Below, piece by piece: positions 1-44,627 of a stretch of 44,627 nucleotides of DNA. Position numbers and translations under genes: made by a program. Origin of the DNA: Pseudomonadota bacterium (GTDB taxonomy: Bacteria; Bdellovibrionota_B; Oligoflexia; Oligoflexales; CAIYRB01). The DNA lies in NCBI GenBank assembly GCA_026390435.1, contig JAPLFY010000118.1, positions 1-44,627 on the forward strand. The letters are read 5' to 3'. Positions within the stretch are counted from its first letter, which is position 1, and each line of letters begins with the position of its first letter. The notes under the pieces are model-generated. The model ran no database searches, was not told where the DNA came from, and saw only the letters and a program-made list of their open reading frames with translations.

Positions 1-116
1 CCGCCCTGTTGACCACCTTGGCCGCCTTGTTGACCGCCCTGTTGACCACCTTGGCCGCCTTGTTGACCGCCCTGTTGACCACCTTGGCCGCCTTGTTGAC
101 CGCCCTGTTGACCACC
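1..116 (-). repeat. 33-bp tandem repeat coding an 11-residue Gly/Gln unit
   Basis: Three perfect 33-bp units (1-33, 34-66, 67-99) are followed by a 17-bp partial unit (100-116). The period is a multiple of three and the reading frame on the minus strand stays open, giving the unit GQQGGQGGQQG. The array continues beyond the left edge, so its true copy number is unknown. Perfect identity between copies points to recent expansion by slippage or unequal recombination. Confidence 0.9.
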
Positions 117-692
117 GTTAGCATTATTATTCGCGTTACCATTTCCTTGGTTCGTATTATTAGCCGCACTGTTGTCGCCGACGCCCTTAGCCGTGAAGGT
201 CAAACTCGCCGTGGGGAGTGTTAAGTTCTTCGAGATAATCGTCGCACGGACCTCTAAGGTGTAACTCGTTCCGTTCTGAAGATTAACGAAGGTATAGGAA
301 TCCGTGCCATTGCTGGCATCGAATGCGGACTGAGTAGAAAGTTTACATTCGTACTTAATGTCGCTCTGGTTTGTACTCGCATCGAGACCAATCACGCTAA
401 ATTTGACTAAGTTAGGCGTAGGGCTGGCCTGCATTTCCGTACTATTCAGGAACACCACTGTTAGTGACTGTGCCTGTGCTTGAGTATTATCATCGGCGGC
501 AGGTGCCGGAAGCTCGGGAGTAGTCTCGTCCTCTTGTTGCTGCTGAGCCGCAGGGGTTGCCACAGGAGGCGTGGGGGCCGGGGTTGCCGTCGCCGAGTTG
601 CTCTTGCTCCTACCGCAAGCCGACATGGCAATAGCACCCAGTGACAGTGCAAGGAGAATACATTGACGTGGTCTTAAAAAGGGCACGGACAT
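1..692 (-). CDS. Lipoprotein with Fn3-like domain and Gly/Gln tandem repeats (3' end off window)
   Basis: ATG at 692 is preceded by AGGAGA at good spacing, and the frame stays open to the window edge (about 230 residues seen), so the C-terminus is missing. Residues 1-26 form a lipoprotein signal with lipobox M-S-A-C26 followed by Gly, so the mature protein should be lipid-anchored. A Pro/Ala/Gln linker follows, to about residue 65. Next comes a beta-rich stretch of about 80 residues containing 'NGTSYTLEVRA', which resembles a fibronectin type III strand (weak resemblance by eye). An Asn-rich segment then leads into an 11-residue Gly/Gln repeat that runs off the window. No enzymatic motif is visible. 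Function is unknown; a surface or periplasmic scaffold or adhesin is a guess. Confidence 0.8.
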   Translation of the reverse strand, partial: MSVPFLRPRQCILLALSLGAIAMSACGRSKSNSATATPAPTPPVATPAAQQQQEDETTPELPAPAADDNTQAQAQSLTVVFLNSTEMQASPTPNLVKFSVIGLDASTNQSDIKYECKLSTQSAFDASNGTDSYTFVNLQNGTSYTLEVRATIISKNLTLPTASLTFTAKGVGDNSAANNTNQGNGNANNNANGGQQGGQQGGQGGQQGGQQGGQGGQQGGQQGGQGGQQG

Positions 693-867
693 ATAGGCTC
701 TCCTAAGGTTTTTTTAATATCAACATTACGGCAGTCATGCTTTTAACATCTGTTTATAAAATAAACAAGCTTTTTATAAAATCTATTAATAATTTAATAA
801 AAACAGCAAATTACTGGCCAACCAGCCAATGTCAGTTCGAACCCGCAAGCATGCGAACAAGCTGCTT

Positions 868-1773
868 TTAGTCTTTGTCTACCTTTGGCGGGATCTCGGC
901 AAAGCGACCGGACTGATAATCCAGAATGGCCTCGCGTATTTCTTGTTCCGTATTCATTACAAAAGGCCCGCGACGGGCGACTGGCTCACGCAGTGGAGCA
1001 GCTGCAAGGACAAGAAAGCGACTTTGTGCTTTCGCTTTAACAAACAACTCACCCTGAACATCATCGAACAGAGCCAGTTGATGTGCTGCTACGTGCTTGC
1101 CTTCACTACCCGCGACCAGAGAACCTTCATAAATATAAACAAAATTTGTTAAATCTTTTTGTACTTCTAAAATAAACTCAGCATCAGCTTTGAGTTCAAC
1201 ATCAAGATAAAGAATTGGCTGATGAGTTTGAACCTGAGCAGTGACTCCACGGTACTCTCCAGCTAATACTTTTACCCGCTCACCCAAATCTGAATCTTCA
1301 ACAATGCGAACATGAGCAGCACTGAGCTCTTGATACCGTGGACTAGCCCGTTTATCTTTCGCTGCCAAATTCACCCACAACTGAAATCCATGCATCAATC
1401 CGCCAGTTTTTTGAAATGCTGCCGATGGCATCTCCGAGTGCACGACCCCCGCCCCTGCAGTCATCCACTGTAAGTCGCCAGGACGTAAAGTTCCGACATG
1501 ACCGGCTGAGTCGCGGTGCTCCATTTCACCCGCAAGCAAATACGTTACAGTTTCAAAACCTCGGTGCGGATGATCGGGAGCACCTTGTGCAGCTCCTGGC
1601 GCATAAGATATCGGGCCCATTTCATCTAAGAGAAGAAATGGATCGATCTGCAGTAACTCATGAGTGGGAAATGGACGGTGAATTAAAAAGCCTGCACCTT
1701 CCATGGCCTGATGGCCAACTACGATGCGCGAGACGCTTTTCCTGTGTTTAACGGCTTTGGCGTCGTGGCTCAT
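868..1773 (-). CDS. Pirin family protein (cupin, quercetin-dioxygenase-like)
   Basis: This 301-residue protein matches the pirin family along its length. The metal-binding set is present as H68 and H70 in 'DHPHRGFETVTYLL' and H112 and E114 in 'VVHSEMP', corresponding to the His/His/His/Glu iron ligands of characterised pirins. The N-terminal cupin contains 'PGDLQWMTAGAGVVHSEMP', the family hallmark, and a second cupin fills the C-terminal half, where ligands are usually lost. Bacterial pirins include quercetin 2,3-dioxygenases and redox-sensitive regulators, so the substrate cannot be named. There is no signal peptide, so it should be cytoplasmic. It is transcribed alone and divergently from the downstream acyltransferase. 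Confidence 0.9.
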   Translation of the reverse strand: MSHDAKAVKHRKSVSRIVVGHQAMEGAGFLIHRPFPTHELLQIDPFLLLDEMGPISYAPGAAQGAPDHPHRGFETVTYLLAGEMEHRDSAGHVGTLRPGDLQWMTAGAGVVHSEMPSAAFQKTGGLMHGFQLWVNLAAKDKRASPRYQELSAAHVRIVEDSDLGERVKVLAGEYRGVTAQVQTHQPILYLDVELKADAEFILEVQKDLTNFVYIYEGSLVAGSEGKHVAAHQLALFDDVQGELFVKAKAQSRFLVLAAAPLREPVARRGPFVMNTEQEIREAILDYQSGRFAEIPPKVDKD

Positions 1774-1941
1774 AAAATTTACCTATCTTGTGCTAAAATT
1801 AGATTCTAAAAATCTTCCGTGCATCAGCTAAGTCGACGCAATTTTATCACGAGACTTAGCCAGCAATTATTTGATTCTGAAGTCGCCGGTAACAGTCGGC
1901 ATTATATTACCTAGAACCCCCCAATTTTACAGGATCTCACC

Positions 1942-2859
1942 GTGACATTTATTGAAAAACATCTTGATCTCCACCCGCCCAAAAATCAATCCTCATGGCG
2001 CAAGATTGCCATAGGGACCTGGCGTAGCGCTAAGGATCCAAGCGTTTATGGTGTGCTGGAACTGCGTTGCGAAAAAGCGATGGAATATATCGATAGCTTA
2101 AGCAAGAGCAGCGGCCAGCGTGTGACCATCACGCATTTTCTTGGCAAGGCGATCGCTGAAGCACTAAGAAGGAATCCTGAGATCAACAGTGTGCTGCGCT
2201 TTGGAAAAATCTATAGTCGCAAGAATGTCACTTTATTTTTCCAGGTGGCCACTGATCAGCAAGGCAAAGATCTGTCAGGTGTTATTGTCCGCGATGCAGA
2301 AAATAAGACACTACTACAGATGACAACCGAGATGAATAAGCGGATCGCTTCTGTCCGCGACTTCTCGGATAAATCATATTCACAAATGAAATCATTAATG
2401 TCGTTGATACCGGGTTGGTTGACCGGCTGGGTTCTAGACATTGCAGGATTTATTCAGTACAGCCTAAATATGTGGTCACCGTTACTCGGTACCCCAAAGG
2501 ATCCAATGGGTAGCGTGATGATCACCAACATTGGCTCCCTCGGACTGGACCTTGGGTTTGCACCATTAGTCGCATATTCGCGCGTCCCTTTACTCATCAC
2601 GGCCGGCGCCATCAAACAAAGACCCGTCGTTGAAAATGGTGAGATTGTTGTTGGAACGACCATTCCGCTTTGCGTCACTTTTGACCACCGGATCATTGAT
2701 GGAATGCATGCCTCAAAACTGTCCCAGACCATGATTAAGATTTTCGCCGATCCGGAGACGGAACTAAATGTAGCGGAAAGGGAAAAAACCCCTGCACCCG
2801 CCTTAGCTTTAACGGTCGGAGCTCACTCACGAGAGTCCACTCTGCCAAGCCCCGCCTAA
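1942..2859 (+). CDS. Stand-alone E2-type acyltransferase (2-oxo acid dehydrogenase E2 catalytic domain)
   Basis: The 305 residues form only the chloramphenicol-acetyltransferase-like catalytic domain of E2 components. The active-site motif DHRIIDG is intact (H249, D253). 'FLGKAIAEALRRNPEINSVL' and 'GSVMITNIGSLGLDLGFAPL' are typical of the fold. The lipoyl domain, Pro/Ala linker and E1/E3-binding domain of real dehydrogenase subunits are all missing, and no E1 or E3 gene is adjacent. It is therefore probably a free CoA-dependent acyltransferase rather than part of a dehydrogenase complex; the acyl donor is unknown. The start is GTG, with AGGA about 7 nt upstream. Confidence 0.85.
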   Translation: MTFIEKHLDLHPPKNQSSWRKIAIGTWRSAKDPSVYGVLELRCEKAMEYIDSLSKSSGQRVTITHFLGKAIAEALRRNPEINSVLRFGKIYSRKNVTLFFQVATDQQGKDLSGVIVRDAENKTLLQMTTEMNKRIASVRDFSDKSYSQMKSLMSLIPGWLTGWVLDIAGFIQYSLNMWSPLLGTPKDPMGSVMITNIGSLGLDLGFAPLVAYSRVPLLITAGAIKQRPVVENGEIVVGTTIPLCVTFDHRIIDGMHASKLSQTMIKIFADPETELNVAEREKTPAPALALTVGAHSRESTLPSPA

Positions 2860-2869
2860 ATAAAAAAAA

Positions 2870-2897
2870 GGCTGGGATGCTTAGTCGCATCCCAGCC
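2870..2897 (-). terminator. Intrinsic terminator between convergent genes
   Basis: An 11-bp perfect stem (GGCTGGGATGC / GCATCCCAGCC) with a 6-nt loop lies between two convergent genes. On the minus strand the stem is followed by eight T residues, so it is a strong terminator for the Gly/Tyr-rich lipoprotein gene. On the plus strand a looser T-run follows, so it may work in both directions. Confidence 0.85.
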
Positions 2898-2947
2898 AAA
2901 TCATACTTTTTAATGAGCTTAATTACTGTCTGGCCAAATACCAGATC

Positions 2948-3454
2948 TTAGTAACGGTTGTAGGAATAGTAGTTGTAACCACCGATTCCACCGAATCCGC
3001 CGTAACCGTAACCGTAGCCGTAGCCGCCCGACATTAGGTATGGGGAGTAGCTTCCACCCCAGTAACCAGAGCCGTATCCACCGTAGTAGCCGGAGCCGTA
3101 ACCGTAGCCGAATCCGCCGAGGCCCCAACCGCACCATGACTGAGTCGATGAGTTACCATCGAGCTCGGACTTGCTCGCCACGATCTTTTGTGGCTCTGCA
3201 CCAGCTTCGAAAGCGGCACTGAGACCTTCTGGCGTTGACAGGCTAGCTTTGTCAGCATTAACCGTACGCATGCTTGGCTCACCAGTTGGGTTACCACTTG
3301 CATCCACAGGAACGCGGATGATGGCTGCTGCTGGGACCAGGGCAGCGTTGACATCGGCAGCTGCCGGTTGGGTGTCATTGCTGGTGGACTTCGTTCCACA
3401 AGCGGTGGCACCAACGACGAGACCAACCAAGATCAGGGGTTTCACAAAACGCAT
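2948..3454 (-). CDS. Gly/Tyr-rich lipoprotein
   Basis: A 168-residue protein with a lipoprotein signal ending in lipobox A-T-A-C19. The start has an excellent GGAGGAG ribosome site. The middle (residues about 25-105) is Ala/Ser-rich with no recognisable domain. The C-terminal 60 residues consist almost entirely of Gly, Tyr, Ser and Trp in GYGYG-type repeats, resembling the low-complexity segments of adhesive or cell-surface proteins. A long AT-rich leader precedes it and a strong terminator follows, so it is monocistronic. Function is unknown; an abundant envelope lipoprotein is plausible. Confidence 0.85.
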   Translation of the reverse strand: MRFVKPLILVGLVVGATACGTKSTSNDTQPAAADVNAALVPAAAIIRVPVDASGNPTGEPSMRTVNADKASLSTPEGLSAAFEAGAEPQKIVASKSELDGNSSTQSWCGWGLGGFGYGYGSGYYGGYGSGYWGGSYSPYLMSGGYGYGYGYGGFGGIGGYNYYSYNRY

Positions 3455-3671
3455 CTTGACTCCTCCAGGCTGTTGTTTGAGGACGGACGTCCTCAGGCTT
3501 GAATTTGCTTACTCATAATTACCAGGCAGGGGTGTTTTTATATTATTTTAAAAAATAATCAAAGTCTTTTTATAAAGACATAGTGTTTATAGTTATTTAC
3601 GTCTTAATAAGGATAATTGGTAGACAGCAAAAATTTATAACAATTATGAAAAATTTTTTAAAATTAATAAG

Positions 3672-4643
3672 TTATGACTTTAAAATCCAATCCAGTACAA
3701 AAGCATCCAGCCAGCGTCGATCCCCATATGATGTATGGTCACGCGAGTAAAACCCCATGTGCCCCCCATAAGTCTCAATCCTGACAAGGACGCTAGACGA
3801 ACTCTTCGATCTAAAGATGTCGACGGGGATAATCGGATCATCTGCTGCTACGAGGATATCGGTAGGCACGGTGATCGAGGATATCACCGACTGCGATGAG
3901 CATTGGGTATAGTAATCATCACGACTAACAAACCCCGCCACTGGAGCTGTGTAAACTTCATCAAACTGACGTAGGCTTAACCCAAACTCTAAGTTGCGAC
4001 GATCACCCGAAGGACGCTGAAGCTCCCGAGCGCGCGCTTGACGCGTCAGCATCAAACTAAAAAACTGATCGATGGCCTTGTTATGTCGATTTGACAAAGC
4101 TAACGAGCAAGCTTCAAGGTCGATCGGCGGACAGACGGCTAAAGCCTTTTGCAAATGTGCGTGATTTGCCCTGGGCTGCTGCCCCAAAAGACGCAACAGC
4201 ATATTACCGGATAGCGAATATCCAATTGCCACACACTTACGCCCAGGCCAAGTTTTAGCGATAAAACTTAGGGTGGCAGCAATATCATCGGTGCGCCCTG
4301 AATGGTAAAGCCCACGGGCCCGAGTCTGACTTCCCGGGCCACAGCCGCGGTGGTGAAAGCGCAGCGCAGTGAAACCAAGACAATTTAACTTCGCGCTCTG
4401 CCGCACTATCAACGAACCGTCGCCGGAGCCGCCAAGTCCGTGCATGAGCAAGACTAGAGGCTTTTCTGCGTCGTCGACTGCCGGAGACTCCACATTGAGA
4501 AGCAGAGCATCACCATCAGCGAGCGGAACCCAAAGCCGCTGAGTATGCTTTAGTCGAACCAATGGCGACACGAGAGCCGCAAAAATAGTTTGAGCGTGCG
4601 CGTTAGCGAGCAAAGGGTGAGGTATAAAATGGTTGGTAGTCAT
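3672..4643 (-). CDS. Alpha/beta hydrolase, YheT family
   Basis: 323 residues, the usual length of the YheT/EMB8 group of alpha/beta hydrolases. Visible motifs are the oxyanion segment 'LMHGLGGSGDGS', the nucleophile elbow GYS143LSG, an acid in 'AADDPIIP' (near residue 269) and the catalytic His at 295 in 'YGGHMGFYS'. 'ALRFHHRGCG' is also typical of the family. Members are cytoplasmic or membrane-associated esterase-like enzymes with poorly defined substrates. There is no signal peptide. It is transcribed leftward and ends in AT-rich DNA. Confidence 0.88.
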   Translation of the reverse strand: MTTNHFIPHPLLANAHAQTIFAALVSPLVRLKHTQRLWVPLADGDALLLNVESPAVDDAEKPLVLLMHGLGGSGDGSLIVRQSAKLNCLGFTALRFHHRGCGPGSQTRARGLYHSGRTDDIAATLSFIAKTWPGRKCVAIGYSLSGNMLLRLLGQQPRANHAHLQKALAVCPPIDLEACSLALSNRHNKAIDQFFSLMLTRQARARELQRPSGDRRNLEFGLSLRQFDEVYTAPVAGFVSRDDYYTQCSSQSVISSITVPTDILVAADDPIIPVDIFRSKSSSSVLVRIETYGGHMGFYSRDHTSYGDRRWLDAFVLDWILKS

Positions 4644-4741
4644 TTAGATGCAGCGTAACCCTAGGCTTACCGCAAGTGCAAGTCTGCAAGTGCAGTTCTT
4701 GAGAGAGCTGCTAATGGCTACGAAGAGGAGCATGGAGGAAA

Positions 4742-4818
4742 TGGTAGGCGTTTACGGATTTGAACCGTAGACCCCCTCGGTGTAAGCGAGGTGCTCTAAC
4801 CAACTGAGCTAAACGCCT
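4742..4818 (-). tRNA. tRNA-Val (anticodon UAC)
   Basis: A complete 77-nt cloverleaf on the minus strand. The acceptor arm AGGCGTT/AACGCCT, a 4-bp D stem, the anticodon stem CCTCG/CGAGG around loop CTTACAC, and the T stem TACGG/CCGTA around TTCAAAT all pair. The anticodon is TAC, with A at position 37. The 3' CCA is encoded (4742-4744). This isoacceptor corresponds to the known substrate of TrmN6, whose gene lies at 24908-25657. Confidence 0.97.
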
Positions 4819-4891
4819 GTGCTGCCGTCTTCACGTTGTGCCCATAGCTTGTCGCAAAGGAACACCATATCTGTCAACTGCAAAGGAGGGG

Positions 4892-5947
4892 CTAGCCAAA
4901 GATAGCGGCAATCTTTTCTGTCGTCGGCGGGCGTAGGATCCCCATCTCCGTGACAATCGCGCTGATTAGGGCCGCCGGGGTGACGTCGAACGCAGGGTTG
5001 AAGACCGGAGCGTCTAGCGGAGTCACCTGCTTACCGCCACTTAGTCTTAACTCCTCGGCACCTCGCTCCTCGATTCTGATCTCAGACCCTGATGATATAG
5101 CGACATCAAAGCTACTTAGAGGTGCCGCAACAAAAAATGGCAGCCCATGATAATGGGCTTGTACCGCCAGACCGTAAGTTCCAATCTTATTTGCTGTATC
5201 CCCGTTCGCGGCAATGCGGTCAGCACCTACGATCACCATATCTACGGATCGACACTGCATTAGATATGCGGCGGCACTATCGCAGATCACCTGGTAAGGT
5301 ATCCCCTCTGCTTGTAGCTCATAGGCCGTTAGTCTCGCCCCCTGTAGATAGGGGCGCGTCTCATCCACATAAACCATAGCTAGCCGTCCGCATGCATGAA
5401 GTGACCTAATCACGCCAAGCGCCGTGCCATAACCCGCAGTGGCTAAACTGCCCGTATTGCAATGCGTCAATATACGCAGCGGGACCCCAGGCGCTTCGTG
5501 CACCAAATCAAGTCCGTGCTTACCTATCGCGTAACAAGTCGCAAGATCTTCAGCAAAAATTCGCTGTGCTAACTCTGTTAGCAGGCGCGCCACCTGCACT
5601 CGCAAGGTTGACGGAGCCAAAACCCGAACGGTCCGGCGAAATTCATCCAAAACCTTGAACAGATTTACTGCCGTAGGGCGTGTCATGCTGAGTCTCTCGA
5701 CTTCCCCTTCGAAGACAGACAGATCGTCTGCCAAAGTACCCGGCAGCCTCGCCCGCTCGCTGGCACTCATCGCCAAGGCAAAAGCGGCTGCGTCTGCAAT
5801 CGCTGGGGCGCCGCGGACGACCATGTTTTCGATGGCCGCAGCTACCGATTCTACATCATGACACTTTAGCCAGATTTCAGCCTCTGGCAGTCGCCGCTGG
5901 TCTAGCAACTGCAAAACGCTGCCATCATATTTCATTGCGGAAAACAT
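4892..5947 (-). CDS. mtnA: S-methyl-5-thioribose-1-phosphate isomerase
   Basis: Converts methylthioribose-1-phosphate to methylthioribulose-1-phosphate in methionine salvage. Family motifs are 'VVRGAPAIADAAAFALA', 'HCNTGSLATAGYGTALGVI', 'VDETRPYLQGARLTAYEL' and 'GADRIAANGDTANKIGTY'. C163 and D243 match the catalytic Cys and Asp of characterised MtnA enzymes (C160/D240 in Bacillus subtilis). The frame is open to an ATG at 5977, but AAGGAGG lies just upstream of the ATG at 5947. I therefore prefer 5947 (351 residues); the ATG at 5935 is also possible. No other salvage genes are adjacent, and no SAM-type leader is recognisable upstream. Confidence 0.92.
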   Translation of the reverse strand: MFSAMKYDGSVLQLLDQRRLPEAEIWLKCHDVESVAAAIENMVVRGAPAIADAAAFALAMSASERARLPGTLADDLSVFEGEVERLSMTRPTAVNLFKVLDEFRRTVRVLAPSTLRVQVARLLTELAQRIFAEDLATCYAIGKHGLDLVHEAPGVPLRILTHCNTGSLATAGYGTALGVIRSLHACGRLAMVYVDETRPYLQGARLTAYELQAEGIPYQVICDSAAAYLMQCRSVDMVIVGADRIAANGDTANKIGTYGLAVQAHYHGLPFFVAAPLSSFDVAISSGSEIRIEERGAEELRLSGGKQVTPLDAPVFNPAFDVTPAALISAIVTEMGILRPPTTEKIAAIFG

Positions 5948-6042
5948 ATGCCTCCTTCGCATTGGCGATGGAGGCATTATAGCGACGATATCGACTCCTG
6001 GTAATGCGAACTCTCCAGGAGGCTTATCTTTGGCTACCGAAA

Positions 6043-7386
6043 TTAAATGGCTATATCATCCAGATCGTCAAGATCGCTCAAGGCTTCTTCCTCACCGGTG
6101 ACTTCGTCGCGGCTACGTTTCGCCTTCTTCTTATCCAACTTCTTATCCAACTTCTTATCCAGCTTCTTATCCGCCTTCTTAACTGTATGCGACTGAAAGT
6201 CAACAATCGACCCGGCAGCTTCACTAGTGAATTCAGTATCTGGCGATGAGGTAAAGGCTGACATCGGTGCACTCACGTTGCTGACACTGCTCACGGCGCT
6301 TTTTTTCGACTTACCCTTTAATTCCGAGAATTCCGAGAATTCCGACGCCGGCATACTATGTGCTGTCGCCAATAAACTTGCTGGAACCGAACCCAGGGTA
6401 CTAATGGCACTGAAAGAGCTGGACTCAGCTACAGTACTCACCGCCGATACGCGCGACAATTGTGTACCTACAAGCGACTCTGGCGTCTGTGTCACACCGT
6501 GATTACTGAAATCTGTTTGCTCTGCATAGGCACGAAACTCGCGACCAGCCCGGCGCCGCCTTAATGCAACTAAGAACACTCCCAACACTAAGATTACGGC
6601 AACACTGACACCGCCATACACCATCCCAACAAATCTTTGGGGCGTAGGACTACCCAATTTGCTTGAGACCATACTATCCCAGGCCTCAGTCAGGTATTGG
6701 TTGGCCCCCTCGCCTTCAAAGTGTTCAGCTAAATCTGTAAACGTGAGTAGATAGTGTCGATTTAAAGAGGAAATTAGAATATGTGCTTGCATCAAATTGA
6801 CGCGGTCAATCGTGAATTCCGTATAGAATAGCAGCCCTTTACGTCCATCGGAAAGATCCACAGGTACCTGATTGCGTACGCGGTAATCACTGACCAGCTG
6901 GCTTGACTGCGCAAACATCCGAGGAATCTTTTCCTCGAATTCCTTTGCTGTAACTGCATCGATATAACGAGGACCAGAGAACCCCGCTACCTGCAGGGTG
7001 CGCTGATACTTCATGCCATTCTGCAGCGGCGGCTGAGCTAGCAACGTAAGATCCGGACGCTGCGTGTATACTCCCCATCCCTTCGGCGGGATGATGCTGA
7101 AATCCCCTTCCCGCAAAGTGATCCTGCTACCGTCGGCTGTCACTAATTCAGCATTAGCACTGGAAGAAGCAACATCCGGGCCCGCTGCCGCCACAACCGG
7201 TGGCGGCACGGCTGCAACTGATTCGACCGGTGGCGGTACGGCTGCTGCTGATTCGACCGGTGGCGGCACGGTCTCAGTTTCACTAGCAACGTTGGCACTT
7301 GTATCTTCCTCAGCTGCGGTTGGACTAGTAAAGAAAATAAGTGAAATGCTAGCTGCAACAGAAGATTTGATTAGAAAATTACGCAT
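6043..7386 (-). CDS. Single-pass membrane protein with periplasmic domain and repetitive tails
   Basis: About 447 residues. A signal peptide is followed by three near-identical copies of a Pro-Pro-Pro-Val-Glu-Ser type unit. A globular domain of about 170 residues ('GDFSIIPPKGWGVYT...') faintly resembles the PsbP/DcrB fold by eye. One transmembrane helix lies near residues 252-275, followed by RRRR, which places the C-terminus in the cytoplasm. The tail is Ser/Ala-rich and ends in DKKL repeats and an acidic Asp/Leu stretch. A GTG at 7401 overlaps the stop of the upstream TPR gene (GTGA), but the ATG at 7386 has a better ribosome site (GAGGGG). The two genes are thus translationally coupled and probably work together. 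Function is unknown. Confidence 0.8.
   Translation of the reverse strand: MRNFLIKSSVAASISLIFFTSPTAAEEDTSANVASETETVPPPVESAAAVPPPVESVAAVPPPVVAAAGPDVASSSANAELVTADGSRITLREGDFSIIPPKGWGVYTQRPDLTLLAQPPLQNGMKYQRTLQVAGFSGPRYIDAVTAKEFEEKIPRMFAQSSQLVSDYRVRNQVPVDLSDGRKGLLFYTEFTIDRVNLMQAHILISSLNRHYLLTFTDLAEHFEGEGANQYLTEAWDSMVSSKLGSPTPQRFVGMVYGGVSVAVILVLGVFLVALRRRRAGREFRAYAEQTDFSNHGVTQTPESLVGTQLSRVSAVSTVAESSSFSAISTLGSVPASLLATAHSMPASEFSEFSELKGKSKKSAVSSVSNVSAPMSAFTSSPDTEFTSEAAGSIVDFQSHTVKKADKKLDKKLDKKLDKKKAKRSRDEVTGEEEALSDLDDLDDIAI
6127..6179 (-). repeat. 12-bp tandem repeat coding DKKL
   Basis: Four to five copies of a 12-bp unit (TTCTTATCCAAC and close variants on the plus strand) encode a highly basic DKKL/DKKK array in the cytoplasmic tail of the membrane protein. 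The charge pattern would suit binding to nucleic acid or acidic lipid, but that is only inference. Confidence 0.8.
7197..7285 (-). repeat. 30-bp tandem repeat coding a PPPVES-type linker
   Basis: Three 30-bp units beginning ACCGGTGGCGG on the plus strand encode Pro-Pro-Pro-Val-Glu-Ser followed by Ala/Val. They sit directly after the signal peptide of the membrane protein and look like an extended periplasmic spacer. Confidence 0.8.
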
Positions 7387-7397
7387 AATCCCCTCTT

Positions 7398-8876
7398 TCA
7401 CGCAGTCGGACGACGACTCTGCGAACTACCGCGCCGTCTATCGATCATATCCTCGCGGCTCATGTGGACCGCTTCTTCAATGATATCGATTGCGAAGTTG
7501 TCTAGTTCATAAACACCGTAGCTACGGTGCTGATCGTGCGGATGCATTGCCTGGGATTTAGATGCCTCTATTTTTGGATCCTGCATCTCAATATCTACAG
7601 GCAAACCGTCTGGCAATCTTGCCACCAAGCGTAGCGCTGTATGATAACCATCGATAGGGTGCCACATTGGTACCGAGTCTACTGCGTAAATTGCAACAAT
7701 CTTCCACTGCGCACCGGCTTCCGTGTGAATAGTCGTAGCAAAGAAACAAATATCGCCTGTGCGCGGCTCTGGCCCCATCGGCCTAAGCAATCTGTCAATT
7801 GCGGCAGTCGAACTGGACACTAGCTCATGGTAACGGCGCGGCGACAAATTGATCAACCATTTACGAGTTCGCTGTGGAATAGACAGCGCTGGATCCAACT
7901 GATCGCCACGTAACTCTTCCTCGACATCTGACAGCTCAATAGATAGATGGGAATGAGGGAGCCCCTGTGATTTGAGCAAAGAAACTGCACGTTGCAAACA
8001 GCGCGCTGCCTCCTCGGCATTACCCAGCTTGGCATGAGTATGGCCTAGTAGGCCAATCACTTCGGCATCATCACCGTGCCCACGACTCACCAGTTCCGAA
8101 AGAGCCCGACGCGCACTGGGATAATCGCCATCTTCGTAAAGGGCGTAGGCTTGATAGTAACGATAGTCCACCGATTCAGGGTAGAGCGCAGTCAAACGCT
8201 CAGCCACTAATGCAGCAGCGGCATAGAAGCCCGATTCAATGCATAAATGGTACTCAAACGTGTGTGCCAAAGATGCGGTAGGACACTGTTCGCGCATGAC
8301 ACCCAAAAGCAGATTCAACTCTACGCGGTAACCACTGGCCAGCAAGGTCCTCGCAAGGGTCTGCCAATGAAAATAATCGACCAAAGGTACTTCAGTTAAC
8401 AAAGGAAAGGTGTCTTTGCGATCCCGATTAGCCACCAACTGAGACAATTCCAGGCAATAGCTATTATCTTCATGATCGGCGCAGGCCCGAGCCAACATGC
8501 GCGCTGCCTCCATCTCATCTAATTCGTAATGAACTAGACCTCGCAAGGCGACAAAGGTGGCCTGGGCTTCAGGTTCGGAGCGACCAACTTGAAGCAGTAA
8601 ATTGCGCAAGAGTCGGAGTGATGCTTTGTCGGATTGCTCCGCCAATGCTTCGATCCATAACCTGTAAACGGCGAAGCGCCCCGCCATATCGGGATCCTCA
8701 GCTAAAAGCGCGGAGGCATGACTGGCGGCGTCACTGAATTGGCCGCTCCACATCAAGCGCAGCGCCTCACCATAACCCCCATATCCCTGCGCGTACGCTT
8801 TCTCAGGGGTGAGGAGTGAACGTTGGCTATTATCGCAATGACGCTGCACAAGACTGAGCAGATCTGCTCGGATCAT
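7398..8876 (-). CDS. TPR-repeat protein
   Basis: 492 residues with no signal peptide. Helical repeats of TPR type are visible, clearest at 'DVDYRYYQAYALYEDGDYPS'-like and 'GLLGHTHAKLGNAEEAARCL' segments around residues 220-290, with more degenerate repeats earlier. The C-terminal 170 residues are not TPR-like and end in a basic tail. AGGAGG precedes the ATG at 8876. It is the first gene of a two-gene operon with the membrane protein at 6043-7386: its TGA overlaps a GTG, and the preferred ATG of that gene is only 12 nt on. TPR proteins mediate protein-protein contacts, so it may be the cytosolic partner of that protein. Confidence 0.85.
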   Translation of the reverse strand: MIRADLLSLVQRHCDNSQRSLLTPEKAYAQGYGGYGEALRLMWSGQFSDAASHASALLAEDPDMAGRFAVYRLWIEALAEQSDKASLRLLRNLLLQVGRSEPEAQATFVALRGLVHYELDEMEAARMLARACADHEDNSYCLELSQLVANRDRKDTFPLLTEVPLVDYFHWQTLARTLLASGYRVELNLLLGVMREQCPTASLAHTFEYHLCIESGFYAAAALVAERLTALYPESVDYRYYQAYALYEDGDYPSARRALSELVSRGHGDDAEVIGLLGHTHAKLGNAEEAARCLQRAVSLLKSQGLPHSHLSIELSDVEEELRGDQLDPALSIPQRTRKWLINLSPRRYHELVSSSTAAIDRLLRPMGPEPRTGDICFFATTIHTEAGAQWKIVAIYAVDSVPMWHPIDGYHTALRLVARLPDGLPVDIEMQDPKIEASKSQAMHPHDQHRSYGVYELDNFAIDIIEEAVHMSREDMIDRRRGSSQSRRPTA

Positions 8877-8974
8877 CCGAGGTCCTCCTGCAAGTGATTC
8901 GGTTTCTTAGGCTGTACGAGTGATTCGGCAGCACCGATCTAAACTTGAGGCGACCACTTTTGATAATAAACTAA

Positions 8975-8994
8975 AAGAGCCCCGTTGGGCTCTT
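8975..8994 (-). terminator. Intrinsic terminator after the small Cys-pair gene
   Basis: An 8-bp stem AAGAGCCC/GGGCTCTT with a 4-nt loop is followed on the minus strand by TTTTAGTTT. It lies just downstream of the 9032-9352 gene and upstream of the TPR operon. Confidence 0.7.
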
Positions 8995-9031
8995 AATTTC
9001 AACTCGATGAATTGGGGGTGTTCGGCTGAAA

Positions 9032-9352
9032 TCAACCAGCTTTGCGCACTTTGGGCCTAGGCACAGGCGGAGCAACTGTACGAGAATTAAGCGGCGACTG
9101 ATGCTCAGTCAATGCCACATCCATCTCCTCGGCGCGGTCGATCAGAGTCTCGCGCAGTTCGTTGTAACAGCTGTCGCAGAGTGGCTGATCCACTGCCGGT
9201 GCCTGTACTTCGTTCCAGAGCAAGAGTACCGTCCACGCCTGCTCGCTGAATTCGCGGCGCCGACATGTACTTTCGGTCCCACAATTACAGCATTCTACGG
9301 CAGTGTTTTGCATAGTCCCAGTTCCCCCGAGTCTTTCGATTTTGAGCCTCAC
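9032..9352 (-). CDS. Small protein with paired CxxC motifs, probable zinc-binding
   Basis: 106 residues from a GTG at 9352, which has a purine-rich ribosome site; an ATG at 9313 is an alternative that would remove 13 residues. Two Cys pairs, C21-x2-C24 (with C22) and C59-x2-C62, enclose a hydrophobic 'AWTVLLLWNE' strand. This is the usual four-Cys zinc-ribbon arrangement. A helix ('YNELRETLIDRAEEM') follows, then a Pro/Lys tail. I do not recognise a named family. A terminator follows directly, so the gene ends its own transcript. Confidence 0.7.
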   Translation of the reverse strand: MRLKIERLGGTGTMQNTAVECCNCGTESTCRRREFSEQAWTVLLLWNEVQAPAVDQPLCDSCYNELRETLIDRAEEMDVALTEHQSPLNSRTVAPPVPRPKVRKAG

Positions 9353-9730
9353 AACGTCCCCCCCTGGTCGTTAAATATCGGCCAAAAAACCTTTCAGGCT
9401 TGGCATCGCATATATCTGTCCCACAAAGTACAGGCTGACTATCGGCACATTTCCAAAAAACTTTAGGAAGCTTCCAAGTCTCGAACATAAGGCAGAAAAT
9501 CTAGCTATATAGAAACCGCCCTTTGCCGATTCTCGACAGACCCCACCAAGTTAGATTCAGCTGGCAGAAGGCCACGCTCAATCCAAATTGCTCTAAAAAT
9601 TATATCGTCTTAGCTCGGTGTCTATTCTCCATAAAACGCTCTCATAGTCAACGTTTTTTCTGGCTAGACGGCCGATATTTTTTTGATAAATCACCAACCT
9701 GCGGCAAACTGAGCCTCGACTTCGCAAGGC
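9353..9730. other. Intergenic region, no gene seen
   Basis: This 378-bp stretch lies between the start of the Cys-pair gene and the end of the large TPR gene. Open frames in it have no family resemblance. An imperfect inverted repeat (GAGCC/GGCTC, 9711-9732) overlaps the end of the TPR gene but has no T-tract. It presumably holds the promoter of the Cys-pair gene. Confidence 0.5.
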
Positions 9731-12034
9731 TCAATTGACTTTTAGATAGGGTGCTCCATCGAAATAGAACTTCAAAATATCCTGCTTAATGTTGTGGAAT
9801 CGCAAGCTCTCGCTGCGCAAAGACAGCAGCGGCTTCCAGATTCTATTAGCATCATCGCGGGCACCATTTCGGTAGTGAAGCAGCCCCTGCAAATAGCACG
9901 TCTCTGGATCAGAATCAGCATCCATTTGCTCTAAAACTTGCTTTGCATGCCGTATTTGCCCAACCTTGAGGTAGGCGTGGGCCAAGGTTCTATTAGTGCG
10001 CAAATCCTGCCTGTCAGCAAAATCGAGGGCTAGTTTTGCGTATTCCACCGCTTTTTCACTGTTTTTATTTTGCCAAATAAAACAATCAGCTAATTCTAAA
10101 TATGCTTTAGCTTTCGCTGCTGCAGACAGTGACGGGTAGAGCAGCATCTGCTCAAACCAAACACTTGCTGTTTCTAGCTGCCAAATTTCTTTATACAAAA
10201 TCCCGAGCGCCCAACAGATGCTGAAGCTATCAAAATTAGTGTTCAGCAACTTAATAAAATCATAAGTCGCTCGCGCAGCATCCTGGCGACATGCCGACTT
10301 CACCAGCTCCTGGAGGGACTCATCAGAACCATTGGCATATAGATAGCGCAGTTTGCGACGAGCATAGACAAGCTCTATAGCATGCTGATTTTCCATACGA
10401 TCGGTTCGCTGATCAAAATCGTGCCAGGACACTGGGGCATCGTCATTACCTGTAATCGCTGTCAGCACAGGATCAACCACCTGAAGATCAGCCTCAACCG
10501 GCGACAGATAAATTAAGTTGGTGATCTCTTGCGCTAAATACGAAACATTCCACGGATCCATCTGCAGGACTTTACGCAGCAGCGTTTGTGAGTCTCGGTA
10601 CTCTTTCCTTCGGGCGTGATAACTAGCTTTCAGCCAGTATATCTCAGCATGATCTTCGGATGGTAGGGACGCATCTGCGCTAATCCGGTCAAGAATGAAC
10701 GAAGCTTGATCCGCATCTTTATAATGAAGAATAAAACTAGCGTATTTCAGGGCCGTCTGACGGCTGAGTCCGTCCAGTTGATACATCTTTTCGAAGTGCT
10801 TACCCGCCCGCTCGACATTCCCAAGTTTTAAGTAAACATCAGCAATGTGTCCCTGCACATCAGCATCACCGGAAAATTTGGCGAGCAAGCTATGTAGTAA
10901 GGCTAAAAGCTCAACTTTATCCCCGTTACCGCTGATCAGTTGACGAAGGCGCTCTCTGCCAATCAAATAATCTTCAACGTTCACACTTGCCAATTTTAGA
11001 TTGGCTACAAGTAAGCAAAAGCGAACATCAGTTTGCTCTGGGTGCGTTTGATACGCAGCCGTAAATAGTTCCTTAGCAATTTGATACTCACCAATAGCAA
11101 GAAATTGTGAACCAATCTTCTGAATGACCTGCGAACTGGCATTCTTACTGCGCAAAATCTTTTCGTAAAATACACAGGCTCGACTCAAGCTATCGAAATC
11201 TTCGAGGACTTTAGCGATAAAATAGAGAACGTGCTCACCTATTTTTTCATCGACTAAAGCACTGTCGGCTAAGACCTGTGCCCGTTGACGCCGCTCATGA
11301 GTCTGCGCCCTATCACCCTGGGCCTCTGAAATCCTAGCCGTCGCAAATAATTCGTAGATTTGAATCTCGAGCGGGCAATTGCCTTTATTCTCGATCCACC
11401 ACGAGGAAAGAGCTTGGATTGCCACCTCGGCGTCGACAAAACGCTCACGCTGCACGTACTCTTGGCACAGCTGCCTATGGGTTTCAAAGTTGCCATAAAC
11501 ATTGTATGGAGCTGCGCTCTCAAATAAATAGAAGAAGTGATCGCCCTTACGGTCGTCGCCCATATGGTAATAGACCTGGCTAAGACCGAAGTAAGCAATC
11601 ACCCAACCCGGATCGATATTTAAAGCTTGCTGATAGTTGAATACAGCTCTCTCGTAGCTGCCGAGCTGCTCCATACTGTAGCCGATGCCATAGTAAGCTG
11701 CCGCACTGGCTCCGTACTGACGTATAATTTCCTGAAACTGACCAGCCACTTCACTCGGCGACAACATGTCGCCCTGCTGCTGGATCATGGCGATGCAGGT
11801 TTCTATGAGGCCTGGATTAGATGAAGTTTCCAGAAGCTGCATGTAACTGTGACGCAAGCGATCAAGGCTTTTCAGCATCGTCGCCAGTTCAATACGGCGT
11901 AAATGTACTAAGGCCTCATCTCGCCCGTCGTCACTGGCGACGAGGTCGCTCAAAACAGCATCGGCGTCGTTGTAACGCTTAACGAAGATAAGCTTATTAG
12001 CTTCTTCTAATTTTTGTTCGATGGCCTTTAGCAT
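9731..12034 (-). CDS. Large TPR-repeat protein (767 residues)
   Basis: 767 residues built almost wholly from TPR-like helical hairpins. Clear units include 'GYSMEQLGSYERAVFNYQQA', 'AYFGLSQVYYHMGDDRKGDH' and 'DVYLKLGNVERAGKHFEKMY', with further degenerate repeats towards the C-terminus. There is no signal peptide or transmembrane helix, so it should be a cytoplasmic scaffold. The ATG at 12034 is preceded by GGGAG. It is flanked upstream by a large hairpin (12114-12159) and is probably transcribed alone. No partner can be named from the sequence. Confidence 0.88.
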   Translation of the reverse strand: MLKAIEQKLEEANKLIFVKRYNDADAVLSDLVASDDGRDEALVHLRRIELATMLKSLDRLRHSYMQLLETSSNPGLIETCIAMIQQQGDMLSPSEVAGQFQEIIRQYGASAAAYYGIGYSMEQLGSYERAVFNYQQALNIDPGWVIAYFGLSQVYYHMGDDRKGDHFFYLFESAAPYNVYGNFETHRQLCQEYVQRERFVDAEVAIQALSSWWIENKGNCPLEIQIYELFATARISEAQGDRAQTHERRQRAQVLADSALVDEKIGEHVLYFIAKVLEDFDSLSRACVFYEKILRSKNASSQVIQKIGSQFLAIGEYQIAKELFTAAYQTHPEQTDVRFCLLVANLKLASVNVEDYLIGRERLRQLISGNGDKVELLALLHSLLAKFSGDADVQGHIADVYLKLGNVERAGKHFEKMYQLDGLSRQTALKYASFILHYKDADQASFILDRISADASLPSEDHAEIYWLKASYHARRKEYRDSQTLLRKVLQMDPWNVSYLAQEITNLIYLSPVEADLQVVDPVLTAITGNDDAPVSWHDFDQRTDRMENQHAIELVYARRKLRYLYANGSDESLQELVKSACRQDAARATYDFIKLLNTNFDSFSICWALGILYKEIWQLETASVWFEQMLLYPSLSAAAKAKAYLELADCFIWQNKNSEKAVEYAKLALDFADRQDLRTNRTLAHAYLKVGQIRHAKQVLEQMDADSDPETCYLQGLLHYRNGARDDANRIWKPLLSLRSESLRFHNIKQDILKFYFDGAPYLKVN

Positions 12035-12113
12035 GGAACTCCCGCATGGCTATCGTGTGATAACCATAGAAGTTCTATCGACAGGCGGCCTAAAAACCTT
12101 ACCTACACCACCG

Positions 12114-12159
12114 GATAAGGGCTTGGTCGCTTCCCAAACCTAGCGACCAAGCCCTTATC
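12114..12159 (-). repeat. Perfect 18-bp inverted repeat (terminator-like hairpin)
   Basis: Arms 12114-12131 and 12142-12159 are perfectly complementary (GATAAGGGCTTGGTCGCT and its complement) with a 10-nt loop. It lies between the end of glutaryl-CoA dehydrogenase and the start of the TPR gene. No T-run follows directly on either strand; on the minus strand five Ts come about 17 nt later. It may terminate or attenuate read-through, or stabilise the upstream 3' end. Confidence 0.7.
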
Positions 12160-12180
12160 ACTTTCGGGACTTGAATAAGC

Positions 12181-13353
12181 TCAAGTTCCGAAAGCTTGAG
12201 TCCCGGTGATTTCAGCGCCGACAATCAGCAAGTGAATGTCGTTGGTACCTTCGTAGGTATATACGGTCTCGAGGTTACACATGTGGCGCATGCTCTTATA
12301 CTCAGCCATGATGCCGTTGCCGCCAAGCATATCGCGGCAGGACCTAGCAACTTCAAGAGCAGCTTCTACATTATTCTGTTTACCCATACTGACCTGAGCA
12401 AAATGAAGCTCACCAGCATTCTTCAACTGGCCTAGGCGAAGGGCCAACAGCTTACCCTGCGTCAAACGCGTTAGCGCCAACGCCAATTTACGCTGAATTA
12501 GCTGACTGTGACCAATAGGACGGCCAAAAGTCACGCGATCTTTGACGTAATTTACCGCTTCGTCAAAGCATGCCTCGCCGGCGCCAAGGACTCCCCAAGC
12601 AATACCGTAGCGGGCCTGGGTCAAACAGGCTAATGCCGACTTAAGTCCAGCTGACTTCGGCAGCATTGCGTCCTTGGGCAGTTTGATGTTGTCGAAATAA
12701 AGCTCAGAGGTCACGGATGCCCGCAGTGACAACTTACCAGTCATCTTTTTGGCGCTAAATCCCTTGCTGTTCGTCGGCACAACAAAGCCGCGAATACCGT
12801 CTGAGGTCTGCGCCCAAACAACGGCAACATGAGCTAAGTTGCCATTAGTGATCCACATTTTAGAGCCATTCAGGAGCCAGTGATCGCCCTTGTCCTCGAC
12901 ACGCGTCATCATCGCGCCTGGGTCAGAGCCACCATTGGCTTCGGTCAAACCAAAACACCCGATGGCCTCGCCGCTACCAAGGCGTGGCAGCCATTCTTGC
13001 TTTTGAGCTTCGCTGCCAAGGGCATGTATCGGATACATCACGAGCGCGCCCTGGACGGAGGCAAAACTACGCAAACCACTGTCACAGCGCTCCAACTCCT
13101 GCATGACCAGACCATAAGCAATATTGTCCATGCCAGGCAAACCATAGCCGGTCAGGTTAGACCCGAGCAGACCAAGCTCTCCAAGACGTGGAATGATCTG
13201 GTTGGGAAAACGCTCCTCAAGGTAGCAATCCTTGATCAATGGTTCGACTTCCTTGCTGACAAACTCGCGGACACTAGCTTCGACTAGACGCTGCTCTTCA
13301 GTCAGTAAGGAGCTGATGGCAAGAAAATCTGGATATGGAGAAGATTGAGGCAT
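12181..13353 (-). CDS. gcdH: Glutaryl-CoA dehydrogenase
   Basis: An FAD-dependent acyl-CoA dehydrogenase that oxidises and decarboxylates glutaryl-CoA to crotonyl-CoA in lysine/tryptophan/glutarate breakdown. Matches to glutaryl-CoA dehydrogenase rather than other family members include 'LERCDSGLRSFASVQG', 'GCFGLTEANGGSDPG', 'ARYGIAWGVLGAGE', 'QLIQRKLA' and 'YEGTNDIHLLIVG'. E368 in YTYEG is the catalytic base. The Arg in 'LRSFASVQ' matches the residue that binds the glutaryl carboxylate. The length (390) is normal. A GTG at 13365 is also in frame, but the ATG at 13353 fits the family better. No electron-transfer flavoprotein genes are adjacent. Confidence 0.92.
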   Translation of the reverse strand: MPQSSPYPDFLAISSLLTEEQRLVEASVREFVSKEVEPLIKDCYLEERFPNQIIPRLGELGLLGSNLTGYGLPGMDNIAYGLVMQELERCDSGLRSFASVQGALVMYPIHALGSEAQKQEWLPRLGSGEAIGCFGLTEANGGSDPGAMMTRVEDKGDHWLLNGSKMWITNGNLAHVAVVWAQTSDGIRGFVVPTNSKGFSAKKMTGKLSLRASVTSELYFDNIKLPKDAMLPKSAGLKSALACLTQARYGIAWGVLGAGEACFDEAVNYVKDRVTFGRPIGHSQLIQRKLALALTRLTQGKLLALRLGQLKNAGELHFAQVSMGKQNNVEAALEVARSCRDMLGGNGIMAEYKSMRHMCNLETVYTYEGTNDIHLLIVGAEITGTQAFGT

Positions 13354-13387
13354 CGGTATTCTCACTTTGCTTCAAGTAGATCAAGTT

Positions 13388-14059
13388 TTACGATCTAACT
13401 GAATAATACACTAAACGTGCAGCAGCAAGCAGAGCGACAGCGGCAACAACCCACAAGTGCAGGTGCTCTGCGTGAGTACTGACCTTAAGGGCATACAACG
13501 CTCCGGCCGAGAGGACCATCGCAAGTAACGCATCCAGCTCTCGGTGACGCCCCCGCAATAGGGCGTACTCCACTGAAAATACAACTCTATTCGCCTCATG
13601 TGGCAACCAACCTCGAGACATAGGCAAAAGCCGCGGTAGAAAAGCCGGCACTACGGCCTCATAGCGTGGCTGCCAAGGACCTAGCTGCCGCCTCAGTGCT
13701 GCTTCCACCCGCTTTATCTTTGGCTGATACACCAATGGCAACAAAAGGATGGTTGCAAGCATGACGTAGACATTCCGGCTCGCTAGGGCCAGTCCGGCAA
13801 ATAGCAACGCCGAGCCTAGACTATAGGGATGCCGCACCCAACGAAAAGGCCCTTGGCCTGGCGCGAGACCGCTGTAGCCAGCCGCCCAGATGCGAATAAA
13901 CTCCCCCGTCAGAGCAAAGGCTGCGCCTATGCCTAGAGATGTTAGAGTTGGATTCGCAGTGCTAAGAGCCAGTGCCACCAGCATAAACTCTGTCGCTCCA
14001 CGCGGCGACAGGTGCAGGTGGCGCCTTAATAGCTGCGGAAGTGACACCCTCTTAACCAT
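13388..14059 (-). CDS. Isoprenylcysteine carboxyl methyltransferase-like membrane protein
   Basis: About 223 residues from the ATG at 14059; an in-frame TTG at 14116 would add 19 residues without a good ribosome site. 'GPFRWVRHPYSLGSALLFAG' is the G-x-R-x-x-RHPxY signature of the ICMT/PEMT-like family, followed by 'VEAALRRQLGPWQPRYEAVV'. Both motifs belong to the SAM-binding half of these membrane methyltransferases. Four to five hydrophobic helices are visible, with an extra pair at the C-terminus. Bacterial members methylate varied, mostly unknown, lipid or small-molecule substrates. Confidence 0.75.
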   Translation of the reverse strand: MVKRVSLPQLLRRHLHLSPRGATEFMLVALALSTANPTLTSLGIGAAFALTGEFIRIWAAGYSGLAPGQGPFRWVRHPYSLGSALLFAGLALASRNVYVMLATILLLPLVYQPKIKRVEAALRRQLGPWQPRYEAVVPAFLPRLLPMSRGWLPHEANRVVFSVEYALLRGRHRELDALLAMVLSAGALYALKVSTHAEHLHLWVVAAVALLAAARLVYYSVRS

Positions 14060-14143
14060 AAATCTGCATCCATCCGGACTAGACTGTTGCTGTTCTAAGC
14101 TTAGCAGCCATTTCAACTTAGCGCTGAAGAAAAGCAGCTTAAT

Positions 14144-14956
14144 CTATGGTTTTCGCCGGCGACGCACGAGCAAGGCTTGGAGGCGCAAGCCTGAGTGAGC
14201 CGCGAACACAACGGATAGTGGCAAAATGAGAAGGAGCAAGCCAGCTACTGAAGAGCTCCCTGAAATAGCGGAGATATCGGATGCACCGCCGTTGACTACG
14301 CCGCACCCTATCCCGATAAGCTGACGGAACTTCTTTGCCTCAGGATCGTTGGGGTCTGAGTATAGATATATGGCACCAGCTATATCATCAGCTCCAAGCA
14401 TAATTTGGCTGGAACTTCCGCTATAACCCATAATTGCATTGTAATTTGTGTGCGCATGACCGAGTCCGAGACAATGCCCAAACTCGTGAATCAAAGTGTG
14501 CAGTAAATCATTAGCGTCGATACTGGAGGGCGGCAAAGCGATATCACAATCGTCAATCACACCATCAATCACAATTGGCAGAGCTGCCCCGGCCTCTGAG
14601 GCGCTGCCTAGAGACTTTAACACTACACTGTATTTTTTATCGGTGCTGTCCTCGACAGCGGCGCTGTTGGCACTGACTGTGAATTTGATAAAGCTGCCAG
14701 GAATATTGGACCAAGTCGCGGCAGCTTTTTTGAGAATCTGCTCCATAATTTGAGCATCGCTGGCACTAGCGTAAGTACCGTCAGAAAACTTCTCTTTCGC
14801 TTGGATGACCGGGGCTTGGCCATCCCAAAGTAAACTAATAGTCGGCAAGTCGACAGTAGCCGGTAAAGTGGCCGCATCTTTACCCAGCAACACAAAACCA
14901 CAGAGGCTGGGGTAAAGCGCCAGGACCACGAAATTTTTAAGTAAAATCTTACGCAT
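14144..14956 (-). CDS. Secreted matrixin-type zinc metalloprotease with C-terminal membrane anchor
   Basis: 270 residues with an N-terminal signal sequence. The zinc site H157-E-x-x-H161-x-x-x-x-x-H167 in HEFGHCLGLGH, followed by the Met-turn 'NAIMGY', identifies a metzincin of the matrixin group (family M10). The catalytic domain spans about residues 40-210. The C-terminus has a Gly/Ser linker, a hydrophobic helix (about 235-255) and a terminal RRRRKP, the layout of C-terminal sorting or anchoring tails in secreted bacterial proteins. It follows two predicted barrel-like genes with an 11-bp gap and is probably co-transcribed. Its substrate could be an envelope protein. Confidence 0.85.
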   Translation of the reverse strand: MRKILLKNFVVLALYPSLCGFVLLGKDAATLPATVDLPTISLLWDGQAPVIQAKEKFSDGTYASASDAQIMEQILKKAAATWSNIPGSFIKFTVSANSAAVEDSTDKKYSVVLKSLGSASEAGAALPIVIDGVIDDCDIALPPSSIDANDLLHTLIHEFGHCLGLGHAHTNYNAIMGYSGSSSQIMLGADDIAGAIYLYSDPNDPEAKKFRQLIGIGCGVVNGGASDISAISGSSSVAGLLLLILPLSVVFAAHSGLRLQALLVRRRRKP

Positions 14957-14966
14957 ATGGAGACCT

Positions 14967-15437
14967 CTAAAACTCCCAGATGGCGCCTATACGACCGGCC
15001 CCAGGCGCGGTCCACCCCTTGCCATTAATGCCCAGAGATTGGGTGTATTCGGCATTAAAATGAACACCGCTGCCGGTTCCTGAAACTAAACCAAATGATG
15101 TGTACACACCCACTCCAGCGCCACTGATACTCATTAGTAAGCCGCCACCGGTCGAGACATACAATTGCCGATCCTGAAAGCGCTTACCGAAAAGCAGTCC
15201 CGGCACGAGAGATACGGTAGTTTCGTAGTAGCCACTGGACACATATTTTATGGCAATGTCACCAAAACTTGGCGGAATACCAACTGGATTTGAACCGCCG
15301 TTACCGGCAGAGGCGGGACCCAGCAACAGGGAGACAGCAGAGGCCACAGCTGGCGACGAGTGCGCCAGACTGAGTACCACCGCTAGCATCACACATCGCC
15401 AGTGACCCAGTGACCTTAGCGACATTCTGTGGCTCAT
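14967..15437 (-). CDS. Secreted protein, predicted outer-membrane beta structure
   Basis: About 156 residues. The start is placed at the ATG at 15437 because it overlaps the stop of the upstream gene (ATGA), implying translational coupling. A signal peptide (about residues 1-32, ending 'SPAVASA') is followed by Gly-rich alternating strands such as 'LYVSTGGGLLMSISGAGVGV'. The last residue is Phe, typical of small outer-membrane barrels. No named family was recognised. It lies between another barrel-like gene and the matrixin protease and likely works with them. Confidence 0.7.
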   Translation of the reverse strand: MSHRMSLRSLGHWRCVMLAVVLSLAHSSPAVASAVSLLLGPASAGNGGSNPVGIPPSFGDIAIKYVSSGYYETTVSLVPGLLFGKRFQDRQLYVSTGGGLLMSISGAGVGVYTSFGLVSGTGSGVHFNAEYTQSLGINGKGWTAPGAGRIGAIWEF

Positions 15438-15985
15438 AGCGTCATCCCCGCTGCGAGGGACCAAGACTGCTTCACGCCAAGCACGAGAAAGAGACCAGCA
15501 CTCCCAGCGAGAAATAAGTGACTTTCCCAGCCTAGGTTCGCACTGAAGCGGGATTTTACATAAATCGGAGCGCGCACCCCGAGCAGAGCTCCAAGATTAT
15601 AATTATGCTCACTGACCTTGGGCTGCGTCGTGTTGTCGGAACGCGTGCGCTCGCCTGAGTAAATGCTGACATATTCATCCATCAAGGTCAGGCCCGAATA
15701 AATCCGCAGACGCTCCATTCCTTTGACCGGCGCAGTTAGACCAAAACTGATTAGGCCGGTGCGCGTGCTAACCGGTCCAAAGTCAGCTCCGTAGAGCAAA
15801 CCTTGCACGAAAACCTGCGCATCAGAAGTAAAGCGCACTAAGGCGGCTGGATCAGCGTGATCGTCACCCCCACTAACCCCGGCAAGACCCAGCTCTAAAT
15901 TATGGGCATGCGCACGCCCAGCAGCTGTTAAAGCGCTGACAATACTGAGGGCGAGCAGTGCAGCACGCCAGCAGACCAGTCTCAC
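15434..15985 (-). CDS. Secreted protein, predicted outer-membrane beta structure
   Basis: 183 residues from a GTG at 15985 with GGGAG upstream. A signal peptide ends at 'AHAHN', near residue 27. The remainder alternates hydrophobic and polar residues ('VFVQGLLYGADFG', 'LISFGLTAPV', 'SANLGWESHLFLAGSAG'), as in beta-barrels. It is the first gene of the three-gene coupled set ending in the matrixin protease. It shows the same general design as its neighbour at 14967-15437, but I see no clear sequence repeat between them. Function is unknown. Confidence 0.7.
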   Translation of the reverse strand: MRLVCWRAALLALSIVSALTAAGRAHAHNLELGLAGVSGGDDHADPAALVRFTSDAQVFVQGLLYGADFGPVSTRTGLISFGLTAPVKGMERLRIYSGLTLMDEYVSIYSGERTRSDNTTQPKVSEHNYNLGALLGVRAPIYVKSRFSANLGWESHLFLAGSAGLFLVLGVKQSWSLAAGMTL

Positions 15986-16012
15986 CAGCAGCTCCCAGGG
16001 AAAGGACGCGTC

Positions 16013-16039
16013 ATTGCGAAGAATTGCGAAGAATTGCGA
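16013..16039. repeat. 10-bp tandem repeat, 2.7 copies
   Basis: The unit ATTGCGAAGA occurs two and a half times in the short gap between the acyltransferase gene and the GTG start of the barrel-like operon. It lies about 30 bp upstream of that start and could affect its expression, but there is no direct evidence. Confidence 0.7.
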
Positions 16040-16059
16040 CGATACTTTGATTGTAACGG

Positions 16060-16974
16060 CTACTGACCTTCGGCCGCAACCGGGGTCACCGAACGCCAGC
16101 GCTTATAAGTCCAAGTCCACTGCTCTGGATAGGCACGAATGATATCGCTGATGGCTTCGGCACACAGGGCCGTGACGGCCGTCTCGTCTTTTTGCCCGTG
16201 CAGCGCTGGCAGCAGAGTGCGGCTAAGTAAACGGTAACGCCCCACCCCTTCACGCACGCAAAAAATAGCAATCACTGGGCAGTCAGCCCGAATGGCCATC
16301 GCCGCTGGTCCGCTCACAAACTCTGTCGGCAGGCCGAGAAATGGAACGCTTGGACCTTGCCGCCCTTCCGGCTTCTGATCCATCACAAAACCGAGTGATT
16401 CATGGCGCTTAAGTGCGCCAAGCATATCTCGCAGCAAAGTCTTACGATCGGTCCACAGCACATGCACTTGCATGCACTCGCGCAACTGCGCCAAAAATAG
16501 AGTCAAAAAACGGCGCTTTGCCGGTTTGGCTAATACATGCAAGGGCCGCTTAGCCGCTTTTTGCGCGTAGTAGGCACAAAGTTCCCAGCTACCCAGATGC
16601 GCAGTGATCATGATGTGACCACGCCCAGCCGCCTCGGCACTAGCAACTCTGTCTGCCAACTCATCGAACCCAAGAAGTTCGACAAGATCTGGCTTCCGGA
16701 TCAGGCGCATAGTCTCGAGCGCGATCAACAACTGCTGCTTAAATACTTGGCGCGAGAACAGTTGGGCAAAATAACTGTGGGCGGGAAGCCCGTAGATACG
16801 GCGCACATTCTCACTAAGTTGCCGCCGGTCACGCCCGGCCGCCAGGCGCACTAGCGGAGCCAGCACTCCAGAGAGGCCAGACAACGCCCATAGCGGCATA
16901 GCTGCTAAAACTCGCCACATGCAGGTGAGCAACCATGCTAAAAAACGGTCTACTAAAAGGTCCACTAAGACCAA
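16060..16974 (-). CDS. LpxL/HtrB-type lysophospholipid or lipid A acyltransferase
   Basis: 304 residues of the LpxL/HtrB family, inner-membrane enzymes that add secondary acyl chains to lipid A or related lipids. The catalytic H126-x4-E131 is in 'TAHLGSWEL'. The 'DQKPEGRQGPSVPFLG' block and C-terminal 'PEQWTWTYKRWR' are also diagnostic. An N-terminal hydrophobic anchor is present. The longest frame begins with TTG at 16974, close to GGGAGA; an ATG at 16920 would delete most of the first hydrophobic residues. It starts 21 bp after lipA and is probably co-transcribed with it. Confidence 0.88.
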   Translation of the reverse strand: MVLVDLLVDRFLAWLLTCMWRVLAAMPLWALSGLSGVLAPLVRLAAGRDRRQLSENVRRIYGLPAHSYFAQLFSRQVFKQQLLIALETMRLIRKPDLVELLGFDELADRVASAEAAGRGHIMITAHLGSWELCAYYAQKAAKRPLHVLAKPAKRRFLTLFLAQLRECMQVHVLWTDRKTLLRDMLGALKRHESLGFVMDQKPEGRQGPSVPFLGLPTEFVSGPAAMAIRADCPVIAIFCVREGVGRYRLLSRTLLPALHGQKDETAVTALCAEAISDIIRAYPEQWTWTYKRWRSVTPVAAEGQ

Positions 16975-16994
16975 ATCTCCCGGGGTAAACCGCG

Positions 16995-17915
16995 TTAAGT
17001 TGACTCTACGGCCGCGGCGAAATATTCCGCAGCACGGTACGAACTGCGAACTAGCGGACCCGATACCACGGAAAGAAAGCCCATCGCCTTTGCCTTTGCC
17101 GCCACCGCGTCAAACTCCTCGGGCGTCACCCAACGTTTGATACTGAGATGTTGTTTCGTCGGCCGCATGTACTGACCGATGGTGACAAATTCTACACCGT
17201 ACTCGCGCATATCAGCCAGAGCTGCCTCGACCTCGTCTAGAGTCTCGCCTAGCCCAAGCATTAAAGCGCTCTTTGTGTACACGCGATAATCAGCTAATTC
17301 ACGCACGCGCCGCAGTACCGCGAGTGACTGGCGGTAACTGGCACGAGCATCGCGAACGCGTGGTGTTAAGCGTTCCACAGTTTCCAAATTATGAGCAAAT
17401 ACTTCGGGACGCGCAGCCAAAAGCGTCTGCAGCGATGTATCTGAAGCCGCAAAATCGCCGGCCAGAATTTCGAGTTTGATCTCTGGATTCACCTCACGCA
17501 CACGCGTAATCACGCGCCCCACGTGAGCCGCGCCCCCGTCCGGCAAATCATCACGATCAACCATGGTAATGACGGCATATTTAAGCCCCATCACTTTTGC
17601 GGATTCTGCCGTCTGGTCAGGTTCATGTGGGTCTAACCAGCCCTGCGGATCACCCGTCTTAACGTTGCAGAAACGGCAGGCTCTAGTGCAGGTATCGCCG
17701 AGTACCATGAAGGTCGCTGTACCCTGACTCCAACACTGGCTGATATTGGGGCATTTAGCCTCTTCGCATACCGTAAAAAGCTTACGTTCGCGCAGGTCAC
17801 GCTTGATTTGAAAGTAGGTACCGCCCGTGGGTATCTCTGTCTTTAGCCACGCGGGTTTACCAACATGCAACGGCTTCGGTGCCGCTGGGTCACTGCCTGA
17901 GTCAGTGGTCGTCAT
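16995..17915 (-). CDS. lipA: Lipoyl synthase
   Basis: A radical-SAM enzyme that inserts two sulfurs into octanoyl groups on lipoyl domains. Both clusters are visible. The auxiliary cluster uses C50, C55 and C61 in 'CEEAKCPNISQCW'. The radical-SAM cluster uses C76, C80 and C83 in 'DTCTRACRFCNV'. The family-specific C-terminal Arg-Ser-Ser motif ('RSSYRAAEYF') is present. 306 residues is the standard length. No lipB is adjacent. It lies directly upstream of the acyltransferase on the same strand. Confidence 0.97.
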   Translation of the reverse strand: MTTTDSGSDPAAPKPLHVGKPAWLKTEIPTGGTYFQIKRDLRERKLFTVCEEAKCPNISQCWSQGTATFMVLGDTCTRACRFCNVKTGDPQGWLDPHEPDQTAESAKVMGLKYAVITMVDRDDLPDGGAAHVGRVITRVREVNPEIKLEILAGDFAASDTSLQTLLAARPEVFAHNLETVERLTPRVRDARASYRQSLAVLRRVRELADYRVYTKSALMLGLGETLDEVEAALADMREYGVEFVTIGQYMRPTKQHLSIKRWVTPEEFDAVAAKAKAMGFLSVVSGPLVRSSYRAAEYFAAAVEST

Positions 17916-18157
17916 AATGATGAGGCTTTCTCGTCTAGCTAATTTAACTGTATGGGCGGGTACTTAGCGGGAGTGAACCGGCACTTACCCCAGCCGCGCA
18001 AACTGCCTAAAGCCTAGCGTGATTCGGCGGCAGCGTCTAGCGCCTGTTGTAGGCTCCGTGAGTGGATCGTTCCAAAAGCATTAAGCCACTATAAGTATTA
18101 GATTAATAAGCATATGCAGCGGAGCGATTTTGCTTCGCCCACAAACTAGCCGGTAGT

Positions 18158-19318
18158 TCACAAGGGATAAGCTGACAGAAAAACACCTACGAGCGGATCG
18201 GAAAGGCGGTAGCCCTTACCCGCTTCCCATTCAAGAAACCCGCTTTTAACGAGACGAGCCACGATCTTTTGCACCGCTGAAAGCACTGGCTTCACCGCGG
18301 TAAGAAAATCCTTGGCACCCAGTTGCTGGACGTAACGTCGCCGAGCAATCTCTGCGATCACGGATCGCTCCGTCAAAGAAAAATGAACCATCTGATACCG
18401 CAGCGACTGCTCCTTAGATTGGATCAAACGCTGCAAGCATGACTTCATCGCAGTCTCGTCGATCTCAGCCGGAACCTGTAAGTCATGGCAAAGGGCAAAA
18501 CCAAACTCACAGACACTATTCGGCACCTCACACACCAGTTCGCATAATGCGGCTAATGCTTGTTTGTGAATCCTGCGCCCATACGGGCTGAGGCGCTCAT
18601 TAAAGTAGGGTAGCCAAGTATCAACGGGAATAGGCCCAAGGGTCATTTCGTCGCCAAAGCCAAAAAATGGAGATCCGCTGCGTGCGAACATTTCAGTCAG
18701 TAGGGCTCGTTTTGAACCTAACATCAACATCGGCAGGCCAGGCATTTTTTGCAGAGCCGCACGGAGGATGGCCTCAGCCTCCTTCACGAAATGAATGTCC
18801 TGAAACTCGTCCATGATCAGTAGGACTGGCCGGTCTTTGTGCATCCGCTTAATGGCATCAAGACACTCTTGAACCAACTGGACTGGCGCGATGGAGCGCC
18901 CAAAATCTCCGCTTGTACCTTTAAGGCTCACGGATGGAGTTCCAGAGATCGGATCGACATCGACCACGAGTGAAAGGTTTTTCAAATACCCCATCACAGA
19001 CTCCAAAAAACCACGAACAGCCATACGTTCGCTGATGGCTCGCGCGGTCGCTAGCCGCAATCGATCGGCCAGTGAAGCTAGGGAAGATACATCCATGAAG
19101 TCGGCGTTAATAACTAACGAGCGCTTGTGCTCCGCCAAATATTTTGTTGCCGCGTAATGCACCAGGGAGGATTTGCCGTACCGCCTGGGCGCGTAGAGGA
19201 CGACGCGCTGTTTTCGCTCAATCAGGACTTGGAGGCCTTTAAGTTCTGCCTTTCTGCCGCATAAGTTGGTAGGGTCTAAAACCGTATCATAATGAAATTC
19301 TTTGTGTTTTTTATTCAC
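18158..19318 (-). CDS. AAA ATPase with C-terminal winged helix (archaeal-ATPase/STAND-like)
   Basis: 386 residues from a GTG at 19318. It has an N-terminal 'NLCGRKAELKGL' box, Walker A 'APRRYGKSS' (K49) and Walker B 'LLIMDEFQDI'. A helical lid and a winged-helix-like C-terminus ('LVKSGFLEWEAGKGYRLSDP') follow. This is the ATP_2/archaeal-ATPase layout, a broad group of mobile, often lineage-specific ATPases related to Orc1/Cdc6 and STAND proteins. Members may act in DNA binding, defence or regulation. No nuclease or effector gene lies next to it, so no role can be assigned. Confidence 0.8.
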   Translation of the reverse strand: MNKKHKEFHYDTVLDPTNLCGRKAELKGLQVLIERKQRVVLYAPRRYGKSSLVHYAATKYLAEHKRSLVINADFMDVSSLASLADRLRLATARAISERMAVRGFLESVMGYLKNLSLVVDVDPISGTPSVSLKGTSGDFGRSIAPVQLVQECLDAIKRMHKDRPVLLIMDEFQDIHFVKEAEAILRAALQKMPGLPMLMLGSKRALLTEMFARSGSPFFGFGDEMTLGPIPVDTWLPYFNERLSPYGRRIHKQALAALCELVCEVPNSVCEFGFALCHDLQVPAEIDETAMKSCLQRLIQSKEQSLRYQMVHFSLTERSVIAEIARRRYVQQLGAKDFLTAVKPVLSAVQKIVARLVKSGFLEWEAGKGYRLSDPLVGVFLSAYPL

Positions 19319-19445
19319 TCTGCGCCACCTTTGCTTGCACCTCTTTTAGAGTACCACTTTTAGAGGTAGTGACCAAGGTCAAGGCTACCGACTAATCACT
19401 GCTCCCCATACTTTCCCAGTGCCAACGTCACCTTCCCCACCTAGC

Positions 19446-19467
19446 CCACGCTGCAGCGTGGTTTTTT
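19446..19467 (+). terminator. Intrinsic terminator with no plus-strand gene upstream
   Basis: A perfect hairpin (CCACGC-TGCA-GCGTGG) is followed by six Ts on the plus strand. The nearest plus-strand coding gene upstream ends more than 16 kb away. It therefore probably ends a short RNA starting in 19320-19440, or read-through transcription antisense to the ATPase gene. Confidence 0.7.
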
Positions 19468-19602
19468 AATTATTAATTATTTCAGTTTGTTATGGGAGAA
19501 GCTTGGGCAGCCTTTGCGGGCATTTGAAGACTCCCTATAGCCAGAGTAAAAAAAACCGAATACACCATTGCGGCCTACGTACCAGCCAGGAGTCCCCCAA
19601 TT

Positions 19603-20904
19603 ATGACACCCACTAACCAGCCGATTAACTTGCCTGGGCGTATGCTCGATGCGTGGCGGGACGCCGTGTTGGCACTGGCAAAATTTCCCCGTGGGACAAA
19701 GCGCAAAGACACGCCGCCCGAAGCATTGCTCGGCACCGCTCTGCGCCAAGAGACCGGGGCGATCATCGACCTCTGGGAATCCTTCACTAAAGAACGCCAG
19801 CAAGTCAGCCGCGGCATGCTTGGCAGCGCGCAGCAGACAGTGGCCTACTTGCTCGGATTTCATCTCGTCAACGCAGCGAGAGCAAGACTACTACTGAAGC
19901 GCCTTAGCGATCGGCATCACGTGCAAGCTTGGATTAAAGACATTGCGCGCAAACACACTCCGGCGACAGCGGCACCGGTCACTGAAGGCGAGGCCGAGGC
20001 CGAGACCAAAGCTGAAACTAAAAGCGAAGCTAAAAACGAATCTGGAGTGAAACAGCAACCTCTCGTCACTTGGTATGATCTGGGTTGCGGTACTGGTGCA
20101 GTGGCACACGCAGTCAGTGATTTCCTCCTGACGGCCGGCCTGCCACCTTCGGCTTTGCAGATGCGCCTCTACGACACCAGCAGCAGTCTTTTGGAAGCCG
20201 CGAGTTTGGTGCTTAACCAAGCCGCTTGCGGTGCCAGTATCAAAACACACCGCGTTGGTTTGGAGCGTTTAGACTCCAGCATGGTCCCTCTTGCACCTGC
20301 AGGTACGATGCATGGTTTTTCGCTAGGCTATGTCTGGAACGAACTAGAAAAAAATCCCGTGGCCAAGACCCGCGTCCTCAAACTTTTGCGCGATCAGGTT
20401 CAGGGCTCCACCCTAGTGCTGCTGCTTGAACCCGCTTCGCAGACCTTCGCCCGCTCGGCCATGGAGCTACGCGATGAGATGGTAAAGATGGGCTATCTGC
20501 CGCTGTATCCTTGCCTCGCTCCTACGCCATGCCCGATGCTCAACCTCAGCCGTGACTGGTGCTATAGCGAGGCCACCTGGCAGCAACCTAAAATCATGCA
20601 GACCTTGGATAAGTCGCTAGGCATCAGCCGCACGCATTTAAGCGGAACAATGATGGCCTTCGCCAGCAAGGATCTAGCTAAGTCCTGGCGCGCTGAAAAG
20701 ACCGACGCCGTCATCGTCGGCCGCCCTGAACGGATCCAACCGCACCTACTTAAAGTGAAAGACCGGCCGAAAGAAAAACCAGCAACTACTTTCGAATATT
20801 TACTTTGTACTGGCAGCGAGCTGAAGAAATTTTCTCCGACAACGGCAGAGGGCGCTCCGCTGCAACGAGGCCTACCCTTCGTACCCATGGGGTCGGGCAC
20901 TTAA
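19603..20904 (+). CDS. Rsm22-family methyltransferase-like protein (METTL17-like)
   Basis: 433 residues. The SAM-binding motif is 'YDLGCGTGAVAHAVSDFL'. The family-specific Cys motif 'CLAPTPCPM' with 'DWC' follows, and a fourth Cys lies in 'LLCTGSEL' near the C-terminus. In mitochondrial METTL17/Rsm22 such cysteines bind a 4Fe-4S cluster, and the protein assists small-subunit ribosome assembly. A charged Glu/Ala/Lys insert (about residues 126-147) looks like a low-complexity expansion. The last residues (PMGSGT) are encoded by a REP-like 14-mer shared with other sites in the window. The original C-terminus was therefore probably altered by that element. Confidence 0.8.
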   Translation: MTPTNQPINLPGRMLDAWRDAVLALAKFPRGTKRKDTPPEALLGTALRQETGAIIDLWESFTKERQQVSRGMLGSAQQTVAYLLGFHLVNAARARLLLKRLSDRHHVQAWIKDIARKHTPATAAPVTEGEAEAETKAETKSEAKNESGVKQQPLVTWYDLGCGTGAVAHAVSDFLLTAGLPPSALQMRLYDTSSSLLEAASLVLNQAACGASIKTHRVGLERLDSSMVPLAPAGTMHGFSLGYVWNELEKNPVAKTRVLKLLRDQVQGSTLVLLLEPASQTFARSAMELRDEMVKMGYLPLYPCLAPTPCPMLNLSRDWCYSEATWQQPKIMQTLDKSLGISRTHLSGTMMAFASKDLAKSWRAEKTDAVIVGRPERIQPHLLKVKDRPKEKPATTFEYLLCTGSELKKFSPTTAEGAPLQRGLPFVPMGSGT

Positions 20905-20986
20905 GCTAAGTTACTGAAATCCTGTAGCCTGCGATCATTCAGATATATCTAATGATTCAAGTTGATTGTCCGAGGTGCCCGACCCC
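20889..20986. repeat. REP-like inverted pair between convergent genes
   Basis: GGGGTCGGGCACTT (20889-20902) faces AGGTGCCCGACCCC (20973-20986), a one-mismatch inverted copy, with 70 bp between them. The left arm forms the end of the Rsm22-like coding sequence and the right arm lies in the end of the pseudouridine synthase gene. The same 14-mer (GGGGTCRGGCACTT) is found at 34815-34828 and as a second inverted pair at 41777-41880. Placement at gene ends in inverted pairs is typical of REP elements mobilised by RAYT-type transposases. No such transposase is in the window. Confidence 0.8.
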
Positions 20987-21955
20987 ATGCGCGAGATTGA
21001 GGTCCACGGCTAGACCAGCTTGCTTCATAAATGCCTCAAAACGCGGCGGCATTGACGCCGTCAGTTGTAGGTCCTCTGCGCCCTCGGCTGGAGGAAAGCT
21101 CAAAGCATAGGCATGAAGAAAGTGATGCAGGCTCGCCAACTCAGCCAATTCCTGCGGCAGAGTTGCGCGGGAGGCTGCTGTGTAGCGCTTGTCTCCAATA
21201 ATTGGCAGGCCGTTTATCTGCAAATGCACGCGAATCTGATGGCTACGTCCCGTTTCGGGATAGCAAGCGACCAGACTAATCCCAAGATCTTTATTCTGAC
21301 TGAGTACGCGGAAGTGAGTGACGGCACTGCGTCCGCCCGCACGCACGACTTTGACATCACCGGTGCGTTTATCTATCTCGCTAAGATACGCTCGCTCAGT
21401 AAACGCTTTTTCTTTAGATAGACCATAACATAGCGCCAGATAGGTCTTCTTGACGGTACGCTCGCGAAACTGATCCGTAAGCCAGGTCGCGCGCGTCTTA
21501 CTCGTCGCCACTAAAATGACACCGGATGTTTCTTTGTCTAAACGGTGCACTAGCGTAAACGCAGTGCGAGGCCGCCCCATTGTCTTGAACAAAGCTTCAA
21601 CGCTAGGCACTACATGAAGCACCGACTGATCTTTCGTCGCCTGCGACGGTAGCCCCGGCGGCTTATTGATCGCAACGATACCCTTCCCTTCAAAAATCAG
21701 GGATTCGGGAGTTAGTGGCGGCTCCTCAGCACGGATTTTCTTGAGAGTGACTTCACTGTACTCAACGCGCACTTTGTCACCGCGACACACCTGCCGTGAG
21801 GCAACGCGCACTCGCTTACGATTGACATAAACGCCGCCGATATCGATCACCTGGCGGATTTTCCGCCGCGACAGACCGAGTTCGGCGGCCACTAAAAAGA
21901 CGTCTAGGCGCGCGCCGCTGTGCGGGGCGCCTACCGTCAGGTCGTACGTTTTCAT
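20957..21955 (-). CDS. RluA-family pseudouridine synthase
   Basis: 332 residues: an N-terminal S4 RNA-binding domain ('GARLDVFLVAAELGLSRRKI', 'VYVNRKRVRVASRQV') and an RluA-type catalytic domain with 'HRLDKETSGVILVAT' (catalytic D140). Members convert specific uridines in 23S rRNA or tRNA; the exact target cannot be assigned. It starts 1 nt after the stop of the aldolase gene (TAA-T-ATG), so the two form an operon. The C-terminal residues overlap a REP-like motif (20973-20986), suggesting the tail was changed by insertion of that element. Confidence 0.9.
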   Translation of the reverse strand: MKTYDLTVGAPHSGARLDVFLVAAELGLSRRKIRQVIDIGGVYVNRKRVRVASRQVCRGDKVRVEYSEVTLKKIRAEEPPLTPESLIFEGKGIVAINKPPGLPSQATKDQSVLHVVPSVEALFKTMGRPRTAFTLVHRLDKETSGVILVATSKTRATWLTDQFRERTVKKTYLALCYGLSKEKAFTERAYLSEIDKRTGDVKVVRAGGRSAVTHFRVLSQNKDLGISLVACYPETGRSHQIRVHLQINGLPIIGDKRYTAASRATLPQELAELASLHHFLHAYALSFPPAEGAEDLQLTASMPPRFEAFMKQAGLAVDLNLAHGVGHLGQST

Positions 21956-21956
21956 A

Positions 21957-23024
21957 TTACTTGTTTGTATTCACGCAGTTTAATTCACGGAATGCCTGCT
22001 CTAGACGCAGCGAGAATTCCTGCTCGCCAGCTCGCAGCCACATGCGTGGATCGTAGTATTTCTTGTTGGGTTTTTCGTCGCCTTCGGGATTACCGATTTG
22101 GGCCTGAAGATAAGCCTTCTTCTCGGTGGTGTACTTGCGCACGCCGTCCCAAAAAGCCCACTGCAGGTCGGTGTCGATGTTCATTTTGATCACACCGTAA
22201 GAGAGGGCCTCTTTGATTTCCGCAGCGGTCGAACCCGAACCACCGTGGAAGACAAAATCCACTGGCTTCGGGCCGGTGCCCAGTTCTTTTGCCACATAAT
22301 CCTGAGAATTTTTCAGAATCACTGGTGTTAGCTGGACATTACCTGGTTTGTAGACACCGTGGACGTTGCCAAAAGATGCTGCCACAGTGAAGTGACTGCA
22401 GACCTTGGATAGTTCACTGTATGCGTAGCATACGTCTTGGGGCTGCGTGTAAAGGCGCGAGCTATCGACACCGGAGTTATCGACGCCGTCCTCTTCCCCG
22501 CCGGTCACGCCCAGCTCGATCTCAATCGAAGTGCCGATCTTGTGCATACGACGTAGGTAGGTGACGCAGGTCGCGATGTTCTCACTGAGACTGTCCTCGG
22601 AAAGATCGAGCATGTGTGAGCTGAACAGCGGCTTGCCGTGTTGCTTGTAGAACTTTTCACCCGCATCCAAAAGTCCGTCAATCCAGGGCAGCAGTTTACG
22701 CGCTGCGTGGTCGGTGTGCAAGACCACGGTAACACCGTAGAGCTCAGCAAGTAGGTGCACATGATGCGCAGCCGCTACGGCTCCCGCGATCGCCGCTTGC
22801 TGATTTTCGTTCGAAAGTGCCTTGCCGGCATAAAACTGTCCGCCACCGTGCGAAATCTGAATCACCACTGGCGACTGCAGACGCGCTGCCGTTTCCATGC
22901 AGGCGTTCACTGTATCGGTAGAAGTGACATTCGCTGCCGGTAGCGCGAATTGCTGATTTTTTGCGTGTTGATAGAGGGCCTTAAGATCGTCGCCGAAGAT
23001 GACGCCTTTTTTGAATTTAGACAC
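21957..23024 (-). CDS. fbaA: Class II fructose-bisphosphate aldolase (class IIA type)
   Basis: A zinc-dependent aldolase that splits fructose-1,6-bisphosphate in glycolysis and makes it in gluconeogenesis. Recognisable blocks are 'ALPAANVTSTDTVNACMETA', 'VVLHTDHAARKLLPW', 'EIELGVTGGEEDGVDN', 'AASFGNVHGVYKPG' and 'FVFHGGSGSTAAEI', which include the zinc-ligand His/Glu positions. The frame extends upstream to 23108, but GTG at 23024 with AGGAGAGG upstream gives 355 residues, close to the 359 of E. coli FbaA, and begins 'SKFKKGVIFGDD', the usual family start. It is co-transcribed with the pseudouridine synthase. Confidence 0.95.
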   Translation of the reverse strand: MSKFKKGVIFGDDLKALYQHAKNQQFALPAANVTSTDTVNACMETAARLQSPVVIQISHGGGQFYAGKALSNENQQAAIAGAVAAAHHVHLLAELYGVTVVLHTDHAARKLLPWIDGLLDAGEKFYKQHGKPLFSSHMLDLSEDSLSENIATCVTYLRRMHKIGTSIEIELGVTGGEEDGVDNSGVDSSRLYTQPQDVCYAYSELSKVCSHFTVAASFGNVHGVYKPGNVQLTPVILKNSQDYVAKELGTGPKPVDFVFHGGSGSTAAEIKEALSYGVIKMNIDTDLQWAFWDGVRKYTTEKKAYLQAQIGNPEGDEKPNKKYYDPRMWLRAGEQEFSLRLEQAFRELNCVNTNK

Positions 23025-23169
23025 GATGGAAGCACCTCTCCTGAAGTTAGCTGATAGAAATCCAGGTATTTTAACCGGGCACCGGCAGATTATTGCAGCA
23101 GGTCCCATTCGCCAATGGTTTTTACAATGTAACGCTATTGACCAAGGACCAGCCGATGGCTAAAATCAA

Positions 23170-23202
23170 CAACATAATGATTTTATTGTATTTTTTATGT
23201 TG
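23170..23202. promoter_or_regulatory. Inverted repeat upstream of the cellulase gene (possible operator)
   Basis: 8-bp arms CAACATAA (23170-23177) and TTATGTTG (23195-23202) are separated by 17 very AT-rich bases. They lie about 100 bp upstream of the cellulase start, where a regulator could bind. The aldolase gene is divergent from this point. It could also be chance in AT-rich DNA. Confidence 0.3.
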
Positions 23203-23299
23203 AGTGAGCTGGCATTATGATTGCACATAGTTATCAGTATCGATTTTTTTGCCCCCGGTTCACGACCTCAGCATCTGTGACGGATCAGGAGAAGCGTGC

Positions 23300-24859
23300 A
23301 TGTCCTATAGCCAAGCCAAAACCATATTAGGGCTTTCCCTAATCGCGGGAAGTCTCCTGAACTGCCGGCCTACCCAAAGTAGCATCGTGGCGGGCGCGAG
23401 CAGCGGTGCTTCTGTTGCTGCCATTGTTAACGGCTTTTTGGTCGATAAAAATGCCCAGTCTAGACGCGAGGCGGAAAATCTCCGCGCTCAAGGCAGCAGC
23501 GATGCGCGTTATATGGAGTTGGTAGCTAATAACACCGTTGGAGTTTGGTACGGTGCTTGGAGTGGAGATATTCGGAGTGCCGTGCAAGCGCATGCCAGCA
23601 ACGCTCTCGCGTTAGGCGCCACAGCCGTGATGGTCGTCTATAACATCCCCAACCGTGACTGCGGCAGCTACTCTGGTGGCGGTATTCCGGCAGGCCAGTA
23701 TCGAAGCTGGATCTCGCAATTTGCTGCCGGCATCGGCAACGCCAAGGCCATGATCATCTTGGAGCCAGACGCTCTTACCCTGACTGATTGCCTTGGTCCT
23801 CAGCAACGCACCGAACGTAACGACTTACTGCAATTTGCCGTCAGTCAGTTCAAACAAAATGCCGTCAACGCTAAGGTCTACATCGACGCCGGCCACCCAA
23901 ATTGGCTAAGTGTGAGCGATGTCGCCTCGCGCCTAAAACAAGCCGGCATCGCCCAGGCTGATGGCTTCGCACTGAACACCAGCAATTATTATGACAACAG
24001 CAGCAACATCAGCTACGGCCAGCAAATAGCAGCGATGGTGCAGAAAAACTTTGTCATCGACACCAGCCGCAACGGCAAAGGATCCCTTGGTGATGACCAG
24101 TGGTGCAATCCACCTGGCCGCGGCCTAGGCACGGCACCTACCACGAAAACTAATGCCAAAGGCGTCGACGCATTTGTTTGGATCAAAACTCCTGGTGAGT
24201 CAGATGGCAGTTGCGCTGGAGGTCCAGCCGCGGGCCAATTCTGGAGCCAAAGGGCGATTGAGCTGGCCAGGAACGCAAGTATGAATGCGCCGACACCGTC
24301 GCAAACGACCACTCAACAGACACAAGAGCCAGCTCAGCAACAGACACAGCAACCAGTGGCGTCAGCTCCGACACCAACGCAGCAAGCGCAACCGCCTACT
24401 TCGAATCCAACTAACGTCCCAAACCCGTGGTTTATCCCGACTCCGTCAGCGCCGCGGGTACCAGCGCTACCAGTCGGACCAGCAGTGCCGACCCAATCGC
24501 CAAGCTCAGTGCCTTCATTTCCACCTAATTCGTTACAGAAAACTACCGAAATCAACGGTAGCGAGCTAAAAGTCGATATAAAAGTGAAATCAACCTGGCA
24601 GGGTGGCTACTGTGCCGACCTAATTATCAGCAACCCGGGCAGCCAAGCCGTGAGCACCTGGACTTTAGTTTTGAATCTAAACTCAGCCACTATGACCCAA
24701 CAATGGAACATGGTGCCCAGTTATGGATCTGGCACAGTGACACTCAAACCAGCCGCAAGTTGGAATATGAATATTCCGGCCGGTGGCAGTGTTGATATGC
24801 AGGGATTTTGCGCTGACAGTAGCGGTTCACAGTTGAGCGTCGCGTCGATTAGCGGTTAA
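23300..24859 (+). CDS. GH6 cellulase lipoprotein with C-terminal CBM2
   Basis: 519 residues from an ATG with AGGAGA at good spacing; longer in-frame starts lack a ribosome site. The signal has lipobox L-L-N-C22, so the enzyme is lipid-anchored. The GH6 domain (about residues 60-330) contains 'YNIPNRDCGSYSGG' (catalytic acid D120), 'IILEPDALTL' (D157), 'YIDAGHPNWL', 'NPPGRGLG' and 'WIKTPGESDG' (E300, D302). GH6 enzymes cut beta-1,4-glucan with inversion. A Gln/Thr/Pro linker (about 332-415) leads to a CBM2-like cellulose-binding domain with conserved Trp residues and a Cys pair. Endoglucanase versus cellobiohydrolase cannot be decided by eye. Confidence 0.9.
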   Translation: MSYSQAKTILGLSLIAGSLLNCRPTQSSIVAGASSGASVAAIVNGFLVDKNAQSRREAENLRAQGSSDARYMELVANNTVGVWYGAWSGDIRSAVQAHASNALALGATAVMVVYNIPNRDCGSYSGGGIPAGQYRSWISQFAAGIGNAKAMIILEPDALTLTDCLGPQQRTERNDLLQFAVSQFKQNAVNAKVYIDAGHPNWLSVSDVASRLKQAGIAQADGFALNTSNYYDNSSNISYGQQIAAMVQKNFVIDTSRNGKGSLGDDQWCNPPGRGLGTAPTTKTNAKGVDAFVWIKTPGESDGSCAGGPAAGQFWSQRAIELARNASMNAPTPSQTTTQQTQEPAQQQTQQPVASAPTPTQQAQPPTSNPTNVPNPWFIPTPSAPRVPALPVGPAVPTQSPSSVPSFPPNSLQKTTEINGSELKVDIKVKSTWQGGYCADLIISNPGSQAVSTWTLVLNLNSATMTQQWNMVPSYGSGTVTLKPAASWNMNIPAGGSVDMQGFCADSSGSQLSVASISG

Positions 24860-24907
24860 GAAGTACTACCGAGATGATGACGAGTCCTTGTGTGGAGATG
24901 CAGCTAA

Positions 24908-25657
24908 ATGTCGGTGGGAGTAGAAAAGCGCCGGCGCAGTGATCAGTTCACATTCAAGCGTTTCCAAATAGACCAAACTGACTGTGCCATGCGCATCTCG
25001 TCTGACGCGACAATTTTCGGGGCTTATATTGCTGTAGAAAATGCCAAGACGATACTCGATATCGGAACAGGTACGGGACTTTTGGCTTTAATGGTGGCGC
25101 AGCGCGCTCACCCCGAGGCACGGATCGATGCTGTAGAGATTTCGCCGGTGGCTTTCGCCAGAGCCAAGGACAATGCAGCCGCCAGCCCGTTTGCTGACAT
25201 GATCAACCCCATAAATCAGTCGATTCAGGAGTTCGCGCTGCAGTCTCAGAAGCGCTATGAGCTTATTCTTTCCAATCCACCATTTTATCAAAATGATCTA
25301 CCTACATCTGCTAAAGACTCGGCCAACATCGCGCGGCATTCGCATGAAAATGGTCTCGATTTCGCCGCTATGTTGGCGGCTGTCGAACAGCTTTTACACG
25401 ATGACGGGATCTTTTGGGTGCTACTACCAGCAGCCGAGAGTGCCACATTCTCGGCCCTTGCTTCAGCGGCAGGTCTACATGAAAAAGAAAGACTCTGCTT
25501 AAGGCATAGTTCGTCGGACCCGATCAACCGAATGATCAGCGCCTATAGTCGCAGAGTCACCAAGCCCAAGGCCAATGAACTAGTCCGGCATAACGAAGAC
25601 GGCTCTCCGACCCCTGAGCTGAGAGAGCTACTTAGTCCCTACATGCTGAATTACTAA
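24908..25657 (+). CDS. trmN6: tRNA1(Val) (adenine-N6)-methyltransferase
   Basis: 249 residues of the YfiC/TrmN6 family, which makes m6A37 in tRNA-Val(UAC). 'FKRFQIDQTDCAMRISSDA' is the family N-terminus, 'ILDIGTGTGLLALMVAQR' is the SAM motif and 'ILSNPPFYQND' is the NPPF/Y catalytic motif of N6-adenine methyltransferases. A possible tRNA substrate with anticodon UAC and A37 is encoded at 4742-4818. It starts 48 bp after the cellulase stop on the same strand but has no functional link to it. Confidence 0.88.
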   Translation: MSVGVEKRRRSDQFTFKRFQIDQTDCAMRISSDATIFGAYIAVENAKTILDIGTGTGLLALMVAQRAHPEARIDAVEISPVAFARAKDNAAASPFADMINPINQSIQEFALQSQKRYELILSNPPFYQNDLPTSAKDSANIARHSHENGLDFAAMLAAVEQLLHDDGIFWVLLPAAESATFSALASAAGLHEKERLCLRHSSSDPINRMISAYSRRVTKPKANELVRHNEDGSPTPELRELLSPYMLNY

Positions 25658-25789
25658 CCTTTCTTGACCTGTCTTTAGCGCGGCATACAAGGCTATCTTG
25701 ACTCTCGGCCCGTGCAGTGAGACTTAAAATAGACCCTAGGGTTATTTTCGGCCCAGGTTGATTGCGATTGATTCGCGAAAGGCCATCTC

Positions 25790-26179
25790 ATGAATAAGAT
25801 TTTCTTAGCGGCTTCTCTAGCCTTGATGACACCAATATTCAGTGAGATCGGATTTTCACAAATCGCTATCACAACGACAGGTGCGCCCCATGAATTTGAC
25901 GCTATCTGCGGCTTAGACGCAGACACCACATTTCGCATTTACGAAGGTAAAGGCCTACTGCAAAGTTTAAATTATGCAGCCGTTAGCTTTAAATGCGCGC
26001 GCCCACCAGTGACCGCCAGCGCGCCTGAACTACTATGGTCCTGTGCAGAAGTTAATCCCGGCGAACGTGGCCTCCGCGTAGAGATTCGCCGTGAGCCTGG
26101 TCAAATAGAGACTACGGCGAAAATTATTCAGCTCGATGTTGCTGGATCCGAACGTGTAGAAACCCTAAGATGCAGCTAA
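25790..26179 (+). CDS. Small secreted protein of unknown function
   Basis: 129 residues; ATG preceded by AAAGG. A signal peptide of about 23 residues is followed by a compact domain with four cysteines (in 'AICGLDADT', 'SFKCARPP', 'LWSCAEVN' and the terminal 'LRCS'), which could form two disulfides in the periplasm. I recognise no family. The ferredoxin gene starts 40 bp downstream on the same strand, so the two may share a transcript. Confidence 0.65.
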   Translation: MNKIFLAASLALMTPIFSEIGFSQIAITTTGAPHEFDAICGLDADTTFRIYEGKGLLQSLNYAAVSFKCARPPVTASAPELLWSCAEVNPGERGLRVEIRREPGQIETTAKIIQLDVAGSERVETLRCS

Positions 26180-26219
26180 AACACTCGGGCAGAAATAACG
26201 TCAGCCTTGGGGAACTTCG

Positions 26220-26558
26220 TTGCCGATTATTGACTACAACGGACAGCTGATTCAATGCGATGAGGGGATGCGACTCCGCGACGCCCTGCTCGTGAATGGC
26301 GAGTCGCCCCACAACGGTAGCGCCCAATGGCTTAATTGCAAGGGACTGGGCACTTGCGGCACCTGTGCAGTGGAAATCATTAGCGGTGACGTCGCGCCCG
26401 TGAATGCGCGCGAGACATGGCGCCTCGATTTCCCGCCACATCGTGCTGGGCAGAATTTACGACTGGCCTGCCAGGTGCGGGTCACTTCCGATCTAGTAGT
26501 CCGCAAACATCCAGGGTTTTGGGGCCAGCATGTCCCTAAGAATTCGGCGGAAGCATAG
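26220..26558 (+). CDS. 2Fe-2S ferredoxin (plant type)
   Basis: 112 residues with the Cys pattern C40-x5-C46-x2-C49 and C84 ('NCKGLGTCGTCAVEI', 'LACQV'), the ligand set of plant-type 2Fe-2S ferredoxins. The first spacing is one residue longer than the usual C-x4-C. The start is TTG, with GGGGAA upstream; an ATG further in (M17) would cut the first strand. There is no signal peptide. The partner reductase or oxygenase is not in the window. It precedes threonine aldolase by 66 bp. Confidence 0.8.
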   Translation: MPIIDYNGQLIQCDEGMRLRDALLVNGESPHNGSAQWLNCKGLGTCGTCAVEIISGDVAPVNARETWRLDFPPHRAGQNLRLACQVRVTSDLVVRKHPGFWGQHVPKNSAEA

Positions 26559-26624
26559 CCATGTGCATCGCTTTGCGGGAACATAGAGCTCATGACTGTT
26601 CTTTTGACGAATAAGGAATCCGAT

Positions 26625-27644
26625 ATGCAGACGCAGCTGAGCTTTGGCAGTGACAATCACTCGGGCGTTCATCCTGCAGTTATGCTTGCTTTAGCGGAGG
26701 CCAACCAGGGCCATACCCCTGCCTATGGAGCTGATCCCTGGACGGCTAAAGCCAAACAATTGCTCAAACAATGTTTTGGCGCTGATAGCGAGATTTTTTT
26801 TCTCTTTAACGGAACAGCTGCCAATACCTTGGCCATTCGCAGCCTCTGCCAACCCTATGAAGCAGTTTTTGCGGCAAGCAATGCCCATATTCAGGAAGAT
26901 GAGTGTGGTGCTCCTGAATATATCTGCGGTAGCAAAATTCTTACCGTGGCTCCAGAAGAAGGGAAGCTGAGTCTCAAGGCATTAGAGCAGCTCAAAATTG
27001 ATCCAGGCAATCCGCATCGAGTCTTGCCGCGTCTTGTGAGTATCACCCAGGCGACGGAAAGCGGGACGGTTTATACCTTAGGCCAACTGCAAGATATCTG
27101 CGACTTAGCCCATAAGAAGGGGATGTTTGTTCACATGGACGGAGCTCGCCTTGCCAATGCGGCTGCATTTCTCGGCCTTGAATTGGGCGACTGCACGAGC
27201 GCGGTCGGTATCGATGCGCTGAGCTTCGGTGGGACTAAAAATGGTCTGCTCTGTGCGGAAGCTTTGATTTTTTTGAAGCCAGGTCTTGCTCAGCGCTTTG
27301 ACTATCTGCAAAAACAGAGCATGCAGTTGGCTTCGAAGATGCGCTTTCTTTCCAGTCAATTCATTCCCTATCTTGAGCAAAAACTTTGGCTGACAAACGC
27401 TCAAAACGCAAACTCCATGGCTCAGTATCTAAGATCACGCTTGGCCAAGCTAAGTTCTGTGCATTTTCCTTATCCGACTCAGGCAAACGAAGTCTTTGTG
27501 CGCGTTAATCCTACCCAAGCTCAGCATCTTTATGCAGAGGCTGCGGCTTACCCGTGGGATGAAGGTCTCGTGCGTCTAGTATGTTCCTTTGATACCACCA
27601 AGGAAGCTATTGATCGCTTATTTACAGGGCCACTCACGATCTGA
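26625..27644 (+). CDS. ltaE: Low-specificity L-threonine aldolase (PLP-dependent)
   Basis: 339 residues of the beta-eliminating lyase/threonine aldolase family, which splits L-threonine (or allo-threonine) to glycine and acetaldehyde. K205 in 'SFGGTKNG' is the PLP lysine. 'VHMDGARLANAA' holds the Asp that binds the pyridine nitrogen. 'FLFNGTAANTLAIRSL' is the cofactor-phosphate region. The ATG at 26592 is in frame, but AAGGA 7 nt before the ATG at 26625 makes the second start much better. Substrate preference within the family cannot be read from sequence, so a related beta-eliminating lyase remains possible. Confidence 0.88.
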   Translation: MQTQLSFGSDNHSGVHPAVMLALAEANQGHTPAYGADPWTAKAKQLLKQCFGADSEIFFLFNGTAANTLAIRSLCQPYEAVFAASNAHIQEDECGAPEYICGSKILTVAPEEGKLSLKALEQLKIDPGNPHRVLPRLVSITQATESGTVYTLGQLQDICDLAHKKGMFVHMDGARLANAAAFLGLELGDCTSAVGIDALSFGGTKNGLLCAEALIFLKPGLAQRFDYLQKQSMQLASKMRFLSSQFIPYLEQKLWLTNAQNANSMAQYLRSRLAKLSSVHFPYPTQANEVFVRVNPTQAQHLYAEAAAYPWDEGLVRLVCSFDTTKEAIDRLFTGPLTI

Positions 27645-27813
27645 AGCTCTTAGCTATCGAGGTGGATGTCGCTACTAGCAAACTGGAATCCTTTTTTTTG
27701 ATCTCGGGCCTGAACGTGATATCTCGTTCACAACTCGAGCAGAAGCCATTTTTTTGGCGGGAGATAGGATGGTGGCGAGAGTGAAATGCTAGCTAGGCTA
27801 TCAAGGCAAAAAA

Positions 27814-27842
27814 AGTTGCATAATCCTTAGGCTCCCCCTAGA
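27814..27842 (+). promoter_or_regulatory. Possible sigma-70-type promoter of the serine protease gene
   Basis: TTGCAT followed after 17 bases by TAGAGT lies about 40 bp upstream of the protease ATG, in the only AT-rich leader of this stretch. It fits the -35/-10 pattern with two or three mismatches. This is a weak prediction. Confidence 0.3.
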
Positions 27843-27880
27843 GTAAATTAAATTAATTATTTATAGGGGTGTGAAGTCAA

Positions 27881-28726
27881 ATGGCCAAACATGGAATCCA
27901 TATACGAATAGTCTTGTTTAAATTCCTTTTGATCTCAACTCCCGTGATTTTTGCGAGCTGTAAAACAAACCGCTCGTCTGTACAGTCGGTGATTGGAGAA
28001 AATGATCTAAAGGAAGACAGTTCACGACCATCAGAGCAGGGTTTTTTAGTAGTGGGCGACCGAAGCTGTAACGCTTTTTTAATTGGTACCGACATCGTTA
28101 TTACGGCGTTACATTGTGTGGAATCCGATCGGACCGATCCTTCCGCATTTAGTGGGTTTAAATTTTGGCCATTTGCGTCGGACGCGCCAAGCGCCGAGGT
28201 GATTGGAGATCTCTTGATCGATTCAAAAAAAGACGTCGTCGCATATAAACTAGACCGCACTTATTCCAAATTTTACAGGATCGCGTCGGTGAAAAATGGC
28301 GAACGCGTCACCATCCAAGCAATGGATGTAAAGAGTAGAATATTCCTTAGTAATTCATGCGCTGATTTGGGGGTTAATTCTACGACAGGTGCCGTTAGCT
28401 ACTCCTGCGATACGCGACCTGGCTTTAGTGGCGCACCAGTCCTTCAAAACGGTCAAGCCATTGGCGTTCACCTCGGCTATGATTCAAAATCAAATACAAA
28501 TTTCGCGTTTAACTTTGATTTTCTCACAAATGATAAAAGCGATATTTCAAAAATGGTTGGTGTTAATTTAGAGGGTTGGGGGCCGCACATCAGAGTGCCT
28601 TCTCCGCACATTCGAATTCCTTCTGCAGACAACCCCCTTGGTCTTAGCGGGTGCGGAGGCGCTGTTGCTACATCTGTCGGCAAGGGGATGGAATGCGGGG
28701 GCTGTATTGCACAGCGTCGACGGTGA
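27881..28726 (+). CDS. Secreted trypsin-like serine protease, lipoprotein
   Basis: 281 residues with a signal peptide ending in an F-A-S-C27-like lipobox. The chymotrypsin-fold triad is visible: H78 in 'TALHCVES', D118 in 'KKDVVAYKLD' and S183 in 'PGFSGAPV' (GxSGxP type, as in V8/glutamyl endopeptidase-like enzymes). 'CNAFLIGTDIVITALHC' is the standard strand before the His. After the protease domain a tail holds a short near-repeat (two 'PHIR' segments) and a Cys/Gly-rich end. It is the first gene of an accessory block. The target is unknown; processing of envelope or prey proteins is speculation. Confidence 0.82.
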   Translation: MAKHGIHIRIVLFKFLLISTPVIFASCKTNRSSVQSVIGENDLKEDSSRPSEQGFLVVGDRSCNAFLIGTDIVITALHCVESDRTDPSAFSGFKFWPFASDAPSAEVIGDLLIDSKKDVVAYKLDRTYSKFYRIASVKNGERVTIQAMDVKSRIFLSNSCADLGVNSTTGAVSYSCDTRPGFSGAPVLQNGQAIGVHLGYDSKSNTNFAFNFDFLTNDKSDISKMVGVNLEGWGPHIRVPSPHIRIPSADNPLGLSGCGGAVATSVGKGMECGGCIAQRRR

Positions 28727-28884
28727 GTGCTGGGGCAACTGCAATAGCCTGCGCCGTACCATGTGGGACTACCGCTGGATCACTAACCGTAGCGATGGGC
28801 ATCTGCAAGTAGGACTTTACACGGCAATATTCCCATCAACGCGACTGATCGCTATCATTTTTCTTTATGGAAAGGTTTACATCC

Positions 28885-29406
28885 ATGTATCAGTTAAGAT
28901 TTTTCGGTGTCTTTTTCGGGCTCTTGATCTCTTCGGTAAGCAGTGCAGCGCAGAGTCCGTGGCGATTGGGAGCGAGTTTTAGCAACTCAGGGGACTTGAG
29001 CAGACAAACACTATCTGTCGATAGAGCAGTCACCCGGACCGATACCAATGTAGGATATCTCGGTGTCGAAGCATGGGGCGAAAGTGACTTGCGGACTGTA
29101 ACAGCTGACAAGACCGACGATCTCAATAATCGGGGGGGACTCGGACTGCGACTTGTACAGATTACACCAATTAAGGGAACACAGGATTTTAGCTGGGTGA
29201 GTCAGACAGGTTTCGGCGGCATTAAGACAAAGGACTCACAGTTTGGATACCTATCCTTTAAGCAGCTCATTGAACTAAAGCACGACTATGGTAGCGAATT
29301 TATCGGCATAGCCTGGGAAGTACATCAAATTGGTGCCGTTTCGATGGGCAAAGCTGAGCGCCTTTCAGACGTGTACGGAGTATTTGGATTTGTCTTCAAT
29401 CTGTGA
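28885..29406 (+). CDS. Secreted protein, predicted beta-rich, unknown function
   Basis: About 173 residues from the ATG at 28885, where GGAAAGG lies upstream; an ATG at 28867 adds six residues. A signal peptide ends near 'SSAAQS'. The rest alternates polar and hydrophobic residues, with Gly- and aromatic-rich strands and a C-terminal 'YGVFGFVFNL', as in small outer-membrane barrels. No family was recognised. It lies between the serine protease and the CxxCH protein on the same strand. Confidence 0.65.
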   Translation: MYQLRFFGVFFGLLISSVSSAAQSPWRLGASFSNSGDLSRQTLSVDRAVTRTDTNVGYLGVEAWGESDLRTVTADKTDDLNNRGGLGLRLVQITPIKGTQDFSWVSQTGFGGIKTKDSQFGYLSFKQLIELKHDYGSEFIGIAWEVHQIGAVSMGKAERLSDVYGVFGFVFNL

Positions 29407-29442
29407 TCAGAAGTTCAGGCTCTTGCAGCAAGTCTTTAATAT

Positions 29443-30732
29443 ATGGCACAGATGCTGGTATCAGCCTCTGATGTTAATGAGCGGATTTTTTTTTACTCAA
29501 ATGCCGCCGAGGCTGTTTGTCCGGACGGCGTTAACGCATGGCGCCAATGGCAGCAAGAAGTGGTGCAGACCTTAGTTAGGTCCTCATTTACGAACGAATT
29601 TACAGGCCCGTATTTGCAAATGCGGGCCTGTAAAACAAGCTTAAAGTCGCTGGGACACGACTTCAAATGCTTTTTCCCGCTGCTCTCGTACTACGAGAGG
29701 ATCAATCGCTCAAAAACAAAAGGCTACTCTCTTGGCTTCGATGTGAGCGACGAGAGTTATATAAAAGAAGTTGAGCAGCTCGTTAGGCCTATAATCCCTC
29801 CAGTTTTGCTGTCACAGTCATTTTTGGAGGACGTCAGCGCCGTTGATCAGCTGGTTTCTCCACGAGCGCTCGCAGTTGTGGAGCAACTAAATCATGTCAA
29901 TGGCACGAAATCCAGCGCAGTCGTCTTTAATTCAAGACACCTACCGTCGGTAGACAATGCTCGGACTTTTGGGCGTCTATTAGTTTGGGTAGAGACCGAT
30001 AGAGCTGATCTTTTTATTCAGTACGCCATTGGTTCAAGCAATCCGACGGTCAAGCCGAGTTCGATTGGCGTTATCGCGGTGTTCAAAAAATTTGGCGAGC
30101 GGCAGCTAGCAAATCCGATTGCTTATTTTATAGATTTCATGCGGACCTTTCAAAATTCTGAAATTGTTGTCACCACCCGACTCGCGCAACAAACGATACT
30201 TGATGGTTGTTATGGATGCCATAAGTCGCCATTAATACCAATTTCGCCAGATATGCGTCACTTTAGCGTCGACAAATTTGGACAGGCGCTTTCTGAGATT
30301 AACTCAGCCATGTCCGGATTTGGCGCTGCGGAGATAGCACATCTCGACAAGAGCGGATACGGTCCACCCATCGGGGTCGAAAATAGATTGTCAGATTCTG
30401 AAATCATAAAATGCTCGGGTACAAACAAGTTGAATGACCTAGACATTAAAGCGGTGCGCGATAGCATAAAATGCAATTCGTGTCACAATGGCAACGATCG
30501 CGCGGAACTCACATACCCAAGCGCTTTACCAAACCAACTCCCAGGACAAACGTCGTTAGTTGATTCATTTGTAGTCGGAGCCGGCCTAATGCCCCCTTCG
30601 TTTGACAGCACAAGTTTAGAAGTCCGCAAGGCGATCGCCAACTGTGTTCGCCATACATATTACGGCAAAAATGGCAGGTTGGAGGAGTGGTTAATGCAGG
30701 CACGTTGTTTTGAGGATAAGAGTCCCCAGTAA
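29443..30732 (+). CDS. Protein with two CxxCH heme-binding motifs but no signal peptide (possibly 5'-truncated)
   Basis: 429 residues with C256-Y-G-C-H260 and C344-N-S-C-H348, the sites where c-type heme is attached in the periplasm. A Met in the closing 'GLMPP' motif could be an axial ligand. The first 240 residues have no recognised domain. c-type heme attachment needs export, yet the frame starts without a signal sequence and a TAA lies two codons upstream of its ATG. There is also no good ribosome site. The gene may have lost its 5' end or contain a frameshift just upstream. A 36-bp palindrome lies inside it (29599-29634). It is followed by a YceI gene. Confidence 0.65.
   Translation: MAQMLVSASDVNERIFFYSNAAEAVCPDGVNAWRQWQQEVVQTLVRSSFTNEFTGPYLQMRACKTSLKSLGHDFKCFFPLLSYYERINRSKTKGYSLGFDVSDESYIKEVEQLVRPIIPPVLLSQSFLEDVSAVDQLVSPRALAVVEQLNHVNGTKSSAVVFNSRHLPSVDNARTFGRLLVWVETDRADLFIQYAIGSSNPTVKPSSIGVIAVFKKFGERQLANPIAYFIDFMRTFQNSEIVVTTRLAQQTILDGCYGCHKSPLIPISPDMRHFSVDKFGQALSEINSAMSGFGAAEIAHLDKSGYGPPIGVENRLSDSEIIKCSGTNKLNDLDIKAVRDSIKCNSCHNGNDRAELTYPSALPNQLPGQTSLVDSFVVGAGLMPPSFDSTSLEVRKAIANCVRHTYYGKNGRLEEWLMQARCFEDKSPQ
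29599..29634. repeat. 36-bp near-perfect palindrome inside a coding region
   Basis: Arms 29599-29615 (TTTACAGGCCCGTATTT) and 29618-29634 are complementary at 16 of 17 positions around a 2-nt centre. The hairpin lies within codons 53-64 of the CxxCH gene and is not followed by a T-run on either strand. Such a structure is unusual in coding sequence and could be an insertion footprint or a protein-binding site. Confidence 0.8.
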
Positions 30733-30752
30733 TCACCTGACAGGAGGACCAA

Positions 30753-31394
30753 ATTAAGCATAGTTCAAATAAAATTATATTGGTTATAAATTGCATCATT
30801 TTCATGTTGATCTTTATTGGCGTGAGCAATTCTGCCCGCGCAAGCTGCAATATGCGTCGGAATGTGGATTCAGAAACAGGTCATTTAAAATGGACGGGGC
30901 GAAAGTTAACTGGTTCGCACCACGGTCTGATTGAAGAATTTTCTGGCTATATACTGTTTGATGGCGAGGTGCCGTGTAACGGCGAAATTACTTTAAAAAT
31001 GAGCTCAATTAAAAATATTGATATCAGTAATCGGTTCTGGCGGGAGAAGCTAGAGGCACACCTAAAGTCTCGGGACTTTTTTAACGTCGATAAATTTCCT
31101 CTTGCCGTTTTCAGGTTAAGTGGCTGCCAATCGCCTATTAAATCAAATAACGCTCCACCTACGGCTAACGAAGGGGCATCTTGGCGCTGTTTTGGAAGTT
31201 TGACAGTTAAAGGCATCTCGAAAGATCTTGAAGTCGAAACCCTAAGAGTCGGTGATACCGTCACCGGCCAAGCCGAGCTCCACCGTTCCGATTACGGAAT
31301 TGTATATCAGCCAGCCCAAGCAGTTAGCTCACAGCTCGCTAACCAAGTCATTCTGGAAAATATCCAGATTTCGTTCACTTTAAAATTAAATTGA
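30753..31394 (+). CDS. YceI-family periplasmic protein, probable ATT start
   Basis: YceI proteins are periplasmic lipocalin-like barrels that bind isoprenoid-type lipids. Matches are 'LKWTGRKLTGSHHGLIEEFS', 'LKSRDFFNVDKFPLAVFRL', 'FGSLTVKGISKDLEV' and 'DYGIVY'. The longest frame with a conventional start begins at a TTG (30780) that has no ribosome site and would cut off the basic part of the signal peptide. A perfect CAGGAGG lies 5 nt before an in-frame ATT (30753-30755). Starting there gives a complete signal peptide (K-H-S-S-N-K, hydrophobic core, A-R-A cleavage site). I therefore place the start at ATT, a rare but known start codon. Confidence 0.8.
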   Translation: MKHSSNKIILVINCIIFMLIFIGVSNSARASCNMRRNVDSETGHLKWTGRKLTGSHHGLIEEFSGYILFDGEVPCNGEITLKMSSIKNIDISNRFWREKLEAHLKSRDFFNVDKFPLAVFRLSGCQSPIKSNNAPPTANEGASWRCFGSLTVKGISKDLEVETLRVGDTVTGQAELHRSDYGIVYQPAQAVSSQLANQVILENIQISFTLKLN

Positions 31395-32047
31395 CACCTC
31401 CCGGATGCTTAGCCGCAATCAACTGCTTTGCTTCGCGAGCACAAATTATAACGCACCTCATTGGTGCAATTGACGGTGCCAATGAAGTCAATGTGCACAA
31501 TCTAGAGATTTGCCAATAATTTCAGGATCAACTTGTCAGCGACCGAAATAAAATCGCAAAACCCCTAAAGTTTGCCGTTCATCATGCCGATCCGAGCCAT
31601 AATACAGTAACCTGGAATTCTCGCTATTTCTCAGATGCTACGTGCCAGACTCTGATAAAACAAATGACTGTCACTGGCGCTATCCAGATTGACAAGCCTA
31701 GTAGTCAGGCTATCGGAGCATTTGAGAGTTCAGTCCAAATCACTAGTGTTAACGTGATTTATGAATCCATAGCTTGGGCTAATGAAGATCAGTACGATTA
31801 CTCTAAGTCTGGCATCGTGTCGTGTCAGAATCTTAATTTAACGCAATTAAAGGAAAAAAAGGACTTAACGGGCTGCTTTAGAGCATCCGATCCTAGTCTA
31901 TTCGCAATGCACTATGGCCTAATAAGGGTCAATGGAAACCAGCTTCAAACCGGCGATTGCCAGGCTAAATCGGAGTGCACAAGTCCGGCCACGAGGGCTA
32001 AATCACTAAGCACTGATATATTCGCAAAGGATGCAGTGTCTAATTGA
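31391..32047 (+). pseudogene. Probable secreted-protein gene broken by an in-frame TAA
   Basis: A single frame runs from TTG at 31391 (overlapping the YceI stop) to 32047, interrupted only by TAA at 31517-31519. Both sides read as ordinary protein: 'ITHLIGAIDGANEVNVHNLE' before the stop, and 'DRNKIAKPLKFAVHHADPSH' then 'VTWNSRYFSDATCQTLIKQM' after it. The part after an ATG at 31664 (127 residues) could still be translated, but no ribosome site precedes it. The remaining protein has several cysteines and no recognised domain. A CAA or GAA codon mutated to TAA would explain the break. Confidence 0.6.
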
Positions 32048-32145
32048 TTAGCAAGATTCTATCGGACTGTCGGCCAGTACTCCAACCATACCGTAGGACG
32101 CGTATGCGCCTCAGGCTTGGTTGGTTTAGTTGCTGGTGACTCTTT

Positions 32146-33174
32146 TTAAGGCGTTACCGTGACAATAAGGGCAGCGGCGCTACCTGAGACCAGCTGGCTA
32201 CTCCTTGGTGTGGCGGCAATGGACGTCTTTCCAACTGAGTAGTCTCGGTAGTAAAGATCCGAAGCCTTGGTAGCGCCGACGGGGAAGGTTACGAGATTCA
32301 CCTGCTCCGTGCAGGACGCATTGCGGTAAAATGACCCAGTTAGCGAACTAGAGCTCAGAATTAGCTGAAACTCTTCGCCACTATTGGCCGTGAGTGAGCT
32401 GGCTCCGCTAGCGCTTTCGGCTAGGTGTATGACCAGTAGTTGGCACTGACCAATCTTAATAGTCTCACCGCCAGGAGCCTTGGCAAACCTAACAGCCGGT
32501 GGCGGAGGTGGAGGCGTGTATTTTCCGCGCACCGTTAGGTTTGCAGGCGCAATTATTACTGCAGGATTTTCAGTCTTAAGCTTTGGCGTCGCTGTTAAAT
32601 TTGCTTTATAGGCCTGACCGCTCTGCGTATTCGGATCTTTGAAATATAGGATGTCAGTTTGGGTTGTTCCCTTAGGCAAATCGATGGAACTGACCGCGTT
32701 GCTGCAAGTGCTGTCGCTAAAGAATCCACTCGTGGGACCCGATAGCATAAGTCCACGCGTGGGAGCCGATGACTTAAGTTCGATCGTGATATCCTCTTCG
32801 AGTTTTGCAGGTGTTGCTGAACCGATTGCCACTGCATGCGACGTTAAATTCAAAACTAAGGCGGTGCAGGAGTCGGGCGCTAACTCCACGATCGATGACC
32901 CAACCGCTGATTGATTACCAAAAGTCAGTTGATGAGTCGGGACCGGCCTGTCCGGCGGGAGTCTCGAACACAGTAGGTTCATTGAGGTTGCTGCTACGTT
33001 TCCACAAGGGCCTCCCCCCGGAGGTGTTCCAGGCGGCTCCCCCCCAGGATTACCGGGTTTTTCCTTCCCTACGACTTGATTCGTCTTTTTTTCAATTTGG
33101 CCGCAAGCTACGAGACTTACAGCCAAAAGCATGATCGCTAGTGGCCAAGCCAGCGATTTTACTGAAAAATACAT
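32146..33174 (-). CDS. Lipoprotein with two related beta-rich repeats
   Basis: 342 residues from the ATG at 33174, which has GGGGAG at good spacing; an upstream in-frame start at 33213 lacks one. Lipobox S-L-V-A-C24 is followed by a Gly/Pro-rich linker and a first block up to a Pro run near residue 225. A second block after the Pro run repeats the same plan: a Cys-containing 'CTALVLNL'/'CQLLVIHL' strand, then 'FFSDSTCS'/'SFYRNASC', then 'LPKGTTQTDILYF'/'FPVGATKASDLYY'. The protein thus has two homologous domains, each with conserved cysteines. I know no function. It is transcribed alone, opposite to its neighbours. Confidence 0.82.
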   Translation of the reverse strand: MYFSVKSLAWPLAIMLLAVSLVACGQIEKKTNQVVGKEKPGNPGGEPPGTPPGGGPCGNVAATSMNLLCSRLPPDRPVPTHQLTFGNQSAVGSSIVELAPDSCTALVLNLTSHAVAIGSATPAKLEEDITIELKSSAPTRGLMLSGPTSGFFSDSTCSNAVSSIDLPKGTTQTDILYFKDPNTQSGQAYKANLTATPKLKTENPAVIIAPANLTVRGKYTPPPPPPAVRFAKAPGGETIKIGQCQLLVIHLAESASGASSLTANSGEEFQLILSSSSLTGSFYRNASCTEQVNLVTFPVGATKASDLYYRDYSVGKTSIAATPRSSQLVSGSAAALIVTVTP

Positions 33175-33685
33175 CGATGTGACTCCCCACCTGGTTGTTG
33201 CTTCGTAGGTCAAGAGTATGAGCTCCTCGGCCTACTAGGGAGCGTATCGGATCAGGCGGCCTGAGAATTCATGGGTTGGGCCCACTTTCCGTATACAAGT
33301 GTATACAAGGCCGTCAGTGGCTCTCACCTTCCAAAGATCGTGTTACCGGTGCCTGAGCTCAACTCATGCTCTGTATTGAGAGCCCAGCTGTCGCATGTCA
33401 TCCCAACGGTCGACATCACTGATTAAATACATAGCGTGGCGACAAAAGAGATGGGCTGTTGCGGGGAGTGACATACTGTGTGTGATGTCTCCGGACTTTA
33501 GAGGAACGGCACAACCAAGCGAAGTAACAACTGTAAAAAAAATCGACACCCTACGCTAAAGCGTTGCGACCATGTGGCTGTTATTACTATAATCCCTCAC
33601 TTTTCGCAGGGCTCGAATCTTGCAGACCTGTGGCCTAGATAGGACGGCCTAATCAAGGGCCAGTTAATTACCAGCGGACTCATGC
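33175..33685. other. Intergenic region with a GTATACA inverted repeat
   Basis: 511 bp between two divergent lipoprotein genes. No convincing gene is seen: the open frames are short and lack ribosome sites. At 33291-33306 the sequence GTATACA-AG-TGTATAC is a perfect 7-bp inverted repeat with a 2-nt spacer, a size and symmetry suited to a dimeric repressor. Its position between two divergent promoters fits a shared operator, but no regulator is nearby. Confidence 0.45.
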
Positions 33686-34843
33686 ATGCAGCTGCAACAA
33701 GGTTTAAAGGCTAGTAAGTACCGTCTTGTGATCACAGGATTTTGCCTGATTGCCAACGTAACATCAGGATGTGGTCCGTCTGCAGCAACAAGCTTAGACC
33801 GTCGATTCTTGGCGGGCAACAGACCAGGGCCTAATACGTCTCAGACCACCCCACAGACCAACGCATCGATTGATGCGATAAACAACTCCAACCTAATGAA
33901 CGCCGCTAGACTTAACAGCTTTCGTCCGGGCGACATATGGCGCGACACCGAGGGACAAGTCATCAACGCGCACGGCGGTGGTTTCTATGTCGAGAACGGG
34001 GTCTACTACTGGTTTGGTGAAATAAAAGGCCAGGACGGACTAGCTCGTGCTGGGATCAGCTTATATTCATCTACGGATCTCTATAATTGGCGTAATGAAG
34101 GACTGGTCCTAGCCGTAGACAAGTCCAATCCAGAGAGTGATATCGCCGAGGGTGCGATCATTGAGCGCCCAAAGGTCATCTTCAATAAGAAGACCAAAAA
34201 GTACGTGATGTGGTTTCACCTGGAACTTAAAGGACAAGGTTACGGCTCAGCTAGAGCTGGCGTAGCGGTTAGCGACACTGTTCGGGGACCGTACCGATTC
34301 TTGACGAGTTTTAAACCCAATAACGAAATGTCCCGCGACCAAACATTATTTGTTGATGACAATGGTAAGGCCTATCAGATCGCAGCGTCTGAAGAAAATC
34401 AGACCATGCACATCAATGAACTGACCGACGATTATCTCAAACCAAATGGTAAATTTGTGCGCACCTTCATCGGCAGGTCGATGGAAGCACCGGCAGTCTT
34501 CAAATACAAAGGTCGCTATCACCTGATTGCATCAGGGTGCACCGGCTGGGATCCGAACAGTGCGCGACAAGCCGTCGCAGACAACATGATGGGCCCCTGG
34601 ACTGAGCTCGACAACCCTGCTCAGGGTCCAGAGTCTGACGTTACGTTTCGCTCACAAAGTACTTACGTGCTCGAGGTCACACCCGGATCGGGCCAGTTTA
34701 TCTATATCGGTGATCGCTGGAATCCGGACAATCTCGCCGACAGCCGCTACATTTGGCTCCCCCTCCAGTACGACAACGGCCGCTTTACCATGAGCTGGAA
34801 AGACGAATGGCAATGGGGTCAGGCACTTCCCGTAACCCCTTGA
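33686..34843 (+). CDS. GH43-family glycoside hydrolase lipoprotein (galactanase-like subgroup)
   Basis: 385 residues with signal and lipobox T-S-G-C29, so an envelope-anchored enzyme. The five-bladed-propeller GH43 pattern is clear: 'IWRDTEGQVINAHGGGFYVE', 'YYWFGE', 'SLYSSTDLYNW', 'IERPKVIFN', 'MSRDQTLFVDDNGKAYQI', 'MEAPAVFKYKGRYHLIASG' and 'DSRYIWLPLQ'. These match the subgroup containing exo-beta-1,3-galactanases more closely than xylosidases or arabinofuranosidases, but the substrate is inferred. The last residues (WGQALPVTP) are encoded by the REP-like 14-mer (34815-34828) and flanking bases, so the natural C-terminus may have been replaced. Confidence 0.82.
   Translation: MQLQQGLKASKYRLVITGFCLIANVTSGCGPSAATSLDRRFLAGNRPGPNTSQTTPQTNASIDAINNSNLMNAARLNSFRPGDIWRDTEGQVINAHGGGFYVENGVYYWFGEIKGQDGLARAGISLYSSTDLYNWRNEGLVLAVDKSNPESDIAEGAIIERPKVIFNKKTKKYVMWFHLELKGQGYGSARAGVAVSDTVRGPYRFLTSFKPNNEMSRDQTLFVDDNGKAYQIAASEENQTMHINELTDDYLKPNGKFVRTFIGRSMEAPAVFKYKGRYHLIASGCTGWDPNSARQAVADNMMGPWTELDNPAQGPESDVTFRSQSTYVLEVTPGSGQFIYIGDRWNPDNLADSRYIWLPLQYDNGRFTMSWKDEWQWGQALPVTP
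34815..34828 (+). repeat. REP-like 14-mer, single copy
   Basis: GGGGTCAGGCACTT, identical to the left arm at 41777-41790 and one base different from 20889-20902. It lies in the last codons of the GH43 gene, 122 bp before the start of the first A/B module. No inverted partner was found downstream. Confidence 0.75.
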
Positions 34844-34950
34844 AGGTACAGTTAAAACAGTAGCCATGCTGGGCGCAGCAGCGAGTTCAGCCGCGCCCCT
34901 CAGGACCGGGACCCTTTCGACCGATAGCGGTGAAGGGAGGGCTACTCATA

Positions 34951-35346
34951 TTGGCAGCCGTGGCGAACCAAAACCGAGTCGAATTGACGCTAGACGGTGA
35001 TATCTTCAACCGCCTGGTAAACATCATCATCGACAATGAAGAGCTAAAGTGGCTTGGGCTTGAGCCGTTTGGACAAATTGGCTCTTTTCGCCACAAAGAT
35101 GTAGCCACACTTCTTGCTTTTTGTATCGATCACCTTGAGTACCATATCGTTACCTACACCTCAGGTGACAGGTATGTTAATCGATATGTTCCCGATGAGT
35201 CGATTTACATGCTCGCTACTGGGGACAAAAACCCCTACATAGTTTTCAATCCATGGATCAGCCCACGTCGTTATTTAATCGAGGAAGAAGTCTTCAGTAA
35301 GCTTGGCTGCGAACCTGACCAGATCAAGAGACGTCACAAGTCCTAG
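34951..35346 (+). CDS. Module protein A, copy 1 (unknown family)
   Basis: 131 residues from a TTG at 34951 that lies 9 nt after GGAGGG. This start makes it line up with the ATG start of its paralogue at 42098. Shared blocks between the copies are 'LxxDGxxF', 'LGLEP', 'YHI(V/I)T(Y/F)', 'DRYVNR(Y/F)V' and the 'L(I/V)xE(E/D)xxSK' tail. Predicted alpha/beta with no signal peptide or membrane helix. No known domain was recognised. Its last 72 bp overlap, in antisense, the end of the B gene at 35275-35622. The conserved convergent arrangement suggests A and B form one functional unit. Confidence 0.75.
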   Translation: MAAVANQNRVELTLDGDIFNRLVNIIIDNEELKWLGLEPFGQIGSFRHKDVATLLAFCIDHLEYHIVTYTSGDRYVNRYVPDESIYMLATGDKNPYIVFNPWISPRRYLIEEEVFSKLGCEPDQIKRRHKS

Positions 35347-35622
35347 ACGCGACATTTCGGCGTCGATAAATTGATTTGTCATCTTCCCCTGATGGAGTTT
35401 TGCATATTCCCGAAATTTCGTGAAATCGGATGTGCCCTCGCCAACGCGTCTAAACTCGCGTACCGTCAATCGCTCAAAAACCACCCATGCATCGAAGTGA
35501 TCGCCTGGACTGAAGACCCGAAGCTGCTGATTAATTAATTCCTGATCGTCAGTAGCAAAGATGTAAATCACCGTACCGCTTCGTGCTACGCCAATTTTCA
35601 TAGTTGGGACTTTCATCTGCAT
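35275..35622 (-). CDS. Module protein B, copy 1 (unknown family)
   Basis: 115 residues from an ATG at 35622 preceded by GAGGAGGAG; an ATG at 35616 is also possible. It is a paralogue of the 115-residue protein at 42419-42766. Shared features are '(I/V)GV(A/T)RSG', an aromatic-Pro then 'DHFDA' followed by 'VFExL', 'RExRR', and a helical C-terminus ending in Phe-x-Asp. It is small and basic-to-neutral, with no signal peptide, membrane helix or known domain. Its stop codon lies opposite a Leu codon of gene A, and its last 24 codons are exactly in register with A codons on the other strand. Confidence 0.75.
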   Translation of the reverse strand: MQMKVPTMKIGVARSGTVIYIFATDDQELINQQLRVFSPGDHFDAWVVFERLTVREFRRVGEGTSDFTKFREYAKLHQGKMTNQFIDAEMSRLGLVTSLDLVRFAAKLTEDFFLD

Positions 35623-35794
35623 GCTCCTCCTCAGTCGCTGATGAAGGTTTTAGCCGCAGATGATTGATGAACCAAGCGACATGAGTCGCAACAATTACTA
35701 TGTCCGGAAGCGACTGCATTAATACAGAAGCAAGTCTCTGTCACCGCCAGGACTTACTTAAGAAGATCTGGAATCATGCCTCGCGGCAGCAACC

Positions 35795-37105
35795 CTACGA
35801 CTGCCGACAAAGGTCAAAATACTCTTCAGCGCCAATATTAGCCTCTTTGCTCGGAAATGCCGTCGACACCGCACCCTCGACTAGACTTGGATCCCGCACC
35901 AATTCACGGCTTGGGCCGTCGGTGTCAAAGAACTGCCCTTCGAGCAAAAATTTTCGAGCGCGGTCATGAAAGTGAGGCAGCCAGTTCATGGGATTACCTG
36001 GATGGTCTTGGCGCGAAAGAAAAGAGTGCGGAGTCCCTCGGTAAAAACAAAGTGAATTTTTAAATTTATTGGGCTCTCTAACTTTGCGAAACGTGTCTTT
36101 TGTGGCGCGGGTATCAGATCCGTCATCAAATTCGACGGCGACGATCTGAATTTGCGTTGGTGAGGACTGGAATGCTTTTGAATCCGACTGCTTTGCTGCT
36201 AAGGCCGTAGCACCTTCACCAAATGTAACTGTGGCTGCAATGTTACGGATATTTGTGTCACAAATACCAGCACGTCCCCCGGTATTGCGCTTATAACACT
36301 CATCACCCCACCGAACTTCCTGTCTATCGCTAGAAATTAAGTCTGCTTTGTTGGCGATGACGATCTTACGAACATCGTTATTTAGCTTGAGCTTTGCATT
36401 CGCATAAAACGCATTCCAACGGGCTTTGCCACTGGAGTCTATAGGTTCAACCGGCCGCCAAAAATTATCGGGAGGAAGGGTCAAAAAGGGAGCTAATATA
36501 AGGGCCCGCTCGTATAAACCCGGCGCAGCAAATACACTGCGGTAAGCTAATGCCCCACCAACAGACAAGCCTCCGACTACTCGCAAGCCGCTCGCTTTCT
36601 GCATGATGGCGTTCATAGCATCGACAAAGGCATCATACTCCTGCGTTCCACCCTTCTCGATATTCGGAATGTACTGATAATAAGACTGCCGCTCCACCAG
36701 AGTATCGCCCTTAAGCTGCGCCGGTCCCCGACCTTGGCCAGGCAGGAGCGGGATCAGCACATTAAAACCGAGAGACGTGAGATAATCGCGCATCTCGAAG
36801 AATTGTTGAGGGCAGGCCGTATAGCCGTGAAAGAATATAGCAGTGCCCACATATGGCACCGCTGGGTTAGCACGGGCAAACACCGGCTTACAATCTTCTT
36901 GGAGCTCGTAAGGATAGTGAAGCTTCAGATCGTCAACAAAGTAGCGGCGCCATGCCGCCTCCACCGGGCTAACATCCTCTTGGCTTTTGGTACTGCTAAT
37001 TGGATCGGTCATCGAGCGCTTACAGCTTGTCGCTGGCAACCATGCAAGCGCTGCAGCTAAAATTGTCAGTGCGCTTGATAATTTTAGATTTTTACCTTCT
37101 TGCAT
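35795..37105 (-). CDS. Alpha/beta hydrolase lipoprotein
   Basis: 436 residues from the ATG at 37105, with a lipobox ending A-T-S-C28. The hydrolase core shows the oxyanion segment 'AIFFHGYTACPQQF', the nucleophile elbow 'GGLS181VGGALAY' and a C-terminal catalytic His in 'GTPHSFLSR'. The acid is probably in the long segment between them. Six extra cysteines beyond the signal suggest disulfides outside the cytoplasm. It resembles serine-aminopeptidase/monoacylglycerol-lipase-like hydrolases, but the substrate is unknown. A TTG one codon upstream is less likely as the start. Confidence 0.8.
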   Translation of the reverse strand: MQEGKNLKLSSALTILAAALAWLPATSCKRSMTDPISSTKSQEDVSPVEAAWRRYFVDDLKLHYPYELQEDCKPVFARANPAVPYVGTAIFFHGYTACPQQFFEMRDYLTSLGFNVLIPLLPGQGRGPAQLKGDTLVERQSYYQYIPNIEKGGTQEYDAFVDAMNAIMQKASGLRVVGGLSVGGALAYRSVFAAPGLYERALILAPFLTLPPDNFWRPVEPIDSSGKARWNAFYANAKLKLNNDVRKIVIANKADLISSDRQEVRWGDECYKRNTGGRAGICDTNIRNIAATVTFGEGATALAAKQSDSKAFQSSPTQIQIVAVEFDDGSDTRATKDTFRKVREPNKFKNSLCFYRGTPHSFLSRQDHPGNPMNWLPHFHDRARKFLLEGQFFDTDGPSRELVRDPSLVEGAVSTAFPSKEANIGAEEYFDLCRQS

Positions 37106-37378
37106 CAAAAGTCCGCCTATTTTTGATTCAATGATACCACCTCAGCACTTTGTTGAGTTAAGCGCGCTGCACCCCATCTTTCGGGCTTCGCATGTGCCGG
37201 TAACTATTGTGTTTTTCTGTTTGCCTATGGCATCGAGTTTTCCGTTACAAAAAACGGTCTCATGAATACCAATAATATTGGATTATTGCCTTTTTTTCTC
37301 AAGTTTTAGGAACTTGTTGACGAACAGCTGAGATGGATAACAGGGGAGATACCCCGTTAACAAATCTTGGGTCTGCTT

Positions 37379-40300
37379 ATGTCGACTTATAAACAACTAG
37401 CCTTGTGCACGATGAGGGCCTCGCTCAGCGCCCGATTATACGTGTTTAGTTTGGCATTTGCGGCGAGCCTGGTCTCCCTGTCGCAAGCGCACGCGGCCCC
37501 TTTTTCGGTGTCATATAGCGGTCGTCTCACGCAGTCCTCGGGTGCCCCAGTCGATGGACCGGTCGATATCTCGGTAAAGTTTTGGAACGCTGCTGTCAGT
37601 GGTAACACTCTCACCGCTCCGGTCGAGTTCACCGCAGTGGACCTTAACAGTGGCGTGTTTAGTCTCCCCCTCGAACTAAGCTCCGAGCAGGTGCAGCAAA
37701 TCTTTGGCGACGTTAGTAGTCCGGTTTATATAGAGATCACCGCAGCTGGTAAAACTTATCCGCGTCAGCAGTATAGTTTCGTGCCGCTGGCACTGCGTAT
37801 TCCTGTCGACGGTAAGGCCCTGGCGTTTGATAGAAACGGCAATCTTGGGCTCTCCCTTAGTAGCCTGCCGGCAGCCAATCAGTTTCTCACTAAAAATAGC
37901 AGTGGCGAGTTGATTTGGGGCACTCCTGCGGTGACTGCGGGAACCAGTGGCACGATGAGTATGCCCAATGTCGGAACGGCGGGGACCTACGTCAAAGTCG
38001 TCACCGATGCTCAGGGACGCGTAACGCAAGGGCTGTCACTTGCGGCTGCGGATGTTACCGCTGCGCTGGGGCAAAGCTTGACCACCGCAGTCGTTGCCGA
38101 AAGCGGTACAAATCTTTATTACTCGGACGCGCGGGCACGAGGTGTGATCTCGGCTAATGCGCCACTAAGTTACGGTATTTCAAGTGGTCAAATCTCCGTG
38201 GCGCAGGCCAGTGGTACCGCGAGTGGTTATTTGAGCTCTGCAGATTGGACGACCTTCAACAGTAAACAAAACGCTCTCGGGTTTACCCCGGTCAACCGGG
38301 CTGGTGATTCGATGGCCGGATCTTTAAATCTGGGCGGCAATGATTTAGCGAACGCAGGCAACATCAGTATGTCAGCGTCGAAGACACTGATGCTGAGTAA
38401 TAACGCCAGTGACCCTTCTGGACTGACGGGAGCTGACAAAGGCAAGACATGGTTTGATACATCGACCAATCAAATTAAGTACTGGGATGGATCGAACGCA
38501 AAAGCCTTAGGTGTTGCAGGCGCTGGGCTCACGAACTTGAACGGACTGACTGGCAACACACAAAACTTCGCCACAGGCACCAGCGGCACCAGTCCAGCGT
38601 TCAGCTCATCGGGAACGGTGCATACGCTGAATATCCCGCTCGCATCTGCTGCCGGGGTTACAGCAGGCGCCATCTCGAATTCAGATTATACAAATTTTAG
38701 CGGCAAGCTAGCCGGTGTATCGGGCGGCACAGGGATTTCAGTCTCTACAGCTAGTGGCACGGCAACCGTCAGCCTCAGCTCTGTCGGCACTGTGGGTACC
38801 TACGTCAAAGTAACCACCAACTCTCAGGGTCAGGTACTTAGCGGTGATTCGCTCACCAGTAGTGACATCCCAAATCTGGACGCCGCGAAGATCACGACCG
38901 GACAGCTTTCCACAGCAATTGGTGGTACGGGAGTGAGTTCGACGGCGACCTTTCCGACATCTGGTGTAGTCGTAACACGGGATGCAAACGAAACGCTGAG
39001 CAATAAAACGATTAATGGAGCTGTAATTAATGGAGCATCCACCATCGGTGGGTCGACGGCGATCAGCACCACTGGCACCGTTAACTCAGGGGCCCAAACA
39101 GTGGCTGGTAACATCACTATTTTGGGTAGCGGCACTACAGGAAATAAACTAGTGCTCAACGACAAAGGCTCGACTAACTCAGTCGCACTGAAAGCTCCTG
39201 ACACTCTGGCGTCGTCACTTACCTGGGAACTACCGAGCACCAACGGCTCATCTGGACAAGTACTCTCCACCAATGGCTCAGGCACATTAAGCTGGGTATC
39301 TGCTGCTGTCGGGAGCGTGACAAACGTAACCGGAACTGCCCCACTATCGGTCGCCACTGGTACCTCAACTCCTGTTATTTCCATGTCGCAAGCTAACGGC
39401 ACTACAGACGGCTACCTAAGCTCGGCTGACTGGACGACCTTCAATAATAAACAAGCAGCCGGTAACTATATCACCGCTGTCACCGGCGATGTCACGGCTA
39501 CGGGACCTGGATCTGCTGCAGCTACACTTGCTACCGTCGCTATCCCAGGGACCTCAACCAAGGTGACTTACGATGTGAAGGGCCGAGTGACTTTGGGTAC
39601 GTCGCTGGCAGCAGCGGATATTCCGCCCCTTAGTGCAGCCATCATCACTTCCGGCACTCTGGCAGCGGCTAACGGTGGTACCGGGGTCAGCTCGACTGCG
39701 ACCTTCCCGGCCTCGGGCGTGGTGGTCACTCGTGACGAGGCGGAAACTCTGACTAACAAGACTTTATCTGCCGCCGTAATTAGCGGCGCTTCAAGTATAA
39801 GTGGCTCCACAGCGATTAATACAACTGGCACCGTTAACTCAGGGGCCCAAACAGTGGCTGGTAACATCACTATTTTGGGTAGCGGCACTACAGGAAATAA
39901 ACTAGTGCTCAACGACAAAGGCTCGACTAACTCAGTCGCACTGAAAGCTCCTGATAATTTGGGGTCGTCTCTTACTTTAGAATTACCGGGCAGCAATGGC
40001 TCATCTGGACAAGTACTCTCCACCAACGGCTCAGGCACATTAAGCTGGTTATCTGCTGCAGTCGGGAGCGTAACAAACGTCACTGGTACAGCCCCAATTT
40101 CGGTCGCCACCGGTACCTCAACGCCTGTCATTTCCATGTCGCAAGCCAACGGCACTACAAACGGCTACCTAGGTTCGGCTGACTGGACCACGTTTAATAG
40201 TAAACAAGCAGCCGGTAACTATATCACCGCCCTCACTGGTGACATTACTCTCTCAGGCTTCGCTAGCGGCTCAGCCGCAGCTACCTTAGCGACTGTCGCT

Positions 40301-41770
40301 ACCGCCGGTACTTCGACTAAAGTGACTTACGATGCGAAGGGACGCGTGACTTCTGGCACATCGTTAACGGCGGCGGATATCCCGGCACATAGCGCAACTC
40401 TTATCAGTTCTGGTACTTTGGCTGTTGCCAATGGTGGTACTGGTGTCTCGTCAACGACCGCAAGTTCTGTGTTCGCTGGCCCGACAAGTGGCTCTGGCGC
40501 GCCTTCGTTCCGCACTCTAGTGGCCGGAGACTATCCATCGATGATCGGAGCCAATGGCAGCACTGCTGGTACGGCTGGCGCCGTGCCTGGACCTCTTGCA
40601 GCGGATAACGTTAAGTTCTTGCGTGGTGATGGAACCTGGGCTGCACCCGCGGCAGCAGCAGCTGGTGCAACTAACCAGATTCAATACAACAGCAGTGGTG
40701 CTCTAACCGGTAATGCTAACTTTGTTTATTCAGGTGGGAACGTCGGAATAGGGACACCTAGTCCTTCCGGTACCCTTGTGGTTGGGGCACAACAAGTTGG
40801 ATCATTAGTTACTCCGTGTCAGACGGTTTGTGGCTCGTATAATCCGGCAGGTCCTAGCGACGGAAATTTTGGATATAAATTCACAGTCAATAAAAACGGC
40901 ATGATATCTAAGCTCTGGCTAAACGTGGCGGATTCGTCGCCGCATCTCGTCAGTCTTTACGACATGAGCGGCACGGTTCTTGCGAGCGCTACTATCACTG
41001 CCGTAACAAATCAATGGACATCTGGAGACATCACACCAGTTAACGTTACTTCCGGAACCTCTTATGTGGTTGCTGTTCGAGTAACTAACTGGCGCGCTAT
41101 CTCAGCAGCACAGCCTGTAACTACCGGCGATATCACTATCAACGAAGCTAGGTATATTAACAATGCTGGAACTTTTCCAACTAATGCCACTACAAATTGG
41201 GTATACGGCATTCCAGACATCACATTTCAAACAACTGACACAGTACCCGCATTGCTTGTAACTTCCTCTGGCAACGTCGGCATCGGGACCACGTCCCCGA
41301 ATGGCATCCTCCATATTGCCGGAACCACTACCATTCACGGCGCTGGCGAAGCCGCTACTCCGAGTCCAGCGACGATCCGCGGCGCCAACGCCAGCGGCAC
41401 CAACATCTCAGGTGCCGCATTGACCGTCCAAGCCAGCAACGGTACGGGTACGGGCGGTTCGGGTGCGATCAATTTCAAAACAGCGCCAGTCGCTGCGACG
41501 GGAACCACGGCCAATACGCTGGCGACTGCGATGACCATCACTGCAAGCGGCAACGTTGGGATCGGCTCAACAGCCCCAACTCAAGCGCTTGATGTAAATG
41601 GCACTATTCGTGCCGCCCACGTTAGTCTCACAGGCTCGAGCTGCAGTTGGTCGGGATGGGGATGCAACATGACTTGCGCAGCCGGTTATTACTTAGCAGG
41701 AGTAAATATGGGTATGTCGGGCAATTGTAGTACAGGTCCGAACGTGATGGTATATTGCTGCTCCTTCTGA
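37379..41770 (+). CDS. Large repetitive phage-fibre-like surface protein
   Basis: 1463 residues. A signal peptide ends at 'SQAHA', and an N-terminal domain ('FSVSYSGRLTQSSGAPVDGP') is typical of secreted repeat proteins. The body (about 160-1110) consists of fibre-like repeats such as 'GYLSSADWTTFN(S/N)KQ', 'GTSTKVTYDxKGRVTxGTSL' and 'ANGGTGVSSTATFP', familiar from phage tail fibres and bacterial surface proteins. A roughly 150-residue insert near 1140-1290 resembles a DUF4082-type domain. 'GNVGIG(T/S)TxP' repeats follow. The C-terminus is a short Cys-rich segment (seven Cys) instead of the S74 chaperone domain such proteins often carry. The start is uncertain (37367 TTG, 37379 or 37415 ATG). 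Likely an adhesin. Confidence 0.85.
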   Translation: MSTYKQLALCTMRASLSARLYVFSLAFAASLVSLSQAHAAPFSVSYSGRLTQSSGAPVDGPVDISVKFWNAAVSGNTLTAPVEFTAVDLNSGVFSLPLELSSEQVQQIFGDVSSPVYIEITAAGKTYPRQQYSFVPLALRIPVDGKALAFDRNGNLGLSLSSLPAANQFLTKNSSGELIWGTPAVTAGTSGTMSMPNVGTAGTYVKVVTDAQGRVTQGLSLAAADVTAALGQSLTTAVVAESGTNLYYSDARARGVISANAPLSYGISSGQISVAQASGTASGYLSSADWTTFNSKQNALGFTPVNRAGDSMAGSLNLGGNDLANAGNISMSASKTLMLSNNASDPSGLTGADKGKTWFDTSTNQIKYWDGSNAKALGVAGAGLTNLNGLTGNTQNFATGTSGTSPAFSSSGTVHTLNIPLASAAGVTAGAISNSDYTNFSGKLAGVSGGTGISVSTASGTATVSLSSVGTVGTYVKVTTNSQGQVLSGDSLTSSDIPNLDAAKITTGQLSTAIGGTGVSSTATFPTSGVVVTRDANETLSNKTINGAVINGASTIGGSTAISTTGTVNSGAQTVAGNITILGSGTTGNKLVLNDKGSTNSVALKAPDTLASSLTWELPSTNGSSGQVLSTNGSGTLSWVSAAVGSVTNVTGTAPLSVATGTSTPVISMSQANGTTDGYLSSADWTTFNNKQAAGNYITAVTGDVTATGPGSAAATLATVAIPGTSTKVTYDVKGRVTLGTSLAAADIPPLSAAIITSGTLAAANGGTGVSSTATFPASGVVVTRDEAETLTNKTLSAAVISGASSISGSTAINTTGTVNSGAQTVAGNITILGSGTTGNKLVLNDKGSTNSVALKAPDNLGSSLTLELPGSNGSSGQVLSTNGSGTLSWLSAAVGSVTNVTGTAPISVATGTSTPVISMSQANGTTNGYLGSADWTTFNSKQAAGNYITALTGDITLSGFASGSAAATLATVATAGTSTKVTYDAKGRVTSGTSLTAADIPAHSATLISSGTLAVANGGTGVSSTTASSVFAGPTSGSGAPSFRTLVAGDYPSMIGANGSTAGTAGAVPGPLAADNVKFLRGDGTWAAPAAAAAGATNQIQYNSSGALTGNANFVYSGGNVGIGTPSPSGTLVVGAQQVGSLVTPCQTVCGSYNPAGPSDGNFGYKFTVNKNGMISKLWLNVADSSPHLVSLYDMSGTVLASATITAVTNQWTSGDITPVNVTSGTSYVVAVRVTNWRAISAAQPVTTGDITINEARYINNAGTFPTNATTNWVYGIPDITFQTTDTVPALLVTSSGNVGIGTTSPNGILHIAGTTTIHGAGEAATPSPATIRGANASGTNISGAALTVQASNGTGTGGSGAINFKTAPVAATGTTANTLATAMTITASGNVGIGSTAPTQALDVNGTIRAAHVSLTGSSCSWSGWGCNMTCAAGYYLAGVNMGMSGNCSTGPNVMVYCCSF
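39071..39201 (+). repeat. 131-bp perfect direct repeat, copy 1
   Basis: Identical base for base to 39824-39954, 753 bp downstream (251 codons, in frame). It lies inside a longer imperfect repeat of the fibre gene. Perfect identity amid diverged flanks points to recent gene conversion or duplication. Confidence 0.9.
39824..39954 (+). repeat. 131-bp perfect direct repeat, copy 2
   Basis: Second copy of the repeat at 39071-39201 in the fibre-like gene. Recombination between the two copies would delete or add exactly 251 residues in frame. Confidence 0.9.
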
Positions 41771-41776
41771 CTTCTT

Positions 41777-41880
41777 GGGGTCAGGCACTTCTTGCAACTC
41801 ATTGACACTATTAGAACACCACAAAATATGACTACAAAATAACTCGGGCTTTCAGTAGCTTAGCGCCAGTGCCCGACCCC
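41777..41880. repeat. REP-like inverted pair upstream of the second A/B module
   Basis: GGGGTCAGGCACTT (41777-41790) faces CAGTGCCCGACCCC (41867-41880), its inverted copy with two mismatches to the exact complement (one to the 20889 version), with 76 bp between. It starts 7 bp after the fibre gene ends and lies about 220 bp before gene A copy 2. The rest of 41771-42097 shows no gene. Confidence 0.8.
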
Positions 41881-42097
41881 CTAGCTCAGCATTGAATTTT
41901 CTGCGACCGAATCAACTCGCGGAATGACTGGCAACGACATGGACATCGCCTGCCAGCTACGCTCTCCTACGCCAGAATCTCGAACACATAAATATCCAAG
42001 GTCCAATCGTAACCAGTATCGGCCTTTGGCTAAAGAATACTTGAGATTCCACCGAAAGATATCCGTCAGTCTGTGCTCTATCCTATGAGGAATCAAC

Positions 42098-42496
42098 ATG
42101 GGAGCCACCGCCAAGCCATCACCCGAGCTATACACTGACGGTGTCGCGTTCGCCGAGCGGACCGGGGAACTCAATGATTGGCATGAACTGCTTTGCCTGG
42201 GCCTTGAGCCGGACACCGTCGCCGGTGGTTTCTGTAACGAGAAAGCAGACATTCTTTTGGACTATGTCGAACGCGACCCCGCCTATCATATCATCACGTT
42301 TCTTGAGGATAGATATGTGAATCGGTTCGTGGCAGGGCCAATGACTCTATATTTTCTTGCGGATGGCGACGCCAATCCAAACCTGGTCTGCTATCCGTTT
42401 CTCGCTCTTGATTGGCATCTAGTCTTTGAAGATACGATCAGCAAGACCTTTGCCATGCTCAAGGACATCAAAAATCGTCGCGAGACCAAGGGCTAA
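42098..42496 (+). CDS. Module protein A, copy 2 (unknown family)
   Basis: 132 residues from an ATG with GAGGAA 5 nt upstream. It is a paralogue of the 131-residue protein at 34951-35346. Both have 'DG' near residue 15, 'LGLEP', 'YHI(I/V)T', 'DRYVNR', an aromatic/Leu-rich segment with a 'GD(A/K)NP' turn, and an acidic '(F/E)E(D/E)' tail. The two copies are clearly diverged, so the duplication or parallel gain is not recent. The last 78 bp are antisense to the end of gene B at 42419-42766. No domain was recognised; cytoplasmic. Confidence 0.78.
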   Translation: MGATAKPSPELYTDGVAFAERTGELNDWHELLCLGLEPDTVAGGFCNEKADILLDYVERDPAYHIITFLEDRYVNRFVAGPMTLYFLADGDANPNLVCYPFLALDWHLVFEDTISKTFAMLKDIKNRRETKG

Positions 42497-42766
42497 GCGC
42501 TCGGCATGACGCCAAACTTTAGCGAGCTTTGAGTAGTGACTGGTGCTCATGTGCTGATACATGCGCCTTGCGCGGGCGGCGGCTGGACGGCGTCTCAGTT
42601 CCCTTGAGAGTAAATATTCGAACACAGCATAGGCGTCAAAGTGATCAGCCGGAGTGTACAACGCACACGCCGGTGGTAATTCCTGTTTCGGCTCATCGCT
42701 TAAGATCGGTACCTGTATTGCGTTGCCGCTGCGCGTGACTCCGACATGCTGCACCGCTGCTGTCAT
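42419..42766 (-). CDS. Module protein B, copy 2 (unknown family)
   Basis: 115 residues, the same length as copy 1. The ATG at 42766 has AGGAGG 5 nt upstream. Conserved with copy 1 are 'VGVTRSG', 'YTPADHFDAYAVFEYLL', 'RELRR' and the C-terminal 'LGLATIFDV...FKD' region. Copy 2 is richer in Arg/Ala in the middle. Its stop (TAG) lies opposite the Leu of A's 'HLVFED', which aligns with the Leu of 'YLIEEE' opposite the copy 1 stop. The role of the pair is unknown; a toxin-antitoxin, effector-immunity or sensor pair are untested possibilities. Confidence 0.78.
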   Translation of the reverse strand: MTAAVQHVGVTRSGNAIQVPILSDEPKQELPPACALYTPADHFDAYAVFEYLLSRELRRRPAAARARRMYQHMSTSHYSKLAKVWRHAERLALGLATIFDVLEHGKGLADRIFKD

Positions 42767-42845
42767 GAAATCCTCCTGTGGTCATCGCAGTGTCATTTAG
42801 CAATCGTGTGCCATGGCGTCCAACGACATGTACCTGATTTTGAGG

Positions 42846-42986
42846 CATGTCAGGAGAGGGACTACTTCGCCGTCCTACACCCTGCATGTCACTGGATCTG
42901 TTGCCGGAAATGGTGCCTACATCGCCCTTTCGGATATCAGGTTTAAAAAAGATATCCAAGACCTAGTAGGTAGTCTCGCCCCTTGA
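42846..42986 (+). pseudogene. Relic of an S74-type intramolecular chaperone end of a fibre protein
   Basis: In one frame the sequence reads 'GTTSPSYTLHVTG', then 'SVAGNGAYIALSDIRFKKDI' and 'QDLVGSLA', ending at TGA (42984-42986). 'NVGIGTTSP..LxVTG' followed by 'SDIRxKKDI' is the hallmark junction between fibre repeats and the peptidase S74 autoprocessing chaperone domain. The upstream bases are mutated (Gly-Ile replaced by Arg-Arg), no start exists, and the S74 domain stops after about 15 residues. It is therefore a fragment of a fibre gene, perhaps the former 3' end or a paralogue of the gene at 37379-41770. Confidence 0.75.
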
Positions 42987-43155
42987 CGTCAGGCGACTTT
43001 GGTAAAAGACTCAGGACCGTGGCCCAACGCCAACTTGGAAGTCGCCGGGTATATCCGCACTTAATGCGCCATTCGCTTGCAACCAACGTGCTAAATCGCG
43101 GCGCTAGCCTAATTATGATCAAGGACCAACTGGGTCATGCGCTTAAGCGGCCTAT
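42983..43155 (+). pseudogene. Fragment of a tyrosine recombinase (integrase C-terminal part)
   Basis: The frame contains 'RVYPHLMRHSLATNVLNRGA' and 'MIKDQLGHALKRP', matching the HxxR and LGH motifs of XerD/phage-integrase catalytic domains. The N-terminal half and first catalytic Arg are missing upstream. After 'LGH' the similarity stops before the catalytic Tyr. It abuts the S74 relic within a few bases, so the two fragments were joined by rearrangement. The frame continues to 43372 without further resemblance and overlaps the SUI1 gene, so that tail is not a gene. Confidence 0.78.
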
Positions 43156-43163
43156 ATGTCGCA

Positions 43164-43197
43164 TCACCCAACGCGACATTGATATCGCGTTGGGTGA
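43164..43197. repeat. Perfect 13-bp inverted repeat next to the integrase relic
   Basis: TCACCCAACGCGA (43164-43176) and its complement (43185-43197) flank an 8-nt loop (CATTGATA). No T-run follows on either strand, so it is not a standard terminator. It lies just where the integrase similarity ends. It could be a recombination-site remnant or a structured 3' end. Confidence 0.7.
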
Positions 43198-43324
43198 GAT
43201 GTCGATTGTATGCAAATATGATTCTTCAAAAGGTGGGGTAAAAAGTGAGGTTTTGTACGTCCATTGGGACTTATATCCCCGCCACGAGGGGCAGGGTTTT
43301 ACGGCAACAACGACAGAAAGCGCC

Positions 43325-43654
43325 TTAACCGCCCGCCCGTACCAACTTCATCCCAAGGCGCTCGAAATGTGACGCAACGCGGTCGCGCATATCGCCGCGA
43401 AGCTCAATCGTACCATTTTTAAATGTTGCGCCGCAGCCGAGGCTGGTCTGCATCTGCTTCATGACGGACACAGCTTCCGCCTCGTTGGGAAAAGTCAGAT
43501 TGAACAAGACGGTCACCGCTTTACCGCCGCGACCTTTGGTCTCTAGGCGCATTTTGCAGGGACCGGCACTGGGCTTATACGATGTGGACCCTTCAGGGGC
43601 GTCACGCCGGTTGGAGCCCGTTGCTGTCGAGTAAACAGGTTTTTCTTTAGACAT
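43325..43654 (-). CDS. yciH: SUI1/eIF1-domain translation factor (YciH-like)
   Basis: 109 residues with the SUI1 fold: 'RLETKGRGGKAVTVL', 'LGCGATFKNGTIELRGDMRD' and the terminal 'GMKLVRAGG' match bacterial YciH. The N-terminal 35 residues are a loosely structured leader. YciH is linked to translation-initiation fidelity and stress repression. The ATG at 43654 has AAGG upstream. The next gene on this strand starts 34 bp away, so they may be co-transcribed. Confidence 0.92.
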   Translation of the reverse strand: MSKEKPVYSTATGSNRRDAPEGSTSYKPSAGPCKMRLETKGRGGKAVTVLFNLTFPNEAEAVSVMKQMQTSLGCGATFKNGTIELRGDMRDRVASHFERLGMKLVRAGG

Positions 43655-43687
43655 GGCGCTTGCCTTATCGCTTTAAACAAAAGAACT

Positions 43688-44494
43688 CTAAACCGAGGGA
43701 ACAGGTCGAATGAAATCAAGGTTACGGCTACCGCCGCGCAACTCGCGAATAAATTCTAGCGCAGCAAGAGTCCGCCAACCAAACCAAGAGCAAGTCTTGC
43801 CATCGATCTTAGACATAGTGCCATGGCAGACCCCCTCATCGCGCAGTTTCTGTGCGTGACGATTACGAAACGGGAATGGCTCACTACTTAGCAAGATTTC
43901 GTCCACACCCGATGTGGCGATCTCCGCTGAGCTCAATGTAGGATAACGCTCCGCGCCCTGATAGGCATTCTCCCACCCGGCACACTCTAAAAGACGGGAA
44001 ATATAGGTGTCGCATCCCGCCACCATGTAAGGCTCGCGCCAAATCAAGTAGAGGAATTTGACGCGGTGTTCTAGTGCATCGACTGTCTGCCTGCACAGCA
44101 CCAACTGCGCCTCAATGGCCTGGCTTAGTTGCTCGGCAACATCCAAACAATCAAGAAATCGCCCCATATCCCGCAGCATCGCCGGCACATCTGCTGGGCC
44201 TTTGGGAAAACTTACCAAAGTCGCTACGCGACTTGCTAAGGCCCCGATCGGCTCTCTTGTGTTCTCTTCTTGATTAGCGATGATATGCGTGGGATGCAGT
44301 GCGAGAATTTTTTCGACGTCAAAATCTTTGGTGCCACCGACAATAGTGACATCCCGGTGTAAATCAGGCGGATCGACACAAAACGAGGTGCAAGCCACCA
44401 ACTCAGACCGCAGGCCGAGGTGCACCAAAGTCTCCGTAAGACTCGGGACCAAGCTGACAATCCGGCGTCGAGAGGGAATCCGAGAAGAAGTCAT
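43688..44494 (-). CDS. BtuF-like helical-backbone metal/cobalamin-binding protein
   Basis: 268 residues matching the BtuF/FecB-type substrate-binding fold: 'RIVSLVPSLTETLVHLGL', 'TIVGGTKDFDVEKILALHPT', 'HIIANQEEN' and 'YLIWREPYMVAGCDTYISRL'. True BtuF proteins are periplasmic ABC-transporter partners. This one begins 'MTSSRIPSRRRIVSLVPS' with no signal peptide, so it may be cytoplasmic, as in the cobalamin-binding-protein subgroup found outside transporter operons. No permease or ATPase gene is beside it. The ligand is not certain. Confidence 0.82.
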   Translation of the reverse strand: MTSSRIPSRRRIVSLVPSLTETLVHLGLRSELVACTSFCVDPPDLHRDVTIVGGTKDFDVEKILALHPTHIIANQEENTREPIGALASRVATLVSFPKGPADVPAMLRDMGRFLDCLDVAEQLSQAIEAQLVLCRQTVDALEHRVKFLYLIWREPYMVAGCDTYISRLLECAGWENAYQGAERYPTLSSAEIATSGVDEILLSSEPFPFRNRHAQKLRDEGVCHGTMSKIDGKTCSWFGWRTLAALEFIRELRGGSRNLDFIRPVPSV

Positions 44495-44512
44495 GGCATT
44501 TATAGCCTAACT

Positions 44513-44627
44513 CTAGTGTTTACCGCCAAACTGCGCGTCCACTTTCCAGTCGCCAGTCTCATAGACAGCCTCTGCCCATGAGTCGCTGTCCAGATTCATC
44601 ACCACTGCTTGGCCTTTGGAAAAGCGA
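44513..44627 (-). CDS. C-terminal end of a gene running off the right edge
   Basis: On the minus strand an open frame enters from the edge and ends with TAG at 44515-44513. The last 37 residues include 'VVMNLDSDSWAEAVYETGDW' and end in 'GGKH'. The sequence looks coding and lies 18 bp before the BtuF-like start on the same strand, suggesting an operon. The family cannot be told from so short a piece. Confidence 0.6.
   Translation of the reverse strand, partial: RFSKGQAVVMNLDSDSWAEAVYETGDWKVDAQFGGKH

Follow-up and report, generated by a model that had tools for sequence, protein, structure and literature searches.

The 44,627-nucleotide stretch of DNA analysed here (the window) carries at two sites a pair of convergent, overlapping genes, termed A and B. 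The two families to which they belong have no recognised relative; they fill dozens of loci in one genome, are maintained by selection and are turned over as a block between sister species. Simple pairwise counts (NG86, rather than a codon model on a tree) gave dN/dS values of 0.16 for A and 0.28 for B, and both are thus real, constrained genes under purifying selection. The recurrence of the pair is far above chance, on the basis of the copy numbers, of 77 intact pairs and of this selection. The two products may act as antagonists, a tentative reading which is set out below together with its rivals.

At the first site, gene A lies on the forward strand at 34951..35346 (131 aa, with a TTG start at 34951 preceded by the ribosome site AGGGAGG) and gene B on the reverse strand at 35275..35622 (115 aa), both with inferred start codons; the convergent coding sequences share the 72 nt of 35275..35346. 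At the second site, A (132 aa) occupies 42098..42496 of the forward strand and B (115 aa) 42419..42766 of the reverse strand, with an overlap of 78 nt. A sequence-only reading of the window had described the first pair with its overlapping 3' ends, had pointed to the homologous second pair and had quoted motifs common to them. All of these are present in the window, whereas its count of two copies was too low, there being more than 40 in the host genome. Between the two window copies, identity amounts to only about 36% for A and 29-30% for B, and both are more closely related to copies elsewhere than to each other. The unit of the second copy is a block of about 1 kb (41890..42890), with 76-87% nucleotide identity to many other copies. 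No Rfam family was found within 34800-43000. A C-terminal remnant of a tyrosine recombinase (42983-43372; Phage_integrase, E 6e-7) adjoins the second copy, and positions 37367-41770 encode a 1467-aa repetitive, surface/fibre-like protein with an NVGIGTTSP motif and no Pfam match. Fragments of the NVGIGTT repeat family adjoin several other modules.

That neither protein belongs to a described family, as the sequence-only reading had proposed, is borne out in the libraries searched, a marginal PADLOC match aside. Pfam gave no match for A or B, NCBIfam and PHROGs none for A, and PADLOC none for B; of 39 A proteins, one had a marginal PADLOC match. PDB sequences and PDB folds, the latter compared with both predicted models, yielded no usable match for either protein. 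Neither A nor B resembles a toxin or antitoxin by sequence or fold in these libraries, and neither matched any family or fold of nucleases or recombinases. In the model of A, residues 10-103 form an alpha/beta core predicted with confidence, whereas the C-terminal tail, largely encoded by the overlap with B, is of low confidence; the model of B comprises a predicted beta-hairpin and five helices. Among viral folds, the A model is weakly similar to three uncharacterised phage proteins, A0A6J5QV45, A0A6J5NGI5 and A0A6J5NYJ0 (E 0.04-0.1, 9-16% identity; best E 0.04, probability 0.97), a predicted likeness that may be taken as a lead only. Two other ideas were discarded: A and B are not mutual homologues, as the two proteins are unrelated to each other, and A is not the small HUH transposase that its "YHIV" string had brought to mind, since inspection of the sequence revealed no HxH motif. 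An effector-immunity role in the secreted sense, one of those suggested earlier, gained no support, as a search limited to Pfam domains revealed neither a secretion nor a trafficking domain in either protein.

The association of the two genes is strict in one direction. Among the loci examined, 77 intact convergent pairs overlap by 66-93 nt. In more distant families the convergence is kept, but with an overlap of only 6-33 nt and a shorter A of about 100 aa; in the host genus, A has most probably become extended at its 3' end into B, giving the long overlap. The system would then record a convergent coding overlap growing from 6 to 93 nt. B is confined to 8 genomes, every one of them also A-positive; ten of the 43 genomes of the order carry A, and the distribution of the 8 B-positive ones among these has a hypergeometric p of ~3e-7, six of the eight being members of one genus. 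The protein distances of A and B, taken outside the overlap, are correlated (r = 0.80, 0/2000 permutations). Homologues of B were found in A-positive genomes only, and in convergent order in other families too. The earlier view that the pair, and not either gene, is the heritable unit holds in so far as B occurs only with A, the distances are correlated and gain and loss proceed by block. The unit is not strictly indivisible, however, as 22-29 copies in which B is truncated or lost keep an intact, constrained A.

This decay is asymmetric. With contig ends excluded, an intact A accompanies a B fragment in 22 copies and stands alone in 7, while an intact B accompanies a broken A in 1 copy and stands alone in 3; four loci listed as having a full B and an A fragment (L081, L082, L084 and L103) are in fact complete short-A pairs of other families. 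B is missing from about a quarter of the copies. A without B is still constrained (dN/dS 0.146 versus 0.172), which indicates that A works, or is useful, without an adjoining B. Such a pattern would fit a costly B and a protective A, although loss of B and retention of A are equally expected if A is simply a useful gene.

The host is a member of the Oligoflexales, with a genome of 4,275,293 bases in 153 contigs. It contains 44 matches to A with a single-sequence query and 48 with a profile, and 37 and 44 matches to B, respectively. Five genus-mates have 8, 16, 20, 31 and 4 A matches (overall range about 3-31), and outside the genus a profile search found A in four other genomes of the order only (G010, G014, G038 and G041), these few other families having no more than a handful of hits. 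B was found in 8 of 383 genomes examined, the other 375 being without a match, and a narrow B alignment searched against genome contigs matched only MAGs related to the Oligoflexales; the named records with B matches are lake and aquatic MAGs, one of them labelled Oligoflexales. A was not found in phage records, nor B in plasmids or viral contigs. Some of the copies in the host are scattered and others lie in tandem arrays (contigs C139, C6 and C63), and one contig of another genome (G004) bears 13 copies. At one locus (L009, 4338-5366 and 5981-7008) a segment of ~1.64 kb is duplicated, an A without B lying in one place and a complete pair in the other, which shows that arrays grow by tandem duplication. 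All the genomes are draft MAGs in which many contigs stop near these repeats, so that the copy counts and the classes of genes standing alone are approximate.

Comparison with a sister species (G002) provided two clean empty sites for the pair, one of them that of the first window copy. Here, a 910-bp segment (34870..35779; BLAST edges at 34885 and 35774) is absent from the corresponding locus (L199, G002 contig 49), the flanks of which are 93-94% identical, and CATGC is present at both edges of the unit and once in the empty site. At the other site (L025 versus L184 of G002), an 855-bp segment with the pair is absent between flanks 90-92% identical, and the edge repeat is AAG. The two units carry A and B only, without a transposase gene inside, and their direct repeats (5 and 3 bp) and ends differ, with no common terminal sequence; a classical transposon with fixed ends is unsupported by these edges. 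Of the further sites compared, one shows replacement instead of a clean insertion (L018), two have the pair in both species (L015 and L021), one has it in both with the G002 pair damaged (L017), and one bears different pairs in the two species beside MITE-like repeats (L016). The nearest relatives of the first window copy in two other genomes (G001 and G003) occupy a locus common to those two and not that of the window. The unit clearly behaves as one mobile or labile block, each site representing either an insertion in one species or a deletion in the other. The empty site of the first copy (L199, 1426-1443) and a break at another locus (L023, 2530-2551) both coincide with a palindrome, GCCGCGCGGC, suggesting a possible preference for terminator-like hairpins.

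The modules are closely associated with MITE-like repeats. MITE-like ends (GGGGTCAGGCA) number 1.20 per kb within 400 bp of modules versus 0.03-0.07 elsewhere, being 17 to 40 times denser, and the orientations of these ends speak neither clearly for nor clearly against a MITE-bounded composite. A repeat of this type, of 116 bp (GGGGTCAGGCACT...AGTGCCCGACCCC; 41771..41886), adjoins the second copy, and the same repeat (GGGGTCAGGCACT...AGTGCC(T/C)GACCCC) occurs in partial form at 20889, 20976 and 34815.

Upstream of A, the predominant element is a predicted FliA (sigma28)-type promoter, recognised by its match to a consensus. In Bdellovibrio, this promoter class, with the consensus TTAAG-N16-CCGATA, defines the attack-phase programme (Karunker et al., PMC3627812). 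By comparison with that consensus, the putative promoter of the first window copy is TCAGG-N16-CCGATA (34900..34926, forward strand), and that of the second TAAAG-N16-CCGAAA (42031..42057, forward strand). The motif T(A/C/T)A(A/G)G-N14-18-CCGA precedes A in 68 of 111 copies, with 1.3 expected from shuffles, which understate the dependence among these mutually related upstream sequences; the spacer is exactly 16 bp in 61 of the 68, and the motif precedes B in 0 of 87 copies. Both the promoters and the ribosome sites of A are conserved across copies. The host genome encodes FliA (285 bits, cut-off 189.6) and contains 109 sites of the form TMAAG-N14-18-CCGATA, versus 22 for the reversed control. 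The flagellin genes of the host, taken as a positive control, lack the exact motif in their promoters, and the assignment of the A promoter to FliA is consequently by consensus and not by a local positive control. Several other FliA-type sites precede lipoprotein-like genes; at seven loci (L136, L137, L140, L142, L146, L157 and L164) the sequence is TAAAG-N14-18-CCGATA, which suggests that FliA, as in Bdellovibrio, governs a broad set of cell-surface genes.

The upstream region of B is of a different type. Of 87 copies, 65 have ATGTC there (12 expected), in most cases preceded by GACAT at a distance of 16-17 bp, and the strict form GACAT-N16/17-ATGTC has nine sites in the host genome, seven of which are at modules. 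In the window, the element is GACAT-N17-ATGTCGCTTG for the first copy (35673..35704, reverse strand) and GACAT-N17-ATGTCGTTGG for the second (42820..42851, reverse strand). Its role may be that of an operator or a promoter, or it may belong to the end of the unit.

The reading tentatively preferred for these features, from the sequence evidence, is that A and B form an antagonistic pair, A acting against B. The unit of ~0.86-0.91 kb would comprise a FliA-type promoter, gene A, the overlapping gene B on the opposite strand and the promoter region of B. B, expressed from its own promoter with the GACAT-N16/17-ATGTC element, would have an activity costly to the cell. In a motile or attack-like phase, A would be transcribed by RNA polymerase carrying FliA and would counteract B as a protein, while its transcript, running antisense over the 3' end of B, would cause the two genes to be expressed alternately. 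Once B is broken, A would be kept as a stand-alone neutraliser of B from other copies, which would explain the many intact A genes without B. The phase-specific role thus proposed for A would fit its predicted promoter. Against the antagonistic pair stand, besides the lack of any likeness to toxins or antitoxins in the libraries searched and the alternative account of the loss of B given above, two further points: a neutraliser would normally have to be made continuously, whereas A is under a phase-specific promoter, and type II toxin-antitoxin genes are not usually arranged convergently.

A close rival is a phase-linked regulator or adaptor pair, A being a protein of the FliA regulon and B its partner in the other phase, with the growth in copy number serving diversification of dosage or specificity. 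Though doubtful in its own right, it accounts for the promoter and for the constrained evolution of A roughly as well as antagonism does: most A copies bear the FliA-type promoter, the same motif stands before many lipoprotein-like genes, the promoter class is that of the Bdellovibrio attack-phase programme (PMC3627812), and A is constrained even without B. It explains block turnover less well, as gain and loss in unit-sized steps, tandem arrays and dispersal beside unrelated genes resemble a dispersing element, and B has been lost from roughly one copy in four. In a further reading, A, B or both would be mobility proteins of a tiny new transposable element with ends ~50-150 bp outside the genes. 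The presence or absence of whole units with short edge repeats (CATGC in the window, AAG at L025), the conserved GACAT-N-ATGTC element near the B-side end and the site with different units in two species beside MITE-like repeats all accord with this. It is nonetheless unlikely, since the edge repeats are of unequal length (3 and 5 bp) and might reflect microhomology, the two clean cases have no terminal sequence in common, neither protein matches a nuclease or recombinase family or fold, A continues to duplicate without B, and it is difficult to see why a transposase should have a FliA promoter.

A system for phage defence or superinfection exclusion that has diversified into numerous copies is quite improbable and, like a mobility role, less likely than the first two readings. 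The neighbours of the modules do include HipA, AbiEii, Fic and DUF4143 proteins, and the weak fold similarity of the A model (best E 0.04) is to phage proteins. Housekeeping neighbours are just as frequent, however, PADLOC offers nothing for B and a single marginal hit for A, A is absent from phage records and B from viral contigs and plasmids, and the promoter of A is phase-specific. It would be very surprising if the pair were a hitch-hiking repeat family with no present function, as the strong association with MITE-like repeats and the many broken copies might suggest. The dN/dS values well below 1 for both genes largely exclude a functionless repeat, and the conserved promoters and ribosome sites of A, as well as the fact that other families of the order have kept the pair, also speak against it.

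Taken further, the preferred antagonistic reading leads to a rather doubtful but more specific proposal, namely a dispersing two-gene element of a new type, its persistence tied to the phase programme of its host, in which the life-cycle switch would pick the antagonist that is made. FliA would then drive one gene, and a second promoter the opposing, overlapping gene. The predicted phase-specific promoter on most A copies would tie a dispersing element to a life-cycle switch in a Bdellovibrio-related lineage, and whether an attack/growth switch controls an antagonistic gene pair thereby becomes a testable question.

Several known systems invite comparison. Type II toxin-antitoxin systems are resembled in the two small genes without recognised secretion domains, the strict co-occurrence, the many copies, the presence or absence between close relatives, the asymmetric loss of one partner and the paired, palindrome-like element near one promoter, that of B. 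In contrast to them, A and B are convergent with separate promoters rather than in one operon (77/77 pairs and the distant families), and neither matches any toxin or antitoxin in sequence or fold. The three phage proteins (A0A6J5QV45, A0A6J5NGI5 and A0A6J5NYJ0) are similar in length to the A core, with which they share a weak fold similarity at 9-16% identity. The FliA attack-phase regulon of Bdellovibrio bacteriovorus (PMC3627812) is approached in that the putative A promoters match TTAAG-N16-CCGATA, with the 16-bp spacer in 61 of 68, and the host has FliA and other such sites before lipoprotein-like genes. It differs in that homologues of A and B were found in Oligoflexales genomes only, that attack-phase expression is here a prediction and that the host flagellin genes lack the exact motif. 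Finally, like MITEs, integron gene cassettes and TIME-like elements, the A/B unit is small, moves or is lost as a block, has no transposase, and lies between genes and in tandem arrays; unlike them, its two clean cases share neither common ends nor a constant target-site duplication, and it bears two constrained protein genes.
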